Shown: piece by piece, positions 1 through 63,715 of the stretch | Numbering within the stretch: the stretch's first letter is position 1 | Layout of the letters: each line of letters starts with the position of its first letter | Source of the DNA: Ectocarpus siliculosus | Taxonomy: Eukaryota; Sar; Phaeophyceae; Ectocarpales; Ectocarpaceae | Length of the DNA stretch: 63,715 nt | NCBI GenBank assembly: GCA_000310025.1 | Contig: FN648381.1 | Coordinates: forward strand, 137,637-201,351 | Direction of reading: 5' to 3' | Made by a program: the position numbers and the translations under genes | Notes under the pieces: generated by a model | Seen by the model: only the letters and a program-made list of their open reading frames with translations | Database searches by the model: none | What the model was told of the DNA's origin: nothing

Positions 1-480
1 CAGCCCTTGGGGGGCCGAGAGACCCCCCCCCAACCATTCCCGAAGGCCCCCGGGGGGAAACCCCGGGGTTTGGGGGGGGCCCTTTTATTTTTCCAAGTTT
101 TCCCTTTTTCCCCAAAAGTTTGGGGTTTTTTGGGGGGGGAAAAGGGGGATTAACCAGGGGGGGTTCTTTTTCCAACCTGTTTCAGGGGATTTTGGATTTT
201 TCCCATTTTTTTTCGAAAATCGGGTTTTTTTTAAATTCCGGGTTTCCGGGTAAAACCCCGGAAAAATAGGGGGTTTCAAACTTGGAAAATTTTTTTTTTT
301 TGGTTGCCAAGACAAAACCAAAAATGGGAAACGGGGGGTGGCGGGGGGCCCCCCCTGGCCCGCCCCTGGTGGGGAAAGAAGGGGGCCCCCAAAATTTTCC
401 TTGCCGGGGGAAGGGGATTGCCTTGGGGTTTTTCATTTTTGGGTTCCCCCCCATTCCCCCCCCCCCCCCCCCCCCCCTTC
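1..480. other. Low-quality homopolymer-rich contig end
   Basis: Nearly every position belongs to a short run of G, C, A or T (ggggaaagggg style), ending in a C run of over 20 bases just before 480. Open frames here encode only Gly/Pro/Lys/Phe-rich nonsense. This looks like poor base-calling at a read end rather than biology, although a real G/C-rich simple repeat cannot be excluded. I annotate no gene here. Confidence 0.6.
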
Positions 481-507
481 TATCGTGCTGTGTAGGCGGA
501 TACCGCC

Positions 508-2240
508 ATGAGTGAGCTTGGTACCGTCATGTTCTCGAGCGTTCTAGGCCCAGCCAACCACGGCATTCCCGTGTCAGAGGACGAGGCCATGCAGAGCGTG
601 ACCTTCAATCAGGTCCACCGATGCAAGCGCACCACCTCGTAGCTCAGGTACGGTCGGGTTAAGTGAACTCTCTGGAGTAAATGCGGGATTTTGTTCAGAA
701 ATGGTGCCCAGTGATTTGAAAAACAGAGTACGATGGAAAGTTCATGTCCGACCCGTGACACCTCCGTCCACCGAGAACCGATGAAGGTCTGCTACGGCAC
801 CTGCTGTCACAGTCGTGCATAACATCGTCGATCACTCCGGCATAGCTCCACGCAAGTTTTGAGTAAATCGCTCCTATTTGAAATTGAACGGAAGGAACGA
901 TGGAATACCTTCTTTCGAGAGCTGTTCATGCGTTCATTTCTGAGACTCAACCAAAGCGTATGCGTAAAATAGAGGGAAGGAACGGGGGGACGTGCAGGCA
1001 ACTATTCCTCGTGATGCATTGCTTGTGGAAGGAGTAGAGAATTTTGACGCACGCGCACCGGTACTGCTGTTGGTTTGAAGGTCTCGCATGTTGTAGCGTT
1101 AGCTTATAGTGCAAGACAGAAGGGCGTCGCAAAGTGAACTCATAGTGTGCAATTAGCCCAACATCTCATGATGCCAAGCAACACCGCCGGAGACAAAGAG
1201 TTATTGTCCTTGAAATATTAACGCCGCTTCCCTGTGGTTATGACGCTTGAACTTTTTAATCCCCATGCACGTTTTTACAGCGAGGATAGCTGCTGCTGAT
1301 GTCCTGTTCGACCTCCTGCTTGCTGTTTCCGGCGCAAATTCCAGGCCATCTACTGTCACCCTTGCTCTGGTGCATCCATCCATCCAGCCCCTTGCCCGCT
1401 CAGCACCTACCCCCCCCCCCTCACGATATGGATTGGCATCGTTCGAAGGTGCTCGAGCAGTACGTCCTCACGGATATCAAGACGAAGATGGGCAGTACAG
1501 GCTACACTTCGGTAACAAGAGCGACCCCGACCACGACGGTATTGCCGTACCTTCCCCGTGTGCGAGGCGTTTTTTGAAAAGGCGTTTGCTGCGGAGGGCA
1601 GCGGCCGTGAAAAAACGTGGACGCCATCAGCGACATGTATGTTGCCTTTGTTGATATATGAACTAAGCTTTATGGGACTGAGGGTTTTTGTTGTCTTTAG
1701 CGTTTTCTTCTAACCCTGTCTCCCCTGGTGTACTGTCGGCAATTTGTCAGGCCGATAAGCGCTCATTGGATGTGCAAGCTCTGCTGAACGTCCAACACTC
1801 TCGTATATTTTGTTCCTTTTAAAATCATTTTCCCACATTTTCAGCGTCCCCTGACGTTGCTCCTAGGCAGTCGACGCGCTGGTGGTTTGTCGCAAGCTAT
1901 TTGTGTATGAACCCGTGACGTCAAACAAACTGACATTCACATGGAACGCCATTTGTTCTTTGTTTCGTGTCTCAGGCCCTAGGAGAGCCTCATGCGCTTG
2001 GGCTTGGAATGCGTTGGGCCGATCCTCTCCGCCGAGAGTATTGATCGCCAGGACGATGCTAAGCGCTACCTCAAGCCGTGCTTGTTCGCGGACGAGGGGG
2101 CAGGAGGTGGAGGAGGTGACCCAGGGGCGGATGGGGGTGGAGGGTAAACTAAAGATGGAGACGGGGATATTCTTCGTCTCCGAGCGAGGAAAGCGATGGT
2201 TCTGATGACTACGCTGGCTACAAAGCCTTGGCGGACACCT
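508..2240 (+). pseudogene. Decayed multi-exon gene, copy 1 (unknown function)
   Basis: This is a full-length paralogue of the interrupted gene at 46484-56492. Exon 1 (508-647) starts at an ATG, encodes a peptide beginning MSELGTVMFSSVLGP, and ends at a CAG|GTACGG donor, but it carries an in-frame TAG at 640-642. A central exon near 1428-1640 encodes a peptide containing VLEQYVLTDIKTKMG, which is conserved in copy 2 as ILEKCILVDVVKTRMG. A last exon follows a TTTCGTGTCTCAG acceptor near 1975; it encodes ESIDRQDDAKRYLKPC and then a Gly/Asp-rich tail cut by a TAA near 2149. Conservative amino-acid differences between the copies suggest the ancestor was protein-coding. I do not recognise the family, and the stops and shifts in both copies point to pseudogenes. 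Its downstream sequence resumes at 18117 after a 15.7-kb insertion. Confidence 0.55.
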
Positions 2241-2454
2241 AAACCGTGTTGACAAGATATGTCACGTGTCTTGTCCTTTTCAACAATCGTGCCTCTCTTT
2301 CTGCCTCTTTCTCCCTGCCTGCGATGATGTTGGATGCCTGCGTGTTTCTTGTCGTGCATCCGTTATGCCCGCGGCTCCCTAAAATGCACACCCTTCCTCA
2401 TCCCAGCGTGTCCGTTGGCGACCCCTGAGGCTGAGTCTTACGGTGTGATTATTT

Positions 2455-2690
2455 CCGGATTGGATTTGGGGGGGGGGTCCTTTTCTGAGCCAAAAAACAA
2501 ATTTGGGCGTCTTACGGGTAGAAAAATGGCATTTTCCAACAGCCCAAAATCCAACAGCGCAATTTCCAACAGCGATTCCGGCCGGCCTGTTAGAAAATTG
2601 GCCCATTTTCCAACAGCGATCCTGTTGGAAAATCGCTGTTAGAAATGGGGGGGGGTACCCCCTGGTCACACCCCGATCGTGCCAGAACGA
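2455..2690. repeat. Short TTCCAACAGC-motif inverted repeats
   Basis: The motif TTCCAACAGC or its complement GCTGTTGGAA occurs about six times between 2537 and 2640, so the stretch can fold on itself. G runs lie on both sides (2469-2478, 2647-2656). It sits just inside the left end of the 15.7-kb segment and may be its subterminal repeat region. No coding capacity is evident. Confidence 0.45.
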
Positions 2691-2779
2691 GAAACTACAC
2701 CGTCTGCTGGCCAAACAGAGGCCTGTATCATGAGGTCATGCACAAACCCTCTGCAGGTATCTAAAATTCAGGGCGTTCT

Positions 2780-3500
2780 GCGTCGTGTTGGCCGCACACG
2801 AGCCGAAAACGTCAACCCTGCCACATTGCTCTGCTGCTGACGTTCTTGCCTTTGGCCGAAAAGAGCCGTTTTTGCGCCTGCTGCATGTGTGACCAGTTCA
2901 AAACGCATACCAGAGAGAGACCTTAAGCCGTCGACATCCACAAACTGCAGCCAATGGCGTGTGTTCATACTCATGCCCTCTGCTCGCGTACCAGAATCAG
3001 AGCGTGTTGTCCAGTTTGGATTGCACACGGCCTGCAAACATGAACCAAAGTGTGTTGCGGTGTTGACTTTTTGGTCTTTTTCTTGTTCCTCCGCGTGTTT
3101 GCTCCGTGTGTCACCCGCGACCAGTCAAAAACGCATGCCAGAGAGAGGCCTTTGGCCGACGACATCCACAAACAGCAGCCAAGTGGCGTGTGGTCATTCA
3201 CATACCCTCTGCTCGCGTCCCAGAAACAGAGCGTATTTCCAAGTTTTGATTGCACACGGCCTGCAAACGTGAATCGAGATGTTGTTCGGTGTTGCCTTTT
3301 TTGCACGTTGCTTTTTTTTTCTGCCGCTTGATCCGAGTCGAGTGTGATCAGTGTACAACGCATGCCATCAGAGAGAGGCCTTTGGCCGACGACATCCACA
3401 AACTGCAGCCACTGGCGTGCGAGGATATACATGCCCTCTGCAGGCGACCCATATATAGGGCGCTCGGTGTCTTGTTGGTCACACACGAGCCAAAACCGTG
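2780..3500. repeat. Tandem repeat, about 228-bp unit, roughly three copies
   Basis: The block CAGAGAGAGRCC, a GCCGNCGACATCCACAAAC core and CAGCC recurs near 2912, 3139 and 3369, a period of about 228 bp. Each unit also carries TGCACACGGCCTGCAAAC-like sequence and a T-rich spacer. Although 228 is divisible by three, no single frame stays open through all units, so the repeated peptides (such as WLQFVDV on the minus strand) are probably incidental. I call it a satellite-like array. Confidence 0.75.
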
Positions 3501-4540
3501 TGCTGAAGCATGCTGTGACTCACAAGAACTAGGGTTAAGGATTGGCCCCCCGCCCCCCAATGGGCCTGGGGGCCAACATCCCGGCCCGATGGTAGTGAGT
3601 GTCCGTGGGGAAGCAAAGAAGAAGAAGAAGGGTAGAGGATTTGTAGGGGGAAGAAGTGGAGAGGTAAGGAATTTGTGAAGAATTTTCGGCACTCGACGAG
3701 CGCGCGGTCCTGCGGAGGGGGAAGGGACGTGTGAGTCCATAGTCTGGTCTATCGGAAATTGTAAAGCCGAAAAACCGAAGTACACATTATGCACATTATG
3801 ATGGAGATTGCCGACAAGAAAGGTACCCAACATATCATAGAATCATATGCACAATATGGATAAGAAGTGGTATGTGGGGATGTTGGCAGCAGGAAGCACG
3901 TTCGACATGTCTAACAGAGCCAAATGATACTCGAATATTTTGCTGTAGTCTAACTTTAAGTATAGGTCGTGACGGTAGGCACCCACCGAGTGCTCATGGC
4001 GGCTTTGAGGCGTCCGACATAGGGTGATGTGGATCGCAAATCGCGCAGTATCGTCGTCATAGTCCCTTTGTCGAGGTGGCTAGAGACGAAGTTGGGGTCA
4101 TGTAGGAGCCATTGAACGTTGGAATGGCCGCCGTCTCGAACAGAATGGTAAGTTCTGGCCAAAGAGATGGGCAGGAACGGTGTACATGGGGGAGAGCGCA
4201 GGATGTACGAACTTGTGATGCGGTGTGTGAATGGAATATGAACGGAGGAGGGAAATTATTGTTGATGTTAGTGACATTGTTTTTTGTATCGGAAGGTGTA
4301 CGGGTATTGCGTCGTACAGAAGAAAAGACGAAAATACGCTTTTATGTGGATGTATTGTATTTTGTAACACGAATAATGATATATACGAAAGATCACACGA
4401 ACTAATCTACACTCAATTATATGCTATCGAACGAACCAAACGTGTTTTAAACCACGAAGGAAACTAGAAATGAAAGACCACACGAATGAATCTATACCTC
4501 ATTATACAATTGTAGCATGTATCGTTGCACATGTGAATCG
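3501..4540. other. No recognisable gene
   Basis: I see no protein, RNA or mobile-element signature. The only structure is a local duplication of a 35-bp AT-rich stretch beginning AAAGAYCACACGAA at about 4388 and 4473. Confidence 0.4.
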
Positions 4541-4543
4541 ATC

Positions 4544-5280
4544 TCACCTCCCTTGGATGGACAAGAGATGGTCACCGAACATTTTTTTGAGTTCACCATC
4601 CTCCACGTTGAGCGAGGCGAAGTTGCATCGGCAGTTATACATCCTCGATTCCTTCCTGAACCTCTGCGCTGATGGCTGCGGAGAATCGTACAATTCTTTC
4701 AATAAAGGGGGTAGTGGCGGCAGTCGCGGGAGGATGTACTTCCCATTCTTGCAACAAATGCCCTTGGACTCTTTAGCGAACAGTTTGGCGCCACAATGCC
4801 GGCAAGGATCTCCGGTCTGCGCTGTGATGCCCTGGTCTCGTCGCGTCTCCTCCAAGGCTCGCTGGCGGTCTCCAACAATGGCTCGTAGTGAGGTGGAGTC
4901 GTCCTCGGCGTGAAAGATGTCGTTGAAGGGGAACCCCCTTTTGTTGTTGATGACGGTCGCTCTACGCCGTCGACGTGCGGCGTTGAGCTGTTGTGCTCTG
5001 TCGGCATGGCGAGTTCTACGACGGCTGTTGATGGCCTCTGCCGACGCGGAATATTGTGCTCTACGATGGGCGTTGAGGGCATCGGCGGAGGCAGCACGCT
5101 GAGCCCCTCGACGCGTGTTTATGTCGGTGGCGTTGACAACTCGGTACCGGCGGTTCCTTGTGTTTGTGTCGTCTCGACGGCGGTTGTTGCCGCGATCTCT
5201 TGGATCGGTGATGAGTTGGGGTGTACAGTGCGTGGTAAAGCACTGGGTTGCTGTGTGGTAGGGTTGAGCGCTAGAAACCT
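4544..5280 (-). pseudogene. Helitron Rep/helicase protein, N-terminal fragment
   Basis: One minus-strand frame stays open for about 245 codons. It opens with an Arg/Ala-rich region of repeated helical blocks (LNAHRRAQ, INSRRRTRHADRAQQLNA). It then reads CRHCGAKLFAKES and CCKNGKYILPRLPPLPPLL, followed by FRKESRMYNCRCNFASLNV. This order (a CxxC zinc motif, CC..GK, LP.LP..P..L, then FR..R.YN..FAS) is the hallmark leader of Helitron replication-initiator/helicase proteins, just upstream of the Helitron-like N domain. The frame stops at 4544 before the catalytic HUH domain, so this is a fragment. It lies inside the 15.7-kb segment. Family assignment is good; activity is excluded by truncation. Confidence 0.75.
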
Positions 5281-5299
5281 ATTGGTGGGGCTGGACGTG

Positions 5300-7021
5300 T
5301 GAACGACGTGCGTGTCGTCTTTCGGAATCTTTAGGAAGGCCCAATAAAAATATTCAAATTTTCCCGATTGCTGTGTCGGTGTCATACTGCTTACTTCATC
5401 AGTTGATGCTGATGTGCACCGAAAGTCGGGTCATACGAGCCTTTTTCCACACTTGGCGTCCGGCTGTTTCAACCTGATAGTATAACATGTTTGGGACACT
5501 CAGGCGCACGATCATGGTTTTTGTTGCCCTTTGCAGTTGGCATGGACTCCAACACGTACTCGGTCTTTCCTGTAATTCCGCAGTACGCATCATCCTCACG
5601 GGGTGTCCAGTGTGATGGCAGTTGATTGAATAACCACTGCAGCCGTCCCCAAAAGATGCAAATCTTCGCGGGTACATCAAAGAAGAAAGCCATTTCAATT
5701 GGCAGCGCCTGCGACACGTTTTTTGGTCTTCTGGTGGAGAACTACGGTGTAGTGTTGTGATGAGTTGTTCGCGTACTCACTCCAGGAGGTATATTCAATG
5801 GGTCGGACGCCGGAGCACGACGAACTGGTGGCAAACGTCCCAAATTGTCGAGGGCGATCGATAATATTAGGGTATTTCAGTTTGGTGTTTGGATTCGAAC
5901 CCAGATGTGTGGAAGAAGTCCGGCGTGTACTAACAAATTTAATGTGAAATAGACTACAGGTTACCGTATTCTTCTTTTCCAACTTTTCTTTTGTCATCCT
6001 ATCTATGTGACGTCACGAAGTGGTACATGTTGCCATTCATTTTATCCTTTCCTGCGTCTCTGGGGTAAAATCGTTAAAAAAAATAAAACGAAACATGTAC
6101 TTCGTAAAGATCCACCGGCCTCCGGTGGTGTCAAACAAAAATGTCAACCTGAAGCTGTCCTGCTGTGAAGCAAAAACAGATATATATATATCGACTTATC
6201 TACATATGCATGGACGCGTTTTTTTTTTGTCGTTGTTGCACGGACACTTGCTTGCATAGTCGCCGCTGTATCTATCGGACGGGGTAGGGCGTAGAAAATA
6301 CCGTCACAACACAGCTAACTCCACACTCTTACGACCATGATCAGTCGGCGTCTCGTCGATACGATAGCCGCAGGTGGGCATGATGAAGGTCGCGACCCGT
6401 CCCCCGTCGTTCGATGTAAAATTATAAAAGCAAAAGTTGGACTGCGTAAAGAACGGCGGTCTTCTTGGCAGTGCCAAAGGACAATGGAAAAATGCCGCAG
6501 GGGACATACTGATACATGTCCCTATATGCTGTCTGGGAAATCGTAGACATACAGGTAGCTTTTTCTGACGCTATGAATTCATTGCTAATCTGACTCTGAC
6601 TCTTACCTATGACAGAGATGGATTCGTTGTGTCATATTCAGAAAAAAAAAAATTTGCATCATGTCGCAAAAAAAAAAAAAAAAGGTGAGCGGGATAATAA
6701 TAAATAGAACACCGTATCCTCAGTTGTTGCAGGCACGTTTGCTGCACAACCAACACGGGAACCCAAACCACTCTCGTCTTCCGGCGTAGAAGACTGCATG
6801 ACGCAAGCACCGGTAGGAGAGTGCGGGAAAGATGCCGTGACAGCACAACTCCACTCTCCTACAACATCTATGCACAGTAGTACTGCCGTCGTCGGAGCAC
6901 GAAGCAGCCGCACGACACAAGAACGGATGTTTACATTGCGTTGTAGTATGGTTAGCCGTGGCAGGAAGTATCCCATCCAGTTGGTCTGTAGTAAAAACAC
7001 AGCAGCACGGTAGTCGAGCTA
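5300..7021. other. No recognisable gene
   Basis: The stretch holds short unassignable frames only. There are a small TA simple repeat at 6180-6190 and poly-A runs at 6641-6681. A segment near 6785-6900 resembles 12405-12480 weakly, so it may be an old repeat flanking the LTR element. Confidence 0.4.
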
Positions 7022-7025
7022 TGCA

Positions 7026-7660
7026 TGTTAAAACAGCTAAAAGGGAAAGCGCTCATACAAAGTAGACTTCTCTCACCTTTCGTAGCTGAGTACAGTTCGT
7101 GCGTAGACCTTATTCCTCGGGGCTGGGAACAGTGTGGGCAAGGTGGGAGGAGTGGGGCGCTCACCTGGATCACATGTCTCTCCCGTGATGGTCTCCACTC
7201 TCGTACGGTATCTGGAAAACAATGTAGCAGCTTGCTGACGACCGTCGTGCCGAATTCGACGGTCATTTACTCACCAAGGGCCCACACGGAAATCACCCGT
7301 TCGCTCATGTTAACATGCATAGTGAGGCATGTGATAGACATGTTGTTAACGGGTTGACGGGTGATATATGCACTTTAACGGGCTTTATTAACTTTCATCC
7401 ACATTGGCGGTGTTTAGTAAACACCGGTGGTTGTTGACAACGTTCGTGAGAACGTGTCGCGAAGGGACAAGTTGAAGTTGTCCTCTTCTTCGTAGATGCG
7501 GCATATCCGCCGCCTCTTCGATCACTCTAGAGGGCAAACAGGGAAGTGTTCGATACTTCGATTCCTGAATATAGCCCCCAGACCCCTAGCGCCGTAACCA
7601 TCGAACAGTCACGGCCCATTATAGTATTTTGTGTAGATTCTGCGCGCAGCCGCCATAACA
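7026..7660 (-). repeat. 3' LTR of the methyltransferase element
   Basis: This 635-bp repeat is bounded by the inverted pair TGTTA/TAACA. It is identical to 11671-12305 except for two substitutions. It borders the polypurine tract, so on the minus strand it is the 3' LTR. Confidence 0.9.
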
Positions 7661-7667
7661 TCCCCCC
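7661..7667 (-). other. Polypurine tract of the methyltransferase element
   Basis: On the minus strand a GGGGGGA run ends exactly where the 3' LTR starts. This is the expected position and composition for the plus-strand primer of an LTR element. Confidence 0.65.
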
Positions 7668-7735
7668 AGCACTGCGCGTATCAAGCGAAGATGCTAACGA
7701 AATGCCGGCTAGACGCCCAGAATCAAACACCTCCG

Positions 7736-7820
7736 AGCTGCTCTCGACCTTCCAAAGCTGCTCTTGATTCCATCCAGCTGCTCTTGATCTTACCTTTAAT
7801 TTTTATCCAGCTGCTCTTGA
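7736..7820 (-). promoter_or_regulatory. Fourfold TCAAGAGCAGCT motif in the 3' untranslated region
   Basis: On the minus strand TCAAGAGCAGCT occurs at 7809-7820, 7776-7787 and 7756-7767. A one-mismatch copy (TCGAGAGCAGCT) lies at 7736-7747. Start-to-start spacing is 20, 20 and 33 bp. The repeats lie between the last coding codon and the polypurine tract. A role as a protein or RNA binding site, for example packaging, is only inference. Confidence 0.5.
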
Positions 7821-7867
7821 AAGGGTCCTTAACATCACTTGAGTCGTGACACCAAGCTCGTAGACCC

Positions 7868-8888
7868 TCATTGAGAAGATGACGCCTTGTAAAGGTCGGC
7901 CTTCGTCTTCCCTCTATTTACCTCGCGGCGACTAAGCTCCTCCCAATCTCCATCCGGATATCGTACTTTCCAATACGGTTCCCGAAAGTCATAAACCATT
8001 CCCGTCTGCTCACTAACTTGACCTCCCCCATCAGTGAACGACTGTCTTACCTTGGTACCCACCGGAAAATCCTTTAGCGCTTGTTCACGAGAGGCTGCAT
8101 CTCGGTCTTCTTTGCTCGGGTATTCAGGAGGTCTAGGTCGACACGTGTCATCATGATATTCTTCCCAGAGTGCGTGAAATACATCTAACTGAAGAGAGGT
8201 AAAGCTATTGTAAGCCTCTTCCTCATTAATCCACTCTGACTCACGACCGTCCTGATATCGGCCACGATACTCCCAACACCAAACCCGATCGTTCTTCCAT
8301 AAGACCCGGCGATCTAACAAGGTAAAGAGAGGGCAGGCAGCCACGGACACATCAGTTAAACCCCAAGTCCGCGCCCCAGCATCACTTCGGCTCGAAACAG
8401 GTACGCCAAAAGTCAGCATTAACTCCAACAGTTTCTTGCTCACCTCTAGCGCCTCCTTCTAAGGTAAAGGATAACCGAAAATTAATTTACTAGCTCTGTC
8501 TACAACCACCAGCAAATACCGATTTCCTGCCGCCGATACCTGATGAAGATCCTGAATGTCCATCTCCAACCCTTCCCAAGGATTCAAAAACCTAGCGGGA
8601 AGCATGCGTACCTTCCTGCTCATGGCTCTTTTCCGTCGACGACATCCACCAGATAGGACATACTCACGAACATCCCGTTTTAATGTCGCCCAACTAAATT
8701 TCGCCGTGACAAGCAAGGTAGTTCGTGCTACCCCCGGATGTCCGTAAGTAGTGTGGATCAGAGACATAACTCTCGATACTAACGAACGGGGAATGGCTAG
8801 TGTAGGTTCCGCCCCTTTAGAACAATGCCATAATGTGCCCTCATCATCAGTGATAAAAATCTCCAATGGCTGCTCCGTCAGGTGATAG
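7868..8888 (-). pseudogene. Integrase remnant with Tudor-like C-terminal domain
   Basis: The frame opens with a zinc-binding H-x4-H...C region (LIHTTYGHPGVARTT, then YVLSGGCRRRKR, where the second Cys is Arg). The catalytic core starts with MDIQDLHQV and VVVDRASKLIFGYPLP. A TAG at 8459-8461 interrupts, and the same frame resumes with LTFGVPVSSRSDAGARTWG, giving the second Asp. The third catalytic residue (Glu) is missing, as if an internal piece were deleted. The C-terminus carries PYWKVRYPDGDWEELSRREV, a Tudor/SH3-like motif also seen in other algal or dinoflagellate-type gypsy integrases (from memory of the family). A frameshift of one base separates it from the upstream methyltransferase frame near 8850-8888. 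It is probably inactive. Confidence 0.75.
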
Positions 8889-10487
8889 CTGTGACTTCAA
8901 GAAAGGATCAGCCCGTTGTTGATTCAAGATGAACGCAGAATTCTTAAGTAACCGCAGGGTCTCGCTTACCAACGAAGATTTGCATTCAACTGTATTCAGA
9001 GGAGGGGAAATCGTGGGAGATGCAGGTATCGGTTGAGACATGGGTTCCGGAAAGATTGGAGAAGATACAGGTTCTTGGGTGGTAGTCTCCATCTTCTCCT
9101 CCTCTACTGCTGGTGAAGATTGAACAAACTTAGGCGCAGGTTGAATACTCTCGACCACTCTTGTTCTCCTAGTAGCGCTCCGGGTTACTGCAGGGGTGAC
9201 TTCTAAAGCGGCCAACCCTTCGGTAATACAATCTAACGAGTTCTCAAGTTCCCGAAAGAACCCTTGCAACTTCAAGCCCAAGGGAACCTCCCTCATCATC
9301 GGTGGAAGGGAATAGTTAGACAATATATTAGCGGCTGCTCCCCGGCTAAGAGCTCTCGTGATAAGAAAATCACGTTTCGACGTAAGAATCTGCTTAAAGT
9401 CCTCCAACTCTAACTCAACCGCTTCTTCTTCGATATCACCAGAATCCGCTTTATGAACTTGATAATCTCCAGGCAGAGGTATCGTTCCCATTATATGACT
9501 CCTTGAGATTGCCAGGGTGGGTTCCCCAAAAGAAAAAATGTGGCGTTCTCCCTTTTTCCTCTCTAAAAAGTAAGTTCCAGATTTGTTCAAGAACTCACCT
9601 AAAAAAGGAGTCGCTCCACCCGATCTCTCGACGATTTTTTTCCAAGCCCTCAGCCTTTCTCTTGATCTAGGAAACCTGCCTTTCTTAACCAATGAAATGT
9701 AAGTTCTTCTCCGTCCCGATGGAATATTTACTTGAATAGCTCTCAAATCCACTGACTCCACGTAGTATGCTTGAGACGCAGTCGGGTATATTTCTTGTGT
9801 CCATGTTCTAGAAGCCATAGACGGACCTGCGCATTCAATTACTATTATCTCAGCTGTCGTTCTCAACAACGTGTCCATGATTAACCTGACTTGATTCATA
9901 TCACATCCTTTTTCCACGTTGCATACAACCACCTCCGGGTGAACCTCTTGCAAACGTTGAGTGCACAGCGGTTCTCCTGGAAATGATCGTATCAACCTAG
10001 GACGTCCATCACCTGGATTAAATCTTGCACACTCTAAGCCTCTTCAGTCTGCTTCTATAGCAACCTTCACGTCTAGAATGCCTTCTGCGGCTAGGATATT
10101 ACCTCCCCCTCCGCAGCAGAGCACGACCGCGGAAGGTTGATATTCAAAGAGATGTGGCGATGATTGATATGACTCATCGAGCAACTGAGCATCTATCATG
10201 TCTGTCTCCAATAACGCCGCAATAGTTGTTGTATTCGTCAACGACTGATCGTTTGCTGACCCGTCCTGATAACAGATGTCTTCCACCCCTAAATCCTTCA
10301 ATAAAATGCCATCCAAAACCGGACCCTGAGGACCCCTGAACGAAAGTTTGGTCGATACAACACGTGTTTTCGTCAGGTTCGTGTGTGTACTTACCTTGCA
10401 TGCGTCACATAAAAAAGCTGCGCACCCCGCCAGCCAGATGAAACACAGAGTATTTTTCTTTTCAAGTTTCTCCCACATCACCGACAT
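8847..10487 (-). pseudogene. C5-cytosine DNA methyltransferase-like protein (degenerate)
   Basis: One frame runs through a TGA at 10044-10046. Motif I is seen as VVLCCGGGGNILAAEG followed by VKVAIEAD, matching the FCGxGG...AIE SAM-binding start of C5 methyltransferases. A motif VI-like VIECAG follows, with E in the ENV position. Motif VIII is IPSGRRRTYIS, with the RxR spacing, and a motif X-like SNYSLPPMM lies near 9305-9345. The PCQ catalytic loop (motif IV) is not recognisable: the expected place reads VVVCNVEKGCD. After the domain comes a Ser/Pro/Glu-rich linker leading to integrase. Family assignment rests on spaced motifs. Loss of PCQ and the internal stop suggest no methylation activity from this copy. 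The start chosen is the ATG at 10487. Confidence 0.6.
10388..10400 (-). other. Consensus 5' splice site in the leader
   Basis: The minus strand reads GCAAG|GTAAGTAC here, a perfect GTAAGT donor within the first codons of the methyltransferase frame. The element transcript may be spliced. I could not fix a partner acceptor. Confidence 0.35.
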
Positions 10488-11652
10488 CACAGCGATATGT
10501 GATCAATGCGACCACAGACCAGCGTACGGCGATGCCCACTCGCCACCATCACACTAAGCATCGAAGCAGTGACCTCAGCCTTCGCGTGCGATCCAAGGTA
10601 AAACCAGCAGTTAGCATGATGGTGTACTATCAGTTGAAGGTCCACAGATTCCCGGGCATCCCCGGGCAATTACTGGTACAATTACCCGTCCAACGATGCC
10701 ATTTGCTCATATCGTCCAACGTGAATACTCAGCCTAATCCCAACGGCCTGAGATTTTACTCACACTCATCCCCATGATATCGCTGTATGAGCCGTATGGT
10801 CCACCGCTCTTGTCAGCATGAACGGCGCCATTTCAACCCACCGGGGAAAAACGAATTCTATCCGACCGAAAATTTTTCTTTTATCTTGGATTGTGTGTGT
10901 ATCGAATTCTCAACGGCTGTAACCTAACGCGTGTGTTACTTCAACGGCTACTTCGTAGTAAAAGTTCACTTCAGTCCTACTGTAATCATGCTTGTACTAA
11001 CCCACAGCTACCTTTATTTGTCATTCGGGGCCAGATCGCCCTACTTGAAAGCCGGTAAGAAGAGCTGTTCACCAATGTCGTTCACGATGCTTGTACAACC
11101 AACCATGTTATTCAATACCATGAATTTTCGGCGCTCCCCAAAATAAATCTACCGAAATTTTTCTGGTGGAATTTTTGGCGCTGAAATGTTTGTGTATCTT
11201 GTGTTCAGCTAGTAGACACCTCCTTCCTATATGTCACTCGTTCTGTCTTCTCGACGATACATCACTACCTCGTTACCCGTACAGTTTGCTCAGTTGACCT
11301 TGGCTACCTGTAACCTGCTCGCTTCCAACGATAGCTGATGATTGATGATCCATGGAAAGCTGCCCGGTACACGGAATTTTTTTTGTTGTCTTCCGGCACT
11401 ATTTTTGTATCCGCCGCTCGCTGTCGGAACCGACTCTAGTAGGCTCTCTTCTCTTCCTCCTCCTGACAGTCCGCGTTATCCCACTGATATAAGCTGCCCT
11501 GATTTTGACCCCCTAGAAAGTCGCGCCATCACTGGAGTTAGATCCGATCTCCCAAAAAGCGCGCGTTCGATCCCTCAATACATAAAATCACAAATCACCG
11601 AGCCGATGGCTGATTTTTGCATCACCAGCACGGGGTCATCATGTGCTACGCA
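10488..11652 (-). other. Leader region of the methyltransferase element
   Basis: About 1.2 kb lies between the primer site and the methyltransferase frame. Neither strand shows Gag, a zinc knuckle or reverse transcriptase motifs. It may hold packaging signals, but none is visible. Confidence 0.5.
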
Positions 11653-11670
11653 TTCTCCGCGGCCTCACCA
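11653..11670 (-). other. Primer binding site
   Basis: Directly after the 5' LTR the minus strand reads TGGTGAGGCCGCGGAGAA. TGG at zero offset is complementary to a tRNA CCA end, and the rest would pair with a tRNA 3' end reading TTCTCCGCGGCCTCACCA. The tRNA identity is not assigned. Confidence 0.8.
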
Positions 11671-12305
11671 TGTTAAAACAGCTAAAAGGGAAAGCGCTCA
11701 TACAAAGTAGACTTCTCTCACCTTTCGTAGCTGAGTACAGTTCGTGCGTAGACCTTATTCCTCGGGGCTGGGAACAGTGTGGGCAAGGTGGGAGGAGTGG
11801 GGCGCTCACCTGGATCACATGTCTCTCCCGTGATGGTCTCCACTCTCGTACGGTATCTGGAAAACAATGTAGCAGCTTGCTGACGACCGTCGTGCCGAAT
11901 TCGACGGTCATTTACTCACCAACGGCCCACACGGAAATCACCCGTTCGCTCATGTTAACATGCATAGTGAGGCATGTGATAGACATGTTGCTAACGGGTT
12001 GACGGGTGATATATGCACTTTAACGGGCTTTATTAACTTTCATCCACATTGGCGGTGTTTAGTAAACACCGGTGGTTGTTGACAACGTTCGTGAGAACGT
12101 GTCGCGAAGGGACAAGTTGAAGTTGTCCTCTTCTTCGTAGATGCGGCATATCCGCCGCCTCTTCGATCACTCTAGAGGGCAAACAGGGAAGTGTTCGATA
12201 CTTCGATTCCTGAATATAGCCCCCAGACCCCTAGCGCCGTAACCATCGAACAGTCACGGCCCATTATAGTATTTTGTGTAGATTCTGCGCGCAGCCGCCA
12301 TAACA
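11671..12305 (-). repeat. 5' LTR of the methyltransferase element
   Basis: This 635-bp copy matches 7026-7660 with two substitutions. Its outer edge at 12305 is followed by the target duplication TGCA, and its inner edge abuts the primer site. Confidence 0.9.
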
Positions 12306-13360
12306 TGCATGCAATTTTTTGCTGTGGCTGCAGGCATACTTTTGCCTCCACAACTCGAGAATCCCACACTGCTGTATCTCGACCTACAAGACTCCAAACA
12401 ACAAAGCAGCGCTGGCAGAAGTGCGTGGAAGATGCCGTCACAACACAACTCAGTCGACACTCGCCAACTTCTATGTACAGTCGGCGTCTGGTCCATACCG
12501 CTGTACGAAAAAAATTATCACAGCCATTTGTTTTTTTTTTTTCCATACTAATAACAAGAAATGTGTCACGTCACGACGACCATCCTGTAAGTATAGACTT
12601 AACTACAATTATGTCGGAGGCCTGAGATGCAAGAGTTCAACCATTGTTGCACTCTAAAAGCAAGACGTTTTTTTGCGGTGCATCAGTTCGCGGTCGCCTT
12701 GATACTTTTTTTTTCGCCGGTTGTTGCCCGCTACAGCGGGCCAGTCTCTGGATCGCATCGCCCCTGTCGCGATCTCGAATCTTCAAAGGCGAGTAGAGTT
12801 ACAGCACGGTGAATGCACGCAACCACTTTTTCAGTCATTGAGCTAGACGTTGCGGTGCGGTAAATCGGTTTTAATTGTTTTTAAATGGGGTTCAAACAAA
12901 ATTTTCGGCCGTCTTCGCCGACGTGGGCGTGCCACTCTCGAGACCACAGCGCCCCTGTCGCGAGCTCTAGACTCCAAGGGCGAGCCGAGTTACAGCACCG
13001 TAAAGTACGGCTAAATATCGTGCATCCGGGCGCGTCTACGCAAGGGACATCAAGGGACTGCTGTGATCTCTAAAGAATCACGCAGCTCATTGGATGAGAT
13101 TTCGGAGAACGTCAATTCATAAATCATGACACATACATACTTGAAGTACAAGCATACAAGCAGTACCTAGCACAGACTTTTTTTTGCCGCGTGGTCTCAT
13201 CTGTACATAGATATCGACAGACTGTCCGTACTGTATGGTATGCGTTGTAGGTATAGGTACAGTAGTGCATGCATGCATCCTGTCGCCTTGTTGTATTGAA
13301 GGTGCTGCTGCTGTAGACTGCGCTACATCGTATGAATATATACAGAGATCAACTTTTCGT
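12306..13360. other. No gene; one local direct repeat
   Basis: A 50-bp block containing CGCCCCTGTCGCGA and GAGTTACAGCACSGT occurs at about 12758-12812 and 12949-13002, a spacing near 190 bp. Nothing else is recognisable. Confidence 0.5.
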
Positions 13361-13644
13361 GATATCACACCGTTTCATGGAATAATTGGTGGAAGTTACA
13401 ATAGTCGGAAGTTAGAATAATTGGTGGGAGTTTAGTCAGACGATAACTATGCAGAGTGAATGAAAGAGTGCAGATTTCATGGGATAACTGCTGGAGGTGT
13501 GCCAGAAATTAGATTATCTGCTGGAAGTTAGTCAGAAGTTAGTCAACGCAGAATGAATGAAAGAGTGCACATCCCGCGGTTACTCTCACTTTCTTCGACA
13601 TCCTCTCCTCTCATTCCCGCGTCGACCTTCAGCTGCAACACAAC

Positions 13645-14814
13645 ATGAACACCCTCTCCCGTAGCTCCCCAGCAAGGCGTAAGTCCACCCAGTCAGCGAG
13701 TCGTCGTGGAGTGTACCGCCGCCCTGTACAACAGGGCGACCCCAACTGGACTTGCTCCGGGCCCGACTGCGACGGCGGTCACCTCAAGCTCATAAACAAG
13801 CGCGACGGTAAAGGCAAGTTTGCCCCTTGCGACCGTACCAACAACCGCGACGCGGACAGTTGCAGCGTATCCTGCACCATCCCCACCCCGTCGACAACGT
13901 ACCACAAGCCGTGCCAGCTCTGCCTCGCCCCGATGGGAGGTACTCCTTCGCTCGGGATCCCAACCGACCAGGTCAACAGCCGCGGCTACAAAGGTAAAAG
14001 AAAGTTCTCTCTTTGATTGTATCAAGTAGTTTCCGACTGATGTGTGCCTGAATGTTGTCCAGGTGCTGCATGAAGGCCTGGCATGAAACTGCATCGCAAC
14101 CGCAACCGCTAAATCTCTCCACAACAATGCCCTTTTTGCTCGCTGTTATTGTCAGAGTGGAATATTATCCACGCGGTGTGGCGTCTTTGCGCTGGTGCCA
14201 AGTCTTCGGACGGCAAGAAGTTCATGCACGTCACCGTCGCCCCCGCCAGCCTTATCGGGGTAAATAATGTGTACACCCGTTTACATCGGAACGCGATTGT
14301 GTAGTGACGAGTCGTGTGTGTGCGTAGTTACCTAGATATGGGTGCGCGGATGCATCCGACTGTTGCTGAAAATTTGTTACCCATATGTCACAAAAGTACA
14401 CCGTGTTCACCGGTCGACGTCAAAAAAAAAAAAGCATTTTTTAGTATGGGGAGACCATGTGACATATGTTCCTTATATTTTCCCCTGTCAGTGCATCGAG
14501 TTCAACCGTCGGCGTCATAAATAAAAATATCATTTTTTTATAATGTAAAACCATGCGATTTTTTTTCCTTATATTTTTCCCTGTCACCCATCCGATATCC
14601 ACTGCAAGGGTGTCCCGACGCAGCGACTAACGAGGAAGACCTGGCCGACGGGTGCACGGGCGAGATCGTCGAGGACGACCTGGTCATCAAGGATTGAGAC
14701 TCCCCGCCGCTGCACTACCAGTGCGCCCGCCGCCCGTGGGACCAGACCATCAACGAGATCCTCAACAAGACTGACGAGCACCGCGACCTGGGAACTACCC
14801 ACGCCGACCTCTAA
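13645..14814 (+). pseudogene. Intron-containing Cys-rich (zinc-finger-like) gene remnant
   Basis: Exon 1 (13645-13993) starts at an ATG and encodes a basic N-terminus, then Cys pairs WTCSGPDC, FAPCDRTN, SCSVSC and PCQLC. It ends at AAAG|GTAAAAG in phase 1. Exon 2 (14156-14259) follows a TTGTCAG acceptor and continues in phase with EWNIIHAVWRLCAGAKSSDG, ending at a GTAAAT donor in phase 0. Further coding-like sequence at 14593-14814 encodes CPDAATNEEDLADGC and ends at a TAA. It contains an in-frame TGA (14695-14697) and needs a one-base shift to join. A TGCATCGAG exon at 14488 is an alternative end. Zinc binding is inferred from Cys spacing; the family is unknown. Confidence 0.5.
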
Positions 14815-15720
14815 AGTAAGACGCGTGTTTCCAGTTCGTCTCAAGAAATTCAAGGTAGATTGTTGCCACCTGCAACTGGCTTTCGCCAACTATCAATAGA
14901 GTAAAGATGTCACCCCATGTCTGACAATATAGGGTATCCACTATGGATTGACGCGGAATTTTGACCTTTGAGGATTGACGCCAACATAAAGTGACGGTTG
15001 AGGGTTTTGACGGGAAAAAAATCGCACCGCGTGTGCCCGTTGACACGTGAGAGGTGAAAAAAAAAAATGGTGGAGGTAGAGTTCAAGGTTGGTTCGGGCT
15101 GCCACCCAGGGTCGACATTCCGAAGCGAAGACTCACACCCCCAGGCTCCCAGGAGACTAGGTGTACCCCTTCGCCTCATCCCGCCGACCTTCCCTCCTTT
15201 GCCGCGGCGACTTTTCCCAGGCGTCAAACTGCGACTTCCCAGGCGTCAAACTGCCGTTCGTTGCTGATGAGTAAGGCAGCTGCTCGCTACACTGCTGTGT
15301 ATATACCGATGTCACTGCGGCAGCAGAGCACCGAACCCCGTGAGGGGGCGGGCGAAATGCACCTCCTGACTGGCAAAGTCCGTGTACCCTCCCTTACTCC
15401 TCTCCATGTGCTCCCTTCGAGGGCGAGACTCTCCCAATCACTCCCCTGCCTATGCCCCTTTTTGCTGCTGAAAGCCCGTGCGCAATCGCGACGGCGCATC
15501 TACCGAACGCGCGCGCCGAACACGCGCGTCTGGCCACTTGGCCGCCGTGAGAACTGCCGAGACGCGTGGGTGCAGGACCGCTAGGAGCAATCAGTATAGG
15601 CATGGCCAATGTGTTCGCTGCTGACCGCGCACAGCAGACCGCAGCAGAGCAAGCGTGTGTGAGCCACAGTCTGGCGATGTTTGAAGCGTCAATCTTTTCG
15701 CGTCGGTTTAAGTTTGGGTG
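14815..15720. other. No recognisable gene
   Basis: Several frames are open for 100-170 codons around 15054-15584 but are low in recognisable motifs and overlap on both strands. I see no support for a protein. Confidence 0.35.
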
Positions 15721-15725
15721 AAATT

Positions 15726-15995
15726 TAATTTTGACGCTTCCCCACAAAAATTTCGCCGTCAGAGTTTGCCCCCAAAAAAGTGGCGCAACCTCTTCACGTC
15801 AAAACTTCCTGAAATGTCAATCTTTCACGTCATTTCAACAACACGTGGATTCCCTCTATTTAATTTTGACGCTTCCTCACAAAAATTTCGCCGTCAGAGT
15901 TTGCCCCCAAAAAAGCGGCGCAACCTCTTCACGTCAAAACTTCCTGAAATGTCAATATTTTACGTCATTTCAACAACACGTGGATTCCCTCTAAT
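15726..15995. repeat. Tandem duplication, 135-bp unit, two copies
   Basis: The block beginning TAATTTTGACGCTTCC and ending GTGGATTCCCTCT is repeated head to tail at 15726 and 15861. A handful of substitutions separate the copies. Confidence 0.85.
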
Positions 15996-16079
15996 CATCG
16001 ATGTCGGCTGACGTCAATTCATTGGGTAACTCGTTCAGCAGCCGCATCTCAAAATCGCCAAACACGATCACATAGACTA

Positions 16080-16912
16080 CTGCACGACACAATCCACACC
16101 CCCAGCGAGAGTAACACTCCCTCGAGGAACGTACAAACAACTCCAAATCGACGAACACCTTCAGCTCGTCGAAATACTCAACGAAGATCGCTCACGCAAC
16201 CCCGAACGACGCCTGAAACTCGAACACCACAAACAAACCTGTCCGGATAACGCGCAAGCTGAAATCTTAGCGGAAGGTAGACGTCGCAATGCAAACAATA
16301 ACACACCACACGACTCAGACCCTGAACTCGATATCATACGTCAACATTTTAGCCAAATGAGGAATCGTGCACCAAGGTTACCGGCACCCAGTCTAGACAG
16401 CCATCGCGGTGATGCTCATAACCAAATCCGCCTTGGAGTGCAAGACATTGACTCGCAATCATTCGACTTCCCCTCGGCACCCTTTGAGCTAGAACACACG
16501 GATTTGGACGATCCACAAAATATCACATGTTCTCACTGCAATGCTATACTTTGGAAAGAAAAAAAGGGATTAAATTGTTGTAACAAAGGCAAGTCGTGTG
16601 CCCATCCTCTCCAATCTATCCCCCACCATCTTATGGCGCTGTTTGAAACTACTAAATCCATTAACTTCTGACTAACTTCCACCAATTATTCCATGAAACC
16701 GTGTGATATCACGATACAACGGGCTTTTCGGATTTACTGCATTAAGCGCAGGCTGTATTCAAAAAAAGACATGGACTGAACCGCCAGCGCCTTCAATGCT
16801 CACCTTGCATGAATGTGCTTACCACGGCATATTCGACCTCCAACAACATTATGAGAACTATTCCGTGTCGAAGAAATCATCGCAGCTAAGCGAACTTTTG
16901 ATGCTCAGATAA
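16080..16912 (+). pseudogene. Second Helitron Rep/helicase fragment
   Basis: A frame open through 16671 encodes RNPERRLKLEHH-type charged sequence. It then gives ITCSHCNAILWKEKKGLNCC, NKGKS and a weak LQSIPHHLMALF, the CxxC...CC..GK...P..L order of Helitron proteins. After a break of about 40 bp, which contains the inverted repeat ending at 16714, another frame (16703-16912) continues with ISRYNGLFGFTALSAG. That matches the following RYN..FAFTSLG block of the family, and HECAYHGIFDLQ follows. The HUH and helicase domains are absent. It is a different subfamily from the 4544-5280 fragment because the cores differ widely. Confidence 0.7.
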
Positions 16913-16921
16913 ACATCCACT

Positions 16922-18060
16922 TTATGAATGCCTCCACATTACCTCCTCCCCAACAACCTCTTTCTTCTGCTCTAAATTTACATTATACGGTTATGACACG
17001 TACACGCTCTTACATCCATCTCCCCAATAATTGCATTCTGCCGCCAGCGCAGGCACCCTACCGCCTGCACCATCACCGACATCATCACGGCCATCACCGT
17101 CACGCTTCAACATTAAGAAGCTCGAGACCTGCGTACAAGGCTGCAAACGAAACCATACCTTCCGCAGTGGTAATCGGCAGTAACCACCAGGGCCGTAAGG
17201 GGCAACGATGACCCGAGGCGGGAGGCGTCAACTCTTTCACCGTCAACTAGCGGCAACGCCGTCAAACCACTGCGTGCGGTGTTTGTTCTTACTTTGTCTG
17301 AATGTTGTAGGTGTTCGGCTCCTTTCACATTGTGAGGGATACCGCATATCGGCGTCATTAGAGGGGGACATTAGAGAAGGCGCGACATTACACTGGAGAA
17401 GTTATAATATGACCATTCGAGCGGGACGACACCGAAAAAGTTAGAATCATAGCTCCAGAACATTAGAGGGGGATATTAGAGAAAGGCGCGACATTACACT
17501 GGAGAAGTTTGAATATGAGAGTTAGGCGGCGTTACACCAGTAACATCACCTACCGGCAATACCGTTGAACAGTTGCAGTGTTCGATATTTCTTTGGCCCC
17601 CTTGGGGAGGATATTGGCCACACAGCAAAGCCACTTAGAGAACGCTGCCTGAGTGTTACTACGTTCTTACCGGCGCAAGAATAGGGAGGCGACCGTAGCT
17701 TACATCTCCTTTTCGTCCGCACCGGGCGAAGCTAGACAAAAAATCACGTACACGCGACTCTTTTGGCTTCATCATGTTACACCGGGAACGACACATTTCT
17801 CGAATACAACACGAACATCTTCACACCGTTCATTCGGTCACCCTGCGGCTTCATGCCCTTGGTATGCTGTGCACAGCCTTCACACCTTCCCGTTTTAAGC
17901 CTACTACTGAGGACGAGGGCGCCTCTGCGCCCGAAGTCCGGAGCCCTTGTATATATAACATGATATGAATCAGCCTCTTTTTTCCCTTCAGAAAAAAATA
18001 TACCTCGAGGAATCGTAAGACGGTCGTTTGGATCTGGATCATTTTTTCGGTGCAGGCCAC
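16922..18060. repeat. Short tandem block, otherwise no gene
   Basis: A block reading CATTAGAGGGGGAYATTAGAG, then GGCGCGACATTACACTGGAGAAGTT, occurs at 17357-17402 and 17463-17510. The remainder, including a His-rich open frame near 17060-17110, is not recognisable. Confidence 0.5.
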
Positions 18061-18116
18061 CCCCCCCCCCCGAGAGAAAAAAACAATCCCTAAAATAATC
18101 ACACCGTAAGACTCAA

Positions 18117-18395
18117 CCTGATGTTTGAATGTACCTCGCCTCCCTTCAATTTAGTACTGCGGGGGTGCGTAGCTTATCCTCGTCTCTGACGTATTCTACG
18201 ACCTGCGTTTATGCTGTCGGTTGGTGCCCCCCCCCCCATACCTGCTTGCAAATATTGTTTGTTGACAATGTACATCTGTCAGCTATACCAAGAACTATAC
18301 TGCAGCAAAGGGGGAGAGCATGCCCTGCATTCCTCGACGGCCCACTATTACCCTCCATTCACACTTCAATACACAGGTGGCCAAAGTACACATTG
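18117..18395 (+). repeat. Continuation of the copy-1 duplicated unit after the 15.7-kb insertion
   Basis: The sequence from CCTGATGTTTGAA through TATTCTACGACCTGCG and TCGACGGCCCAC is homologous to 57545-57700. There it follows the copy-2 pseudogene. It therefore belongs downstream of the copy-1 pseudogene that ends at 2428. Confidence 0.65.
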
Positions 18396-18417
18396 GGGGT
18401 AGGTTGGGAGCACCCCC

Positions 18418-18700
18418 AATGTCGGGCAGGTTGTGGAGGGGGGTTGGGAGGCAGCCACAACCTTGGCCAGCCCTCTTGGTTGTACAAGGCTGGGTGCTGA
18501 AGGTTGGGAGGGCTGTCACAACCTTGGCCAGCCCTCCTGGTTGTACAAGGCTGGGTGCTGAAGGTTGGGAGGGCTGTCACAACCTTGGCCAGCCCTCCTG
18601 GTTGTACAAACACAGACCCAACAGGTTGGGAAGCAGCTACAACCTGAGGCCAGACCTCCTGGTGGTTAAAGCACCGAAGATACAGGTTGGGAGGCAGTTG
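18418..18700. repeat. 62-bp minisatellite, about four units
   Basis: The unit begins GGTTGGGAGG and contains ACAACCTTGGCCAGCCCTC and TTGTACAAGGCTGGGTGCTG. Two central units are nearly identical and the outer ones are diverged. Confidence 0.85.
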
Positions 18701-19640
18701 GTAACCGATCCCGCCAGACAGATTGGAAGCTAGAGTGGGGTGTGTGCATTCGAACCAGCGAGCCCCCTGTTGGTGGGTTTGCTTTGTGTGTGGTGGGGTG
18801 TTGCGTTGTGGCCTGCGCGCCCTCGTTTCCACATGACGAGCCTTGACACAGGCGACCAGAGGCCGCAGCGTGCCAAGACGAATAGCGATTAGACTGATGG
18901 TATTCCTCTCGTAACCAAGGCAACAGGCTACTATCTCTAGATGCTCGGACTTGGGGCACGGCAGCCGCCGCGGCTAACCCGCCGCACTTGTGCTGCTAAG
19001 AGCGGCAAGACGAGCTTCTACACGGTACGCGCGGACAAGAGAGAGCGACATGCCGGCAGCAGTTTCTGCTTAGGTAAGCTATTCCCTGCAGTTTTACCTA
19101 GATGGTTGCGGGGAGGCTGATAATTGAAGTGGTGAGAGGGCCAACTGCTGTTCGAAGAAGACACCCCGCTCGAACACACTCCGAACACACAGCTCGAACA
19201 CAGCTATTGACAAGTTATTTGCAACGTCACAGGTTTGGTTTCGTAGCGACCCCTCTTAACTGACCGAACCAACAGATACCACAATGCCAGCACAGTGCTC
19301 CGAGGGTTGCTACGACCAACTTGCTGGGCAATCGATGTTTATTTCCGTGTCTGTGTGCATTTCCAAACGCAATAAACAAACGCGCCATCGGATCAAAAAG
19401 TGTCATCACTTCCGAACGCATGGCCGCTTGAAACGAAGTCGATAATCTTCAGCCGGAAATAAATGTGTAATTTCTAGTCCGACAGTGTATAAGAAACGTT
19501 TTATTGTCCGATTTCATAAATTACACTTTTTTCCCGAGAAAAACGATAAATTACGAACAGCCTAAGGCCATTTCTTGCGGTTGTCTTTTTTTATGATCTT
19601 TTTCTTTTTTCCTTCTCAAAAAAAGACAACTGGCCGTAGA
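18701..19640. other. No recognisable gene
   Basis: I find no coding, RNA or element signature beyond short frames. Confidence 0.35.
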
Positions 19641-19650
19641 AGGTCTTCTT

Positions 19651-19751
19651 AGGCCATTTCTTGCGGTTCTTTTTCGCAGATTTGTTTTTCCCCCTTTCGG
19701 ACAACCCAGAAAGGGATCTACGAAAAAGATGACCCCCTTCTTACGGTGTTG
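19651..19751 (+). repeat. Detached outer piece of the inverted-repeat left arm
   Basis: Sequence from CCATTTCTTGCGGTTC to CTTACGGTGTTG is the reverse complement of 45931-46022 plus 44829-44840. It was separated from the rest of the arm (32993 onward) by the Ty3/gypsy insertion. Confidence 0.75.
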
Positions 19752-20019
19752 TGTAGGGGTATGCACGCGTGATGAAGTCTGGTTGACCCGTGAAGAAGAA
19801 CTCACTTGTTGTTACTCTTGTAGAACAGCAGCAGCAGTAGCTGTTGCCTTGGGTATCGGTAGGAATGACACCAAGGGGCACAGGATCCTCTGCACAAGCA
19901 GGGGCTACTAGATCCTGTCCCCTGCTTTTTATCCTTCCGCGGAGAGTTACATCTCTCCGCGCCTTCTAGAAGGAACCAAGCTCTTCTATGTTCCGTCTAC
20001 ACATCTGAATCCTATAACA
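19752..20019 (-). repeat. 3' LTR of the NADAR gypsy element
   Basis: The 268-bp repeat matches 32725-32992 with about six substitutions. An imperfect purine tract (CAGGGTGGGCTAG on the minus strand, 20020-20032) adjoins it. Confidence 0.9.
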
Positions 20020-20658
20020 CTAGCCCACCCTGGAGGTTCTCATACGCAGATACTATAAAACCTCGGAGTCTTGACAAGCAATTGTCGAGTCTCTAAATGA
20101 AAGTATCGAGGATGTGGAGCTCCAAAACAGCACAATTCACCCTCCCACACCTCTCACTCGATGAGTCGCAAGACCATCTTTTGACTTCTAAAACGACCAA
20201 AAGACACAGGAAGGAACTGACGGGGCTAAGAAAAGCCTACGACGACCGGAAGAAGATCGGAACCAAAGAAAGGAAAACACAAAGAATGGAAGAAAAACAG
20301 AAGAGAAAAAACAGAGGTCGACATAACGACAAAAAGAAAGGATCACTGTAGGAACCACAACAAGACCGGTATCGTAAGAAAACGATAAGATACGCCATTC
20401 ACGCAGTCGCCACAGCAGTGTAGAAGGGGCAACAATGGGCGCGAAACACCTACAGCTCGTGACCAAACGCTAAAGGCACAAAATAAAGCGAGGAGAAAGC
20501 GAAAACCAACCAAGGCTAAAAAGCAACCCAAACAACGCTGAAAACAACAGAAAGCCAAGACAACTAGCACGTCGTCTTAATGGGGGCGCGCAACGTTATC
20601 AGGCAACGAATCAGTCCCGGGGTCACCACGCGACATGTCGACGTTGCGAAGGATCCCC

Positions 20659-23600
20659 TTAAAAAGGGCACTGCCGCTGTGAACTTGAAGGCACAGCGGT
20701 GGAGTAGCGAACATCAGGAAGGGCGAGCTTGACAGGGCCAGGATCGTCCAAGAAGCGGTTGACGTAGAAGTCGGACGGTAGAGGCGGTCCAGTAATCTTG
20801 CCCAACCACCAGAATCCATCGCGAGCTTTGTACCAGAAGAAGGCGCCTGCAGGTAGCGGAGTATTGGCGAAGCGACGGTCCCAAGTTGAACGAGAGACGA
20901 GCGAGTAACCCGAAGGCAAAGCTCGCTCCCCTTTGGCGCGCGCAATCTCGCGGGTGGCCGCACCAATACGCATCGCCCGATAGCGACGATTCGTTTGGCG
21001 ATGTTGATCAGGCGAACCCGTCCAGTACCGGAGAATGTGGGGCTTGGAACGCTGGAGGTCCATCTCACGTTCCCAAGAAGGACGAAGAAGACCTTTCCAA
21101 TGCGTTTGGTATAAAACAGCGATGGTGCCACCACGGCCACGAACAGACTGATGGCCACTAATGCGGTCAACCTCGAGACGTTCGACCGGAGTCGACACGT
21201 CGTCTTCCGTAACATGGTAGGGAGGAGATTTATTCGCATAGGAGTTTAGCACATACGGTGTAAGGCCGGCAGGCAGGAACCGAGGCAAGTCTTCAGTGCT
21301 ATGCGGATTAGCGCAAGGCTTGCAACGCGCAACTGACACACGGTTTTTCGAGTCCGGACCCGGCAGATCCGATGGAAGATCCAAATACAGTAACTTGGAA
21401 GCCAGAGGACAACCGTCGGGAGCGTCAGGACACGGACCCACGGCCAAGATCTTGAACGGACCAGTCCAAAGGAAAGACAACTTAACTTTGAGGACCTTGT
21501 CATCCGTGCCTGAACGAACACCTTGGCGAATGGTAGATTCGGTGTTGTACACCCAAACCCATCCACCGACGGTGTATGAGGGGACCTTGCGCAAAGCATC
21601 CGATAGAGCGGAGTTACGCCGTTCAATCCTCGAAACGGACAGGTTGTGCTGTTCGCGAACTAAATCGTAAGAACGACGTTGGCGATCAGCAGCAAGATCG
21701 CAATACTCAAGTTGATCGCGATGCAAGCTTTGGTGGCCTCGAGCATATGGATCCTCAAAAACCGTCATCGGCATGCGTGGCAGTCGGTTCATATGCACCT
21801 CGTTGGGCGCCAAACCAGTAGCGGCACTAACCGAATTGTTGTAGGCAAACTCAACGTGCGGCAAATGAACGTCCCAATTATCTTGCCTCTCATTGACGAC
21901 CATAGCCAACATCTGAGCCATTGTGTGATTTACGCGCTCCACACCCCGATTGCCGTTGGGATGGTAAGAGCTGGTAGCCACTTTGCGGATAGCCAGACGG
22001 GCGTATACAGCCTGCGACAGTTTAGAACAAAACTGAGAGCCATTATCAGACAAGAGACTCAAAGGGCAACCCCATAAAGGGATATACCGATTGACAAGTA
22101 CGTCAGCGGTGCCTTCGGCGGTGAATTCTGCAGCCGTAACCGCGTACATGTCAGCACGCCGGCTGAAACGATCAGTGAAAAGCAGAATATATGTGTTTCC
22201 GCGCGGTGTCAACGGGAGGGGACCGAAATAATCGACGCTCACCAACACACCAGGGCCCGAAGGTAGCGGAAGGCACAAAGTAGGCCATCGAGGCGTTTGA
22301 CGAGATGACTTGCGAGCTTGGCATCGCAAACAATGCCTTACCCACCACTTCGTGCAAACACTCATGCCAACCCACCAATAGAAACGTTCCAGCATGCTAA
22401 GCGTGCCAGCGGCACCGAGGTGGCAGGATGCATCAGCGTGACAGGCTTGCATGATCCACGGACGCATGAGCATGGGAACATAAATCCGAATGGGTTCGTC
22501 GTTGAGAAGACGAGCAGCACGCCCGCCAGGACGTGTGGTCGTAGACGACGGGGGCGCTGTTTGCTTGCGACCAAGCAAGACCAAACCATCATCGTCAACC
22601 TGTATCCGGTCTTTGTTAGACAGGTCACGAATCTCCGACAGAGGAGGTCGACGAGCGGACGGAAGATGATCCAGGAAATCCGAAGGGAGAGCCGAAGGCC
22701 GACCCAGAAGGATGAAACGAATAGCTGCATCACAAACAGGTTCGTTACGTTGCTCGCGAGCCCAATCAGCATGCGAGAAACGTTCGACAGACGCCCGGAA
22801 GGCTAAATCTGCCGAGGAATGTAAAGCCGCCTCGATAGAAGAGGGGGCCGATTCCTGAGGCTCCGGCTGCAATCCACCCGAAGGCAGAGTAGCAGCGGAA
22901 ACAGAAGACGAAGGCGTACGAGTGGTCGAAACCGAACGCGTCGAAGATTCCGAAGAACCGGGGGCAGCAGAAGACTGCTGGGCAGGAGCAACCGAAGTTG
23001 CAGGATGCGTCGAAGACGCAAGATCCCTTCCACGAGCCAGAGGCGTATGAAGGTCTGGGATCGAAGTGTCAGCACCAGGAGCCGAAACCAACCTGGTCAA
23101 AACGGGGGGCGCCGTCGATGCTGATTGTGCAGGCGGGGAACGTCGAAACGATCGGGGCGAAGCGGAAATCCTAGTAGGAGCAGGCGGGTCCTCGGAGAAA
23201 CCATAATCCACGGGCGGGAGGGGCGTGCCTGCCACAACCGCCGTGCGACGGCGAGTTCGCGTGGAAATCAGTTGAGTAGGGTCGAGAGTCCGTCGTGATG
23301 CTGCAGTCGGCGAGACGGCCGGCGAAGACTCGGGCTCGAGAGCCAAAATGTCCTCCACCGAAGAAAGTAAGGAGCCAGACCAATCGAGGGTCCTGCCACA
23401 CAGGCGTCGTAGCGAAGGAGACAACCCGCGGGAGTTGTTAGACGGCCAGGGTGCGATGTTCCAGACGCCAGGCGGAGACGAAAGGCCTGACGGCGAGAGA
23501 CGTGGACCATGCCGACGGAAGTCGACAAAATCATCTGTAGAGGGGGCCAGCCCACCCAAGACCGATGTCGGGGAAGTGGGGACGAGCCCACCCAAGCCAA

Positions 23601-24207
23601 CACCCACGGCGCGATGGCCAGAAGGCGTAAGGCCACAAGAACGGATGAAGAATACGCTCTCCTCATCGTCATCCGGTGTCAAGCGGTTGCGACCAGATCG
23701 GTCACATTCCGCGGCATCGATCGGAAGGCGAGAGAGGAAATCAGCGTTGCCATTTGCGGAACCCTTGCGGCACTCGAGAGTGTAATTGTAGGCGGTAAGA
23801 AATTCAAGCCAACGCTGAACGCGGGCATTGTTCTCCCCCACCTTGGCAAAATGCTCAAGAGATTTGTGGTCGGTAAAAATGCGCAATTTCGTGCCCCACA
23901 AATAACCGCGAAGTCGTTTGATGCACCATACGATGCTACCCGCCTCGAGGTCGAGGGGAGTCCAATGACTTTCGGAGTCCAAAGTAGCTCGGCTGATGAA
24001 AACGATGGGCCAGATGGAGCCATCCGGCTGTTCTTGTTCGAGAGTCCCGCCGAACCCATCGCGACTAGCATCACAGTAGAGGCGAAAAGGTCGCGAGCCG
24101 TCCGTAACGGCCAACTCAGACAGCAGGACGCGAACAGCTTGCTCCATGGCAGGGGTGAAGGCAAACGTCGCCTGCTTCTTGAGAAGAGTGGTCAGAGGTC
24201 GAATTCA
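20659..24207 (-). pseudogene. Pol C-terminal half: RNase H, integrase, chromodomain
   Basis: An in-frame TGA (24205-24207) right after the reverse transcriptase separates this from the upstream Pol; reading on gives IRPLTTLLKKQATFAF. RNase H shows YCDASRDGFGGTL, the Glu of LEAGSIVW and FTDHKSLEHF. Integrase has a zinc region (CHADASCHLG then CLRCQ), core Asp in VSVDYFGPL, Asp in LLSDNGSQF and Glu in GVERVNHTM. A chromodomain follows near 21030-21225 (VERLEVDRI, YQTHWKGLLRPSWE). A further C-terminal block reads GFWWLGKITG and VNRFLDDPGPVKLAL, perhaps an SH3/Tudor-like fold. A Ser/Pro-rich spacer of about 250 residues between RNase H and integrase is unusual. All catalytic residues are present; the only visible lesion is the TGA. 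Confidence 0.85.
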
Positions 24208-27066
24208 CGTAGCCATGTTGGGAAGGAACTTGCGGTAGTAGCTGAGGCCGCCGAGAAGAGAGTGAAGTTGTTTAACATCCTTTGGCATGGGCATTTTGGT
24301 GAGGGCCGCAACCTTGGCCCCGTTAGGCCGAACACCGTCAGGGGAGATGGTGTGGCCGATGAAATCCGCTTCGGTAGCGCCAATGGTGGCCTTCGGTGGG
24401 GTGAGTTTCAAGTTGTGTGTGCGCAAGCGTTCAAACAGAGCGCGCATGGTATCAACATGAGAAGCAGGGTTGTCGTCGAAAACGATCAAATCATCCAAGT
24501 ACGATGCAACACCGTGGAGATTTTTGATGACTTCGTTGACCACCTTGCAAAACCACCCAGGGGCAGCAGAACTGCCTTGAGGCATCTTCAACCACTCAAA
24601 AAGCCCGGAAGACGTGACGAATGCCGTCAAAGGGATTGTATCACGGTGAACCGTGATTTGGTGGAATGAAGACTTCATGTCGAAGAGGGAATAAATTCGC
24701 CCTTTCAACAACTTGTCCAAAGTATCATCAACTCGAGGAATCGGAAGCTGGCTCAAAGCACAAAGCTTGTTGAGCTTGCGATAGTTGACAGTGATGCGAA
24801 CACCGCCAGACTTCTTTGGTATGACTACCAAAGGACTCGAGTAGGGCGAGGTCGAATGTTGGATCAGACCAGCCGCAAGATATTTATCAAGGATCGCGTC
24901 AACTTGTTTCGCCACCGGGGGGTTAACGCGGTATGGACGAGATGTGACGGGTGCACTGCCTGGAGGAACTGTAAGCTTGAAAGGAAAAAGCGAACAAGAT
25001 CCAAAGTCGGTGGGGGAACTCGAGAAGACATCATGATAGTCGCACAGGACGTTACCAAGCTGAGTGATGACATCCGGAGTCCAACCCGGACCATGGAGAT
25101 CAAAAGAAATCTCACGGAGATGGCAGGGGAGCTTATCCCACACGCGGGAAAAACTCTGACGTTGTTCAAGCGTCAACCGCTCGAGAAGAGCAGGCGGAGG
25201 CGATGAAAGAGAAGCACTGGCAGAACCAGGGTCCTCTTGGCCGCGCGGCGACGGCGTGGGTCGCTCATGCAAATTACACACGAAGGGGTCATCAATGCGA
25301 CGTTTGGCAGACGAATCAATGCCACCTGTCGAAACAGGACCCGGAACCCAGTTGCCCGAAGCAATGGTGGGATCTTGAGCCGCAGACTGAAGACCATCGC
25401 TCAAACTGTGGCGAGACACAGCACTGAGAGGCATGCGAAGAAGGGGAGCCGAAGCTGTACCCAGAATGCAGCCTGGTTCGAGAGAAGAGATACCCGCGAG
25501 CGGGAGTCTTTGGCAACCATTTTGCACAAAATGTTCCTCGGAAGAAAACACAGCACATTGTGGAAGCATATCCACGAGATAGTTACCCACGAGGGCTGGA
25601 GAGCCATCGCTACGCACCAAATTAACCGGAACAAGGCTATGTTCGGGGTGAAGTTGGACGGAGTGTTTCCCAGCGTAGCGAAGTTGGTAGTTACCATCTG
25701 TGGAAGACAAATCGTGAGCAAATGCAGTGGCACCGCAAGTGCTATGCTGAGCGAGGGTAAGCTCACCAAAAACACGGTCACCAGGGCGTTTCGCACGCAA
25801 AGTGCGGGAAGAGCGGTCGCTAAACCGCATCCAACTGTCTCTCCCAAGGAGCACGTCATGATGCATAACACCATCGGGAACAACGTACGCCCAAACAGTG
25901 AGAGAGGAAGTAGGAAGGCGCTTGCGAAGAAACAGCACGCTCAAACGGACAATAGTCGAAGTTTGAAGCGGAGCAGATTCGCCGAAACCTCCCCAACAGC
26001 GAGGTTGGGTTTGTTTCTCAGACAACGACGAAGCGGCCGAAGCAGCTTTCATGGATTCCCACGCAGATGCACTAATAAAAGACTGCGGGGAACCCGTGTC
26101 TAAAAGAGCAACACATCCAAACTGAACAGAAGCTGAACCGCTGTGAGTGAAGATTTGGGTGGTGAAAGAGTCATCATCGATGGTAACAACACCATCAACC
26201 AAATCCAGACCTTGCTCAGGAAGCAAAGAAGAGGAAGAGGATGGCGGGGTGCACCCGGAAGACACGGCCCAAACAGCGATGTCATGATCCGATGGAACAT
26301 TCGCAGCGTATTGTGAAAACGACGCGAATCGTTCAGTCGACGGAGGGCTGGAGGCCATCCGAAGACGCTGGTGTGTAGAAGGGCTAGCTTCATAGACCGC
26401 GTTATGTTGAGACGACGTCGAAACGTGGTCGTTGGGGGGCAGCAAACGAGAGCGGCGGGGCATTGCATCGCAAAAGACTGCGTACTCGTTGAAGGGCATT
26501 GCCCAACAAATTGAGGCCACGCCATCGAGAGGTGGATAGAGCGTCAGGATCATCGGCTTGAAGGCCAATGCCCCAAATACGGTCGTAGGGACTAGCTTCG
26601 GCAAGGATTTTGTCGCCAGATCCGAGAAGATGCTCGCGCAACTCGGAGTTTTGACTATATTTTGCGTAAGAGCCAGTGAGCACAATATTTTCGCGCTCGT
26701 GTTCCCAAAGAGATGGGTCGAAACCACGGACACCGCGGCCAAACTTCTTGTGTAAGGCAGGATCGGACACTCGCATGATGTTTTGTAAAGCGCAATGGTC
26801 TTCGAAAAGACGAGCTTTTTCCGCAGCGAAAAACTGCTCAGCACACGAGTATACCACTCCATCGACCACAAAAGTCGACGGGGTCCACTGGGAAAAAGGA
26901 GAGGGAGGCTGCCAAAAGAAGACCATGTCAGAAGTACAATACTCGTTAGACGGGTCGAAGACAGCGGGAACTGCAGGAGTCGAAACACCTGGAGTGCGGT
27001 CAGCCGAAGCTGATGTTGCAGCCGAAGCTGATGTAGTCGAAGCGGAGGCAGCCGAAATGCCCGCAT
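24205..27066 (-). CDS. Pol N-terminal half: aspartic protease and reverse transcriptase
   Basis: The frame is open from 27066, but its first part overlaps the NADAR frame and reads as out-of-frame sequence. The real Pol start is probably a frameshift near 26410-26480. Protease shows VALLDTGSPQSFISASAW (near 26070-26110) and later HHDVLLGRDSW. Reverse transcriptase runs from about 25000 to 24230. It includes the thumb/finger order typical of Ty3/gypsy: SPYSSPLVVIPKKSGGVR, ITVNYRKLNK, SLFDMKSSFHQI, LKMPQGSSAAPGWF, the catalytic SYLDDLIVF and SYYRKFLPN. The frame ends at the TGA at 24205. Apart from that stop it looks intact. Confidence 0.88.
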   Translation of the reverse strand: MRAFRLPPLRLHQLRLQHQLRLTALQVFRLLQFPLSSTRLTSIVLLTWSSFGSLPLLFPSGPRRLLWSMEWYTRVLSSFSLRKKLVFSKTIALYKTSCECPILPYTRSLAAVSVVSTHLFGNTSAKILCSLALTQNIVKTPSCASIFSDLATKSLPKLVPTTVFGALAFKPMILTLYPPLDGVASICWAMPFNEYAVFCDAMPRRSRLLPPNDHVSTSSQHNAVYEASPSTHQRLRMASSPPSTERFASFSQYAANVPSDHDIAVWAVSSGCTPPSSSSSLLPEQGLDLVDGVVTIDDDSFTTQIFTHSGSASVQFGCVALLDTGSPQSFISASAWESMKAASAASSLSEKQTQPRCWGGFGESAPLQTSTIVRLSVLFLRKRLPTSSLTVWAYVVPDGVMHHDVLLGRDSWMRFSDRSSRTLRAKRPGDRVFGELTLAQHSTCGATAFAHDLSSTDGNYQLRYAGKHSVQLHPEHSLVPVNLVRSDGSPALVGNYLVDMLPQCAVFSSEEHFVQNGCQRLPLAGISSLEPGCILGTASAPLLRMPLSAVSRHSLSDGLQSAAQDPTIASGNWVPGPVSTGGIDSSAKRRIDDPFVCNLHERPTPSPRGQEDPGSASASLSSPPPALLERLTLEQRQSFSRVWDKLPCHLREISFDLHGPGWTPDVITQLGNVLCDYHDVFSSSPTDFGSCSLFPFKLTVPPGSAPVTSRPYRVNPPVAKQVDAILDKYLAAGLIQHSTSPYSSPLVVIPKKSGGVRITVNYRKLNKLCALSQLPIPRVDDTLDKLLKGRIYSLFDMKSSFHQITVHRDTIPLTAFVTSSGLFEWLKMPQGSSAAPGWFCKVVNEVIKNLHGVASYLDDLIVFDDNPASHVDTMRALFERLRTHNLKLTPPKATIGATEADFIGHTISPDGVRPNGAKVAALTKMPMPKDVKQLHSLLGGLSYYRKFLPNMAT

Positions 27067-28252
27067 TGTAATTTACGGCGTGAACGTCCATGGGGACGGT
27101 CTCGGGTATCTCAGAGACCGGCGAAGAATCGACGGGAGCCGAATTGTTCGCAATAATTGGGCCAGCTACATCACGCTGGGTGCGCCCCAATTCTAAACCT
27201 GAAGAAACGCCTCGTAAGGTGTCATTCAACAGGTTGCTTTCGCTAGGAACGGCCGCCAAGGCCGGGTCGGTTAAAGAACCAAACCGGGCGTGGTGCTCCT
27301 GGCCATTCCTCCGTGACAAGGTACGCGAGACCACCGGCTCTTCGGAGGTCACTCCGGGAGGGTCCTCCCGAAGCGGTGGTGTCAACACTGTCGACGTCGG
27401 TCGCAGCGGCCTGGTATTGGGCGCCGTGGGGCGAGCGTGCGTCGGAAGGGATGGAGCGTCCGAAGACGATCCATGGTCGAAATATCTCGTGGCGGAATCT
27501 GATGATGTTCGGCGGTCAGGACCAAGAGAACAACGCGATTCGAAGCCAGGCGAATTTGACCCTGTAACTTGCCGGTCGGAACCAGTCAAGTTAGCTACCG
27601 GTGCAACAATCGAGGGCGAACCCTCAACGGAAGCGAGCACAGACGAGTTGAGCGTATCCGAAGATTCACCCGAGGTAACCAATTCAGGCGATTCCTCTTC
27701 AATCGTCCAAAGCGCATGGCTACGGCCGGTCTGATCTGCAGACGACGGGGGGAGCGAACGAGCGGTGCCCGACAAACGAGCGGTACTCGATGGCCCCGAA
27801 GGTCCTACGGTTCTGTTCCCGCACCTCAAGACAGCACTCGCGCCAGACTGGTTAATTTCTGACGGAGCGCCAGTCCGAAGAGGCAGAGACGCAGAGGTGG
27901 CAGATGATAAGTGCGATGTAGAAGGTGGGACGAGAGCATATGTCTGGATACCGACCTGATCGACACTGGGAGAAACAACGGATACCGAAGTATGGTTGTT
28001 ATTGTGCGGCACCGAAGTACCAGAAGGGATAACATTCACCGAAGTGTGGTTATCGTTGCGTAGGACCGAAGTGCTAGAGGCAACAGTGTGTGACGGCGCG
28101 ACAGATACCGAAGTATTGTCGTTGTTGCATAAAACCGAAGTATTAGGGGCAACAAGCGTGACACACGAGCGTCTTGTGAAGAACGAGACGAGGTCCCCGA
28201 AGATGCTGAAGGCGGTCCGGGGGAAGTAGGCGAACCACCACCGATGAGTCAT
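26402..28252 (-). CDS. Ser/Thr-rich spacer plus NADAR (YbiA/DUF1768) domain
   Basis: The start ATG overlaps the Gag stop as ATGA (28249-28252). Residues 1-440 are low-complexity Ser/Thr/Pro-rich, with three diverged repeats of NHTSVSV-type sequence. Residues 443-594 (26471-26926) match the NADAR fold throughout: FFWQPPSPFSQW, YSCAEQFFAAEKARLF, LHKKFGRGVRGFD, YAKYSQNSELREHLL, EASPYDRIWGIGL and WRGLNLLGNAL. Known NADAR proteins cleave N-glycosidic bonds in riboflavin intermediates, and some remove ADP-ribose from guanosine in DNA. Its role in a retroelement is unknown; countering host or NAD-dependent defence is inference. The domain looks full length and undamaged. Pol follows in another frame. 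Confidence 0.88.
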   Translation of the reverse strand: MTHRWWFAYFPRTAFSIFGDLVSFFTRRSCVTLVAPNTSVLCNNDNTSVSVAPSHTVASSTSVLRNDNHTSVNVIPSGTSVPHNNNHTSVSVVSPSVDQVGIQTYALVPPSTSHLSSATSASLPLRTGAPSEINQSGASAVLRCGNRTVGPSGPSSTARLSGTARSLPPSSADQTGRSHALWTIEEESPELVTSGESSDTLNSSVLASVEGSPSIVAPVANLTGSDRQVTGSNSPGFESRCSLGPDRRTSSDSATRYFDHGSSSDAPSLPTHARPTAPNTRPLRPTSTVLTPPLREDPPGVTSEEPVVSRTLSRRNGQEHHARFGSLTDPALAAVPSESNLLNDTLRGVSSGLELGRTQRDVAGPIIANNSAPVDSSPVSEIPETVPMDVHAVNYNAGISAASASTTSASAATSASADRTPGVSTPAVPAVFDPSNEYCTSDMVFFWQPPSPFSQWTPSTFVVDGVVYSCAEQFFAAEKARLFEDHCALQNIMRVSDPALHKKFGRGVRGFDPSLWEHERENIVLTGSYAKYSQNSELREHLLGSGDKILAEASPYDRIWGIGLQADDPDALSTSRWRGLNLLGNALQRVRSLLRCNAPPLSFAAPQRPRFDVVST

Positions 28253-30273
28253 CCGCTGCGAGAACGACCACCATTTTGGAAGTTGCCAGGTTGGCGGGCA
28301 TTGTGATTGGTCGAAACCATGATGCCAGACGAAGGACTGGTGTGTGCATGTGTTTGTGGTTGATAGAGGGACAGAGCACCAGTGTGGTTGGTGTTGATCG
28401 AAGGGTGTTGCTGAGGGTGAGAGTTACCCGCAGAATTTCCTGGGGCATACCCACTGTTGTGCGATTGTGTCTGATGAGTGTGAGGGGAACTACCACCGTC
28501 GGAACGGCGATTCCCGGCGTGGTTTCGACGCTGAGAGGACGAAGAGGAAGAGCGCTGGTGGCGTCTACCCTGATTGTTTTGGCGGTTGTCCGCACTTTTT
28601 CGGCGGAAAGACCGCATACGGCCTTGCCAACGTCTAAAAGCAGCAGAATCGTCATTGAGGAGACCCAACTCGGGGTTCAACAACCCACTAGAATTCGTGA
28701 ACGGTGCAACGCATTGCTGCATGGAATGGTCTTCACCCGAGCAGTTCAGACAGCGATTCCTGTTTTCGCGGAAGGCTTGCGAACGAGCCTCTTGTGTCAA
28801 CAAAGGAGTCCACAAAAAAGGATCCTCCGTGTTGCGAAAGCTAGAAGTGAGAGCGTATACATCAGACCAATCGGCTTGCGAAGCAGGCCAAGAATTATAG
28901 TTGCGTGTGAAAGGGTCAGCATCGTGCGATTGTACCGGCAAACCTACAGGGTTCTGAGCTGAACCTGGTGCCCACTGGCCCGAAGGCGCGGGGGCGCGGT
29001 GTTGGGACCGCCGAGGCTGCGAGGACCCACGCGTCGAAGACAACGAAAAATATGATGAACCCCCGATAGCTGGAGTTTTATTTGTCGCTAGAGGCCCGAA
29101 CGCCTCCCACATATCCGCAATCGACGCAAAGGGAGTGACGGCCGTGGCCAGAGCACCCGGGTACAAAATCGGAGACAAACTCGGAAATTGCTTGCAGACC
29201 GAATGCCACACTATTTCTAGAACCATGGATACGCTAGGGGCCAAAGTACGCTCAGAGCCAGTCACAGACGAAACCAACAAACGAAAAGCACGAAGGTAAT
29301 CCGCGAAAGAAGTACCATCTGCTACTCCAAATTGTTGAAGCCTCAAAAACGACTCTTGACGGTCACCGACATCAAATTGCTCCGCAAGATGACTCAACAG
29401 CAACTGAAAAGCTTCTGGTCCGGTGGCGCCGCAGTCCAAGCTTCTCTTCACCTGCTGAAAGTAATCAGCGATGGAAAGGACAAGATCGGCAGTAGAGGGC
29501 TTGTCAATGGTGATCGCACCCGAAAGTTTCTTTTCGAGAGGCCGTTCCCATCCAGGCACGTAATCAGTACTGTCCAACCCTTCGCTTTGGTCATCACACA
29601 GCAACAATATGTCGGACAAGGCCGTTCGTGTTGTGCGGATGAGCTGTTGGTAGCCGTCCCCAGGCAACAAAGTTGAAGGGAAGGGCATGGTAGCGACATT
29701 TCCAACTTTTTTCAAGTTCAGAGTGATGTACGCCCGTTGGACAGTAACTACGTGAGCCTTGCGAACTGCCGAAGCAGCCGCATCTACTGTGGTTTGACGA
29801 GCATGTGCAATGTTGGAAGAACGTGGCAAGACACTATCATCCGAAACGACAGGGGGTGCAGCAGCTGCAACCGAAGGAGCAGCAGGCGGAACACGATCCC
29901 AAGACGGTACAACATGATGAACATCTTGTACGGGCACAAAAGTCGAAGGGGGGGTGGGGTTTGAGAACCCGGGGTTGTGTGCGATTCCTGAGCCTACAGC
30001 ATAATCAGCGGTAGAAAAAACAGGAGGTGCAACAGTTTCCGAAGAAACGGGGGGGGGCGAAGCCTGTGGCATGTTCGAAAACGCAACACGAGTTTCCGAA
30101 GAAACGGGGGGGGCCGAAGCCGGAAGGTTCGAAAACGCAAAACGAGTTTCCGAAGAAACGGGGGGGGCCGAAGCCGGAGGAACAAAATCATCACGCAAAA
30201 AGGAACGAGCACCCGAAATCGCGTCCATAAGAGACGGAACTACTTGCCTTTGGCGGCCCGACTTGCGGGACAA
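28249..30273 (-). CDS. Gag-like protein with CCHC zinc knuckle
   Basis: The first codon of the open frame is TTG; the first ATG is at MDAISGARS about 17 codons in, and the frame is open further upstream, so the true start is uncertain. The N-terminus has three tandem copies of a PPVSSET peptide. The middle (LSIADYFQQVKRSLDCGATG, FLRLQQFGVADGTSFADYLR) resembles the capsid region of gypsy Gags in its alpha-helical Leu pattern. A zinc knuckle CLNCSGEDHSMQQC (C-x2-C-x4-H-x4-C) lies near residue 510, followed by a basic Arg/Ser/His-rich tail. It ends at the TGA that overlaps the NADAR ORF start. Confidence 0.8.
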   Translation of the reverse strand: MSRKSGRQRQVVPSLMDAISGARSFLRDDFVPPASAPPVSSETRFAFSNLPASAPPVSSETRVAFSNMPQASPPPVSSETVAPPVFSTADYAVGSGIAHNPGFSNPTPPSTFVPVQDVHHVVPSWDRVPPAAPSVAAAAPPVVSDDSVLPRSSNIAHARQTTVDAAASAVRKAHVVTVQRAYITLNLKKVGNVATMPFPSTLLPGDGYQQLIRTTRTALSDILLLCDDQSEGLDSTDYVPGWERPLEKKLSGAITIDKPSTADLVLSIADYFQQVKRSLDCGATGPEAFQLLLSHLAEQFDVGDRQESFLRLQQFGVADGTSFADYLRAFRLLVSSVTGSERTLAPSVSMVLEIVWHSVCKQFPSLSPILYPGALATAVTPFASIADMWEAFGPLATNKTPAIGGSSYFSLSSTRGSSQPRRSQHRAPAPSGQWAPGSAQNPVGLPVQSHDADPFTRNYNSWPASQADWSDVYALTSSFRNTEDPFLWTPLLTQEARSQAFRENRNRCLNCSGEDHSMQQCVAPFTNSSGLLNPELGLLNDDSAAFRRWQGRMRSFRRKSADNRQNNQGRRHQRSSSSSSQRRNHAGNRRSDGGSSPHTHQTQSHNSGYAPGNSAGNSHPQQHPSINTNHTGALSLYQPQTHAHTSPSSGIMVSTNHNARQPGNFQNGGRSRSG
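30040..30185 (-). repeat. Tandem repeat in Gag N-terminus
   Basis: A unit of about 57 bp containing TTTCCGAAGAAACGGGGGGG (plus strand) occurs three times and encodes the PPVSSET peptide repeats. The G7-G8 runs inside it are likely slippage hot spots. Confidence 0.75.
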
Positions 30274-30906
30274 GCTGGTGTCCGAGCCCGACCCGGTCCC
30301 ACTCTGTTCTTGGAGCCACGAGCGCCATCCCCGCCACCCTTGGCCACCTTTCTCTCCCGGCTACCACCCACCGAAGAGGACGAAGGCGCCGGGGGTCGAC
30401 GCGATGCTCCGGCCGAGCTCCAGCCCGACTCCTCGCCCGAGCTACCAGGACCACTCTCCCGACTCGGTTGCGCCTGCTTGACACGACCCGGCGCCGGCTG
30501 CTGGAACACATAGGAAGCCTCTAAAGGCGGACCGCTGCAGCCAGGGTACACCACCGGAGCAGTGGCACGGGCGTTGGCCGTCCGCATCCCAGCGAGGAAA
30601 CGGCCGGCCAGATCCCGAAGATCCGGACGGGAGGCGTTAGCCACATCCACCGCCTCCTGTATGGTGGCGACCGCCGGCAACGCGATGGCCACTTCCGTGG
30701 CCAAGTCCGGAAGTTGCAGCCGCGGCCGAAGCCGTGGCCGAAGCCGGTGGTACTGCCGAAGCAGGGGTGGCGGCGGAAGCCGAGGGCGCCGCCGAAGCAG
30801 CGGTGGTGGCCGACGCCGAGGGTGCCGCCGAAGCAGCGGTGGTGGCCGAAGCCGAGGGTGCCGCCGAAGCAGCGGTGGTGGCCGAAGCCGAGGGGGGTAG
30901 GACCAT
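30240..30906 (-). CDS. Ala/Ser-rich upstream ORF region with 12-residue repeats
   Basis: A frame starting at 30906 encodes SATTAASAAPSA about three and a half times, from a 36-bp DNA repeat at 30770-30895. After a shift, a second frame encodes LPDLATEVAIALPAVATIQE and a Gly/Ser/Arg-rich tail ending at 30240, overlapping the Gag frame. This looks like the leader of the same polyprotein with one or two frameshifts. Function unknown. Confidence 0.4.
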
Positions 30907-31953
30907 CTAGACAGGCTCGGCCGGCCGGCCGGTGACTGCAGACCTTGTTCCGCCACCGGTGGTGGAATCCCGAAGCTCTGGAGTCGATATCCCAGCAGAA
31001 GACGCCGCCTCGGGCTTGACGGTAGGGGAGGTGGCCACCATTGTAGTACGGCGTAGGATGTCGTAGAGTTGGCTGTTGCGGCGCTTTGTTATTTCAAGAC
31101 GGAACAAAGCATCAGCCGTAGCAGCACGTTCATGCGATGAGGAAAGCATGGGGGGGGGCGGGGGCACTGCGGAAACAACCGAAGTCACAGCTAGGGATGC
31201 CGAAGCAGAAGCTAGCATGGCAAAATCAGTCGAAACTGTAGGCTCGAAACCCGCCGTGGGAACACGTGAATCTGCAAAAAATGCGGGCAGAGGCGCATCT
31301 ATGGGCATAGAAACAGCGGTGTGTACAGCAGTCGAAGCAGCCGGCACAGGGCCCTGTGTGATGATAGTGGGGGAGGGGAAGGGAACAGACGACACTGTAC
31401 GCAGAGTCGAAACGGTACGCAGAGGCGGAGCTGTAGGAATAATAGCATCGCCAGGAGTCGAAACTGCGGGTAGAGGCGGGGCTAACGGAATGGGCAAAGG
31501 TACACGTGCAGCAGTCGAAACCGCAGAAACAGATGCACCGGTGGTGGGAACATGAAAGGCATGTGGGGGGGCAGACGGCACAGTACGCAGCGTCGAAACG
31601 GCACGCAAAAGTGGGGCTGCAGAGGCAAAAGCACTGCGAACAGTCGAAACTGTGGGTAGAAGCGGAGCTATAGGGATTGGGGCAAATACACCTGCAGCAG
31701 TCGAGACCGCAGAGACAGGCATATCAGAAGCAGTCGAAACCGCATATGTAGTCGATACTACTGAAGCTAAAGCATTGGAGGCAAACGAAATTGCCTTTGT
31801 GGACGAAACCACGGAACCAAATGCATGGGAAGCGACCGGGGTAGCCGAAGCTACAGTGGGGAGTGTACCAGAGGCAATCGAAATCACCCTTGTAGTCGAA
31901 ACTACTGGAACAGACGGATGTGATGCGACGGAATCTGCAAGTGGTGATGTCAC
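30907..31953 (-). CDS. Ser/Ala/Val-rich ORF in gypsy leader
   Basis: A 348-codon frame with irregular VSTT, AVSTAA and VPLPIPLAPPLP repeats and no recognisable domain. It continues the preceding leader ORF after a one-base shift near 32020, next to a C5T4 run, so the break may be a sequencing or slippage error. It may be a linker or mucin-like region. Confidence 0.4.
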   Translation of the reverse strand: MTSPLADSVASHPSVPVVSTTRVISIASGTLPTVASATPVASHAFGSVVSSTKAISFASNALASVVSTTYAVSTASDMPVSAVSTAAGVFAPIPIAPLLPTVSTVRSAFASAAPLLRAVSTLRTVPSAPPHAFHVPTTGASVSAVSTAARVPLPIPLAPPLPAVSTPGDAIIPTAPPLRTVSTLRTVSSVPFPSPTIITQGPVPAASTAVHTAVSMPIDAPLPAFFADSRVPTAGFEPTVSTDFAMLASASASLAVTSVVSAVPPPPPMLSSSHERAATADALFRLEITKRRNSQLYDILRRTTMVATSPTVKPEAASSAGISTPELRDSTTGGGTRSAVTGRPAEPV

Positions 31954-32588
31954 TGAAGCAGCTGCACGACGGTCACGAAGCCGTTGAGCGCGAGCCGCTG
32001 CTTGTACACGATCGCTACGAGAAGAAAAGGGGGAATCGCCGGCACTGTATAGTCAAATTGCAACGTGCTGCGAGAAGCCGAGCGACTGGACGAGCGCGGT
32101 ACTACAGGGCCAGCAACACGGTCGAAACCGATGTCGGTCCCAAGAGCAGAGTGCTCAACGGTGGATGGGGCGAGAGGAAAAATCGAGTCGACATGTGGTT
32201 CACGCGGGAATTCAGAAAGCTCATCACCAGCAGCCGTCGAGACGGACTGCTGTTGTACACCCAAAGACACAGAGGCAGAAACCGAAGTTCCAGGTGTGGG
32301 TGCTTGCGGTTTGAGGACAGCACCCACGGGGTTAGCGTCGACCGAAGCCGGCGAGGCGAACCTCTCCCGAATGCGTTGAGCGCGAAGCTCTGACAAACGA
32401 GCGGCATCGGCAACAGGGTCAGCGGCACGAGCACCGTCCGAAGACAGCAGCAGCTGTGTGGCCTGACGGCCAGCTGCCGGGGACACGAAGGTCGCTACGC
32501 GAGGCGGTGACACCGGCGAACGCGAACGTTCAGAATGCTCAGGGCTCGCCGAAGCGGAGTCCGATGAGCCGACGCTAGGTTGAGACAT
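31950..32588 (-). CDS. First leader ORF of the NADAR gypsy element
   Basis: The ATG at 32588 gives MSQPSVGSSDSASASPEHSE, a Ser/Pro/Arg-rich protein with no known domain. An ATG-less extension reaches the LTR border. The frame loses sense near 32020 and stops at 31950. As the first ATG after the primer site it is the likely translation start of the element. Confidence 0.45.
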   Translation of the reverse strand: MSQPSVGSSDSASASPEHSERSRSPVSPPRVATFVSPAAGRQATQLLLSSDGARAADPVADAARLSELRAQRIRERFASPASVDANPVGAVLKPQAPTPGTSVSASVSLGVQQQSVSTAAGDELSEFPREPHVDSIFPLAPSTVEHSALGTDIGFDRVAGPVVPRSSSRSASRSTLQFDYTVPAIPPFLLVAIVYKQRLALNGFVTVVQLLQ

Positions 32589-32704
32589 ACCGATAAGCGA
32601 GGCAAAGCTAAGCTGTGGTTGGGACGAAAGCGCAAAAAACTGCAGCAGCAGCCTAAAAGGACCAAACCGCGCCAAGACACAACCAACCCAGACAACACCG
32701 TACG

Positions 32705-32722
32705 AATAAGCCGACAACGCCA
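32705..32722 (-). other. Primer binding site of the NADAR gypsy element
   Basis: Two bases after the 5' LTR the minus strand reads TGGCGTTGTCGGCTTATT. This would pair with a tRNA ending GCCGACAACGCCA. The tRNA is not identified. Confidence 0.65.
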
Positions 32723-32724
32723 AG

Positions 32725-32992
32725 TGTAGAGGTATGCACGCGTGATGAAGTCTGGTTGACCCGTGAAGAAGAACTCACTTGTTGTTACTCTTGTAGAACA
32801 GCAGCAGCAGTAGCTGTTGCCTTGGGTATCGGTAGGAATGACACCAAGGAGCACAGGATCCTCTGCACAAGCAGGGGCTACTAGATCCTGTCCCCTGCTT
32901 TTTATCCTTCCGCGGAGAGTTACACCCTTCCGCACCTTCTAGAAGGAACCAAGCTCTTCTATGTTCCGTCTACACATCTGAATCCTATAACA
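32725..32992 (-). repeat. 5' LTR of the NADAR gypsy element
   Basis: The 268-bp repeat has a TGTA/AACA boundary. Its outer end is followed by the GTTG target duplication. Confidence 0.9.
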
Positions 32993-33932
32993 GTTGGTCG
33001 ATCCTTTTTCACCGACCAAAAAAAAAGCATACTCTGCAACGGCTGCTGTCACACATACATGGACCTTCCCACCGAAATGGTTTTTCGGTGATATCTCCTC
33101 ACAGAGTGAAGCAGCGCCTACTGTAAAGCTATCCCTCGCGAGCTGTGTGTATGGTCCGTCTTGGGTGGCGGCTGACAAAAACCACAAGGCGATGGGAGGC
33201 ACGGGAATGGAGGTGCCGAGAGTCGACAGCACGCTGAAAAAATGCCCACCGCGCCAGCAACCATTTCGTTTTGCTCTTGTGCCCCTGTCAAAACTTTGGT
33301 TTACCGGTACTCCCTCGCCACCCACGCTAGCAACAGCGATGACAAAGGTATGCGCCACGAGCTGTGTGTATGGTCCGTCTTGTGTGGTGGCTGATACAGA
33401 CCAGGAGGCTATAGGACGCTCAGAAATTGTGAGCGTGAGGGTGGTGGACAAGCGGGAAAAATGATCCGCCGCATCTTCAAGCAACTTTTTTCGCTCTATT
33501 GCCCGTGTCGCAACTTTGGTTTGCCAGTACTCCCTCGCCACCCACTCAAGCAACAGCGATGATAAAGGCATGCGCCACGAGCTGTGCGTATGGTTCGTCT
33601 TGTATGATGATTGATACAGAACAGGAGGCTATAGGACGCCCAAAAGTTGGGTTCGCAAGGTTGACAGTACACGAAAAATGACCCACCGCTGCTGCGTCCA
33701 GGCTCTGTCGGTTTGTTTGCCTCTTGTTTGCCGCACACATCGGGTTGTCCACGTGGTCCAGCCCACTGAAAAAACATTGGCTACCGCCGGTGCCACCGAC
33801 TCTGTACCCCAGCAACATGACACAACTCGTGTGACCGCCGTTAGAGTTTGCGGTGGGCCGTCGAGAGATTCAAGTTTCTAGGTACGAGTGATGTGGTTGT
33901 GACCAAAAAAAGACAACAGTTTTGGACAGCCT
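32993..33932 (+). repeat. Left arm of a 0.94-kb inverted repeat
   Basis: The arm is the near-identical reverse complement of 43893-44840. It contains two or three internal diverged copies of a 195-bp unit with CGAGCTGTGTGTATGGTCCG and GATACAGACCAGGAGGCTAT. Both strands hold partly open frames (for example TQDGPYTQLVAHTF repeats on the minus strand); neither resembles a known protein. Confidence 0.85.
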
Positions 33933-33939
33933 CCACTTG

Positions 33940-36235
33940 TTCTGAAGCTTTAGCTTCAGTTTCATATTTCAATATCCGTGGGTGGAACTTTTATTCGCAT
34001 AGCCCACCCCTTGCCCGACCCGGTCTCAAATGTTGATCTCGAGCTACAGTGCACATGTCGTGGCGCCCCAAGTATGGTTCGGTAGTCAATCGCAAACCAT
34101 GACCCCTCCCCGAGTTTCAGCAGCTTCCACTTCCCGTGGCCGACACGACTCGGCCTTGACTGTTCCTTGTCTGTTTCGCCATGGAAACGGCCGGTTGAAC
34201 AGCGAAAGAGGGTCCTGCGTGCTGAATTGCTTCAGACAAGGTTGGAGGCTATCGTGTCTGTCGCTTTGGGCTGCACGCGTCGCCGTAGTAGGCGATGCGC
34301 GTCACTTACTTTGTCGCCTGTTGTGTCGTTATGCATGAAAAGCTACAGCAGCACAACAGTTGAGACAGACAACAACAGGCCCTTCTCCAACTCCGTGGTG
34401 CAGTGGGTGGTTTTCTCTCTTGCTGCATGTGCATGGGTGGTATGCATCGTATTAGTCTAAGCGGCATATGCATGGGTGGCATACATCGAATAAGGGTGTT
34501 GATGCTTTTCGACTGCTGCGTAGTAAGTCGTAACTTGAGCGATAAGGTAGATGGCAGCACAATCTTATATTTACAACAGAAAGCGAGGAGTGGCAACCAA
34601 CCGTCTGCTGCTCTGTGCAACGGTGCACATCTATCGTGGACGGACTAGTTCGTCCGTGTAGTCATGTTTTTTGTTCTCACTTCGTCACAGAGGAAAGTCC
34701 GCTAGTATATAGTTCCAACTCGGCGACTTGTGGTTGTGGTGTTTGTTGTTGCTGAGTCCGCTTCGGATACCGCCGTTCGGTAAAGATGTCTGACAGCCTG
34801 CGGTTGACCAAAGGGACGAGAGTGAGTGAGTGTCTTCTCGAGAGTAAATGCCTGTCTTCTCTCCGCTCTCTTCTTTTAGTCTACCTGTCTGTCTCTCTCT
34901 CGCCTTTCGCCGGTGGGGTCCCAACAATATCGAACTACGTCAACTGCAGTGGTTCCGCATCTTGCTGAGTAAGATAAGAGACTACCCGTGCACCGGGCTG
35001 CTGCATGAGAGGCGATGTGCGCTACCTGTTTTATGTCAAGCAATGGACTTGGGGCCCTACCTAATGCTGGACATGCAGTGCTATGTGACATGTTCCAGCG
35101 GCCCAGAGCGAGCGACGACCACGGCGGGTTTTCTATGCTTCTTTTGCCTCCTCCCTCAAGCCTGTTGCGCCTGGCTCACGTGTCTTTGATCTTTTCTTTT
35201 TTCATGCTTTGTTTGTTGGGGTCCCCCAGCCACCCCCGCCCACCATAATTTTTTGTTGGGAGGGGTGTTTACTTGCCATGTTCATGACTGGGCCCCGGAC
35301 GTTTTACTCGCACCCCGTCCATTCCACCTTTGTCAACACACCACCACATCCTATTGTACCATGCCCAATGACACGTCCAAGGCCTGGGGAATTTTGAAGC
35401 TTTTTTTTAGCTTCAGTCTCATCGTTCGAGTTTGAACGGCTTCCGCCTCCTGTGGCCGGCAAGAGTCGGCCTTGACTGTTCCTTGCCTGTTTCACCATGG
35501 AATCGGCCGGTTGAACAGCGAAAAAGGGTCCTGCGTGCTGCGCGCCACAATTTGTTTTTTTTTGTATTTGTTCTTGAGTGACCATGGTAGTAGTACACAT
35601 GCGGCTGCTGCTGCGGTTTCTGCTGTTTATGGTCGGAATGTGCTGCAATGGTCGTACGGTTATCGTAGTCAAGTTTGACAACAGTCTACTCGTTCGTATA
35701 GCGGTAGCGGTGCGCATCTATCGCGACGGCAAGCGCATTGAGATATTAGTTCGTCCGTCGTGCTTCTAGTCTACACAGACAGATAGTGGTGTTCTTCTTT
35801 GTTGCCACTTCATACCAGAAAAGAAAGAAAGTCTCCACCAACTTACAGTTCCCAAGCTCTAGCTTGGGTCTCAGTCGATCAAAAGTCTTTTTTTTCCGTC
35901 TGTGGAGCTTTCAGTAGCATAGCGGACCCCTTGCCCGACCGGGTCGAAAAGGCCGATCTCAGCCCACGCTGCGAACCTCCGAGAACTACCAGCAGTTCTG
36001 GGTAGCTGAGACGATTTCAAGACCTCTCACAGTCGTTTGAGCAGCTATCGCTTGCTGTGGGGCGATAACCAGTTTCTCCGTCGACAAGAAGATCTGCGTT
36101 ACATCGTCACATCGGAACGACCAGATTGGTTGACTTGTCGTTGAGGGTCCTCTTTTAATAGATCTTTTTGTATAAGAGTCGTCTTCATCACCTGCAACCC
36201 TGCAACAACAAGTGCAACGGCCGTTCGTCACACAA
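33940..36235. repeat. Dispersed repeat family, plus-strand copies
   Basis: The stretch is a mosaic of blocks found elsewhere. Block a (33945-34230, with GCATAGCCCACCCCTTGCCC) recurs inverted at 62770-63040. Block b (34720-35130, with GTCTACCTSTCTSTCTCTCT and GGCTGCTGCATG) recurs at 41930-42290 and inverted at 61530-61930. Block c (35560-35800) recurs inverted three times at 62010-62830. I see no recognisable transposon protein. A short poly-pyrimidine tract precedes block b. Confidence 0.6.
35632..35769 (+). CDS. Conserved 45-codon mini-ORF in a dispersed repeat
   Basis: The peptide begins MVGMCCNGRTVIVVKFDNS and continues LLVRIAVAVRIYRDGKRIE, ending at a TAG. Three inverted relatives lie in the 61.9-62.9 kb array. 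Differences are often conservative (V/I, K/R, F/L, D/E), which hints at past coding constraint. The frame is open upstream too. The family is unknown. Confidence 0.3.
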   Translation, partial: VGMCCNGRTVIVVKFDNSLLVRIAVAVRIYRDGKRIEILVRPSCF

Positions 36236-37085
36236 TGAGTACCTTGGCACCGAGTTGGTTTTTCGGTGATATCTCCGCACAGAGCGAAGCATCAGCAACT
36301 GTAAAGCTATCCCCCGCGAGCTGGGTGCTTGGTCCGCCTTGTGTGGCGGCTGATCGAGACCACAGGGCAGTGGGAGGCACGGCAACTGAGGTGGCGAGAG
36401 TCAACAGCACCTTGAAAAACCCCACCGCGCCAACAACCAGCTTTTTTTGCTCTTTTTTGCCCATGCCGCAACTTTGGTTCATGGATGCTCCCTCGCCACA
36501 CACTGAAACAACAGCGATGACAAAGGTATCTGCCACGAGCTATGTGTATGGCCCGTCTTGTGTGGTGGTTGATACAGACCAGGAGGCTGACGGGCGGTCA
36601 GAGGTTGTGAGCGCGAGAGTGGTGGACAAGCGGGAAAAATGACCCGCCGCGTCTCCAAGCATATTTTTTGTTCTTTTTCCCCGTGTTGCAACTTTGGTTC
36701 ATCGGTGCTCCCTCGTCACACACCGAAGAAACAGCGATGACAAAGGTATCCGCCATGAGTTGTGCGTCTGATTCGTCTTGTGTGGTGATTGATACAGACC
36801 AGGACGCTATAGGTTGCCCAGAAGTTGGGTTCGCAAAAGTTGACTGTGCACCAAAAAGACCCACCGCTGCTGCGTCCAGGCTCTTTCGGCTCGTTTGCCG
36901 CTTGTTTGCCGCACACATCGGGTTGTCCACCTGGTCAGCCGGATGACAACATTACGTCTATCGCCGAGGCTACTGACTCCGTACCAGTCACGTGACACGA
37001 CTCGTGCGAATACCGTTAGAGTTTGCGGGGATCATCCGTCGAGATGTTCAAGTTTGTGGGCAAGTGTCATGTGTTGTGATAGAAA
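36236..37085 (+). repeat. Diverged third copy of the inverted-repeat family
   Basis: The block order matches 33060-33932 (CCACCGAAATGG-like start, CACACATCGGGTTGTCCAC near the end) with many substitutions. The 195-bp internal unit is visible three times. Peptides such as YGPSCVVVDTDQEA recur. Confidence 0.7.
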
Positions 37086-37270
37086 AAGGACAACAAAAAA
37101 GGACCGTCCCATCCTGTCACAAAGTTGCCCAAAAAGGGACAGGATGGGGCGATCTTTTTTCGCTGTCCCTTTTCGGGAGGTTCAAAAATGCAAAAAAAGA
37201 CCCCGTAACAAGTGGTTCCAGTTGTCCCTTTTTGATAAAAGGGACAGCCCAAAAAAGTACAGCTTAACAA
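37086..37270. repeat. Cluster of short hairpins
   Basis: CCCATCCTGTC (37107-37117) pairs with GACAGGATGGG (37137-37147). TTGTCCCTTTT pairs with AAAAGGGACAG downstream (37222-37248). The cluster resembles 43870-43915 at the end of the right arm. Confidence 0.5.
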
Positions 37271-37797
37271 GTGGCCTTACTCTATCGATACCTCACACCC
37301 ACCCCTACTCACGCCGACGCAGACACAGACAGGCAGACTCAGCTCCTTCGCCTGTGCTGTATCTGTTGTTCGTGCGTGCTGACAAATGGTACATACAGCA
37401 GCAGCATACAGCAGCAGGAGCTTCTTTTTACTTGTACAGCTTTTCCTGCAGGGATGGCTCTTGTTGTGCGGCAAGTTGCATTGTTTGTTGTTGATGCGGA
37501 CCAGAGGACGAGAGTGGTAGGCAAAAGCAGTACGTACCGTGTTAAAGGGACAGACAGAGTGCCTACCGTGTGTACAAGGGACAGACAGAGTGGAACAGAG
37601 TATAGGGGTTGTGCGCGGTGAGGAGGAACGGCTTTCGAAGGCACATGCGGTATTGGTCACAGATCTTTTCGTCGCGGATCTTTTGCCTAGCCGCGTGGCC
37701 CCCTGGACCAACTCCGCGCTCGCCCCCACATCGGTCACTCCCTCTCCCTCTCCACTCTCTCTCATCCTCCGTTAGAAGCCCGGATTCTTCACACATC
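37271..37797. other. No gene; probable upstream region of the zinc-finger gene
   Basis: Nothing is recognised except a pyrimidine-rich stretch (37738-37770, CTCCCTCTCCCTCTCC) just upstream of the ATG at 37798. It may be a core promoter or 5' leader feature. Confidence 0.35.
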
Positions 37798-37970
37798 ATG
37801 TCGTCGGAAGCGCAGCAGATCGCCGAAATGTGGGGCGACTTCGAGGAGGAAGTGGCCCAGATTCCTCGCGTCATGCCCAAGCTCACCCCCGAAGAGGCCG
37901 CTACCCAAACATGCCTTTACTGCCGCGGCACTACCTTCGAGACGCCTGGAATCAGGCAGTGGGGGACGAG
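37798..37970 (+). CDS. Zinc-finger gene, exon 1
   Basis: ATG at 37798 begins MSSEAQQIAEMWGDFEEE, an acidic helix. It ends with CLYCRGTTFETPGIRQWG at a GACGAG|GTGAGA donor in phase 2. The acceptor before 40660 supplies the missing base and the following residues CTDCQE. Together they complete a C-x2-C-x16-C-x2-C zinc finger that spans the junction. This is strong internal evidence that the two exons belong together. Family and function are not recognised. The 2.7-kb intron holds a LINE fragment and the assembly gap. Confidence 0.6.
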
Positions 37971-38279
37971 GTGAGACCTTGTACGCAGTCACGCACCCAG
38001 CGGGGCGTTCCGTTGCTGTCTGTTGGCGGCCGCCGTTGCCGTGTGCTGCTGCTGCTGCTGGTTACCATATGCGCATTTTGCGCATTTTGGCATGCCTGAC
38101 TATTATCTATTCCATGTGTTCGATGTACAGTTTCTTCAAGATGTAATACGCCCCAAGAGCCGTTGGTGATTTTTTTTTATCCCTACAAAAACCATGCGCC
38201 AGCAACGAGAATCACATGCGCACGGCCCGACGGCGTTTGTTTCCACACGCCAATAATAAGTGCATGCATGCAGGAAGCA

Positions 38280-39515
38280 GCCACAAATTAAACGCCCCCC
38301 TCTGCAACGAGGGCAGGGAGGAACCAGTAGAACATAGATGGAAGTGGGGGATCGAGGAGATTGCAGTAGTGGACCAGTACACATACCTCGGAGTAGAGAT
38401 CGCAAAAGATTGCTCGTGGAATGCACACATGTCCAAGGTAGCGGAAAAGGGCAAAGCACGAGCAGGGAAGCTGCACCCAATACTCGCAAACCGGCACCTT
38501 GATACACGCATCAAACTGACGGTTTTGAAGAGCGTAATCGTACCGCCGCTAGAGTACGCCGGAGAAGTATGGGAAGGAAATAAGAAGGTAGTGAAAGAAC
38601 TCGAGGCGGCGCAGATGAAAGCAGCGAAAATCATCCTAGGATGCTCCAAGCGTACAAGTAATGCAGCAGTCAGGGCAGAATTGGGGATCCAATCCCTACG
38701 GTCGGGAAGAGACGTAAGGAAGCTGACATGGCAATATCGCATGTGCGGGATGGGAGAGGAGAGGTTGCCGAGAATAGTATGGGAGGCGAAGTGGGCAAAC
38801 AAAAAGAGGGGTAGACAACCCACGGAATGGGTCAAGGTTGTAGAGGACGTATGGAAGGGATTGGACATCGACGAAGATGAAACGCTGGAAACGGAGGGTC
38901 TACAGGGGTTCAAGAAGAAGATATCTGTTGCTTGTGCCGACAGAGAAGAACAGAATCTAAGGAAAGAATCCAAGGATAAGGAGGGTCTAGAAGTGTACGA
39001 AATGTTGAAAGAAGGAATAGGGTTCAAGGATTACCTACATGGACCAATGGATGCAGGGACAAAGCTTAAGGTCAAGTTCAGGACCGGGGACATAGGCCTT
39101 CGCGAACGTCGACGAAGACATAGGACGGTAGACGACGAAGACGACAAGTTCAAATGCGATTGCGGCTTCGAATGCGAAGACAGTGTTCATGTAGTCGCGG
39201 AATGTCCGTGGTACGAAAAGGAGAGGGACGTGTACATGACTGAGCTGGGAAGAATACAAGGAACGTACAGGGAGATGTTTGAGGCATGGAATAGAGAGGA
39301 GAGGACGGTAGCGGTACTGGGGAGTGGAAAGTGGTTTGAAAAGGCGGGAAGTGACATCGGTAGGATAGACAAACTAGGGAAGACATTTTTGAGCCACCTT
39401 TGGCAAAGTAGGAAGGAACGATTGGCCATCGGTGATCGGTCCTGTGGGAACAATGCTCCGTCCTCTCGAGGACGCGTGGTCAATGGTCTAACCGTTAAGG
39501 CATGCAAAGCATAAG
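38280..39515 (+). pseudogene. 5'-truncated non-LTR (LINE) reverse transcriptase, C-terminal part
   Basis: A long frame contains VVDQYTYLGVEIAKDCSWN, then VLKSVIVPPLEYAGEVWEG, AAQMKAAKIILGCSKRTSN and RAELGIQSLRSGRD. This is the conserved thumb and C-terminal order of LINE reverse transcriptases. A Cys-His motif follows (CDCGFECEDSVHVVAECPWY), as found at the C-end of many LINEs. The catalytic YADD half is absent because of 5' truncation; the coding similarity begins near 38280. The frame ends at a TAA near 39513. It lies inside the zinc-finger gene's intron in the same orientation. Confidence 0.85.
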
Positions 39516-39544
39516 AGTACGCCCCCCCCCCTCTCCACTCCCCC

Positions 39545-39740
39545 CGATGTTTGCCATCGGGGTTGGGTTTTCGTCGCTTGGCAACGACGTTGTAAAACAA
39601 GCCGCCCCCCCCGGTGTTTGCCATCGGGGTTTGGGTTTTCGTCGCTTGGCAACGACGTTGTAAAACAAGCCCCCCACTCGGTGTTTGCCATCGGGATTGG
39701 GTTTTCGTCGCTTGGCAACGACGTTGTAAAAGAAGCCAAT
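39545..39740 (+). repeat. LINE 3' tail: 65-bp tandem hairpin repeats
   Basis: Three units contain GTTTGCCATCGGG and TTTTCGTCGCTTGGCAACGA, then CGTTGTAAAA. Inside each, CGTCG and CGACG can pair across an 8-base loop, and TTTT/AAAA extends the stem. A related element end at 40150-40214 runs straight into the gap. These probably form the 3' end recognised by the LINE. Confidence 0.65.
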
Positions 39741-40214
39741 TCACTTCGTGAACTCGGCAACCAGGTTACCGTTTTTTTTTTTTACCTCGTTTTTTATTTT
39801 TTTGGCGGTAACCATAATGGTGGTCGAGTAGATCATGTTGTGCGGGGTCGAGAAACCTCATTCCGCGCAACGGGGGATGATCGCACCACGTTAGTGTTAA
39901 AATGGTCAAGCTTCCTCGAGGCAGTTACACAGTGCTTACAACTGTCTCTGGAAGTGAAAGCACCAGAAAATAAATTAAGTCATACGTAGCTGTCATCCGT
40001 ACGCAAGGAAGTAAGCACAAGATGCCGAACACCCTTAGCAGGATGCAGCTTACCCTTCATGCGACTCGCCAAATACCTCACGGCGCTTCGCGCTTGGTGA
40101 TGTGAGAGCCTGGTCCGGTGAGAACCCGGCGTGCTCCGTCCCGGCTTTGTAGGGATGCGAGGTCAATGGTCAAACGACTACGGCATGCACGACTATGAGT
40201 ACACCCCCCCCCCC
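39741..40214. other. Intron remainder, ending in a second LINE 3'-end sequence
   Basis: The block GGTCAATGGTCAAACGACTA and following bases (40172-40214) parallels 39478-39530, the LINE 3' end. Otherwise nothing is recognised. Confidence 0.45.
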
Positions 40215-40535
40215 NNNNNNNNNNNNNNNNNNNNNNNNNNNNNNNNNNNNNNNNNNNNNNNNNNNNNNNNNNNNNNNNNNNNNNNNNNNNNNNNNNNNNN
40301 NNNNNNNNNNNNNNNNNNNNNNNNNNNNNNNNNNNNNNNNNNNNNNNNNNNNNNNNNNNNNNNNNNNNNNNNNNNNNNNNNNNNNNNNNNNNNNNNNNNN
40401 NNNNNNNNNNNNNNNNNNNNNNNNNNNNNNNNNNNNNNNNNNNNNNNNNNNNNNNNNNNNNNNNNNNNNNNNNNNNNNNNNNNNNNNNNNNNNNNNNNNN
40501 NNNNNNNNNNNNNNNNNNNNNNNNNNNNNNNNNNN
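40215..40535. other. Assembly gap (321 N)
   Basis: The gap follows a C-run and a LINE 3'-end sequence, so it most likely hides more of the tandem-repeat tail. Open frames crossing it are meaningless. Confidence 0.95.
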
Positions 40536-40659
40536 CAGTCACCGGTGCACCTCGTTGCCCTCCACTCATTTTTATATATATATTCTTATTAGCGTCAACC
40601 AATTTTCCTCTGGCCTTTCGCTCCCTTCCCTTCTTTCTGTTTGCTTCGGAATAATCCAG

Positions 40660-41146
40660 TTGCACTGACTGCCAAGAGTCCATCTCCCTGTCTTCGTCCA
40701 AGCCGGACGACGACGAGCGCAAGACCAAGCGCTTCTCCAAGCCCTTTACTTGCTTTTTTTGCAAGGACCTGATCGGGTACGACGCGCCGTACTTCCGTAT
40801 GCCACACCCGAAGGGTAAAATAAACCCCTACAACAAGATGGCCCGCACCGTGTACCTGCACGCGGACGGGGCCCTGTGCGTGGGAAAGGATCTGCCGAAA
40901 GGGTCCGACTTCACCTGCGCGGCTTCGGGTTGTGACTCCACGAAGAAGGAGCTGCGCGACGTCATGGGCGTCGGAAAGGCAGAGCACGTGTTCTGCCAGG
41001 ACTGCAAGTTCAAGAAGCGTGCGGCGATCCTGTTCATCGTCTCGAAAGAGCTAGAAAAGGAGCGTATTAAACGCGAGAACAAACCCACTCCGCGGAAGCG
41101 CCGCCATCGCCGACCCTGTTCATGGGGGCTGCATATTCCTTGGTAG
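40660..41146 (+). CDS. Zinc-finger gene, exon 2
   Basis: The acceptor is pyrimidine-rich sequence ending ATAATCCAG before 40660. One base completes the codon from exon 1, then CTDCQE provides the second half of the first zinc finger. Further Cys sets follow: CFFCKD, then FTCAASGCDSTKKELR and VFCQDCKFKK. A charged helix and a basic tail (PRKRRHRRP) suggest nuclear location. The frame ends at a TAG at 41144. GTAGGC at 41143 could be a donor, but the nearest acceptor (near 41218) would create a stop. Codon use is GC-rich at third positions, unlike surrounding repeats, which supports a real gene. Nucleic-acid binding is inference. Confidence 0.65.
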
Positions 41147-41613
41147 GCGTATCTTACCATATTGCGCATGGTGGGTCACGAAGAACCACTCCGTTCGTCA
41201 CTCAACTGCGTGTCAGAGGAAGATGGCACAAGTACGACTGCCTGGCGGGAGGAGCCGTAATTTCTTCAGACACCTTCGATGCCGACTGGAACAGCTCGTC
41301 GCAGTGTATGCTGGCGTACCTTAAGACTTCTTTTTGCGTCGCCACCCCACCGCTGTACACGCGACACGAGGAACAACATCATAACAGCCCTTCTGGGCGA
41401 CAACCGGGCCACCGTCATCACGCCGACGACAGCAGCCCTTCGGGCCGGAATCATCAACGCCCCTCGCAGCATTCGCCACAAAGCCCTTCAGGAAGGACTA
41501 CATCGCCCTGTGGGGACCGTTCTATCGACGATCGCAGCTCCACGGATGCCGGGGATGCCATCTTCGATTCTTTTGGCGACATGTGTATCAGTCCCTCAGG
41601 CCAAACTTTCTAG
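41147..41613 (+). other. Possible further coding sequence, unresolved
   Basis: Frames are open in two phases. One reads RGRWHKYDCLAGGAVISSD and another, nearer the end, DYIALWGPFYRRSQLHGCRG. A TGTCAG acceptor lies near 41218. It may be a frameshifted 3' part of the zinc-finger gene or an unrelated exon. Confidence 0.25.
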
Positions 41614-42950
41614 TTGTTTGTCTTCCTGTGTCTACTGTACTGTATGTAGACGTTGCATTTCGTGTTTCCCGAGGATCGGATGTATGTGTTGTTTTTTTAT
41701 TGCGTACCCGCGTCCATCACGACCATTACTGCGTAGTGTGTCGGCTAATTAAGGTCCTTCCCGTTCGTGGTGTCAGCACGCGCGGAACACGCGACTAAAA
41801 TAAAAATAAAAAGCTTGGGACTAGCAACAACGCCGACGATATTCGTCGGCTTGCTTTCAACAATATCTCCACAGCAGTCAGTTCGGAAACGACGACTATT
41901 TTCCTTTTGTCGTGTTTGTTGTTGCTGAGCGCACATCGGATGTCGCCGTTCGTTACACGTGTTCAAGCCTGCGGTGGACCAGAGGGATGATAGTGAGCGT
42001 CTTCTCGACGAGAGTTCATGCCTTGTCTTCTCGAGTCTCCCTTCCTTTAGTCTACCTCTCTCTCTCTCTGTTGCATTTTCGCCGTTAGGGTCCCCAATAA
42101 CATGTCAACGGCAATCGTTTTGCGTCTTGCTGAGTAGGAGGCTACCCGTGTACCCGGCTGCTGCATGTGAGGCAATGGGCGCCGCCTCTTTCCGTCAAGC
42201 AATACGCATGGCCCCTACGGTTCGCCGCACATGCAGTGCTGTGTGACAGCTTCCAGCGGTTCAGCGTCGACGGTGTTTTTTCGCCGGTAGAACCCCAGAA
42301 CAACACGGACCCCGCGACTGTTTCATTGTTTTTGGGTCCCCCACTCGCCCACCCACCTATGAATTTCAGCAGTTTTCGTTGGGGGGATGTTTTTCTTGTC
42401 ATGTCCATGACGTGGTGCCCCGAGCGAGTATGACTCGGTAGGGACTCGCAAACCATGACCCCTCCCCGAGTTTGAGCATCAGCTTCGGCCTCCTGTGACG
42501 GACAAGAAGACCGGAAATTGTCTCGCCATACAAACAACAGTTGGTCAGTTGAAAAAAAGAGGGTCCGGTCCGCCGAAGATTTTGTTTTTATGTTTCCCTG
42601 CCGACAAATAACCTCGGCTACGGCAGTGCAAATCTCATGGCGCCTCAAGTACGGTTCCGTAGGGAATTACAAATCACGACCCCTCCCCGACTTTGAGTAT
42701 AGCTTCCACCTCCTGCGGCGGATAAGACCGACGTCAAACCCTAGATTTTGTCCGTCTGTGTCGCCATGCCGTCGCCATCAACGAACAGCAATTGGAGAGT
42801 CACAATAAAGAGGGTCCGCTTCGCCACCAAGAAAACAGTTTTCTTTTTCGATTCCATGTATCGGGTATAGCGGGTAACCACGGGTCGGACGCACACCACT
42901 GGCCCTCGTTTGTCGCCAATAAATGAGAAAGTAGCGGGAGGGAAAAAAAC
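41614..42950. repeat. Dispersed repeat family, further plus-strand copy
   Basis: 41900-42440 matches block b of 34720-35400 (GTCTACCTCTCTCTC, ACCCGGCTGCTGCATGTGAG). The block CATGACCCCTCCCCGAGTTT recurs around 42454 and, as GACCCCTCCCCGACTTT, near 42680. No gene is recognised. Confidence 0.6.
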
Positions 42951-42954
42951 ATGT

Positions 42955-43293
42955 CTATTCTGGAGATGAGTCCCGTATGTGTCGCATCTCGTGAGCGAGG
43001 TATTCATCCAGCTCTTTCTTCTTCTCGATCATTTGCACAGAAAGCCTGCCGTTTCCCCCAAGGGAGACTTTCACCGCCGGCGGGGGGTCTGCCTCCGCCC
43101 GCCGGGCCGTCAGAAGGTCCGAATTCGAGGGCAGGGCGTTGCTGAGTTGTGTGAATGGGTTTTGGTCGAACCGCCCAGCCATTTTCGGGTTGGGGAAAGA
43201 AAAACCGGGTACTCCTCCGGGGGGTGAGTAGCCAAGATCGGGTGCACCCGGTGGAACGGCGGTGAAGGTCGGGTAGGGGCGGGCGTCGGCCAA
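42955..43293 (-). CDS. Unrecognised 112-codon frame
   Basis: The frame opens right after a TGA and has no ATG start, so it is probably a fragment. It encodes a Pro-rich part and then a charged helix (VQMIEKKKELDEYLAHEMRH). No family is recognised. Confidence 0.25.
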   Translation of the reverse strand: MADARPYPTFTAVPPGAPDLGYSPPGGVPGFSFPNPKMAGRFDQNPFTQLSNALPSNSDLLTARRAEADPPPAVKVSLGGNGRLSVQMIEKKKELDEYLAHEMRHIRDSSPE

Positions 43294-43574
43294 TCAGATG
43301 GTGGCATGCGGCCGCTGCCAGCAGCATCTTGTAGGGGTACCCGATTATCGCCGTGTTTGGACCGGGTGTACCCGATTTTGGCCACTGCTCTTTTTTTCAA
43401 GTATTTGTGTATAAAACGACTTCTTCATGGATGGGTAATGAGAGGTTTCAATTCAACTACTATAGTAACTTACTACTGGAGTATGGAGGGTGCTCGTTGT
43501 TCTTATGCCTGGCATGTACCGGCAGTGGTAGGTGACATAATATATTGCATCATCAATATTCACAGCTAATAATG

Positions 43575-43860
43575 TTTGACCACGACGACGAGGATGTCAA
43601 ACGATAGGTTTGTTTCGGAAAGCTATCGGTGCCAACGCCGCCCGGCCACGATTTCTTCTGTGGAGTAATCGAGCTTTGAAAATAAAAAATTGTTTAGGGG
43701 GTGTGATATCTTATGTCATCTACTCTGTGTATACAGTAGAACGCTTTGTCGTGCTCGGCGGGCAAGCATGTCGCGGTGTGCGCCCTCGACTTTATTAACG
43801 GCTAAACAACTGGAAAGCTTCAGACAGGCAACGCGACGAGACTCGTCGAGTTGCTATCAC
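43575..43860 (+). repeat. Dispersed repeat, inverted partner at 59315-59600
   Basis: Shared blocks include GGAAAGCTATCGGT, GTGGAGTAATCGAG, GGGGGTGTGATATCTTA and GCTTCAGACAGGCAACGCGA. The two copies are roughly 85 percent alike by eye. Confidence 0.7.
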
Positions 43861-43892
43861 ATTCCAAAACTGCCCCAAAAAAAGACAGGATG

Positions 43893-44840
43893 GGCTGTCC
43901 AAAACGGGTTGTCTTTTTTTGGTCACAACCCCATCACTCGTACCTAGAAACTTGAATCTCTCGACGGCCCACCGCAAACTCTAACGGCGGTCACACGAGT
44001 TGTGTCATGTTGCTGGGGTACAGAGTCGGTGGCACCGGCGGTAGCCAATGTTTTTTCAGTGGGCTGGACCACGTGGACAACCCGATGTGTGCGGCAAACA
44101 AGAGGCAAACAAACCGACAGAGCCTGGACGCAGCAGCGGTGGGTCATTTTTCGTGTACTGTCAACCTTGCGAACCCAACTTTTGGGCGTCCTATAGCCTC
44201 CTGGTCTGTATCAATCATCACACAAGACGAACCATACGCACAGCTCGTGGCGCATGCCTTTATCATCGCTGTTGCTTGAGTGGGTGGCGAGGGAGTACTG
44301 GCAAACCAAAGTTGCGACACGGGCAATAGAGCGAAAAAAGTTGCTTGAAGATGCGGCGGATCATTTTTCCCGCTTGTTCACCACTCTCGCGCTCACAATT
44401 TCTGAGTGTCCTATAGCCTCCTGGTCTGTATCAGCCACCACACAAGACGGACCATACACACAGCTCGTGGCGCATACCTTTGTCATCGCTGTTGCTAGCG
44501 TGGGTGGCGAGGGAGTACCGGTAAACCAAAGTTTTGACAGGGGCACAAGAGCAAAACAAAGTGGTTGCTGGCGCGGTGGGCATTTTTTCAGCGTGCTGTC
44601 GACTCTCGGCACCTCCATTCCCGTGCCTCCTATCGCCTTGTGGTCTCTGTCAGCCGCCACCCAAGACGGACCATACACACAGCTCGCGAGGGATAGCTTT
44701 ACAGTAGGCGCTGCTTCACTCTGTGAGGAGATATCACCGAAAAACCATTTCGGTGGGAAGGTCCATGTATGTGTTACAGCAGCCGTTGCAGAGTATGTTT
44801 TTTTTTTGGTCGGTGAAAAAGGATCGACCAACACCGTAAG
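43893..44840 (-). repeat. Right arm of the 0.94-kb inverted repeat
   Basis: It is the reverse complement of 32993-33932 with few differences and also contains the intact CTTACGGTGTTGGTCGATCC site in which the gypsy element sits on the left side. The arms are separated by about 10 kb. Confidence 0.85.
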
Positions 44841-45926
44841 GGCTATTGTTATCGACCAATAAAACACGAAAAAAAAAACGAAACCGTGTTTTCTTGAACA
44901 TATATGGAGGCGTTTTTCCCCGAAAGCGTGAAAAGAAGGAGTCGTTTTTTTTTGGGGCTTGCTCTTTTAACGTTTTCGTGTTTTTGACAGAAGCATCGGA
45001 CAAGCGCACCGCGGGCGCTGTTCACTGAGAACCCTAGAAAGACCTGCCAGACTCACGTCCAGGTCTGTTGTGGAGATGGACAAGCGGCAGAAGCGGCGTT
45101 CAGTCCGTTCTTGGTCCAAAACTAGACATTGCGTGGTGCTCTCGTCTTCAACTGCTGCTGTTGGTGCTGGGTTTTGTTTTTCGATCACACATAGCAAACA
45201 CGGAAACAGTAGAACGAGTACAGCAGCAGCACCAAGACCTCCAAAGCGCTGATTCCTTCGGTTCGGCTGTCTATATGATACCATCTCCCGGCGCCGTGCT
45301 GCTTCGTGGGTATTGGGTGCTTGGGTGCTGCTCAATAAGGTGTGTGAGAGACGTGTGCCACCTCACCAAAATGCCGTTGGAAAAATTGCGGCGAGATGAT
45401 CTGTTTTTGGTCGGACATATCAACATCAATCCACGGCGCCACGCAGCAGTAGAGCAACAGGGCCTCCAACACGCTAATTCTTTCGGATTGGCCATCTATA
45501 TGATGCTGGCCGTCAGCGCGGCTGCCGCCCTGTGATTGTTGAGCTCGTCTACCTTTGGGTAGGTGGTGGTCAAAGATGGGAGTCGCAACCGCGAAAAATG
45601 AGCTGGCAAACTGAAGAAATCGCAAGCAACACCCAGGTTGCGACACTCTGCCGTGCGCCTAGGCTGAAAACAGCAGGCCGGGTGGACGGGATCTTTCTAA
45701 GTGTGTTGTCCTCTGTGCCGGGTGCTGCTTATTGCGCTTTTATCGCTGCTCTATGGTGAGCAATACCATGTCAACCTGTTGTGTGCCGAGCAAAGCGTGT
45801 ATTCAGGGAAGGAAACGTACTTTTTGCGATGACATCACGAAAAGAACAAGCAGAAAAAAGTCGGGTTTTCTTTAACCCTTCCGTGTAAAAAAGAACGATT
45901 TCGACGTTGCATTAATAATAACCCTA
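44841..45926. mobile_element. 1.09-kb insertion in the right arm with TAAG duplication
   Basis: The left copy of the inverted repeat reads straight through this site. Here the sequence is split by 1086 bp, and TAAG flanks both sides (44837-44840, 45927-45930). The ends are GGCTATTGTTATCG and, on the other strand, TAGGGTTATTATTAATG, a weak inverted pair. Inside are open frames with two diverged copies of an LQ.ADSFG...YM peptide. It looks like a non-autonomous DNA element of unknown family. Confidence 0.55.
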
Positions 45927-45930
45927 TAAG

Positions 45931-46022
45931 AAGGGGGTCATCTTTTTCGTAGATCCCTTTCTGGGTTGTCCGAAAGGGGGAAAAAAAGATCTGCGAAAAA
46001 AGAACCGCAAGAAATGGCCTAA
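45931..46022 (-). repeat. Outer piece of the right inverted-repeat arm
   Basis: It is the reverse complement of 19651-19742. Confidence 0.75.
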
Positions 46023-46483
46023 ACCCCTGAAAACAAGGCGTGTCAGAGATCGGAACGTTTATATTTCTCTCTCAAGACAGCAACAACAGCATGAAGAAAG
46101 GCGGTCGCAGTGGGTGCCCCCAAGTGTGGCGAAGGGGCCAACAGCAAAAGCAAATGGTACAGACATTAGCACATTCATTCCCTTTGACTTTTGCGTTTAC
46201 CTGAACGGGTAGTCTTTCAGTGATTGTATGCATAACTGGTATGTAGCTTTCTAGGAACTGGCGAACCGGACAGCAGTATAGATGAAATTATCTTCCGGTA
46301 CGTACAGCACTTCATGTTACGCAAATTCTCGACCGAATGAAGCCGCGCCACCGATGAGAAATGGAGAGGGCACCAGTAGTATGCATAGCAGAGCAGAGGG
46401 GTATACATGTGCGTCGTTCACATGTTGCGTCTCACGCACTTTTTGTCCCCCCCCGCCCCCTATCGTAGTAGGTGGAGACGGCC
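46023..46483. other. No recognisable gene
   Basis: The region leads into a C-run and CTATCGTAGTAGGTGG sequence that parallels the stretch upstream of the copy-1 pseudogene start. Confidence 0.4.
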
Positions 46484-47649
46484 ATGAGCGGGCTCGGTAC
46501 CGTCGTGTTCTCGAAGGTTCTAGGGCCATCCAAGCAAGGCATTTCCCGTGTCGGAGGGCGAGACCATTCAGAGCGTGAGCATCGACCAGGTCGACTGATG
46601 CAAGCGCACCGCCACATATTTCAGGTACGGTCGGGTTATTAAGTGAACTCCCTGCGGTACATGCGAGATATATTTCAGAAGTGGTGCCCTGTGATTTGAA
46701 AAACAAAGTGTATGATGATAAGTTTATGTCGCAACCCCCCTACACCTCTGTCCACCGGGAACAGATAGAGGTCTGCTACTGCACCTGCTGTCAGAGTCGT
46801 GCATAACATCGCCGATCACTCCGGCATAGGTCCACTCACGTTTTCAGTACATCCGCTCCTATTTGAATGTGAATGGAAGGAACGACGACTTCCTTCTTTC
46901 GAACGCTGTTCATTCGTTCATTCATGAGCAGAATGGGAAGGAACGGGGGGACGTGCAGGCAACAATCCTCGCGATTCATTGCTTGTGGAAGGGGTAGAGA
47001 CTTTTTGACGCAAACGTACCACTACTTGTGTTGGTTTGAGGGGCTCGCATGCTGTAGCGTTAGCCTGTCGTGCAGGATAGAGGTGCAGCGCACGGTGAGC
47101 AATAGTGCGCATTTACCAAACATGTCATGGTGCCACGCAACAGGACTGGGGACAATGAGTGTTTGTCCTTACAATCTTCAGGCCGCTTCCGTGTTAATAA
47201 TGCTTGAATTTTGGAATCGCCACGTACTTTTTGAAAACGAGGAGAACTTCTGGAGTCCATCTTCGCCCTGCTGCCTGCTGCTTTCAGCAGTAATTCCACA
47301 CTATCTACTGTCAACCTTGCTCTGGTGCATCCATCCAGCCCCCGCTAAGCACCACCTCGCCCCCCTCACGGCATGGATTGATCCCTTTCGAGGATACTCG
47401 AGAAGTGCATCCTCGTGGATGTCGTCAAGACGAGGATGGGCACTCAAGGGCACACTTCGCCAACAAGAGTGACCCCGACCATGACGGTATACCGTACCTT
47501 CCCGATGTGCCACCCTTTATTCGAAAAGGCGTGCTGGGAAGTATGGCGTCGGCGACCAAACGTTGGACGTCATCCGGGACATGTACGTTGCCTTTGTGTC
47601 GATATGTGATCTACTGTATGCTCTGTAAGCTCTGTAAGGCTGGCCCTTC

Positions 47650-47983
47650 TGTGGAGGACACCTGTCAGGAGTATAACCAACCATGTGTGCACATACAAAG
47701 TGTAGGAAGATATGGCTCCCTCGGGGTATCTTGTCACAAGGAGAGTGACAGGAAATGCACCGTCGGAGATGGATATCTTCCGAAGTCCCTGGCCACTTGC
47801 CGAAAGTGGAAGCGGAGAGTCTTCGACTCTCCTCTCCCTCTGCGGCTCTGCGGCTATGGCCACTCTCTCTTTCTACCCTCTTCTCCTCGTTTACACATCA
47901 CGAGAGGAAATAGCCTTCCCCTGGCAGTGGGATAATACTGCCACGGCACCGGCATCTGTCTCCGACAGTAGCCAGTGTCCTCA
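47650..47983 (+). repeat. 5' LTR of the plus-strand gypsy element
   Basis: The LTR is bounded by TGTGG and CCTCA. Compared with the right LTR it carries an 8-bp duplication of a GGCTCTGC-like sequence near 47846. Confidence 0.9.
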
Positions 47984-47984
47984 T

Positions 47985-48002
47985 TGGCGTCGACTAGAAC
48001 AC
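47985..48002 (+). other. Primer binding site of the plus-strand gypsy element
   Basis: One base after the LTR the sequence is TGGCGTCGACTAGAACAC, complementary to a tRNA ending GTCGACGCCA. Confidence 0.75.
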
Positions 48003-48058
48003 GGCTCCGCCGTGACTACTGTAGCGAGGAGAGACAACTAAGAAAAAGAGAAACTATC

Positions 48059-49942
48059 ATGCCGAAAACCTCTTCACAAAAGAGGAGAGACTTACGCGAT
48101 GAAGTCAGGGAGGCGAACGCACTCGTCGGTGACAAGAATGCGGCGCTGGCGAGGCAGGCGCAGGAGGTGGAGGAGCTGCGGAAACAGCTCGGCGTCACTG
48201 TTCCCCCGTCACCGTCGATCTCTGCAACGCCGGGAAGGGGCACCCCCTCTCAACGCGTGTCTGCGCAGCGTCCCTCTCACGGAGACCACTCCGAACAGGA
48301 GTCGATTCCCGAAGAGGACGAGCCGGGCACCAGTGAGGGGAAAGGAGCCACCCCGGAGAATTCGGACAACGGCGGTGACGAAGAACATGACGGCGACGAG
48401 GAACATGACGGCGACGAGGAATGGGCTAACCAGAGCGAACGGCACATCATGTACCAATTGCTCGAGGGCTTCCGGTCACAGGACGTGTCCGCGGATGACC
48501 GACAGGCGCTCATGACCTCCGCTGGGGGACAGTTCGCTGACATGCTCTCCCGCCACTGGAAGGAGCAGTCGAATCCACCCGAGTGGCTGGTGTCCCTCTT
48601 CCGTCCTACCGCAACTCCACCCACCACGACTCCGGCCTTTGCAGCAGAGGTGGCCCAGGTGAATACTTCTTCGACAGCACGTAGCAGTATACCAGTTGAG
48701 GGAAATCAGAGCAGTGGAGGAAGCACCTCCCCCGACCTAGTTTTTCGTCAACCAATCTTGCCCTCTGTCACTCAGAACACACCTGTCCATCCTCGGAACC
48801 TAGCCCCTGATTTAACATCTACTCCGGATAGGCAAGATAGTGATTACAGGCCTAGCAACCCTGTAGCACCCGAGTTGGCCCCTACTCCGGATAGCCAGGA
48901 CAGCGCACACAGGACTAGCAACCCTGTCGCACTGTCTACGCCCCCGCTTGCGCGTTTTTCTATGCCCACAAGCACCCCTACCTCAACGCATCCATCGGGA
49001 CACACCCAGAAGTTTACTTTTCGCCAGAACGACCTTCCGAAAGAAATATCGTTTTCGGGGACACCAGGAAATTCCGATGTTGTTGAGATTCTGACCCGAT
49101 ACCGAGCACGTGTGAAACTAGCGTCTGTTGCAGCAGACGACCCGCCCGAATCTGTAGTAGACCGAAGAGCGATTCAATTCCTCCCCTTCGTCATTCGAGG
49201 CCAAGCCTATGACACTCTAGTGGAACTGGTTAGTGGTACTCTCGAATGGCGATCGGCACACCGGTTGACCGCACTTCGGAACACAGGACAAGTTGTCAGG
49301 CCACGAGCACCGGCAACTTGGGACGAATACTGTCAAGCTTTTACCTCTCATTTCTCCGCGCCCAACAGCATTGCGGTATTAGCCAGAGAGATAGCCGTTC
49401 TCAGGCAGGAAGGAGAGACGACAGTGGACGGGTGTGCGCTGAAAGTTACTCAGGCCCGCACACGGCTCCTTGCAGAGGCGGCTCGCTCAGGTCCCTCCCA
49501 CATTAGCCACTACGAACACGCATGGGACGTTTTCATGACTGTCACATTTGAGAACGGCCTAAAACCTCACATTAGAGTAGAGTGTGTTCGAGAGGACCCC
49601 CCAAACTCATTTCAGGACGCAAGACTCCGCGCGAAAAAACACGAGGCAAATAATCTGAGAGGCGCAGCGTCACCCACATCCGACACCGTATCCGCTGTTG
49701 CGTACCCTGAACCCCCACAGCTGAAGCAAACCGTGTCCTTGAACACGGCGGTCATTAAAAACCTACAAGCTGAAGAACGAGGCTCAAGTCGATGCGGGCC
49801 CCCACCAAGACCAGTTCGAGTCAGGGCGCCCCTAAAAAGGCGCGCACCACGGGCAAGGGCAGTTCTTCTTCGGCAACGAAGGCAGAACCGTGCCCCTGCC
49901 CGGGGTGCAAGTGCAACCACCCCATCGAACAGTGCGGCCTAA
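48059..49942 (+). pseudogene. Gag of the plus-strand gypsy element
   Basis: The ATG at 48059 gives MPKTSSQKRRDLRDEVREAN, a charged coiled-coil start. An acidic Glu/Asp stretch with a DGDEEH repeat follows, then Ser/Thr/Pro-rich spacers. A capsid-like region begins near 49000 (FTFRQNDLPKEISFSGTPG, later WDEYCQAFTSHFS and VTFENGLKPHIRVE), matching retrotransposon Gag layout. The frame turns into Arg/Pro-rich nonsense after about 49770. There a frameshift moves the nucleocapsid to another phase. An earlier in-frame start at 47975 lies inside the LTR and was rejected. Confidence 0.75.
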
Positions 49943-49989
49943 AGAAAAAGCACGCACAGGAGAAGGGATGGACTTGGACAAAAGCATGA
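49792..49989 (+). pseudogene. Nucleocapsid fragment with zinc knuckle
   Basis: The frame is basic (KKARTTGKGSSSSATK) and then reads CPGCKCNHPIEQC, a C-x2-C-x3-H-x4-C knuckle slightly shorter than canonical. It is displaced in phase from the Gag frame and overlaps it. Confidence 0.6.
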
Positions 49990-50097
49990 CGGGGCTCTTC
50001 ACGGGACTCCTCACTCGTAGGGAGACAGGTCGATAGCACACAATTAGCTGAGGAAACTCACGTAGCACAGGATGCCCGAGTTGACTCAGCCCCGTAT

Positions 50098-51213
50098 GTG
50101 CATGACAGTAGAAAATCGAGGGAATCATGTTTTCCTCGGGTGAGAGGTGGTGATGTGAAGTCCGTTCAAGATTCTAGCAGTAATTGTGAGGCATCGGTAG
50201 CAGATTCTGCCCAGGCACTTTTTCATAGTCGGTCAAGTAGCAAAGCAGGGAAAAATAGGAAGAACAAGCGCACTCGTGTGCCGACTTCTAGGTTAGCCCC
50301 GCAAGCTGAATTTGTACTGACTGGTAGTATGCCATTTAATCATAACACGTAAAGACATGCCTCTGTTTCAAGTGCATCGAGTGGTGGACCCACTTATGCG
50401 GCGTTTCATGCGTCAGCACTGAGTAAATATCCACAACACCCAAATGCGTTAAATTCATCCTCCAAGAGAGTGCGAATTCCTGCCCGAGTTTGGAATCACG
50501 CTGTGTCCGACCTTACTATCGACACAGCAGCTGATGTACCGTGTATATCAGCGTCTTTAATTAAATCGTATCCGGTCCTGCAACGTTTGCCTCTGAAACC
50601 TGTGCCTCCTGGCGCAATTCAGTTGAGTAGCGCAGACGGATCAGCGTTAGAAATCCTAGGATACATCCGATTTAAGCTCACACTGGGAGATATCACATTA
50701 CCAGTAGAAGCTCTCGTGTTGCCCAATCTAGGTCCGGATAAGATGTTGCTCGATAATAGCATTATGAATGCCTTCGGTGCCGTCCTTGATTGGTGCGGTG
50801 AGCAACTTTCGTTTAAAAATTCAACACGAAAAATTCCGGCAACTCACAGACGAACGAATAGTCAAGCGGACACTAATAATGATGCCCCCGCGCAAATATC
50901 CATAGTGACGCTTGACCCATCGATAGGAGCAGTGCCCGTATATCTCTCTAGGAGATACTGCATTCCCCCCGAAAGTGAAATGGCACTAGACGTCGTGACG
51001 AAACACGCACCACAGGCAAACACGCCTGCGTTGATCGAACCACGGATTGTCACTGCCAAAGACATCGAAACGTCTGCAAATATACCCGAAGCGTTCCGTA
51101 CAATCGTAGTCGCTAGAACGGTATGCAATTGGTCAGCAACGGACAAGTCTGCTGCAGTACAAGTTGCTAGTCCTCCAAACGACACGTTCACATTGCACGT
51201 GACACTATTTTAG
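50098..51213 (+). pseudogene. Protease-containing part of Pol
   Basis: A TAA at 50350-50352 interrupts the frame. After it come a spacer and LTIDTAADVPCISASLI, the aspartic protease active site (DTA in place of the usual DTG/DSG), then LEILGYIRFKLTLGDITLPV and a DKMLLDNSIMNAFGAVLDW block of flap and second-strand type. The frame ends at a TAG at 51211-51213 and Pol continues in another phase. Confidence 0.7.
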
Positions 51214-51302
51214 GGTACATTTCGCCTGTAAAATCGGTTGCCGATAAAACAGTTAGCGCCGTCAATAGCGACCAAACCACATTCAGACACAAGCGAGACG
51301 AG

Positions 51303-52370
51303 TTGAAACGAGCCATGAAAAAAGCGTTCACGAACACTACATTTATTCCTCAACAATGCTCGCAAGTCTTGGATTTATGCGCGAAATATCGTAACGCGTT
51401 TTCATTATCTCCGAAGGAGCTCGGAAAATGCAAGATAGCCAAGGCAGATTTTCCGCTAGAACCAGGCACTAAACCAGTCGACCGTGCTCCCTATCGTACT
51501 AATCCTAGAGCACAAGAAGTTATCGACAAGTGTGTGGAACAAATAGAAGACGAGGAGATTATTGAACAGAGACCCAGTTCGTGGGGATCTGCTGTTACCA
51601 TCGTAGCAAAAGCTGATGGCACTCCTCGATTCTGCGTTGACTACCGCTCTACTATTAACAAGAGTTTATTTCGAAAATCTTGGCCCATGTCAGATATAGA
51701 ATCCCATATTGATACCGTTGGAGGTGCAAAATTTATTACTGTCTGCGATATCCAGTCGGCCTACCACCAAATCGAAGTAGACGAAGCAGAACAAGAAAAG
51801 ACTGCGTTTGTGACACACAAAGGGAAATGGGTTTTCAAACGCCTCCCCTTCGGAATTGCGAATGCTCCTTTTCTATTTGCCCGTATGATGTCTCTGGCAT
51901 TCTCTCACTTCGGACCACGCAGTGGACTTTTGGTGTCTATGGACGACATTATTTGCTGCAGCTCAAATTGGGAGAGCCATCTAACCTTATTAGAAAGCAT
52001 GCTCCAAGCACTCCAAGCGGCCGGTCTTACCTTGAAACCCTCCAAAGTACAATTTGGACCACCGGAAGTAAAATACCTGGGGCATATACTGTCGGCAAAA
52101 GGGATTCGTGTTGGGGAAGATCGTATAAAGTCTATTGTCGATTTGCCTGCACCCCAAACAATCAAAGCGCTTCGCTCAGTATTGGGAATGGTTAACTATG
52201 TGAGGAAATTTATACCCGACCTTTCTACGGTGATCGCACCGCTAGTCGAACTCACACAAAAAGAGCATGTAAAATCGATCGCAAAACGTTGGAACCAGGA
52301 ACATGAAAAGGCTTTTGCAGAGATCAAACGTTTACTCAGCAAAGCACCTGTACTGTGTTATGTTCCCTGA
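51303..52370 (+). pseudogene. Reverse transcriptase of the plus-strand gypsy element
   Basis: Blocks in order: VDRAPYRTNPRAQEVI, SSWGSAVTIVAKADGTPRF, CVDYRSTINK, VCDIQSAYHQIEV, FKRLPFGIANAPFLFARMM, the catalytic LLVSMDDIICC, and VKYLGHILSAKGI. The catalytic box is SMDD rather than Y-x-DD; both Asp are kept. Near 52360 (LLSKAPVLCY) one inserted or lost base moves RNase H to another frame. The frame is open upstream of the ATG at 51303 to about 51210. Confidence 0.88.
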
Positions 52371-54837
52371 CTTTACCAAAGACTTCGTGGTTCACGTAGA
52401 TGCTAGTGAAGTTGGTGCAGGAGCATTCCTGGGCCAAAAGAACGGCGACGATGTGAATATTATCGCTTATTTTAGCCACCGATTTAACAAGGCTCGACGT
52501 CATTACTCTGCGACGATGAAGGAATGTTACGGTGTAGTTTTGAGTTTACAACACTGGCGACCCTACTTGTGGGGCAGACATTTCGAAGTTGTCACGGATT
52601 ACGCGGCATTGAGATATTTGTACACAATGCAAGACACGTCTAATATGCTGACCAGATGGGCAATCGCTTTGCAGTCCTTTGACTTTACAGTGCGACACAA
52701 GCCGGGAAAGTTACATGTAGTCCCAGACACCCCATCTCGGTTGATTGCGTTCGATCACCAACAACAGTTGGAAGCACCGCAAGTTGCACCGATATGTAGG
52801 AATGTGCCTGATGACCCTGCGCTGCATTCGAATGTTCCACCACGTCCGTACCAAGTGTCTGCAGATCGTTTGGAAAACTGGCGACCGGTTCAAAGTGACC
52901 GCGAATTATTCGCTGAGAAATCAGTTTATATTAGCGCGACCAATGTATTTGAAACTATTAACCGCGATATCTTGCGTGAAAAACAAGCTCTTGAATATGG
53001 CACATATATCGACTATCTTACAAAACCTGACGCTCAATTACCTGATGACGAGACAACCACTTCCATGTCGTACTACTTCGTGCGTGATGGATTGCTGTTT
53101 AAATCGTATTTACCAGGCTACCTCCGGAAACGTAGTACGTTTAGTGACCAATTGGTGTTGCCTTACGCCCTTACCGGACTAGTGCTACACGCCTATCATG
53201 ACCACGTATTATCTGGGGGCCACTTAGCGTCTAGACCGACTTATGAGAAGATGCGCCAAAAGTACTGGTGGCCAACCATGAATCGGGACGTCCGTACTTG
53301 GTGTCAAGAATGCCAAGCCTGTCAACGTCGGAAAACAGCCCACAACCGGAACAAATTACCAACGGGACATGTACCAGTACAAAGACCGTTTGAACGTATT
53401 TCGGTTGACCTAGTTGAATATAAAGTAGAATCAGTTTCAGCCGCCGGGGTACGGTGCAAATATGTCCTATCCATGATGGACCACCTAACTCGATTCACCA
53501 TGTTGACTCCGATTCCCAACAAGTCAGCAATCACTGTCGCTCAGGCCATTATCGACCGCATCATCAGCATCTTTGGATCGCCTGAAATGTTGCATTCCGA
53601 CCAAGGACCTGAATTTGAGAACAGTGTAGTCCACCAATTACAGCGTATTCTGAACTATAAGAAAACCCGCACGACACCATACCGTCCGCAGGGTAATTCT
53701 GTCTCAGAACGAGTACATGCTACCATGCACGCAATGCTTGCCATGCATAGTTCCATGAACCGCGATAACTGGGCATCATTGCTGCCTTTTGTCCAACTGG
53801 CTTACAACACGTCATTTAGCTCCACCATGCATGAAACACCATTCTTTCTTATGTTTGGTCGAAAGCCACGACTACCAGTTGACATTATCCTCGGCATCCC
53901 TCATGTGGGAACAACAGCGAATACCGAGGAATTCTCTAAAACAACACAGGAAAATAACAGGTTGCTTTTTGAACTAGCGCGCCGTAACCTATCGGAACGC
54001 ACAAAAAAACAAGCTACCAAGAACGCTAAACTGCGCCCTATCCCTGTGTTTAAACCTGGTGATCTAGTACTTGTGTACCGCCCATACCAGGATTCGGATG
54101 GACCAAATCCGAAATTATTGTTTCCGTGGAGAGGACCTTACGTCATCTGCTCTAAATTGTCACCGGCGGTATATAGAGTGAGACGCCAGAACGAATCTCG
54201 AGAAGTTTCGGTCCGTTTAGCCCACATTAAACAGTACTACGCGAGGAAAACGCCACCTGCGCCAGACTTTGATAAGCTTTGCGAGTTTTTCTTAGGACGC
54301 CAGATTCCGTTGCCCGAGCTACACCATCTCGACGAAGCTCAACCGAAAATTGAATCCTACGTAGTTGACAAAGTGGTAAGCCATAAGAGTGGTAAGGGGC
54401 CGAAAACCCCGTACAACTACAAGTATCGTTTGCGTCTTCGAGGCTACGGCCCCGAGTCAGACCTTAAATATAGAGCAGACGAAATTCCACAATGTCAAGA
54501 AATGATATCTGCCTACCGAATCCGTTGTGGTTTGGAAATCGTGCCGCCTAATAAATCGTCCTCTCGTGCCCCAGTTGAACAGGGAGACCCAAAATCTCCC
54601 AGTAAAACAGGGAAATGAAAACGAAAACAGGCAGCTACTCCTCAAGAACCTTTAAGTCGAAAATTGGCAACGCAAAGTGGCTCTGAGCCACCGAACAAAA
54701 CCAAGAAGCGCCGAAGAAGGCTCCTAAAGGAGGGTCCATTACCCAAGTCGCGTTCTGCTACGACACAGAGTGATACTCAATTGCCCTGCCGTACTAGCAA
54801 ACGAAACCGAACTAGGGCCCGGAAATTAAACGATTGA
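52303..54837 (+). pseudogene. RNase H, integrase and chromodomain-like tail
   Basis: RNase H starts after a shift: FVVHVDASEVGAGAFLG, KECYGVVLSLQHWRPYLWG and VVTDYAALRYL. Integrase has H-x3-H (HVLSGGHLAS region) and CQECQACQRRK, core Asp in ISVDLVEYK, Asp in LHSDQGPEFEN and Glu in SVSERVHATM. A GPY/F-type LFPWRGPYVICSKLSPAVYR follows. The C-terminal segment (ESYVVDKVVSHKSG, YRLRLRGYGPESDL, MISAYRIR) looks like a chromodomain lacking some aromatic cage residues. A TGA at 54616-54618 precedes 73 more in-frame codons with a basic KTKKRRRRLLK stretch, probably the original end at 54837. Confidence 0.85.
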
Positions 54838-54864
54838 TTTGTTCTATCGTTCCTAACAGTTGCC

Positions 54865-55068
54865 ATGTCTATCTTTTCCGAGACTTGGGACAAATTTATA
54901 CTACTATTGTTATTCTGTGCCATATATATATTTAGCACAGGACCAGTAGCCACGGTGGTTGGTTGTATCCAGTGGAAACAACCTATTTTTGAAGTGTTTG
55001 GGGAAACACTCGCGAGGAGAGTTGAATTATACCACCGCTGTCCCAAGATCTTATTTTTTTATGAATAG
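54865..55068 (+). CDS. Small membrane-protein ORF after pol
   Basis: The ATG lies 28 bases beyond the pol stop and encodes 67 residues. After MSIFSETWDK comes a single hydrophobic stretch (FILLLLFCAIYIFSTGPVAT) long enough to span a membrane, then a short charged tail. Its place matches that of an env or third ORF in some LTR elements, but it is far too short to be an envelope. A random ORF is possible. Confidence 0.35.
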   Translation: MSIFSETWDKFILLLLFCAIYIFSTGPVATVVGCIQWKQPIFEVFGETLARRVELYHRCPKILFFYE

Positions 55069-55071
55069 ATA

Positions 55072-55307
55072 AACTTGCCAGAGGGTCACCTCATTACAAG
55101 TTCATCCCATCAATATCTTATTTTTGATGATTAGATAAACTTGCCAGAGGGTCACCTCATTACAAGTTCATCCCCCATCAATACCTTATTTTTTTATGAT
55201 GAAAAGACAGACTCGCCGGAGGGTCACCTCATTACGAGTCTATCTCTCAAAAGATTTTAATTATGAGGAATAGACAAACTTGCCAGAGGGTCACCTCATT
55301 ACAAGTT
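55072..55307 (+). promoter_or_regulatory. Four tandem RNA hairpins in the 3' untranslated region
   Basis: Four units of about 65-72 bp contain hairpins at 55072-55102, 55138-55168, 55210-55240 and 55277-55307. Units 1, 2 and 4 have outer stem AACTTG/CAAGTT. Unit 3 has GACTCG/CGAGTC, two compensated base-pair changes. The loop CCAGAGGGTCACCTCATTA holds a second stem, GAGG/CCTC around GTCA, present in all four. Compensatory change implies selection for RNA structure. Packaging, primer or stability roles are inference. Confidence 0.8.
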
Positions 55308-55593
55308 TATCCCTCATCAACCCCACAGCATTATCCTGCGAAATATTTTAGTACACTAGCTGTCATCATGATAGCCCAGTACCCACAACTTTTTTCTAGA
55401 CTATACTAGTATGGACCACATCTATCACTACTCCGTCTGAAGACTCCGTGTTTTTTAACACGCGTTGTATGATAATCAGGCCGAGTTGATGGATGTACCA
55501 GGTAGGTTAACTCCAATACATGTGTCTCCATGAGCCACTCATGTCTATGACCGCCAAAAGCACATCTTTAGCACAGAGGAACTTGTGGCGCAT

Positions 55594-55607
55594 AGAGGGG
55601 GGGGTGA
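55594..55607 (+). other. Polypurine tract of the plus-strand gypsy element
   Basis: AGAGGGGGGGGTGA ends exactly where the 3' LTR starts. Confidence 0.8.
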
Positions 55608-55932
55608 TGTGGAGGACACCTGTCAGGAGTATAACCAACCATGTGTGCACATACAAAGTGTAGGAAGATATGGCTCCCTCGGGGTATCTTGTCACAAGGA
55701 GAGTGACAGGAAATGCACCGTCGGAGATGGATATCTTCCGAAGTCCCTGGCCACTTGCCGAAAGTGGAAGCGGAGAGTCTTCGACTCTCCTCTCCCTCTG
55801 CCGCTATGGCGACTCTCTCTTTCTACCCTCTTCTCCTCGTTTACACATCACGAGAGGAAATAGCCTTCCTCTGGCAGTGGGATAATACTGCCACGGCACC
55901 GGCATCTGCTCCGACAGTAACCAGTGTCCTCA
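55608..55932 (+). repeat. 3' LTR of the plus-strand gypsy element
   Basis: The 325-bp LTR ends TCCTCA and is followed by the CTTC duplication. Copy-2 pseudogene sequence then resumes. Confidence 0.9.
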
Positions 55933-56676
55933 CTTCGTTGTATTTAGTTTATTCGTCTAACCCCGTGGCATACTGTCAACCGTTTGTCAGGCTGATAAGC
56001 GCTCATTGGGCGTGCGAGCTGAAAGTCCAACACTCTCAATTGTTTTGTTCCTGTCGCGTTTCCAGCCTTTTCATTGGTTTTACCGCAGTTTCATTGTGCC
56101 CTGGCGTTGCTTCGAGTCGACGCGAAGGTGGTTTGGCGCAAGCTATTAACGAGATGAACCCCTCGGCGTCAGACAAGCTAACATTTAAATGAAACGCTCT
56201 TTGTTCTTGTTTCGTGTCTCAGGTTCTAGGAGAGCTTCATGCAGTTCGGGTAAAATACGCATGGGCGATCCCCTCCGCCGAGAGTATTGATCAGCAGGAC
56301 GACGCTAAGCGCTACCTCAAGCCGTGCTTCTTGGAGGACGATGGCCTGGAGGTGGCGAAGGTGACCCCGGGGTGGATAAAGATGGGGGCGGAGGGGAAGC
56401 TAAGGATGGAGACGGGGATGGCTTTTCATCTCCGAGCCAGATAAGCGATGGTCCTGACGACGACGCTGGCCCCAAAGCCTCGGCGGACGCCTAACCCGTG
56501 TTGACAAGGTGTGTTGTGTGTCTTCCAATAATCGTGCCTCTCTTCCTCTTTCTCTGCCTGAAACGGTGTTGGATGCTTGCGTTTTTCTTGTCGTGCAATC
56601 GTTTTGCCCGCGGTTCCCTTCGATATACTCCTCTCCATCCCAGCGTGTCCGTTAGCCACTCCTGATGTGTAAATTT

Positions 56677-57544
56677 AGGGGGATTGACAAAATGGGGTAT
56701 ACCCCGCGTGTTTAGGAATAAAATGGGGTATCCTTTTTTTCGGTGTGGGGCGCAACGCCTGACGCCGGGTAGCCGCCTTCTAAAGCTTCAGCCCCGTGCA
56801 CCACGTCCTCAGGAAGGACGCCCAGCTTTTTGTTTGTTTCACCGTCAGGAACAGGGTTAACTAGGGCCTGGAAGAGGGGAGCTTATTGGAGGACCCCATT
56901 TTGTCCACGAAACCGTGGGGTACACCCCCCTGTCTGCTAAAAGTTCGCCATTCACAAAACATATCCCATAGTGTTCAAGGCATATCCCTTTTTGTTCAGT
57001 GGTGACACTCCTGCGGACTGCCAAAATGTCAACCAACAACCAACAGCATACTACCATACATATAGGCGTGGTTGGGGTATGGTGGTCTGCGGTGCAACAC
57101 GCGGGTTTTGTTGTCCTCTGCGGCGCGGCAAGGAGACAGAAAGTACAGAGATATGGTGCGGTCTGCGGTTGGGTTTTGGTTGACGTTTTGGCAGTCCGCG
57201 GGAGTGCTACCACTGAACAAAATGGGGTATGCCTTGAACATTATGGCATATGTTTGTGAATGGCGTACTAGATGAACTTTTAGCAGACAGGGGGGTGTAC
57301 CCCACGGTTTCGTGGACAAAATGGGGTCCTCCAACAAGCTCCCCTCTTCCAGGCCCTAGTTAACCCTGTTCCTGACGGTGAAAAAAAGCGAAAAGCTGGG
57401 CGTCCTTCCTGAGGACGTGGAGCATGGGGCTGAAGCATTAGAAGGCGGCTACCCGGCGTCAGGCGTTGCGCCCCACATCGAGAAAAGGGATCCCCTATTT
57501 TGTGCCTGAACACGCGGGGTATACCCCATTTTGTCAACTCCCCT
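56677..57544. mobile_element. 868-bp foldback element
   Basis: Arms of about 370 bp (56677-57045, 57172-57544) are inverted copies with moderate divergence around a 126-bp centre. The arms begin GGGGGATTGACAAAATGGGG and GGGGAGTTGACAAAATGGGG. AATTTA lies beside both ends (56672-56677, 57547-57552). The related sequence at 18117-18143 lacks the insertion. No coding region is present, so it is non-autonomous. Confidence 0.8.
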
Positions 57545-59700
57545 TGAATTTACCTCGTTTCTGGCGTATTCTACGACCTGCGGTTAAGCTGTGGGTTTTG
57601 TTCCAACCCCCCGTGCCTGGTTTTAAATAGTATTGTTGACAATGCATATCTGCACCCCCATTCATCGACGGCCCACCTTTACTCTCCTCTCACACTTAAT
57701 ATTATTTCGCTGCTGATCGGTAAACCCCAGGTGCAGTCCACGGGATCTCCGCTTCAACGCCGTTCGACGCGCTTTCCCGGGTCCTCTCCTCCACAACGGG
57801 CCGGAGTGTTGAACGAGAAGGTGGAAAATTTTCCTTCCCGCTCGCAATGGCTCATGTTTGCGTTTGAATGAAGAATGCTGTGAGGTGCTTAGTGCTCTCG
57901 GGAAGTTTTTTTACAGTGTCTCCAAGTGCGTCTGGAATCTGTCGCTGCGGCGGCCTCTTGCCTCAGTCGTTGCCGTCATGCTCCTTTCTTGTCCCTCGTG
58001 CGGAAGGCCATCTTGGAGGTGTTTTTTTGTGGTGTTTGGAGGGTAGAGACGTCTCTCTCTGCAGTCCCTGCAGTATGCCTTTATTTTGTTCTTTTGTTCT
58101 CGGGCAGTGACATTTCTTCGTGTCTAGAACTGTGACTTCGGGGGCGGCGAGAGAGGGGGTGCTTTATTTTCTGACATCGAATCGGTCGTTTGGACAAGTG
58201 TATTGGGGGAGCCCGCTGTTGCTACGTGTAACTGTTGTCTCCGCTTCGTCGTCTATCCGTCGTCAACACCCAATGGTATTGCTTTCTTGCGGATCATCTC
58301 CATGATCAACGTCGGCGGGTGGTGCAGGGGAAAATTCAACAAGGACAGGAACCATATATTGGATACTGCTGGGGCTTTCGGGGCGGCGGGAGGGGGGATG
58401 CTTTGTTTAGTGTCGGGAGAAGGCAGTCGTTTCTATGAGTGCATGTACATTGGGAAAACGCGCCGTCAGTACGTGTAGCTGTTGTCCCCGATTGAGTCGA
58501 ATTTTCCTCACCTTAAGACAACGATTATATAGTGTTGCATGCACGGATCATCTCCATGATCGACGTCGCTGGCGGAAGTTAAAAAAAAACGATTCTTGGA
58601 TAATTTTTTATTTATTTTTGGTTCTCGCTTGGGGTTCATGCGACTCCAGAGTTGTCGACAACGGGCTCGAGATGATGAGTCGCGATACTGTTCCGATACC
58701 CGCATCGAAAAAATCTTGGGAAAAAAAGGGAGGAAAAAAAAAAGGTCATGATGGGGTATTGAACCCACATTGTTGTTGCTGAGTAGCAATGCTGCTGTTG
58801 CCTCCGACAACCTAGGCAACCGGCTTGTACACCGCAGTGCGCCAACCTCCACAAAAAGGCTCACCTTGCACCAGCATCGGCAACCTGTCCGCTTATCAGG
58901 TTGTGGACAGTCCGCCAACCTCCAAAAAAGGCACACCTTGCCCCAACCTACCCACCAACCGCCTTGTAGACTACGCCCCAACCTCCAAGAAAAGTCCAGG
59001 TTGCCCAACCTGGCCACCTCATCATTGCAAGAATTACCCAAGATCAGCAGGTTGCGATCGGTGCCCAATGTTTTTTTTCCGAGGTTGCCCAATGTGCCTC
59101 TACAAGGCGGTACTTTGGCCACCTGTGTATTATTTCGCTGCTGGTCGGCAACCTCCAGGTCGAGTCGCCGGGGCCTCCGCTGCAACATCGTTCCAAGCGT
59201 TTCCTCGAGTCCTCACGACATTCACAACGGGTGAAGGCTTTGACGGAGGAGGCGGAGAAATATCCCGCTCGTCATGTCTCACAGTTTCTTTTTGTCATAT
59301 TGTGGTAGCAACTGGACGAGTATCGTCGCGTTGCCTGTCTGAAGCCTTCCATTTTTTAGCGGTTCATAATGTCGAGGGCGCACAACGCGACACGCTCGCT
59401 CACCGAGCACGACAAAGCTGTCACAGAGTAGATGACATATGTAAGATATCACACCCCCTCAACACTTGTTAATTTTCAAACCTCGATTACTCCACAGCAG
59501 AAAACGTGGCCGGGCGACGTTGGAACCGATAGCTTTCCGAAGACAATCGTATCGTTTGACATCCATCATCCTCGTCGTCGTGGACTATCGTATTAGCTGT
59601 GATTGTTGATGGAAGGGGTTGTGACACATATTGTCCCCCACTACAGGTACATGCCATGCATGTGATGCATAACAATAAGGAGCGCCCTCATACTCTAGTT
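57545..59700. repeat. Mosaic of direct repeats, no gene
   Basis: 57545-57700 continues the duplicated unit (compare 18117-18395). 57695-57850 resembles 59120-59280 (ATTATTTCGCTGCTGRTCGG, CTCCGCTKCAAC). 58180-58330 resembles 58425-58575 (GGATCATCTCCATGATC). 58800-59080 is rich in CAACCT/AGGTTG motifs like the 18.4-kb minisatellite. 59315-59600 is the inverted partner of 43575-43860. Confidence 0.6.
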
Positions 59701-59709
59701 AGTGAAACA

Positions 59710-59899
59710 CGGTCGGTGGTCCCCAATAGCGATAGGTAGTGACAAGAGTTTTTTTTTGTGCCGCTATAGAGGGCAGTGCCGCTATTCCTATAAGGGATTT
59801 GTACCGAGAAATGAGAAATTCATTTGTGCCAAACAGTTTTGGTGCCGCTATAGAGGGCATTCCGCTATTAAGGGTACCGTTAATGAGGACCACCGACTG
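59710..59899. mobile_element. 190-bp mariner-like MITE
   Basis: Terminal inverted repeats read CGGTCGGTGGTCC on the left and, on the other strand, CAGTCGGTGGTCC on the right. TA follows the right end and CA precedes the left, consistent with a TA duplication with one mutation. GCCGCTATAGAGGGCA occurs twice inside. No coding capacity is present. Confidence 0.6.
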
Positions 59900-59901
59900 T
59901 A

Positions 59902-60830
59902 CAGTAGTTGAATTGAGAGCTCTCACTACCGACCGCGTCGAGTGTGGATCAGTACGGAAATACGAAGGTACTGGGTGGAGAGAGATCGGAACGGTTTTTA
60001 ATGTGAAGACAACAACAACAATTACCTATCCTTGAAGAAGTCGTTTCTAAAGCAAAAGAAGAATATAATTTTTGAGGCGATCCGACGCGCTCCCGAAAAA
60101 ACCGTCAGTGTTCGACCGGCACTTCTCACTACGCCCATCCATGCGTATGCACTTTTGTTGTGGCGAGCGACTCCATTCTTTCTTTCAAGAATCCCCCTAA
60201 TCATCTCGTTGATATATTTCTTTCGTTCATAACATGTACTTCAAGTACGCACGATCACACCCGAATGAAAAGGAGACCGCCAAAACGCGCTCTCCGCACG
60301 CTGGGAAAGGATCCGGGACTAAATGAATGCGGACCCCAGAAGACGCACTTTTCAAATTTGATTTCCTCTCCGGAACGAAAGAGCCGGACGGGAGAGAGGG
60401 AAAAAACTAGAGGCGTAGTATGCGTTCCCCGTCATGAACATATCACAAGAGTCTTATTGTGGTGGTGGCATGAACCTCTCTCTGAACGATCAGGTCAGAA
60501 AGCCACCAGTTCCCGGGGCTCTTATGTTGCACCCACGCATGGACACAACAACAGTAGTAGCGCATGTCCTGTAGTAGACCACTACTGCTGAACGAATTGG
60601 AGACCACGAATCATACCAATAGACAGGTGGGCGGTGGTTGGAACCCTGAGAACAGTCAGGCACAACCATGTGTACATCCTTAATGTTTATTGAAAACAAG
60701 AACGAAGGGCGATAACAAAAGAGAGACCGCCAGCGACAGGAAACAAATAAGTAGATGAGCGCAGAGTGAAGAAACAAGTGAAGACACAAGGCGTCCTTGC
60801 CTCTCTGACCCATCGGAAGCTTTCCGTGCA
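59902..60830. other. No recognisable gene
   Basis: A 143-codon plus-strand frame (60160-60591) shows no family features; its upstream part is A/T-rich. I do not support a gene. Confidence 0.35.
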
Positions 60831-63040
60831 CCGCAGAAAACAGCAGGGGCAGCACCCACTACCTCACATGCAGTAGCCGGGTACACGGACTGACTGGTAT
60901 TTAATCTCTTTCTCGGCAAGAACAAGAACGCCCGGGCGGACATGAACGAACTTGTAGTCACAAGAAGAAAGAACATCATGCATGATGACGTACCTCTCAT
61001 TCTGCTTGCCGTGGGAGATGCGCATTGTTACGCGAGGAAGGTGCATGGAATGTCTTGCCGTAGACCCTATCCCTCAAGCTCAACATCAGCTATACCCGAC
61101 ACCTCGTAGATACATCGTAGTACTATCCAGCTGTACGTAGAAGAATAAAATATGATATCAAACTGTTTCCGTAGTGGCACAGCGGACCCTCTTTTTTTTG
61201 GCTCTCCAACTGCTGTTCGCGGATGGCGACATGGCAACACAGACAGACAAATTTTAGGGTTTGACGTCGGTCTTACCCGCCGCAGGAGGTGGAAGCTACT
61301 CAAAGTCGGGGAGGGGTCGTGATTTTCAATTCCCTACGGAACAGTACTTGAGGCGCCATGAGATTTGCACTGCCGTAGCCGAGGTTATTAGGCGGCAACC
61401 ACACTCACTCGGGGCACCACGTCATGAACATGGCAAGTAAAACATCCCCCCAACGAAAACTGCTGAAATTAGTGAGTAGTGGATCGGTGTGGGGGACCCC
61501 AAAACAATGAAACAGTCGCGGTTCGCGTTGTTCTGGGGGCCCCACCGGTGAAAAACCACCATCGCCACTCTGAACCGGTAGAAGCTGAAACATACCATGG
61601 CACTGACACTGCATGCAGCGAACATTAGGGGCCATGCCCATTGGTTGACGGAAAGAGGCGGCGCCCATGGCCTCACATGCAGCAGCCCGGTACACGGGGA
61701 GCCTCCTACTCCGCAAGAAGAAAAACGATTGGCGTTCGTTGACGTTCGATGTTGTTGGGACCCGAACGGCGTAATGCGACAGAGAGAGAGAGGTAGACTA
61801 ACGGAAGAGATACTCGAGAAGACAAGGCATGAACTCTCGAGAAGACACTCACTTAAACACGTGTGTGTAACGAACGGCAACATCCGATGTGCGCTCAACA
61901 ACAAACAACACAAAAGAAAATAGTCGTCGTTCCTGAATTGTGGAGACTTTCATTTTTTTCTGGTATGAAGTGGCAACAAGAAGAACACGACTATCTGTGT
62001 AGACTAGACTAGAAGCACGACGGACGAACTGTTGTCTTAATGCGCTTGCCGTCGCGATAGATGCGCACCGCTACCGCTACACGAACGTGCAGACTGTTTT
62101 CAAACCTGACAACGATAACCTTACGACCAGTGCACCACATTTCCGAGCATTTCCACAGCAGTAGTAGCAGCCGCATTTTCCGAACTGTGAAGACAATTGG
62201 TTGAGACTTCCTCTATTTTTTGGGTATGAAGTGACAACAAAGGAGAACACGACTATCTGTGTAACTAGAAGAACGACGGACGAACTATTGTCTCAATGCG
62301 CTTGCCGTCGCGGTAGATGCCCACTGCTACCGCTACACGAACGAGCAGACTGTTGCCAAACCTGACAACGATAACCTCACGAACATTGCAGCACATTCCA
62401 AGCATTTCCACAGTAGGAGCCGCATTTTCCGAACTGTGGAGACAATTGGTTGAGACTTCCTCTATTTTTGTGGTATGAAGTGACAACAAAGGAAAACACG
62501 ACTATCGGAGAACACGACTATCTGTGTAACTAGAATCATGACGGACGACCTATTGAACTATTGTCTCAATGCGCTTGCCGTCGCGGTAGATGTGCACTGC
62601 TACCACTACCCGAACGAGCAGACTGTCGTCAAGCCTGACAACGATAACCTTGCGACCATTGCAGCACATTCCGAGCATAACAGCAGCAACCGCGGCAGCA
62701 GCCGCCGCATGTGCACAACGGCCACTCAAGAACAAACGCAAAAAATAAAAAAAGTTGGCGCGCAGCACGCAGGACCCTCTTTCGCTGTTCAACCGGGCGT
62801 TGCCATGGCGAAACAGGCTAGGAAGGGTCAAGGCCCACTCTTGTCGGCCACAGCAGGTGGAAGCTGCTCAAACTCGGCGACGGCTCATGATTTGCGATTC
62901 CACACCGAACCATACTCGAGGCGCCACGAGATTTGCACTGTAGCTCGATATCAGCATTTTAGACCGGGTCGGGCAAGGGGTGGGCTATGCGAATAAAAGT
63001 TCCACCCACCCACCCACAGATATTGAAATATGAGACTGAA
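60831..63040 (-). repeat. Dispersed repeat family, inverted copies and a tandem array
   Basis: 61240-61930 mirrors blocks at 41930-42820. 60840-60900 holds a fragment of the same CCGGCTACTGCATG block. 61975-62750 is a three-unit tandem array (256-272 bp) of the mini-ORF repeat, with ATGCGCTTGCCGTCGCG starts at 62040, 62297 and 62569. 62770-63040 mirrors 33945-34230. No transposon protein is found. Confidence 0.65.
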
Positions 63041-63715
63041 ACCCATGTTTGTTTATGGTCGCCAAATCTTTGAAAAAAATCTTCAAATGTTGTCAAACAT
63101 TTGCGCGCGAATATCTGCCAGAGGAACGTTCGAGTATCGTTTTTATGGGCAACAAAATCTTTATCGTGTGGTTTTCTCGAAATGCATCTCGCGTGCGGCG
63201 GGAATCGTGGTCTACTGCTACCAAACGATTTGTGACAGACAAACCACAAATGCGTCATGGAAACTGAATGTAACGAGCTCGCAAAGGGCTCCCCACAACC
63301 CTTGATGCACTGAGCTGATGCTGTGCCCGCCAATATGTGGCGATAGCGCTCCGGGAGTGCGAGAAAAAATGTTCTCGGTGTCAAAAAGAGACCAAAACGT
63401 GCGTCAGCGCTTCCCAACGGCAAAACGTCGGCCGCTTGAGAGGACACGTGAGTACAAAACTATCCAACTCCCGTCCTCTAGACCATCGATTCATGTTTTG
63501 TCTTCTTGGGTGTCTTCTCCATCAACGACTCTCACCCGGTTGTGCGTGGGTTGGCAGTGACCGCGCTCAGCCGGCAGGGAGGCACATCGTTGTGCGCGCA
63601 AAGTTGGGGACACAACGTTTTTTTCGGTCTATTTTTTTGCTTGAATATAGAGGGCTTGTTCCTCCGTCCCAAAAAAGACTTTTTCAAGACATCGAGTTCA
63701 CAGCGACGCGCCTCC
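63041..63715. other. No recognisable gene
   Basis: Short frames on both strands show no family resemblance. A T-rich stretch lies at 63618-63640. Confidence 0.35.

Follow-up and report, generated by a model that had tools for sequence, protein, structure and literature searches.

A retrotransposon that carries a NADAR domain within its Pol polyprotein raises the question of whether this domain is a working part of the element, where it came from and what it does. The copy studied here lies in the window, i.e. the whole 63,715-nt stretch of Ectocarpus siliculosus DNA that was analyzed. NADAR at the N-terminus of Pol has already been reported for one Ectocarpus Gypsy lineage (Dinatale et al. 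2025, PMC12477816).

Architecture of the element and identity of its NADAR domain

The window holds one copy of a 13.2 kb Ty3/gypsy element, which lies on the minus strand and is bounded by LTRs (Table 1). The LTRs are 97.77% identical over a 269-nt alignment (3' LTR versus 32724-32992), and a GTTG target duplication flanking them can be read from the sequence at 19748-19751 and 32993-32996. Besides LTRs and target duplication, which mark Ty3/gypsy elements, we found the PR-RT-RH-IN domain order characteristic of this group (Metaviridae). The CCHC match of Gag is present in 17 of the 20 ten-kb copies, and the Pfam search gave no match in the stretch of the 616-aa ORF that is N-terminal of NADAR. 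In the window copy, the end of the Gag ORF overlaps the start of the NADAR ORF via ATGA. Among the copies with an upstream ORF listed, this overlap recurs only in L009.

Table 1. Features of the NADAR-bearing element (positions in the window).
Feature	Position	Strand	Basis
5' LTR	32725..32992	-	LTR-to-LTR alignment
Gag ORF, 674 aa, without Pfam match	28249..30273	-	ORF list and Pfam search
CCHC zinc knuckle of Gag	28711..28752	-	motif search
NADAR-holding ORF, 616 aa	26402..28252	-	ORF list and Pfam search
NADAR domain (PF08719), YbiA type	26468..26920	-	Pfam, PDB matches, residue comparison
Aspartic protease motif DTGS	26089..26100	-	motif search
Reverse transcriptase RVT_1	24346..24822	-	Pfam, E 3.4e-25
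RNase H-like RT_RNaseH	23788..24096	-	Pfam, E 5.2e-29
Integrase_H2C2	22303..22479	-	Pfam, E 2.8e-12
Integrase core rve	21958..22257	-	Pfam, E 2.4e-9
Chromodomain-like stretch after integrase	21022..21174	-	E 0.0093, 16.3 bits versus Pfam cut-off 25.1
3' LTR, TG...CA ends	19752..20019	-	LTR-to-LTR alignment

The earlier note had placed a complete NADAR domain between Gag and protease, at 26471-26926, and had proposed a profile search with PF08719. That search bore out the assignment with nearly the same boundaries: residues 445-595 of the 616-aa ORF matched the full profile (1-163 of 163) with an E value of 7.2e-45 and 153.6 bits, the Pfam cut-off being 35.1 bits. The note was also right that NADAR lacks a stop codon while Pol is broken, since in the window copy the NADAR frame differs from that of protease-RT and an in-frame stop separates RT and RNase H. 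The window element is almost certainly a single defective member of a large brown-algal Ty3/gypsy lineage that bears NADAR. Pol of this lineage has the order NADAR-protease-RT-RNase H-integrase and may include a chromodomain as well.

PDB matches relate the window NADAR to E. coli YbiA (2b3w, E 1e-7) and to the oomycete protein 8bau. We take the 8bau chain to be the P. nicotianae NADAR of PMC11543638, with which its numbering agrees. Six positions with binding or catalytic roles described in that study (PMC11543638) were compared in 40 element copies of the genome, L022 and L031 being the same place and counted once. In 8bau numbering, E43, E125 and W133 are kept in 40/40 copies, K50 and D130 in 39/40 and R93 in 38/40. 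In the YbiA subfamily, the E125 position is occupied by glutamate (instead of D or H) and accompanied by E43 and K50 (PMC11543638), and the element copies carry these residues at the frequencies just given. DarT1-linked antitoxins are not matched, in that the element has glutamate instead of aspartate and the genome gave no DarT match. The element NADAR is probably an active hydrolase.

Spread and selection within the element family

NADAR occurs regularly in the element family. In the 189 Mb genome, all 150 NADAR matches that were scored pass the cut-off; at 104 of the 115 RT places examined, a NADAR lies some 1.2 kb upstream, and the domain occupies the same place in all 20 ten-kb copies. 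These counts rule out a chance one-off insertion, the outcome that the earlier note had named as fatal to its reading, or an annotation artefact, and we regard the probability of either as negligible. Position at the N-terminus of Pol, the mark of the Ectocarpus NADAR-Gypsy lineage, was found here as well, and 7/8 protein matches come from Ectocarpus sp. CCAP 1310/34 (58-91% identity over the aligned part).

The selection test suggested by the note was carried out across copies, and NADAR is under purifying selection in the family. Median dN/dS of NADAR was 0.147 in 32 pairs with dS 0.05-0.15, 0.228 in 8 pairs with dS 0.15-0.4 and 0.171 in 8 pairs with dS 0.8-1.3; in the first of these bins, RT gave 0.163 and protease 0.257. 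Some relaxation on NADAR is possible because its dN/dS reaches 0.503 in the youngest pairs (dS <0.05; RT 0.260) and because RT is far tighter in the deepest bin (0.035 in 11 pairs with dS 1.3-2, versus 0.094 for the single NADAR pair). NADAR and RT diverge in step, as their distances correlate with a Mantel r of 0.976 (n=31, 0/2000 permutations as high).

Cellular relatives and origin of the domain

A NADAR tree, proposed earlier as a way to find the donor, gave a partial answer by identifying the nearest kin. The element-like rows group with five brown-algal cellular NADARs in a single clade that includes none of the bacterial rows used (support 95/93), and a second tree recovers the same clade with support 95; the first tree excludes L031, a duplicate of L022, whereas the RT tree includes it. 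An upstream motif, D-x3-[E/T]-Y, occurs in 18/18 element-like and 5/5 brown-algal cellular protein rows and in 37/40 element copies of the genome, versus 0/207 other rows. In these comparisons, brown-algal cellular NADARs are the nearest relatives found. Chrysoparadoxa P0064 groups with a metagenome row, apart from brown algae. A viral donor was rejected, since none of the 17 viral rows in the tree (from 192 viral stretches encoding a relative, 80 of which were kept) falls in the element clade.

One could argue that the element took its NADAR straight from a bacterium, with no part played by the host gene, and bacterial transfer has been suggested (PMC12477816). Named Planctomycetota and Myxococcota NADARs do reach 55-58% identity, and blastp outside Ectocarpus is described as finding almost only bacteria (PMC12477816). 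However, 0/39 bacterial rows (13 of the 39 loci that matched in bacterial genomes, plus 26 protein rows labelled bacterial) lie inside the element and brown-algal clade, and the motif common to element and cellular NADARs occurs in none of the 207 other rows. The close cellular relative argues against a separate acquisition of NADAR from bacteria by the element, which we consider very improbable.

The same genome that holds the element contains a cellular NADAR gene (L168, at C24:2125206-2127066), which probably has introns inside the domain. Brown-algal cellular genes of this kind encode a cysteine-rich, zinc-finger-like N-terminus followed by NADAR. The zinc-finger-like pattern matched only L168, P0015, P0020 and P0049; it gave no match in P0024 or P0025, which are cellular proteins, in any of the element loci from L009 to L048 (40 loci) or in the window. 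We dropped this stretch as a mark of the direction of exchange, which it does not decide. In both trees the cellular clade is placed inside the element rows, although a single element clade is compatible too, and it is rather unlikely, if conceivable, that the brown-algal cellular NADAR is a domesticated copy of the element Pol domain. If it were, an enzyme serving the element would have turned into a host gene, and an ADP-ribose hydrolase would have passed between element and host. With a cellular relative this close, it becomes possible to test in which direction genes moved between the two.

Possible function and comparison with known systems

As the likeliest role, we tentatively favor a Pol-borne hydrolase that would strip guanine or similar adducts of ADP-ribose while the element replicates. 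The domain would fold and work like the oomycete and YbiA NADARs and cut the N-glycosidic bond that joins ADP-ribose to guanine or to a similar adduct. As a portion of Pol, it would be packaged with RT and integrase, and it would keep ADP-ribose adducts off the RNA or cDNA of the element (or off the insertion site); such adducts may stem from host transferases or arise as by-products of repair. Of the four E. coli NADAR subtypes assayed in vitro, among them YbiA, all cleaved guanosine-ADP-ribose and none cleaved thymidine-ADP-ribose (PMC11125620). Counting against this role, YbiA and phage NADARs failed to protect cells from DarT1 even though they cut the adduct in vitro (PMC11125620), and searches of the genome for DarT and KptA, described below, gave no match that would supply a partner or substrate. 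That the domain acts on nucleic-acid adducts and thereby helps replication is possible, if somewhat doubtful.

The idea that the domain counters an ADP-ribosylation defense fared less well than the rest of the earlier interpretation: a real YbiA-type NADAR with conserved active-site residues stood, as did its regularity and purifying selection. DarT gave no match in the window's own genome (one control positive), PARP gave four short matches there (control genomes silent) and the macrodomain one short match; these searches ran exon by exon, so that split genes can be missed. KptA (PF01885) had no match in the genome with controls positive, and introns may hide such a gene. A search with PF01129 was silent in the genome and in its controls alike and carries no weight. 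A counter-defense role remains plausible.

Instead of nucleic-acid adducts, NADAR might clear cyclic or linear ADP-ribose derivatives that serve the host as danger signals, or other N-glycosides. Low-molecular-weight ADP-ribose derivatives have been proposed as targets of phage NADARs and activity on riboflavin-pathway intermediates is described (PMC9503650), and YbiA is tied to riboflavin synthesis. However, NADARs in polyproteins of animal RNA viruses were argued to target macromolecular adducts (PMC9503650), and here too the domain sits in a polymerase polyprotein; we consider the small-molecule targets unlikely. It is more improbable still that NADAR is a binding module which anchors Pol on ADP-ribosylated chromatin or at DNA breaks and steers integration without having to act as an enzyme. 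Chromatin readers do occur on Pol of Ectocarpus Gypsy lineages (PMC12477816), and the window element has its sub-threshold chromo match, but E43 and E125 are invariant and NADAR and integrase lie at opposite ends of Pol. That the lineage keeps an apparently active hydrolase in Pol suggests an effect of ADP-ribosylation, whether of nucleic acids or of small signals, on retrotransposition in brown algae.

Among known systems, E. coli YbiA is sequence kin with the same subfamily glutamate, yet it is a stand-alone bacterial enzyme. Oomycete 8bau has all six binding or catalytic positions and the E125-position glutamate in common with the element, but it is a stand-alone cellular protein, distant and on a long branch in the tree. 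RNA viruses likewise carry ADP-ribose-related domains (NADARs, macrodomains) in a replication polyprotein, but their replication strategy differs (PMC9503650). Oyster Tx1 LINEs are likewise retrotransposons and have NADAR in ORF1, but they are non-LTR elements with a divergent NADAR (PMC12477816). Gypsy-12_Ec32 of Ectocarpus resembles the window element, by its published description, in kind of host, domain and place in Pol, and it has a C-terminal chromodomain where ours has a weak match below the cut-off (PMC12477816). For the origin of NADAR, that study suggests bacterial transfer, whereas here cellular brown-algal genes were closer.

A NADAR domain in the Pol region of a Ty3/gypsy family

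The window element is a 13.2-kb LTR retrotransposon on the minus strand, carrying between its LTRs a Gag ORF that includes a CCHC knuckle, a NADAR ORF, a protease motif, RT, RNase H and integrase; a chromodomain-like match after integrase is weak and below the Pfam cut-off. An earlier note had placed a complete, stop-free NADAR domain between Gag and protease at 26471-26926, almost exactly where the PF08719 profile matches it, and had rightly noted an internal stop in Pol. Pol of this copy is broken: RT and RNase H are separated by a stop, and the NADAR frame differs from the protease-RT frame. Because a single open frame covers NADAR and RT in other copies, among them L021, L022 and L033, Pol begins, as far as known domains go, with NADAR.

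Features of the window element and repeats in and around it (window positions)
Feature	Position	Strand	Remark
LTRs of element	19752-20019 and 32725-32992	-	97.8% identity between the two
4-base repeat GTTG			bounds both LTRs
NADAR domain	26468-26920	-	final part of its ORF
18/36-base tandem repeat	30718-30894		5' part of element, upstream of Gag ORF
Diverged repeat units	33063-36936		just beyond 5' LTR; ~220-base spacing, two groups ~3 kb apart
Tandem array, period 61	18442-18697		flanking DNA
Tandem array, period 135	15723-15993		flanking DNA
Tandem array, period 67	39540-39737		flanking DNA
Tandem array, period 67	55044-55313		flanking DNA

NADAR is a regular part of the element family. All 150 genome places scored with PF08719 (out of 230 candidates) passed the cut-off, and merging them with 12 places chosen by eye from the hits of the window domain itself (150 listed out of 256 candidates) gives at least 158 distinct places. 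The one-off insertion that the earlier note had named as the opposing case is contradicted by the RT places: 104 of the 115 scored (from 581 candidates) are preceded by a same-strand NADAR no more than 4 kb away, at a median gap of 1184 bases. NADAR, RT and integrase were found together in 20/20 10-kb copies, at least 17 of which have a Gag match upstream. Element NADAR joined to RT also occurs in proteins from ENA sources, e.g. P0137 (126 member sequences) and P0138, and the lineage is therefore wider than this assembly; seven of the best eight protein matches come from Ectocarpus sp. CCAP 1310/34 (58-91% identity over the aligned part). Two NADAR matches (G000:C3:3913787-3914242 and C489:435177-435536) lie in open frames reported as 10887 and 6365 aa long, well beyond the size of the element; these frames may be masked or withheld sequence that was translated without stops.

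Conserved residues and selection

We compared 40 copies of the element, made up of 39 loci plus the window and amounting to 35 distinct proteins, with the solved oomycete NADAR, whose residues below have roles in ADP-ribose binding or catalysis according to passages of PMC11543638. E43, E125 and W133 are kept in 40/40, K50 and D130 in 39/40 and R93 in 38/40, the departing copies being L042, L029, L030 and L048; the same passages take glutamate at E125 as the hallmark of the YbiA subfamily. Judged from these residues, the element NADAR is probably a working enzyme. According to PMC11125620, guanosine-ADP-ribose is a substrate in vitro for each of the four E. coli NADAR types tested, yet the YbiA and phage types gave cells no protection against DarT1, and cellular targets may therefore differ.

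Median pairwise dN/dS (number of pairs), leaving out L029 and L030 (locally shifted frames) and L031 (same place as L022)
dS	NADAR	Protease	RT
<0.05	0.503 (64)	0.327 (50)	0.260 (62)
0.05-0.15	0.147 (32)	0.257 (10)	0.163 (35)
0.15-0.4	0.228 (8)	0.173 (9)	0.158 (2)
0.8-1.3	0.171 (8)	no pairs	no pairs
1.3-2	0.094 (1)	0.216 (44)	0.035 (11)

Selection across copies, proposed earlier as a check, was borne out by NADAR medians of 0.094-0.228 above dS 0.05; below it the median is higher, at 0.503. The pairs are non-independent and, between subfamilies, mostly saturated at synonymous sites. Near-full-length matches contain a stop inside the domain in 3/39 cases for NADAR, 0/31 for protease and 3/34 for RT. 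These estimates indicate that NADAR is under selection together with the rest of Pol. Since NADAR and RT distances correlate (r 0.976, 31 copies) and the RT tree has, by eye, the same subfamilies, the simplest reading is that NADAR was acquired once and then inherited along with the element.

Kinship with the host gene

The cellular NADAR gene of the same genome (L168, C24:2125206-2127066, minus strand, within locus G000:C24:2125150-2127120) has four coding pieces, encoding a cysteine-rich, zinc-finger-like N-terminal stretch and NADAR; gaps inside its NADAR domain are probable introns. Against P0015 (Ectocarpus sp. 13), three pieces reach 83, 90 and 95% identity and the fourth, a poorer match, 62%; against P0024 (E. 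fasciculatus) the values are 72, 80, 96 and 70%. Both proteins are stand-alone NADARs, as are P0020 (Pylaiella littoralis), P0049 (Scytosiphon promiscuus) and P0025 (EukProt source, which we counted as brown-algal), among the best 120 of 6810 profile matches. The identities of L168 to Ectocarpus proteins, together with the protein matches in strain CCAP 1310/34, indicate that the window belongs to Ectocarpus or a closely related brown alga.

The search for a donor, also called for by the earlier note, led partway: the closest relatives it turned up are brown-algal cellular NADARs. In a 99-row tree, 30 element or element-like rows and five brown-algal cellular NADARs group in a single clade that contains no bacterial or viral row (95/93, bootstrap short of full convergence); P0009, P0010, P0022 and P0034 among the element-like rows, and many bacterial rows, are short proteins from metagenomes whose labels follow similarity or source alone. 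The clade recurred (SH-aLRT 95) in a quick 100-row tree with long branches, viral rows and P0140 removed and more bacteria added. Immediately upstream of the domain, a motif (D, three residues, E or T, Y) picked after inspecting the sequences is present in 18/18 element protein rows, 5/5 brown-algal rows and 0/207 other rows that have 12 or more residues upstream, a count leaving out P0003, P0007, P0008, P0011, P0034, P0133, P0140 and rows with short upstream sequence; the genome's own copies have it in 37/40 (absent from L025, L047 and L048).

Transfer from bacteria has been suggested for the element in passages of PMC12477816, and from proteobacteria for the stress-induced Ectocarpus NADAR protein Esi0017_0056 in those of PMC7922944. 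Because element and brown-algal NADARs share one clade and the upstream motif, a direct gift from bacteria to the element seems less probable than an exchange between element and host gene. The cellular clade is nested within element rows in both trees (96/82 and 83/74 in the 99-row tree, 87 in the 100-row tree), which points to the host gene being a domesticated element domain; an AU test did not reject monophyly of the element rows (log-likelihood 19.2 lower, p 0.3).

The limpet proteins P0131 (Patella caerulea, 958 aa, four NADAR-matching stretches) and P0132 (Patella vulgata) match the element domain at 45% and 43% identity and look like an animal gene expansion. P0143 (ENA source, 1501 aa) has NADAR at 942-1091 and no further Pfam match at E 0.01.

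Possible role and published NADAR elements

Going by LTR element biology, NADAR would be made as part of Pol and packaged with RT and integrase, where a hydrolase for ADP-ribose on guanine could clear adducts from template RNA, cDNA or target DNA. The earlier interpretation holds for a regular NADAR with conserved residues under selection; its counter-defence part is a plausible further reading. Exon-by-exon searches of the genome, which split genes can escape, gave 0 DarT matches (one control responding), four short PARP matches (controls silent) and one short macrodomain match. KptA gave 0 matches with controls responding, and ART 0 with controls silent as well.

NADARs in RNA-virus polyproteins are argued, in passages of PMC9503650, to target macromolecular adducts, and those of Dinatale et al. 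(PMC12477816) suggest processing of RNA intermediates for the element NADAR. The latter have already published NADAR in Ectocarpus Gypsy Pol; we recognised no further reports of NADAR in retrotransposons in literature listings, partly of best matches. As far as the passages of that paper tell, the residue-by-residue check, the selection estimates and the element-host NADAR kinship are new, and it is this kinship that is added to the published picture.
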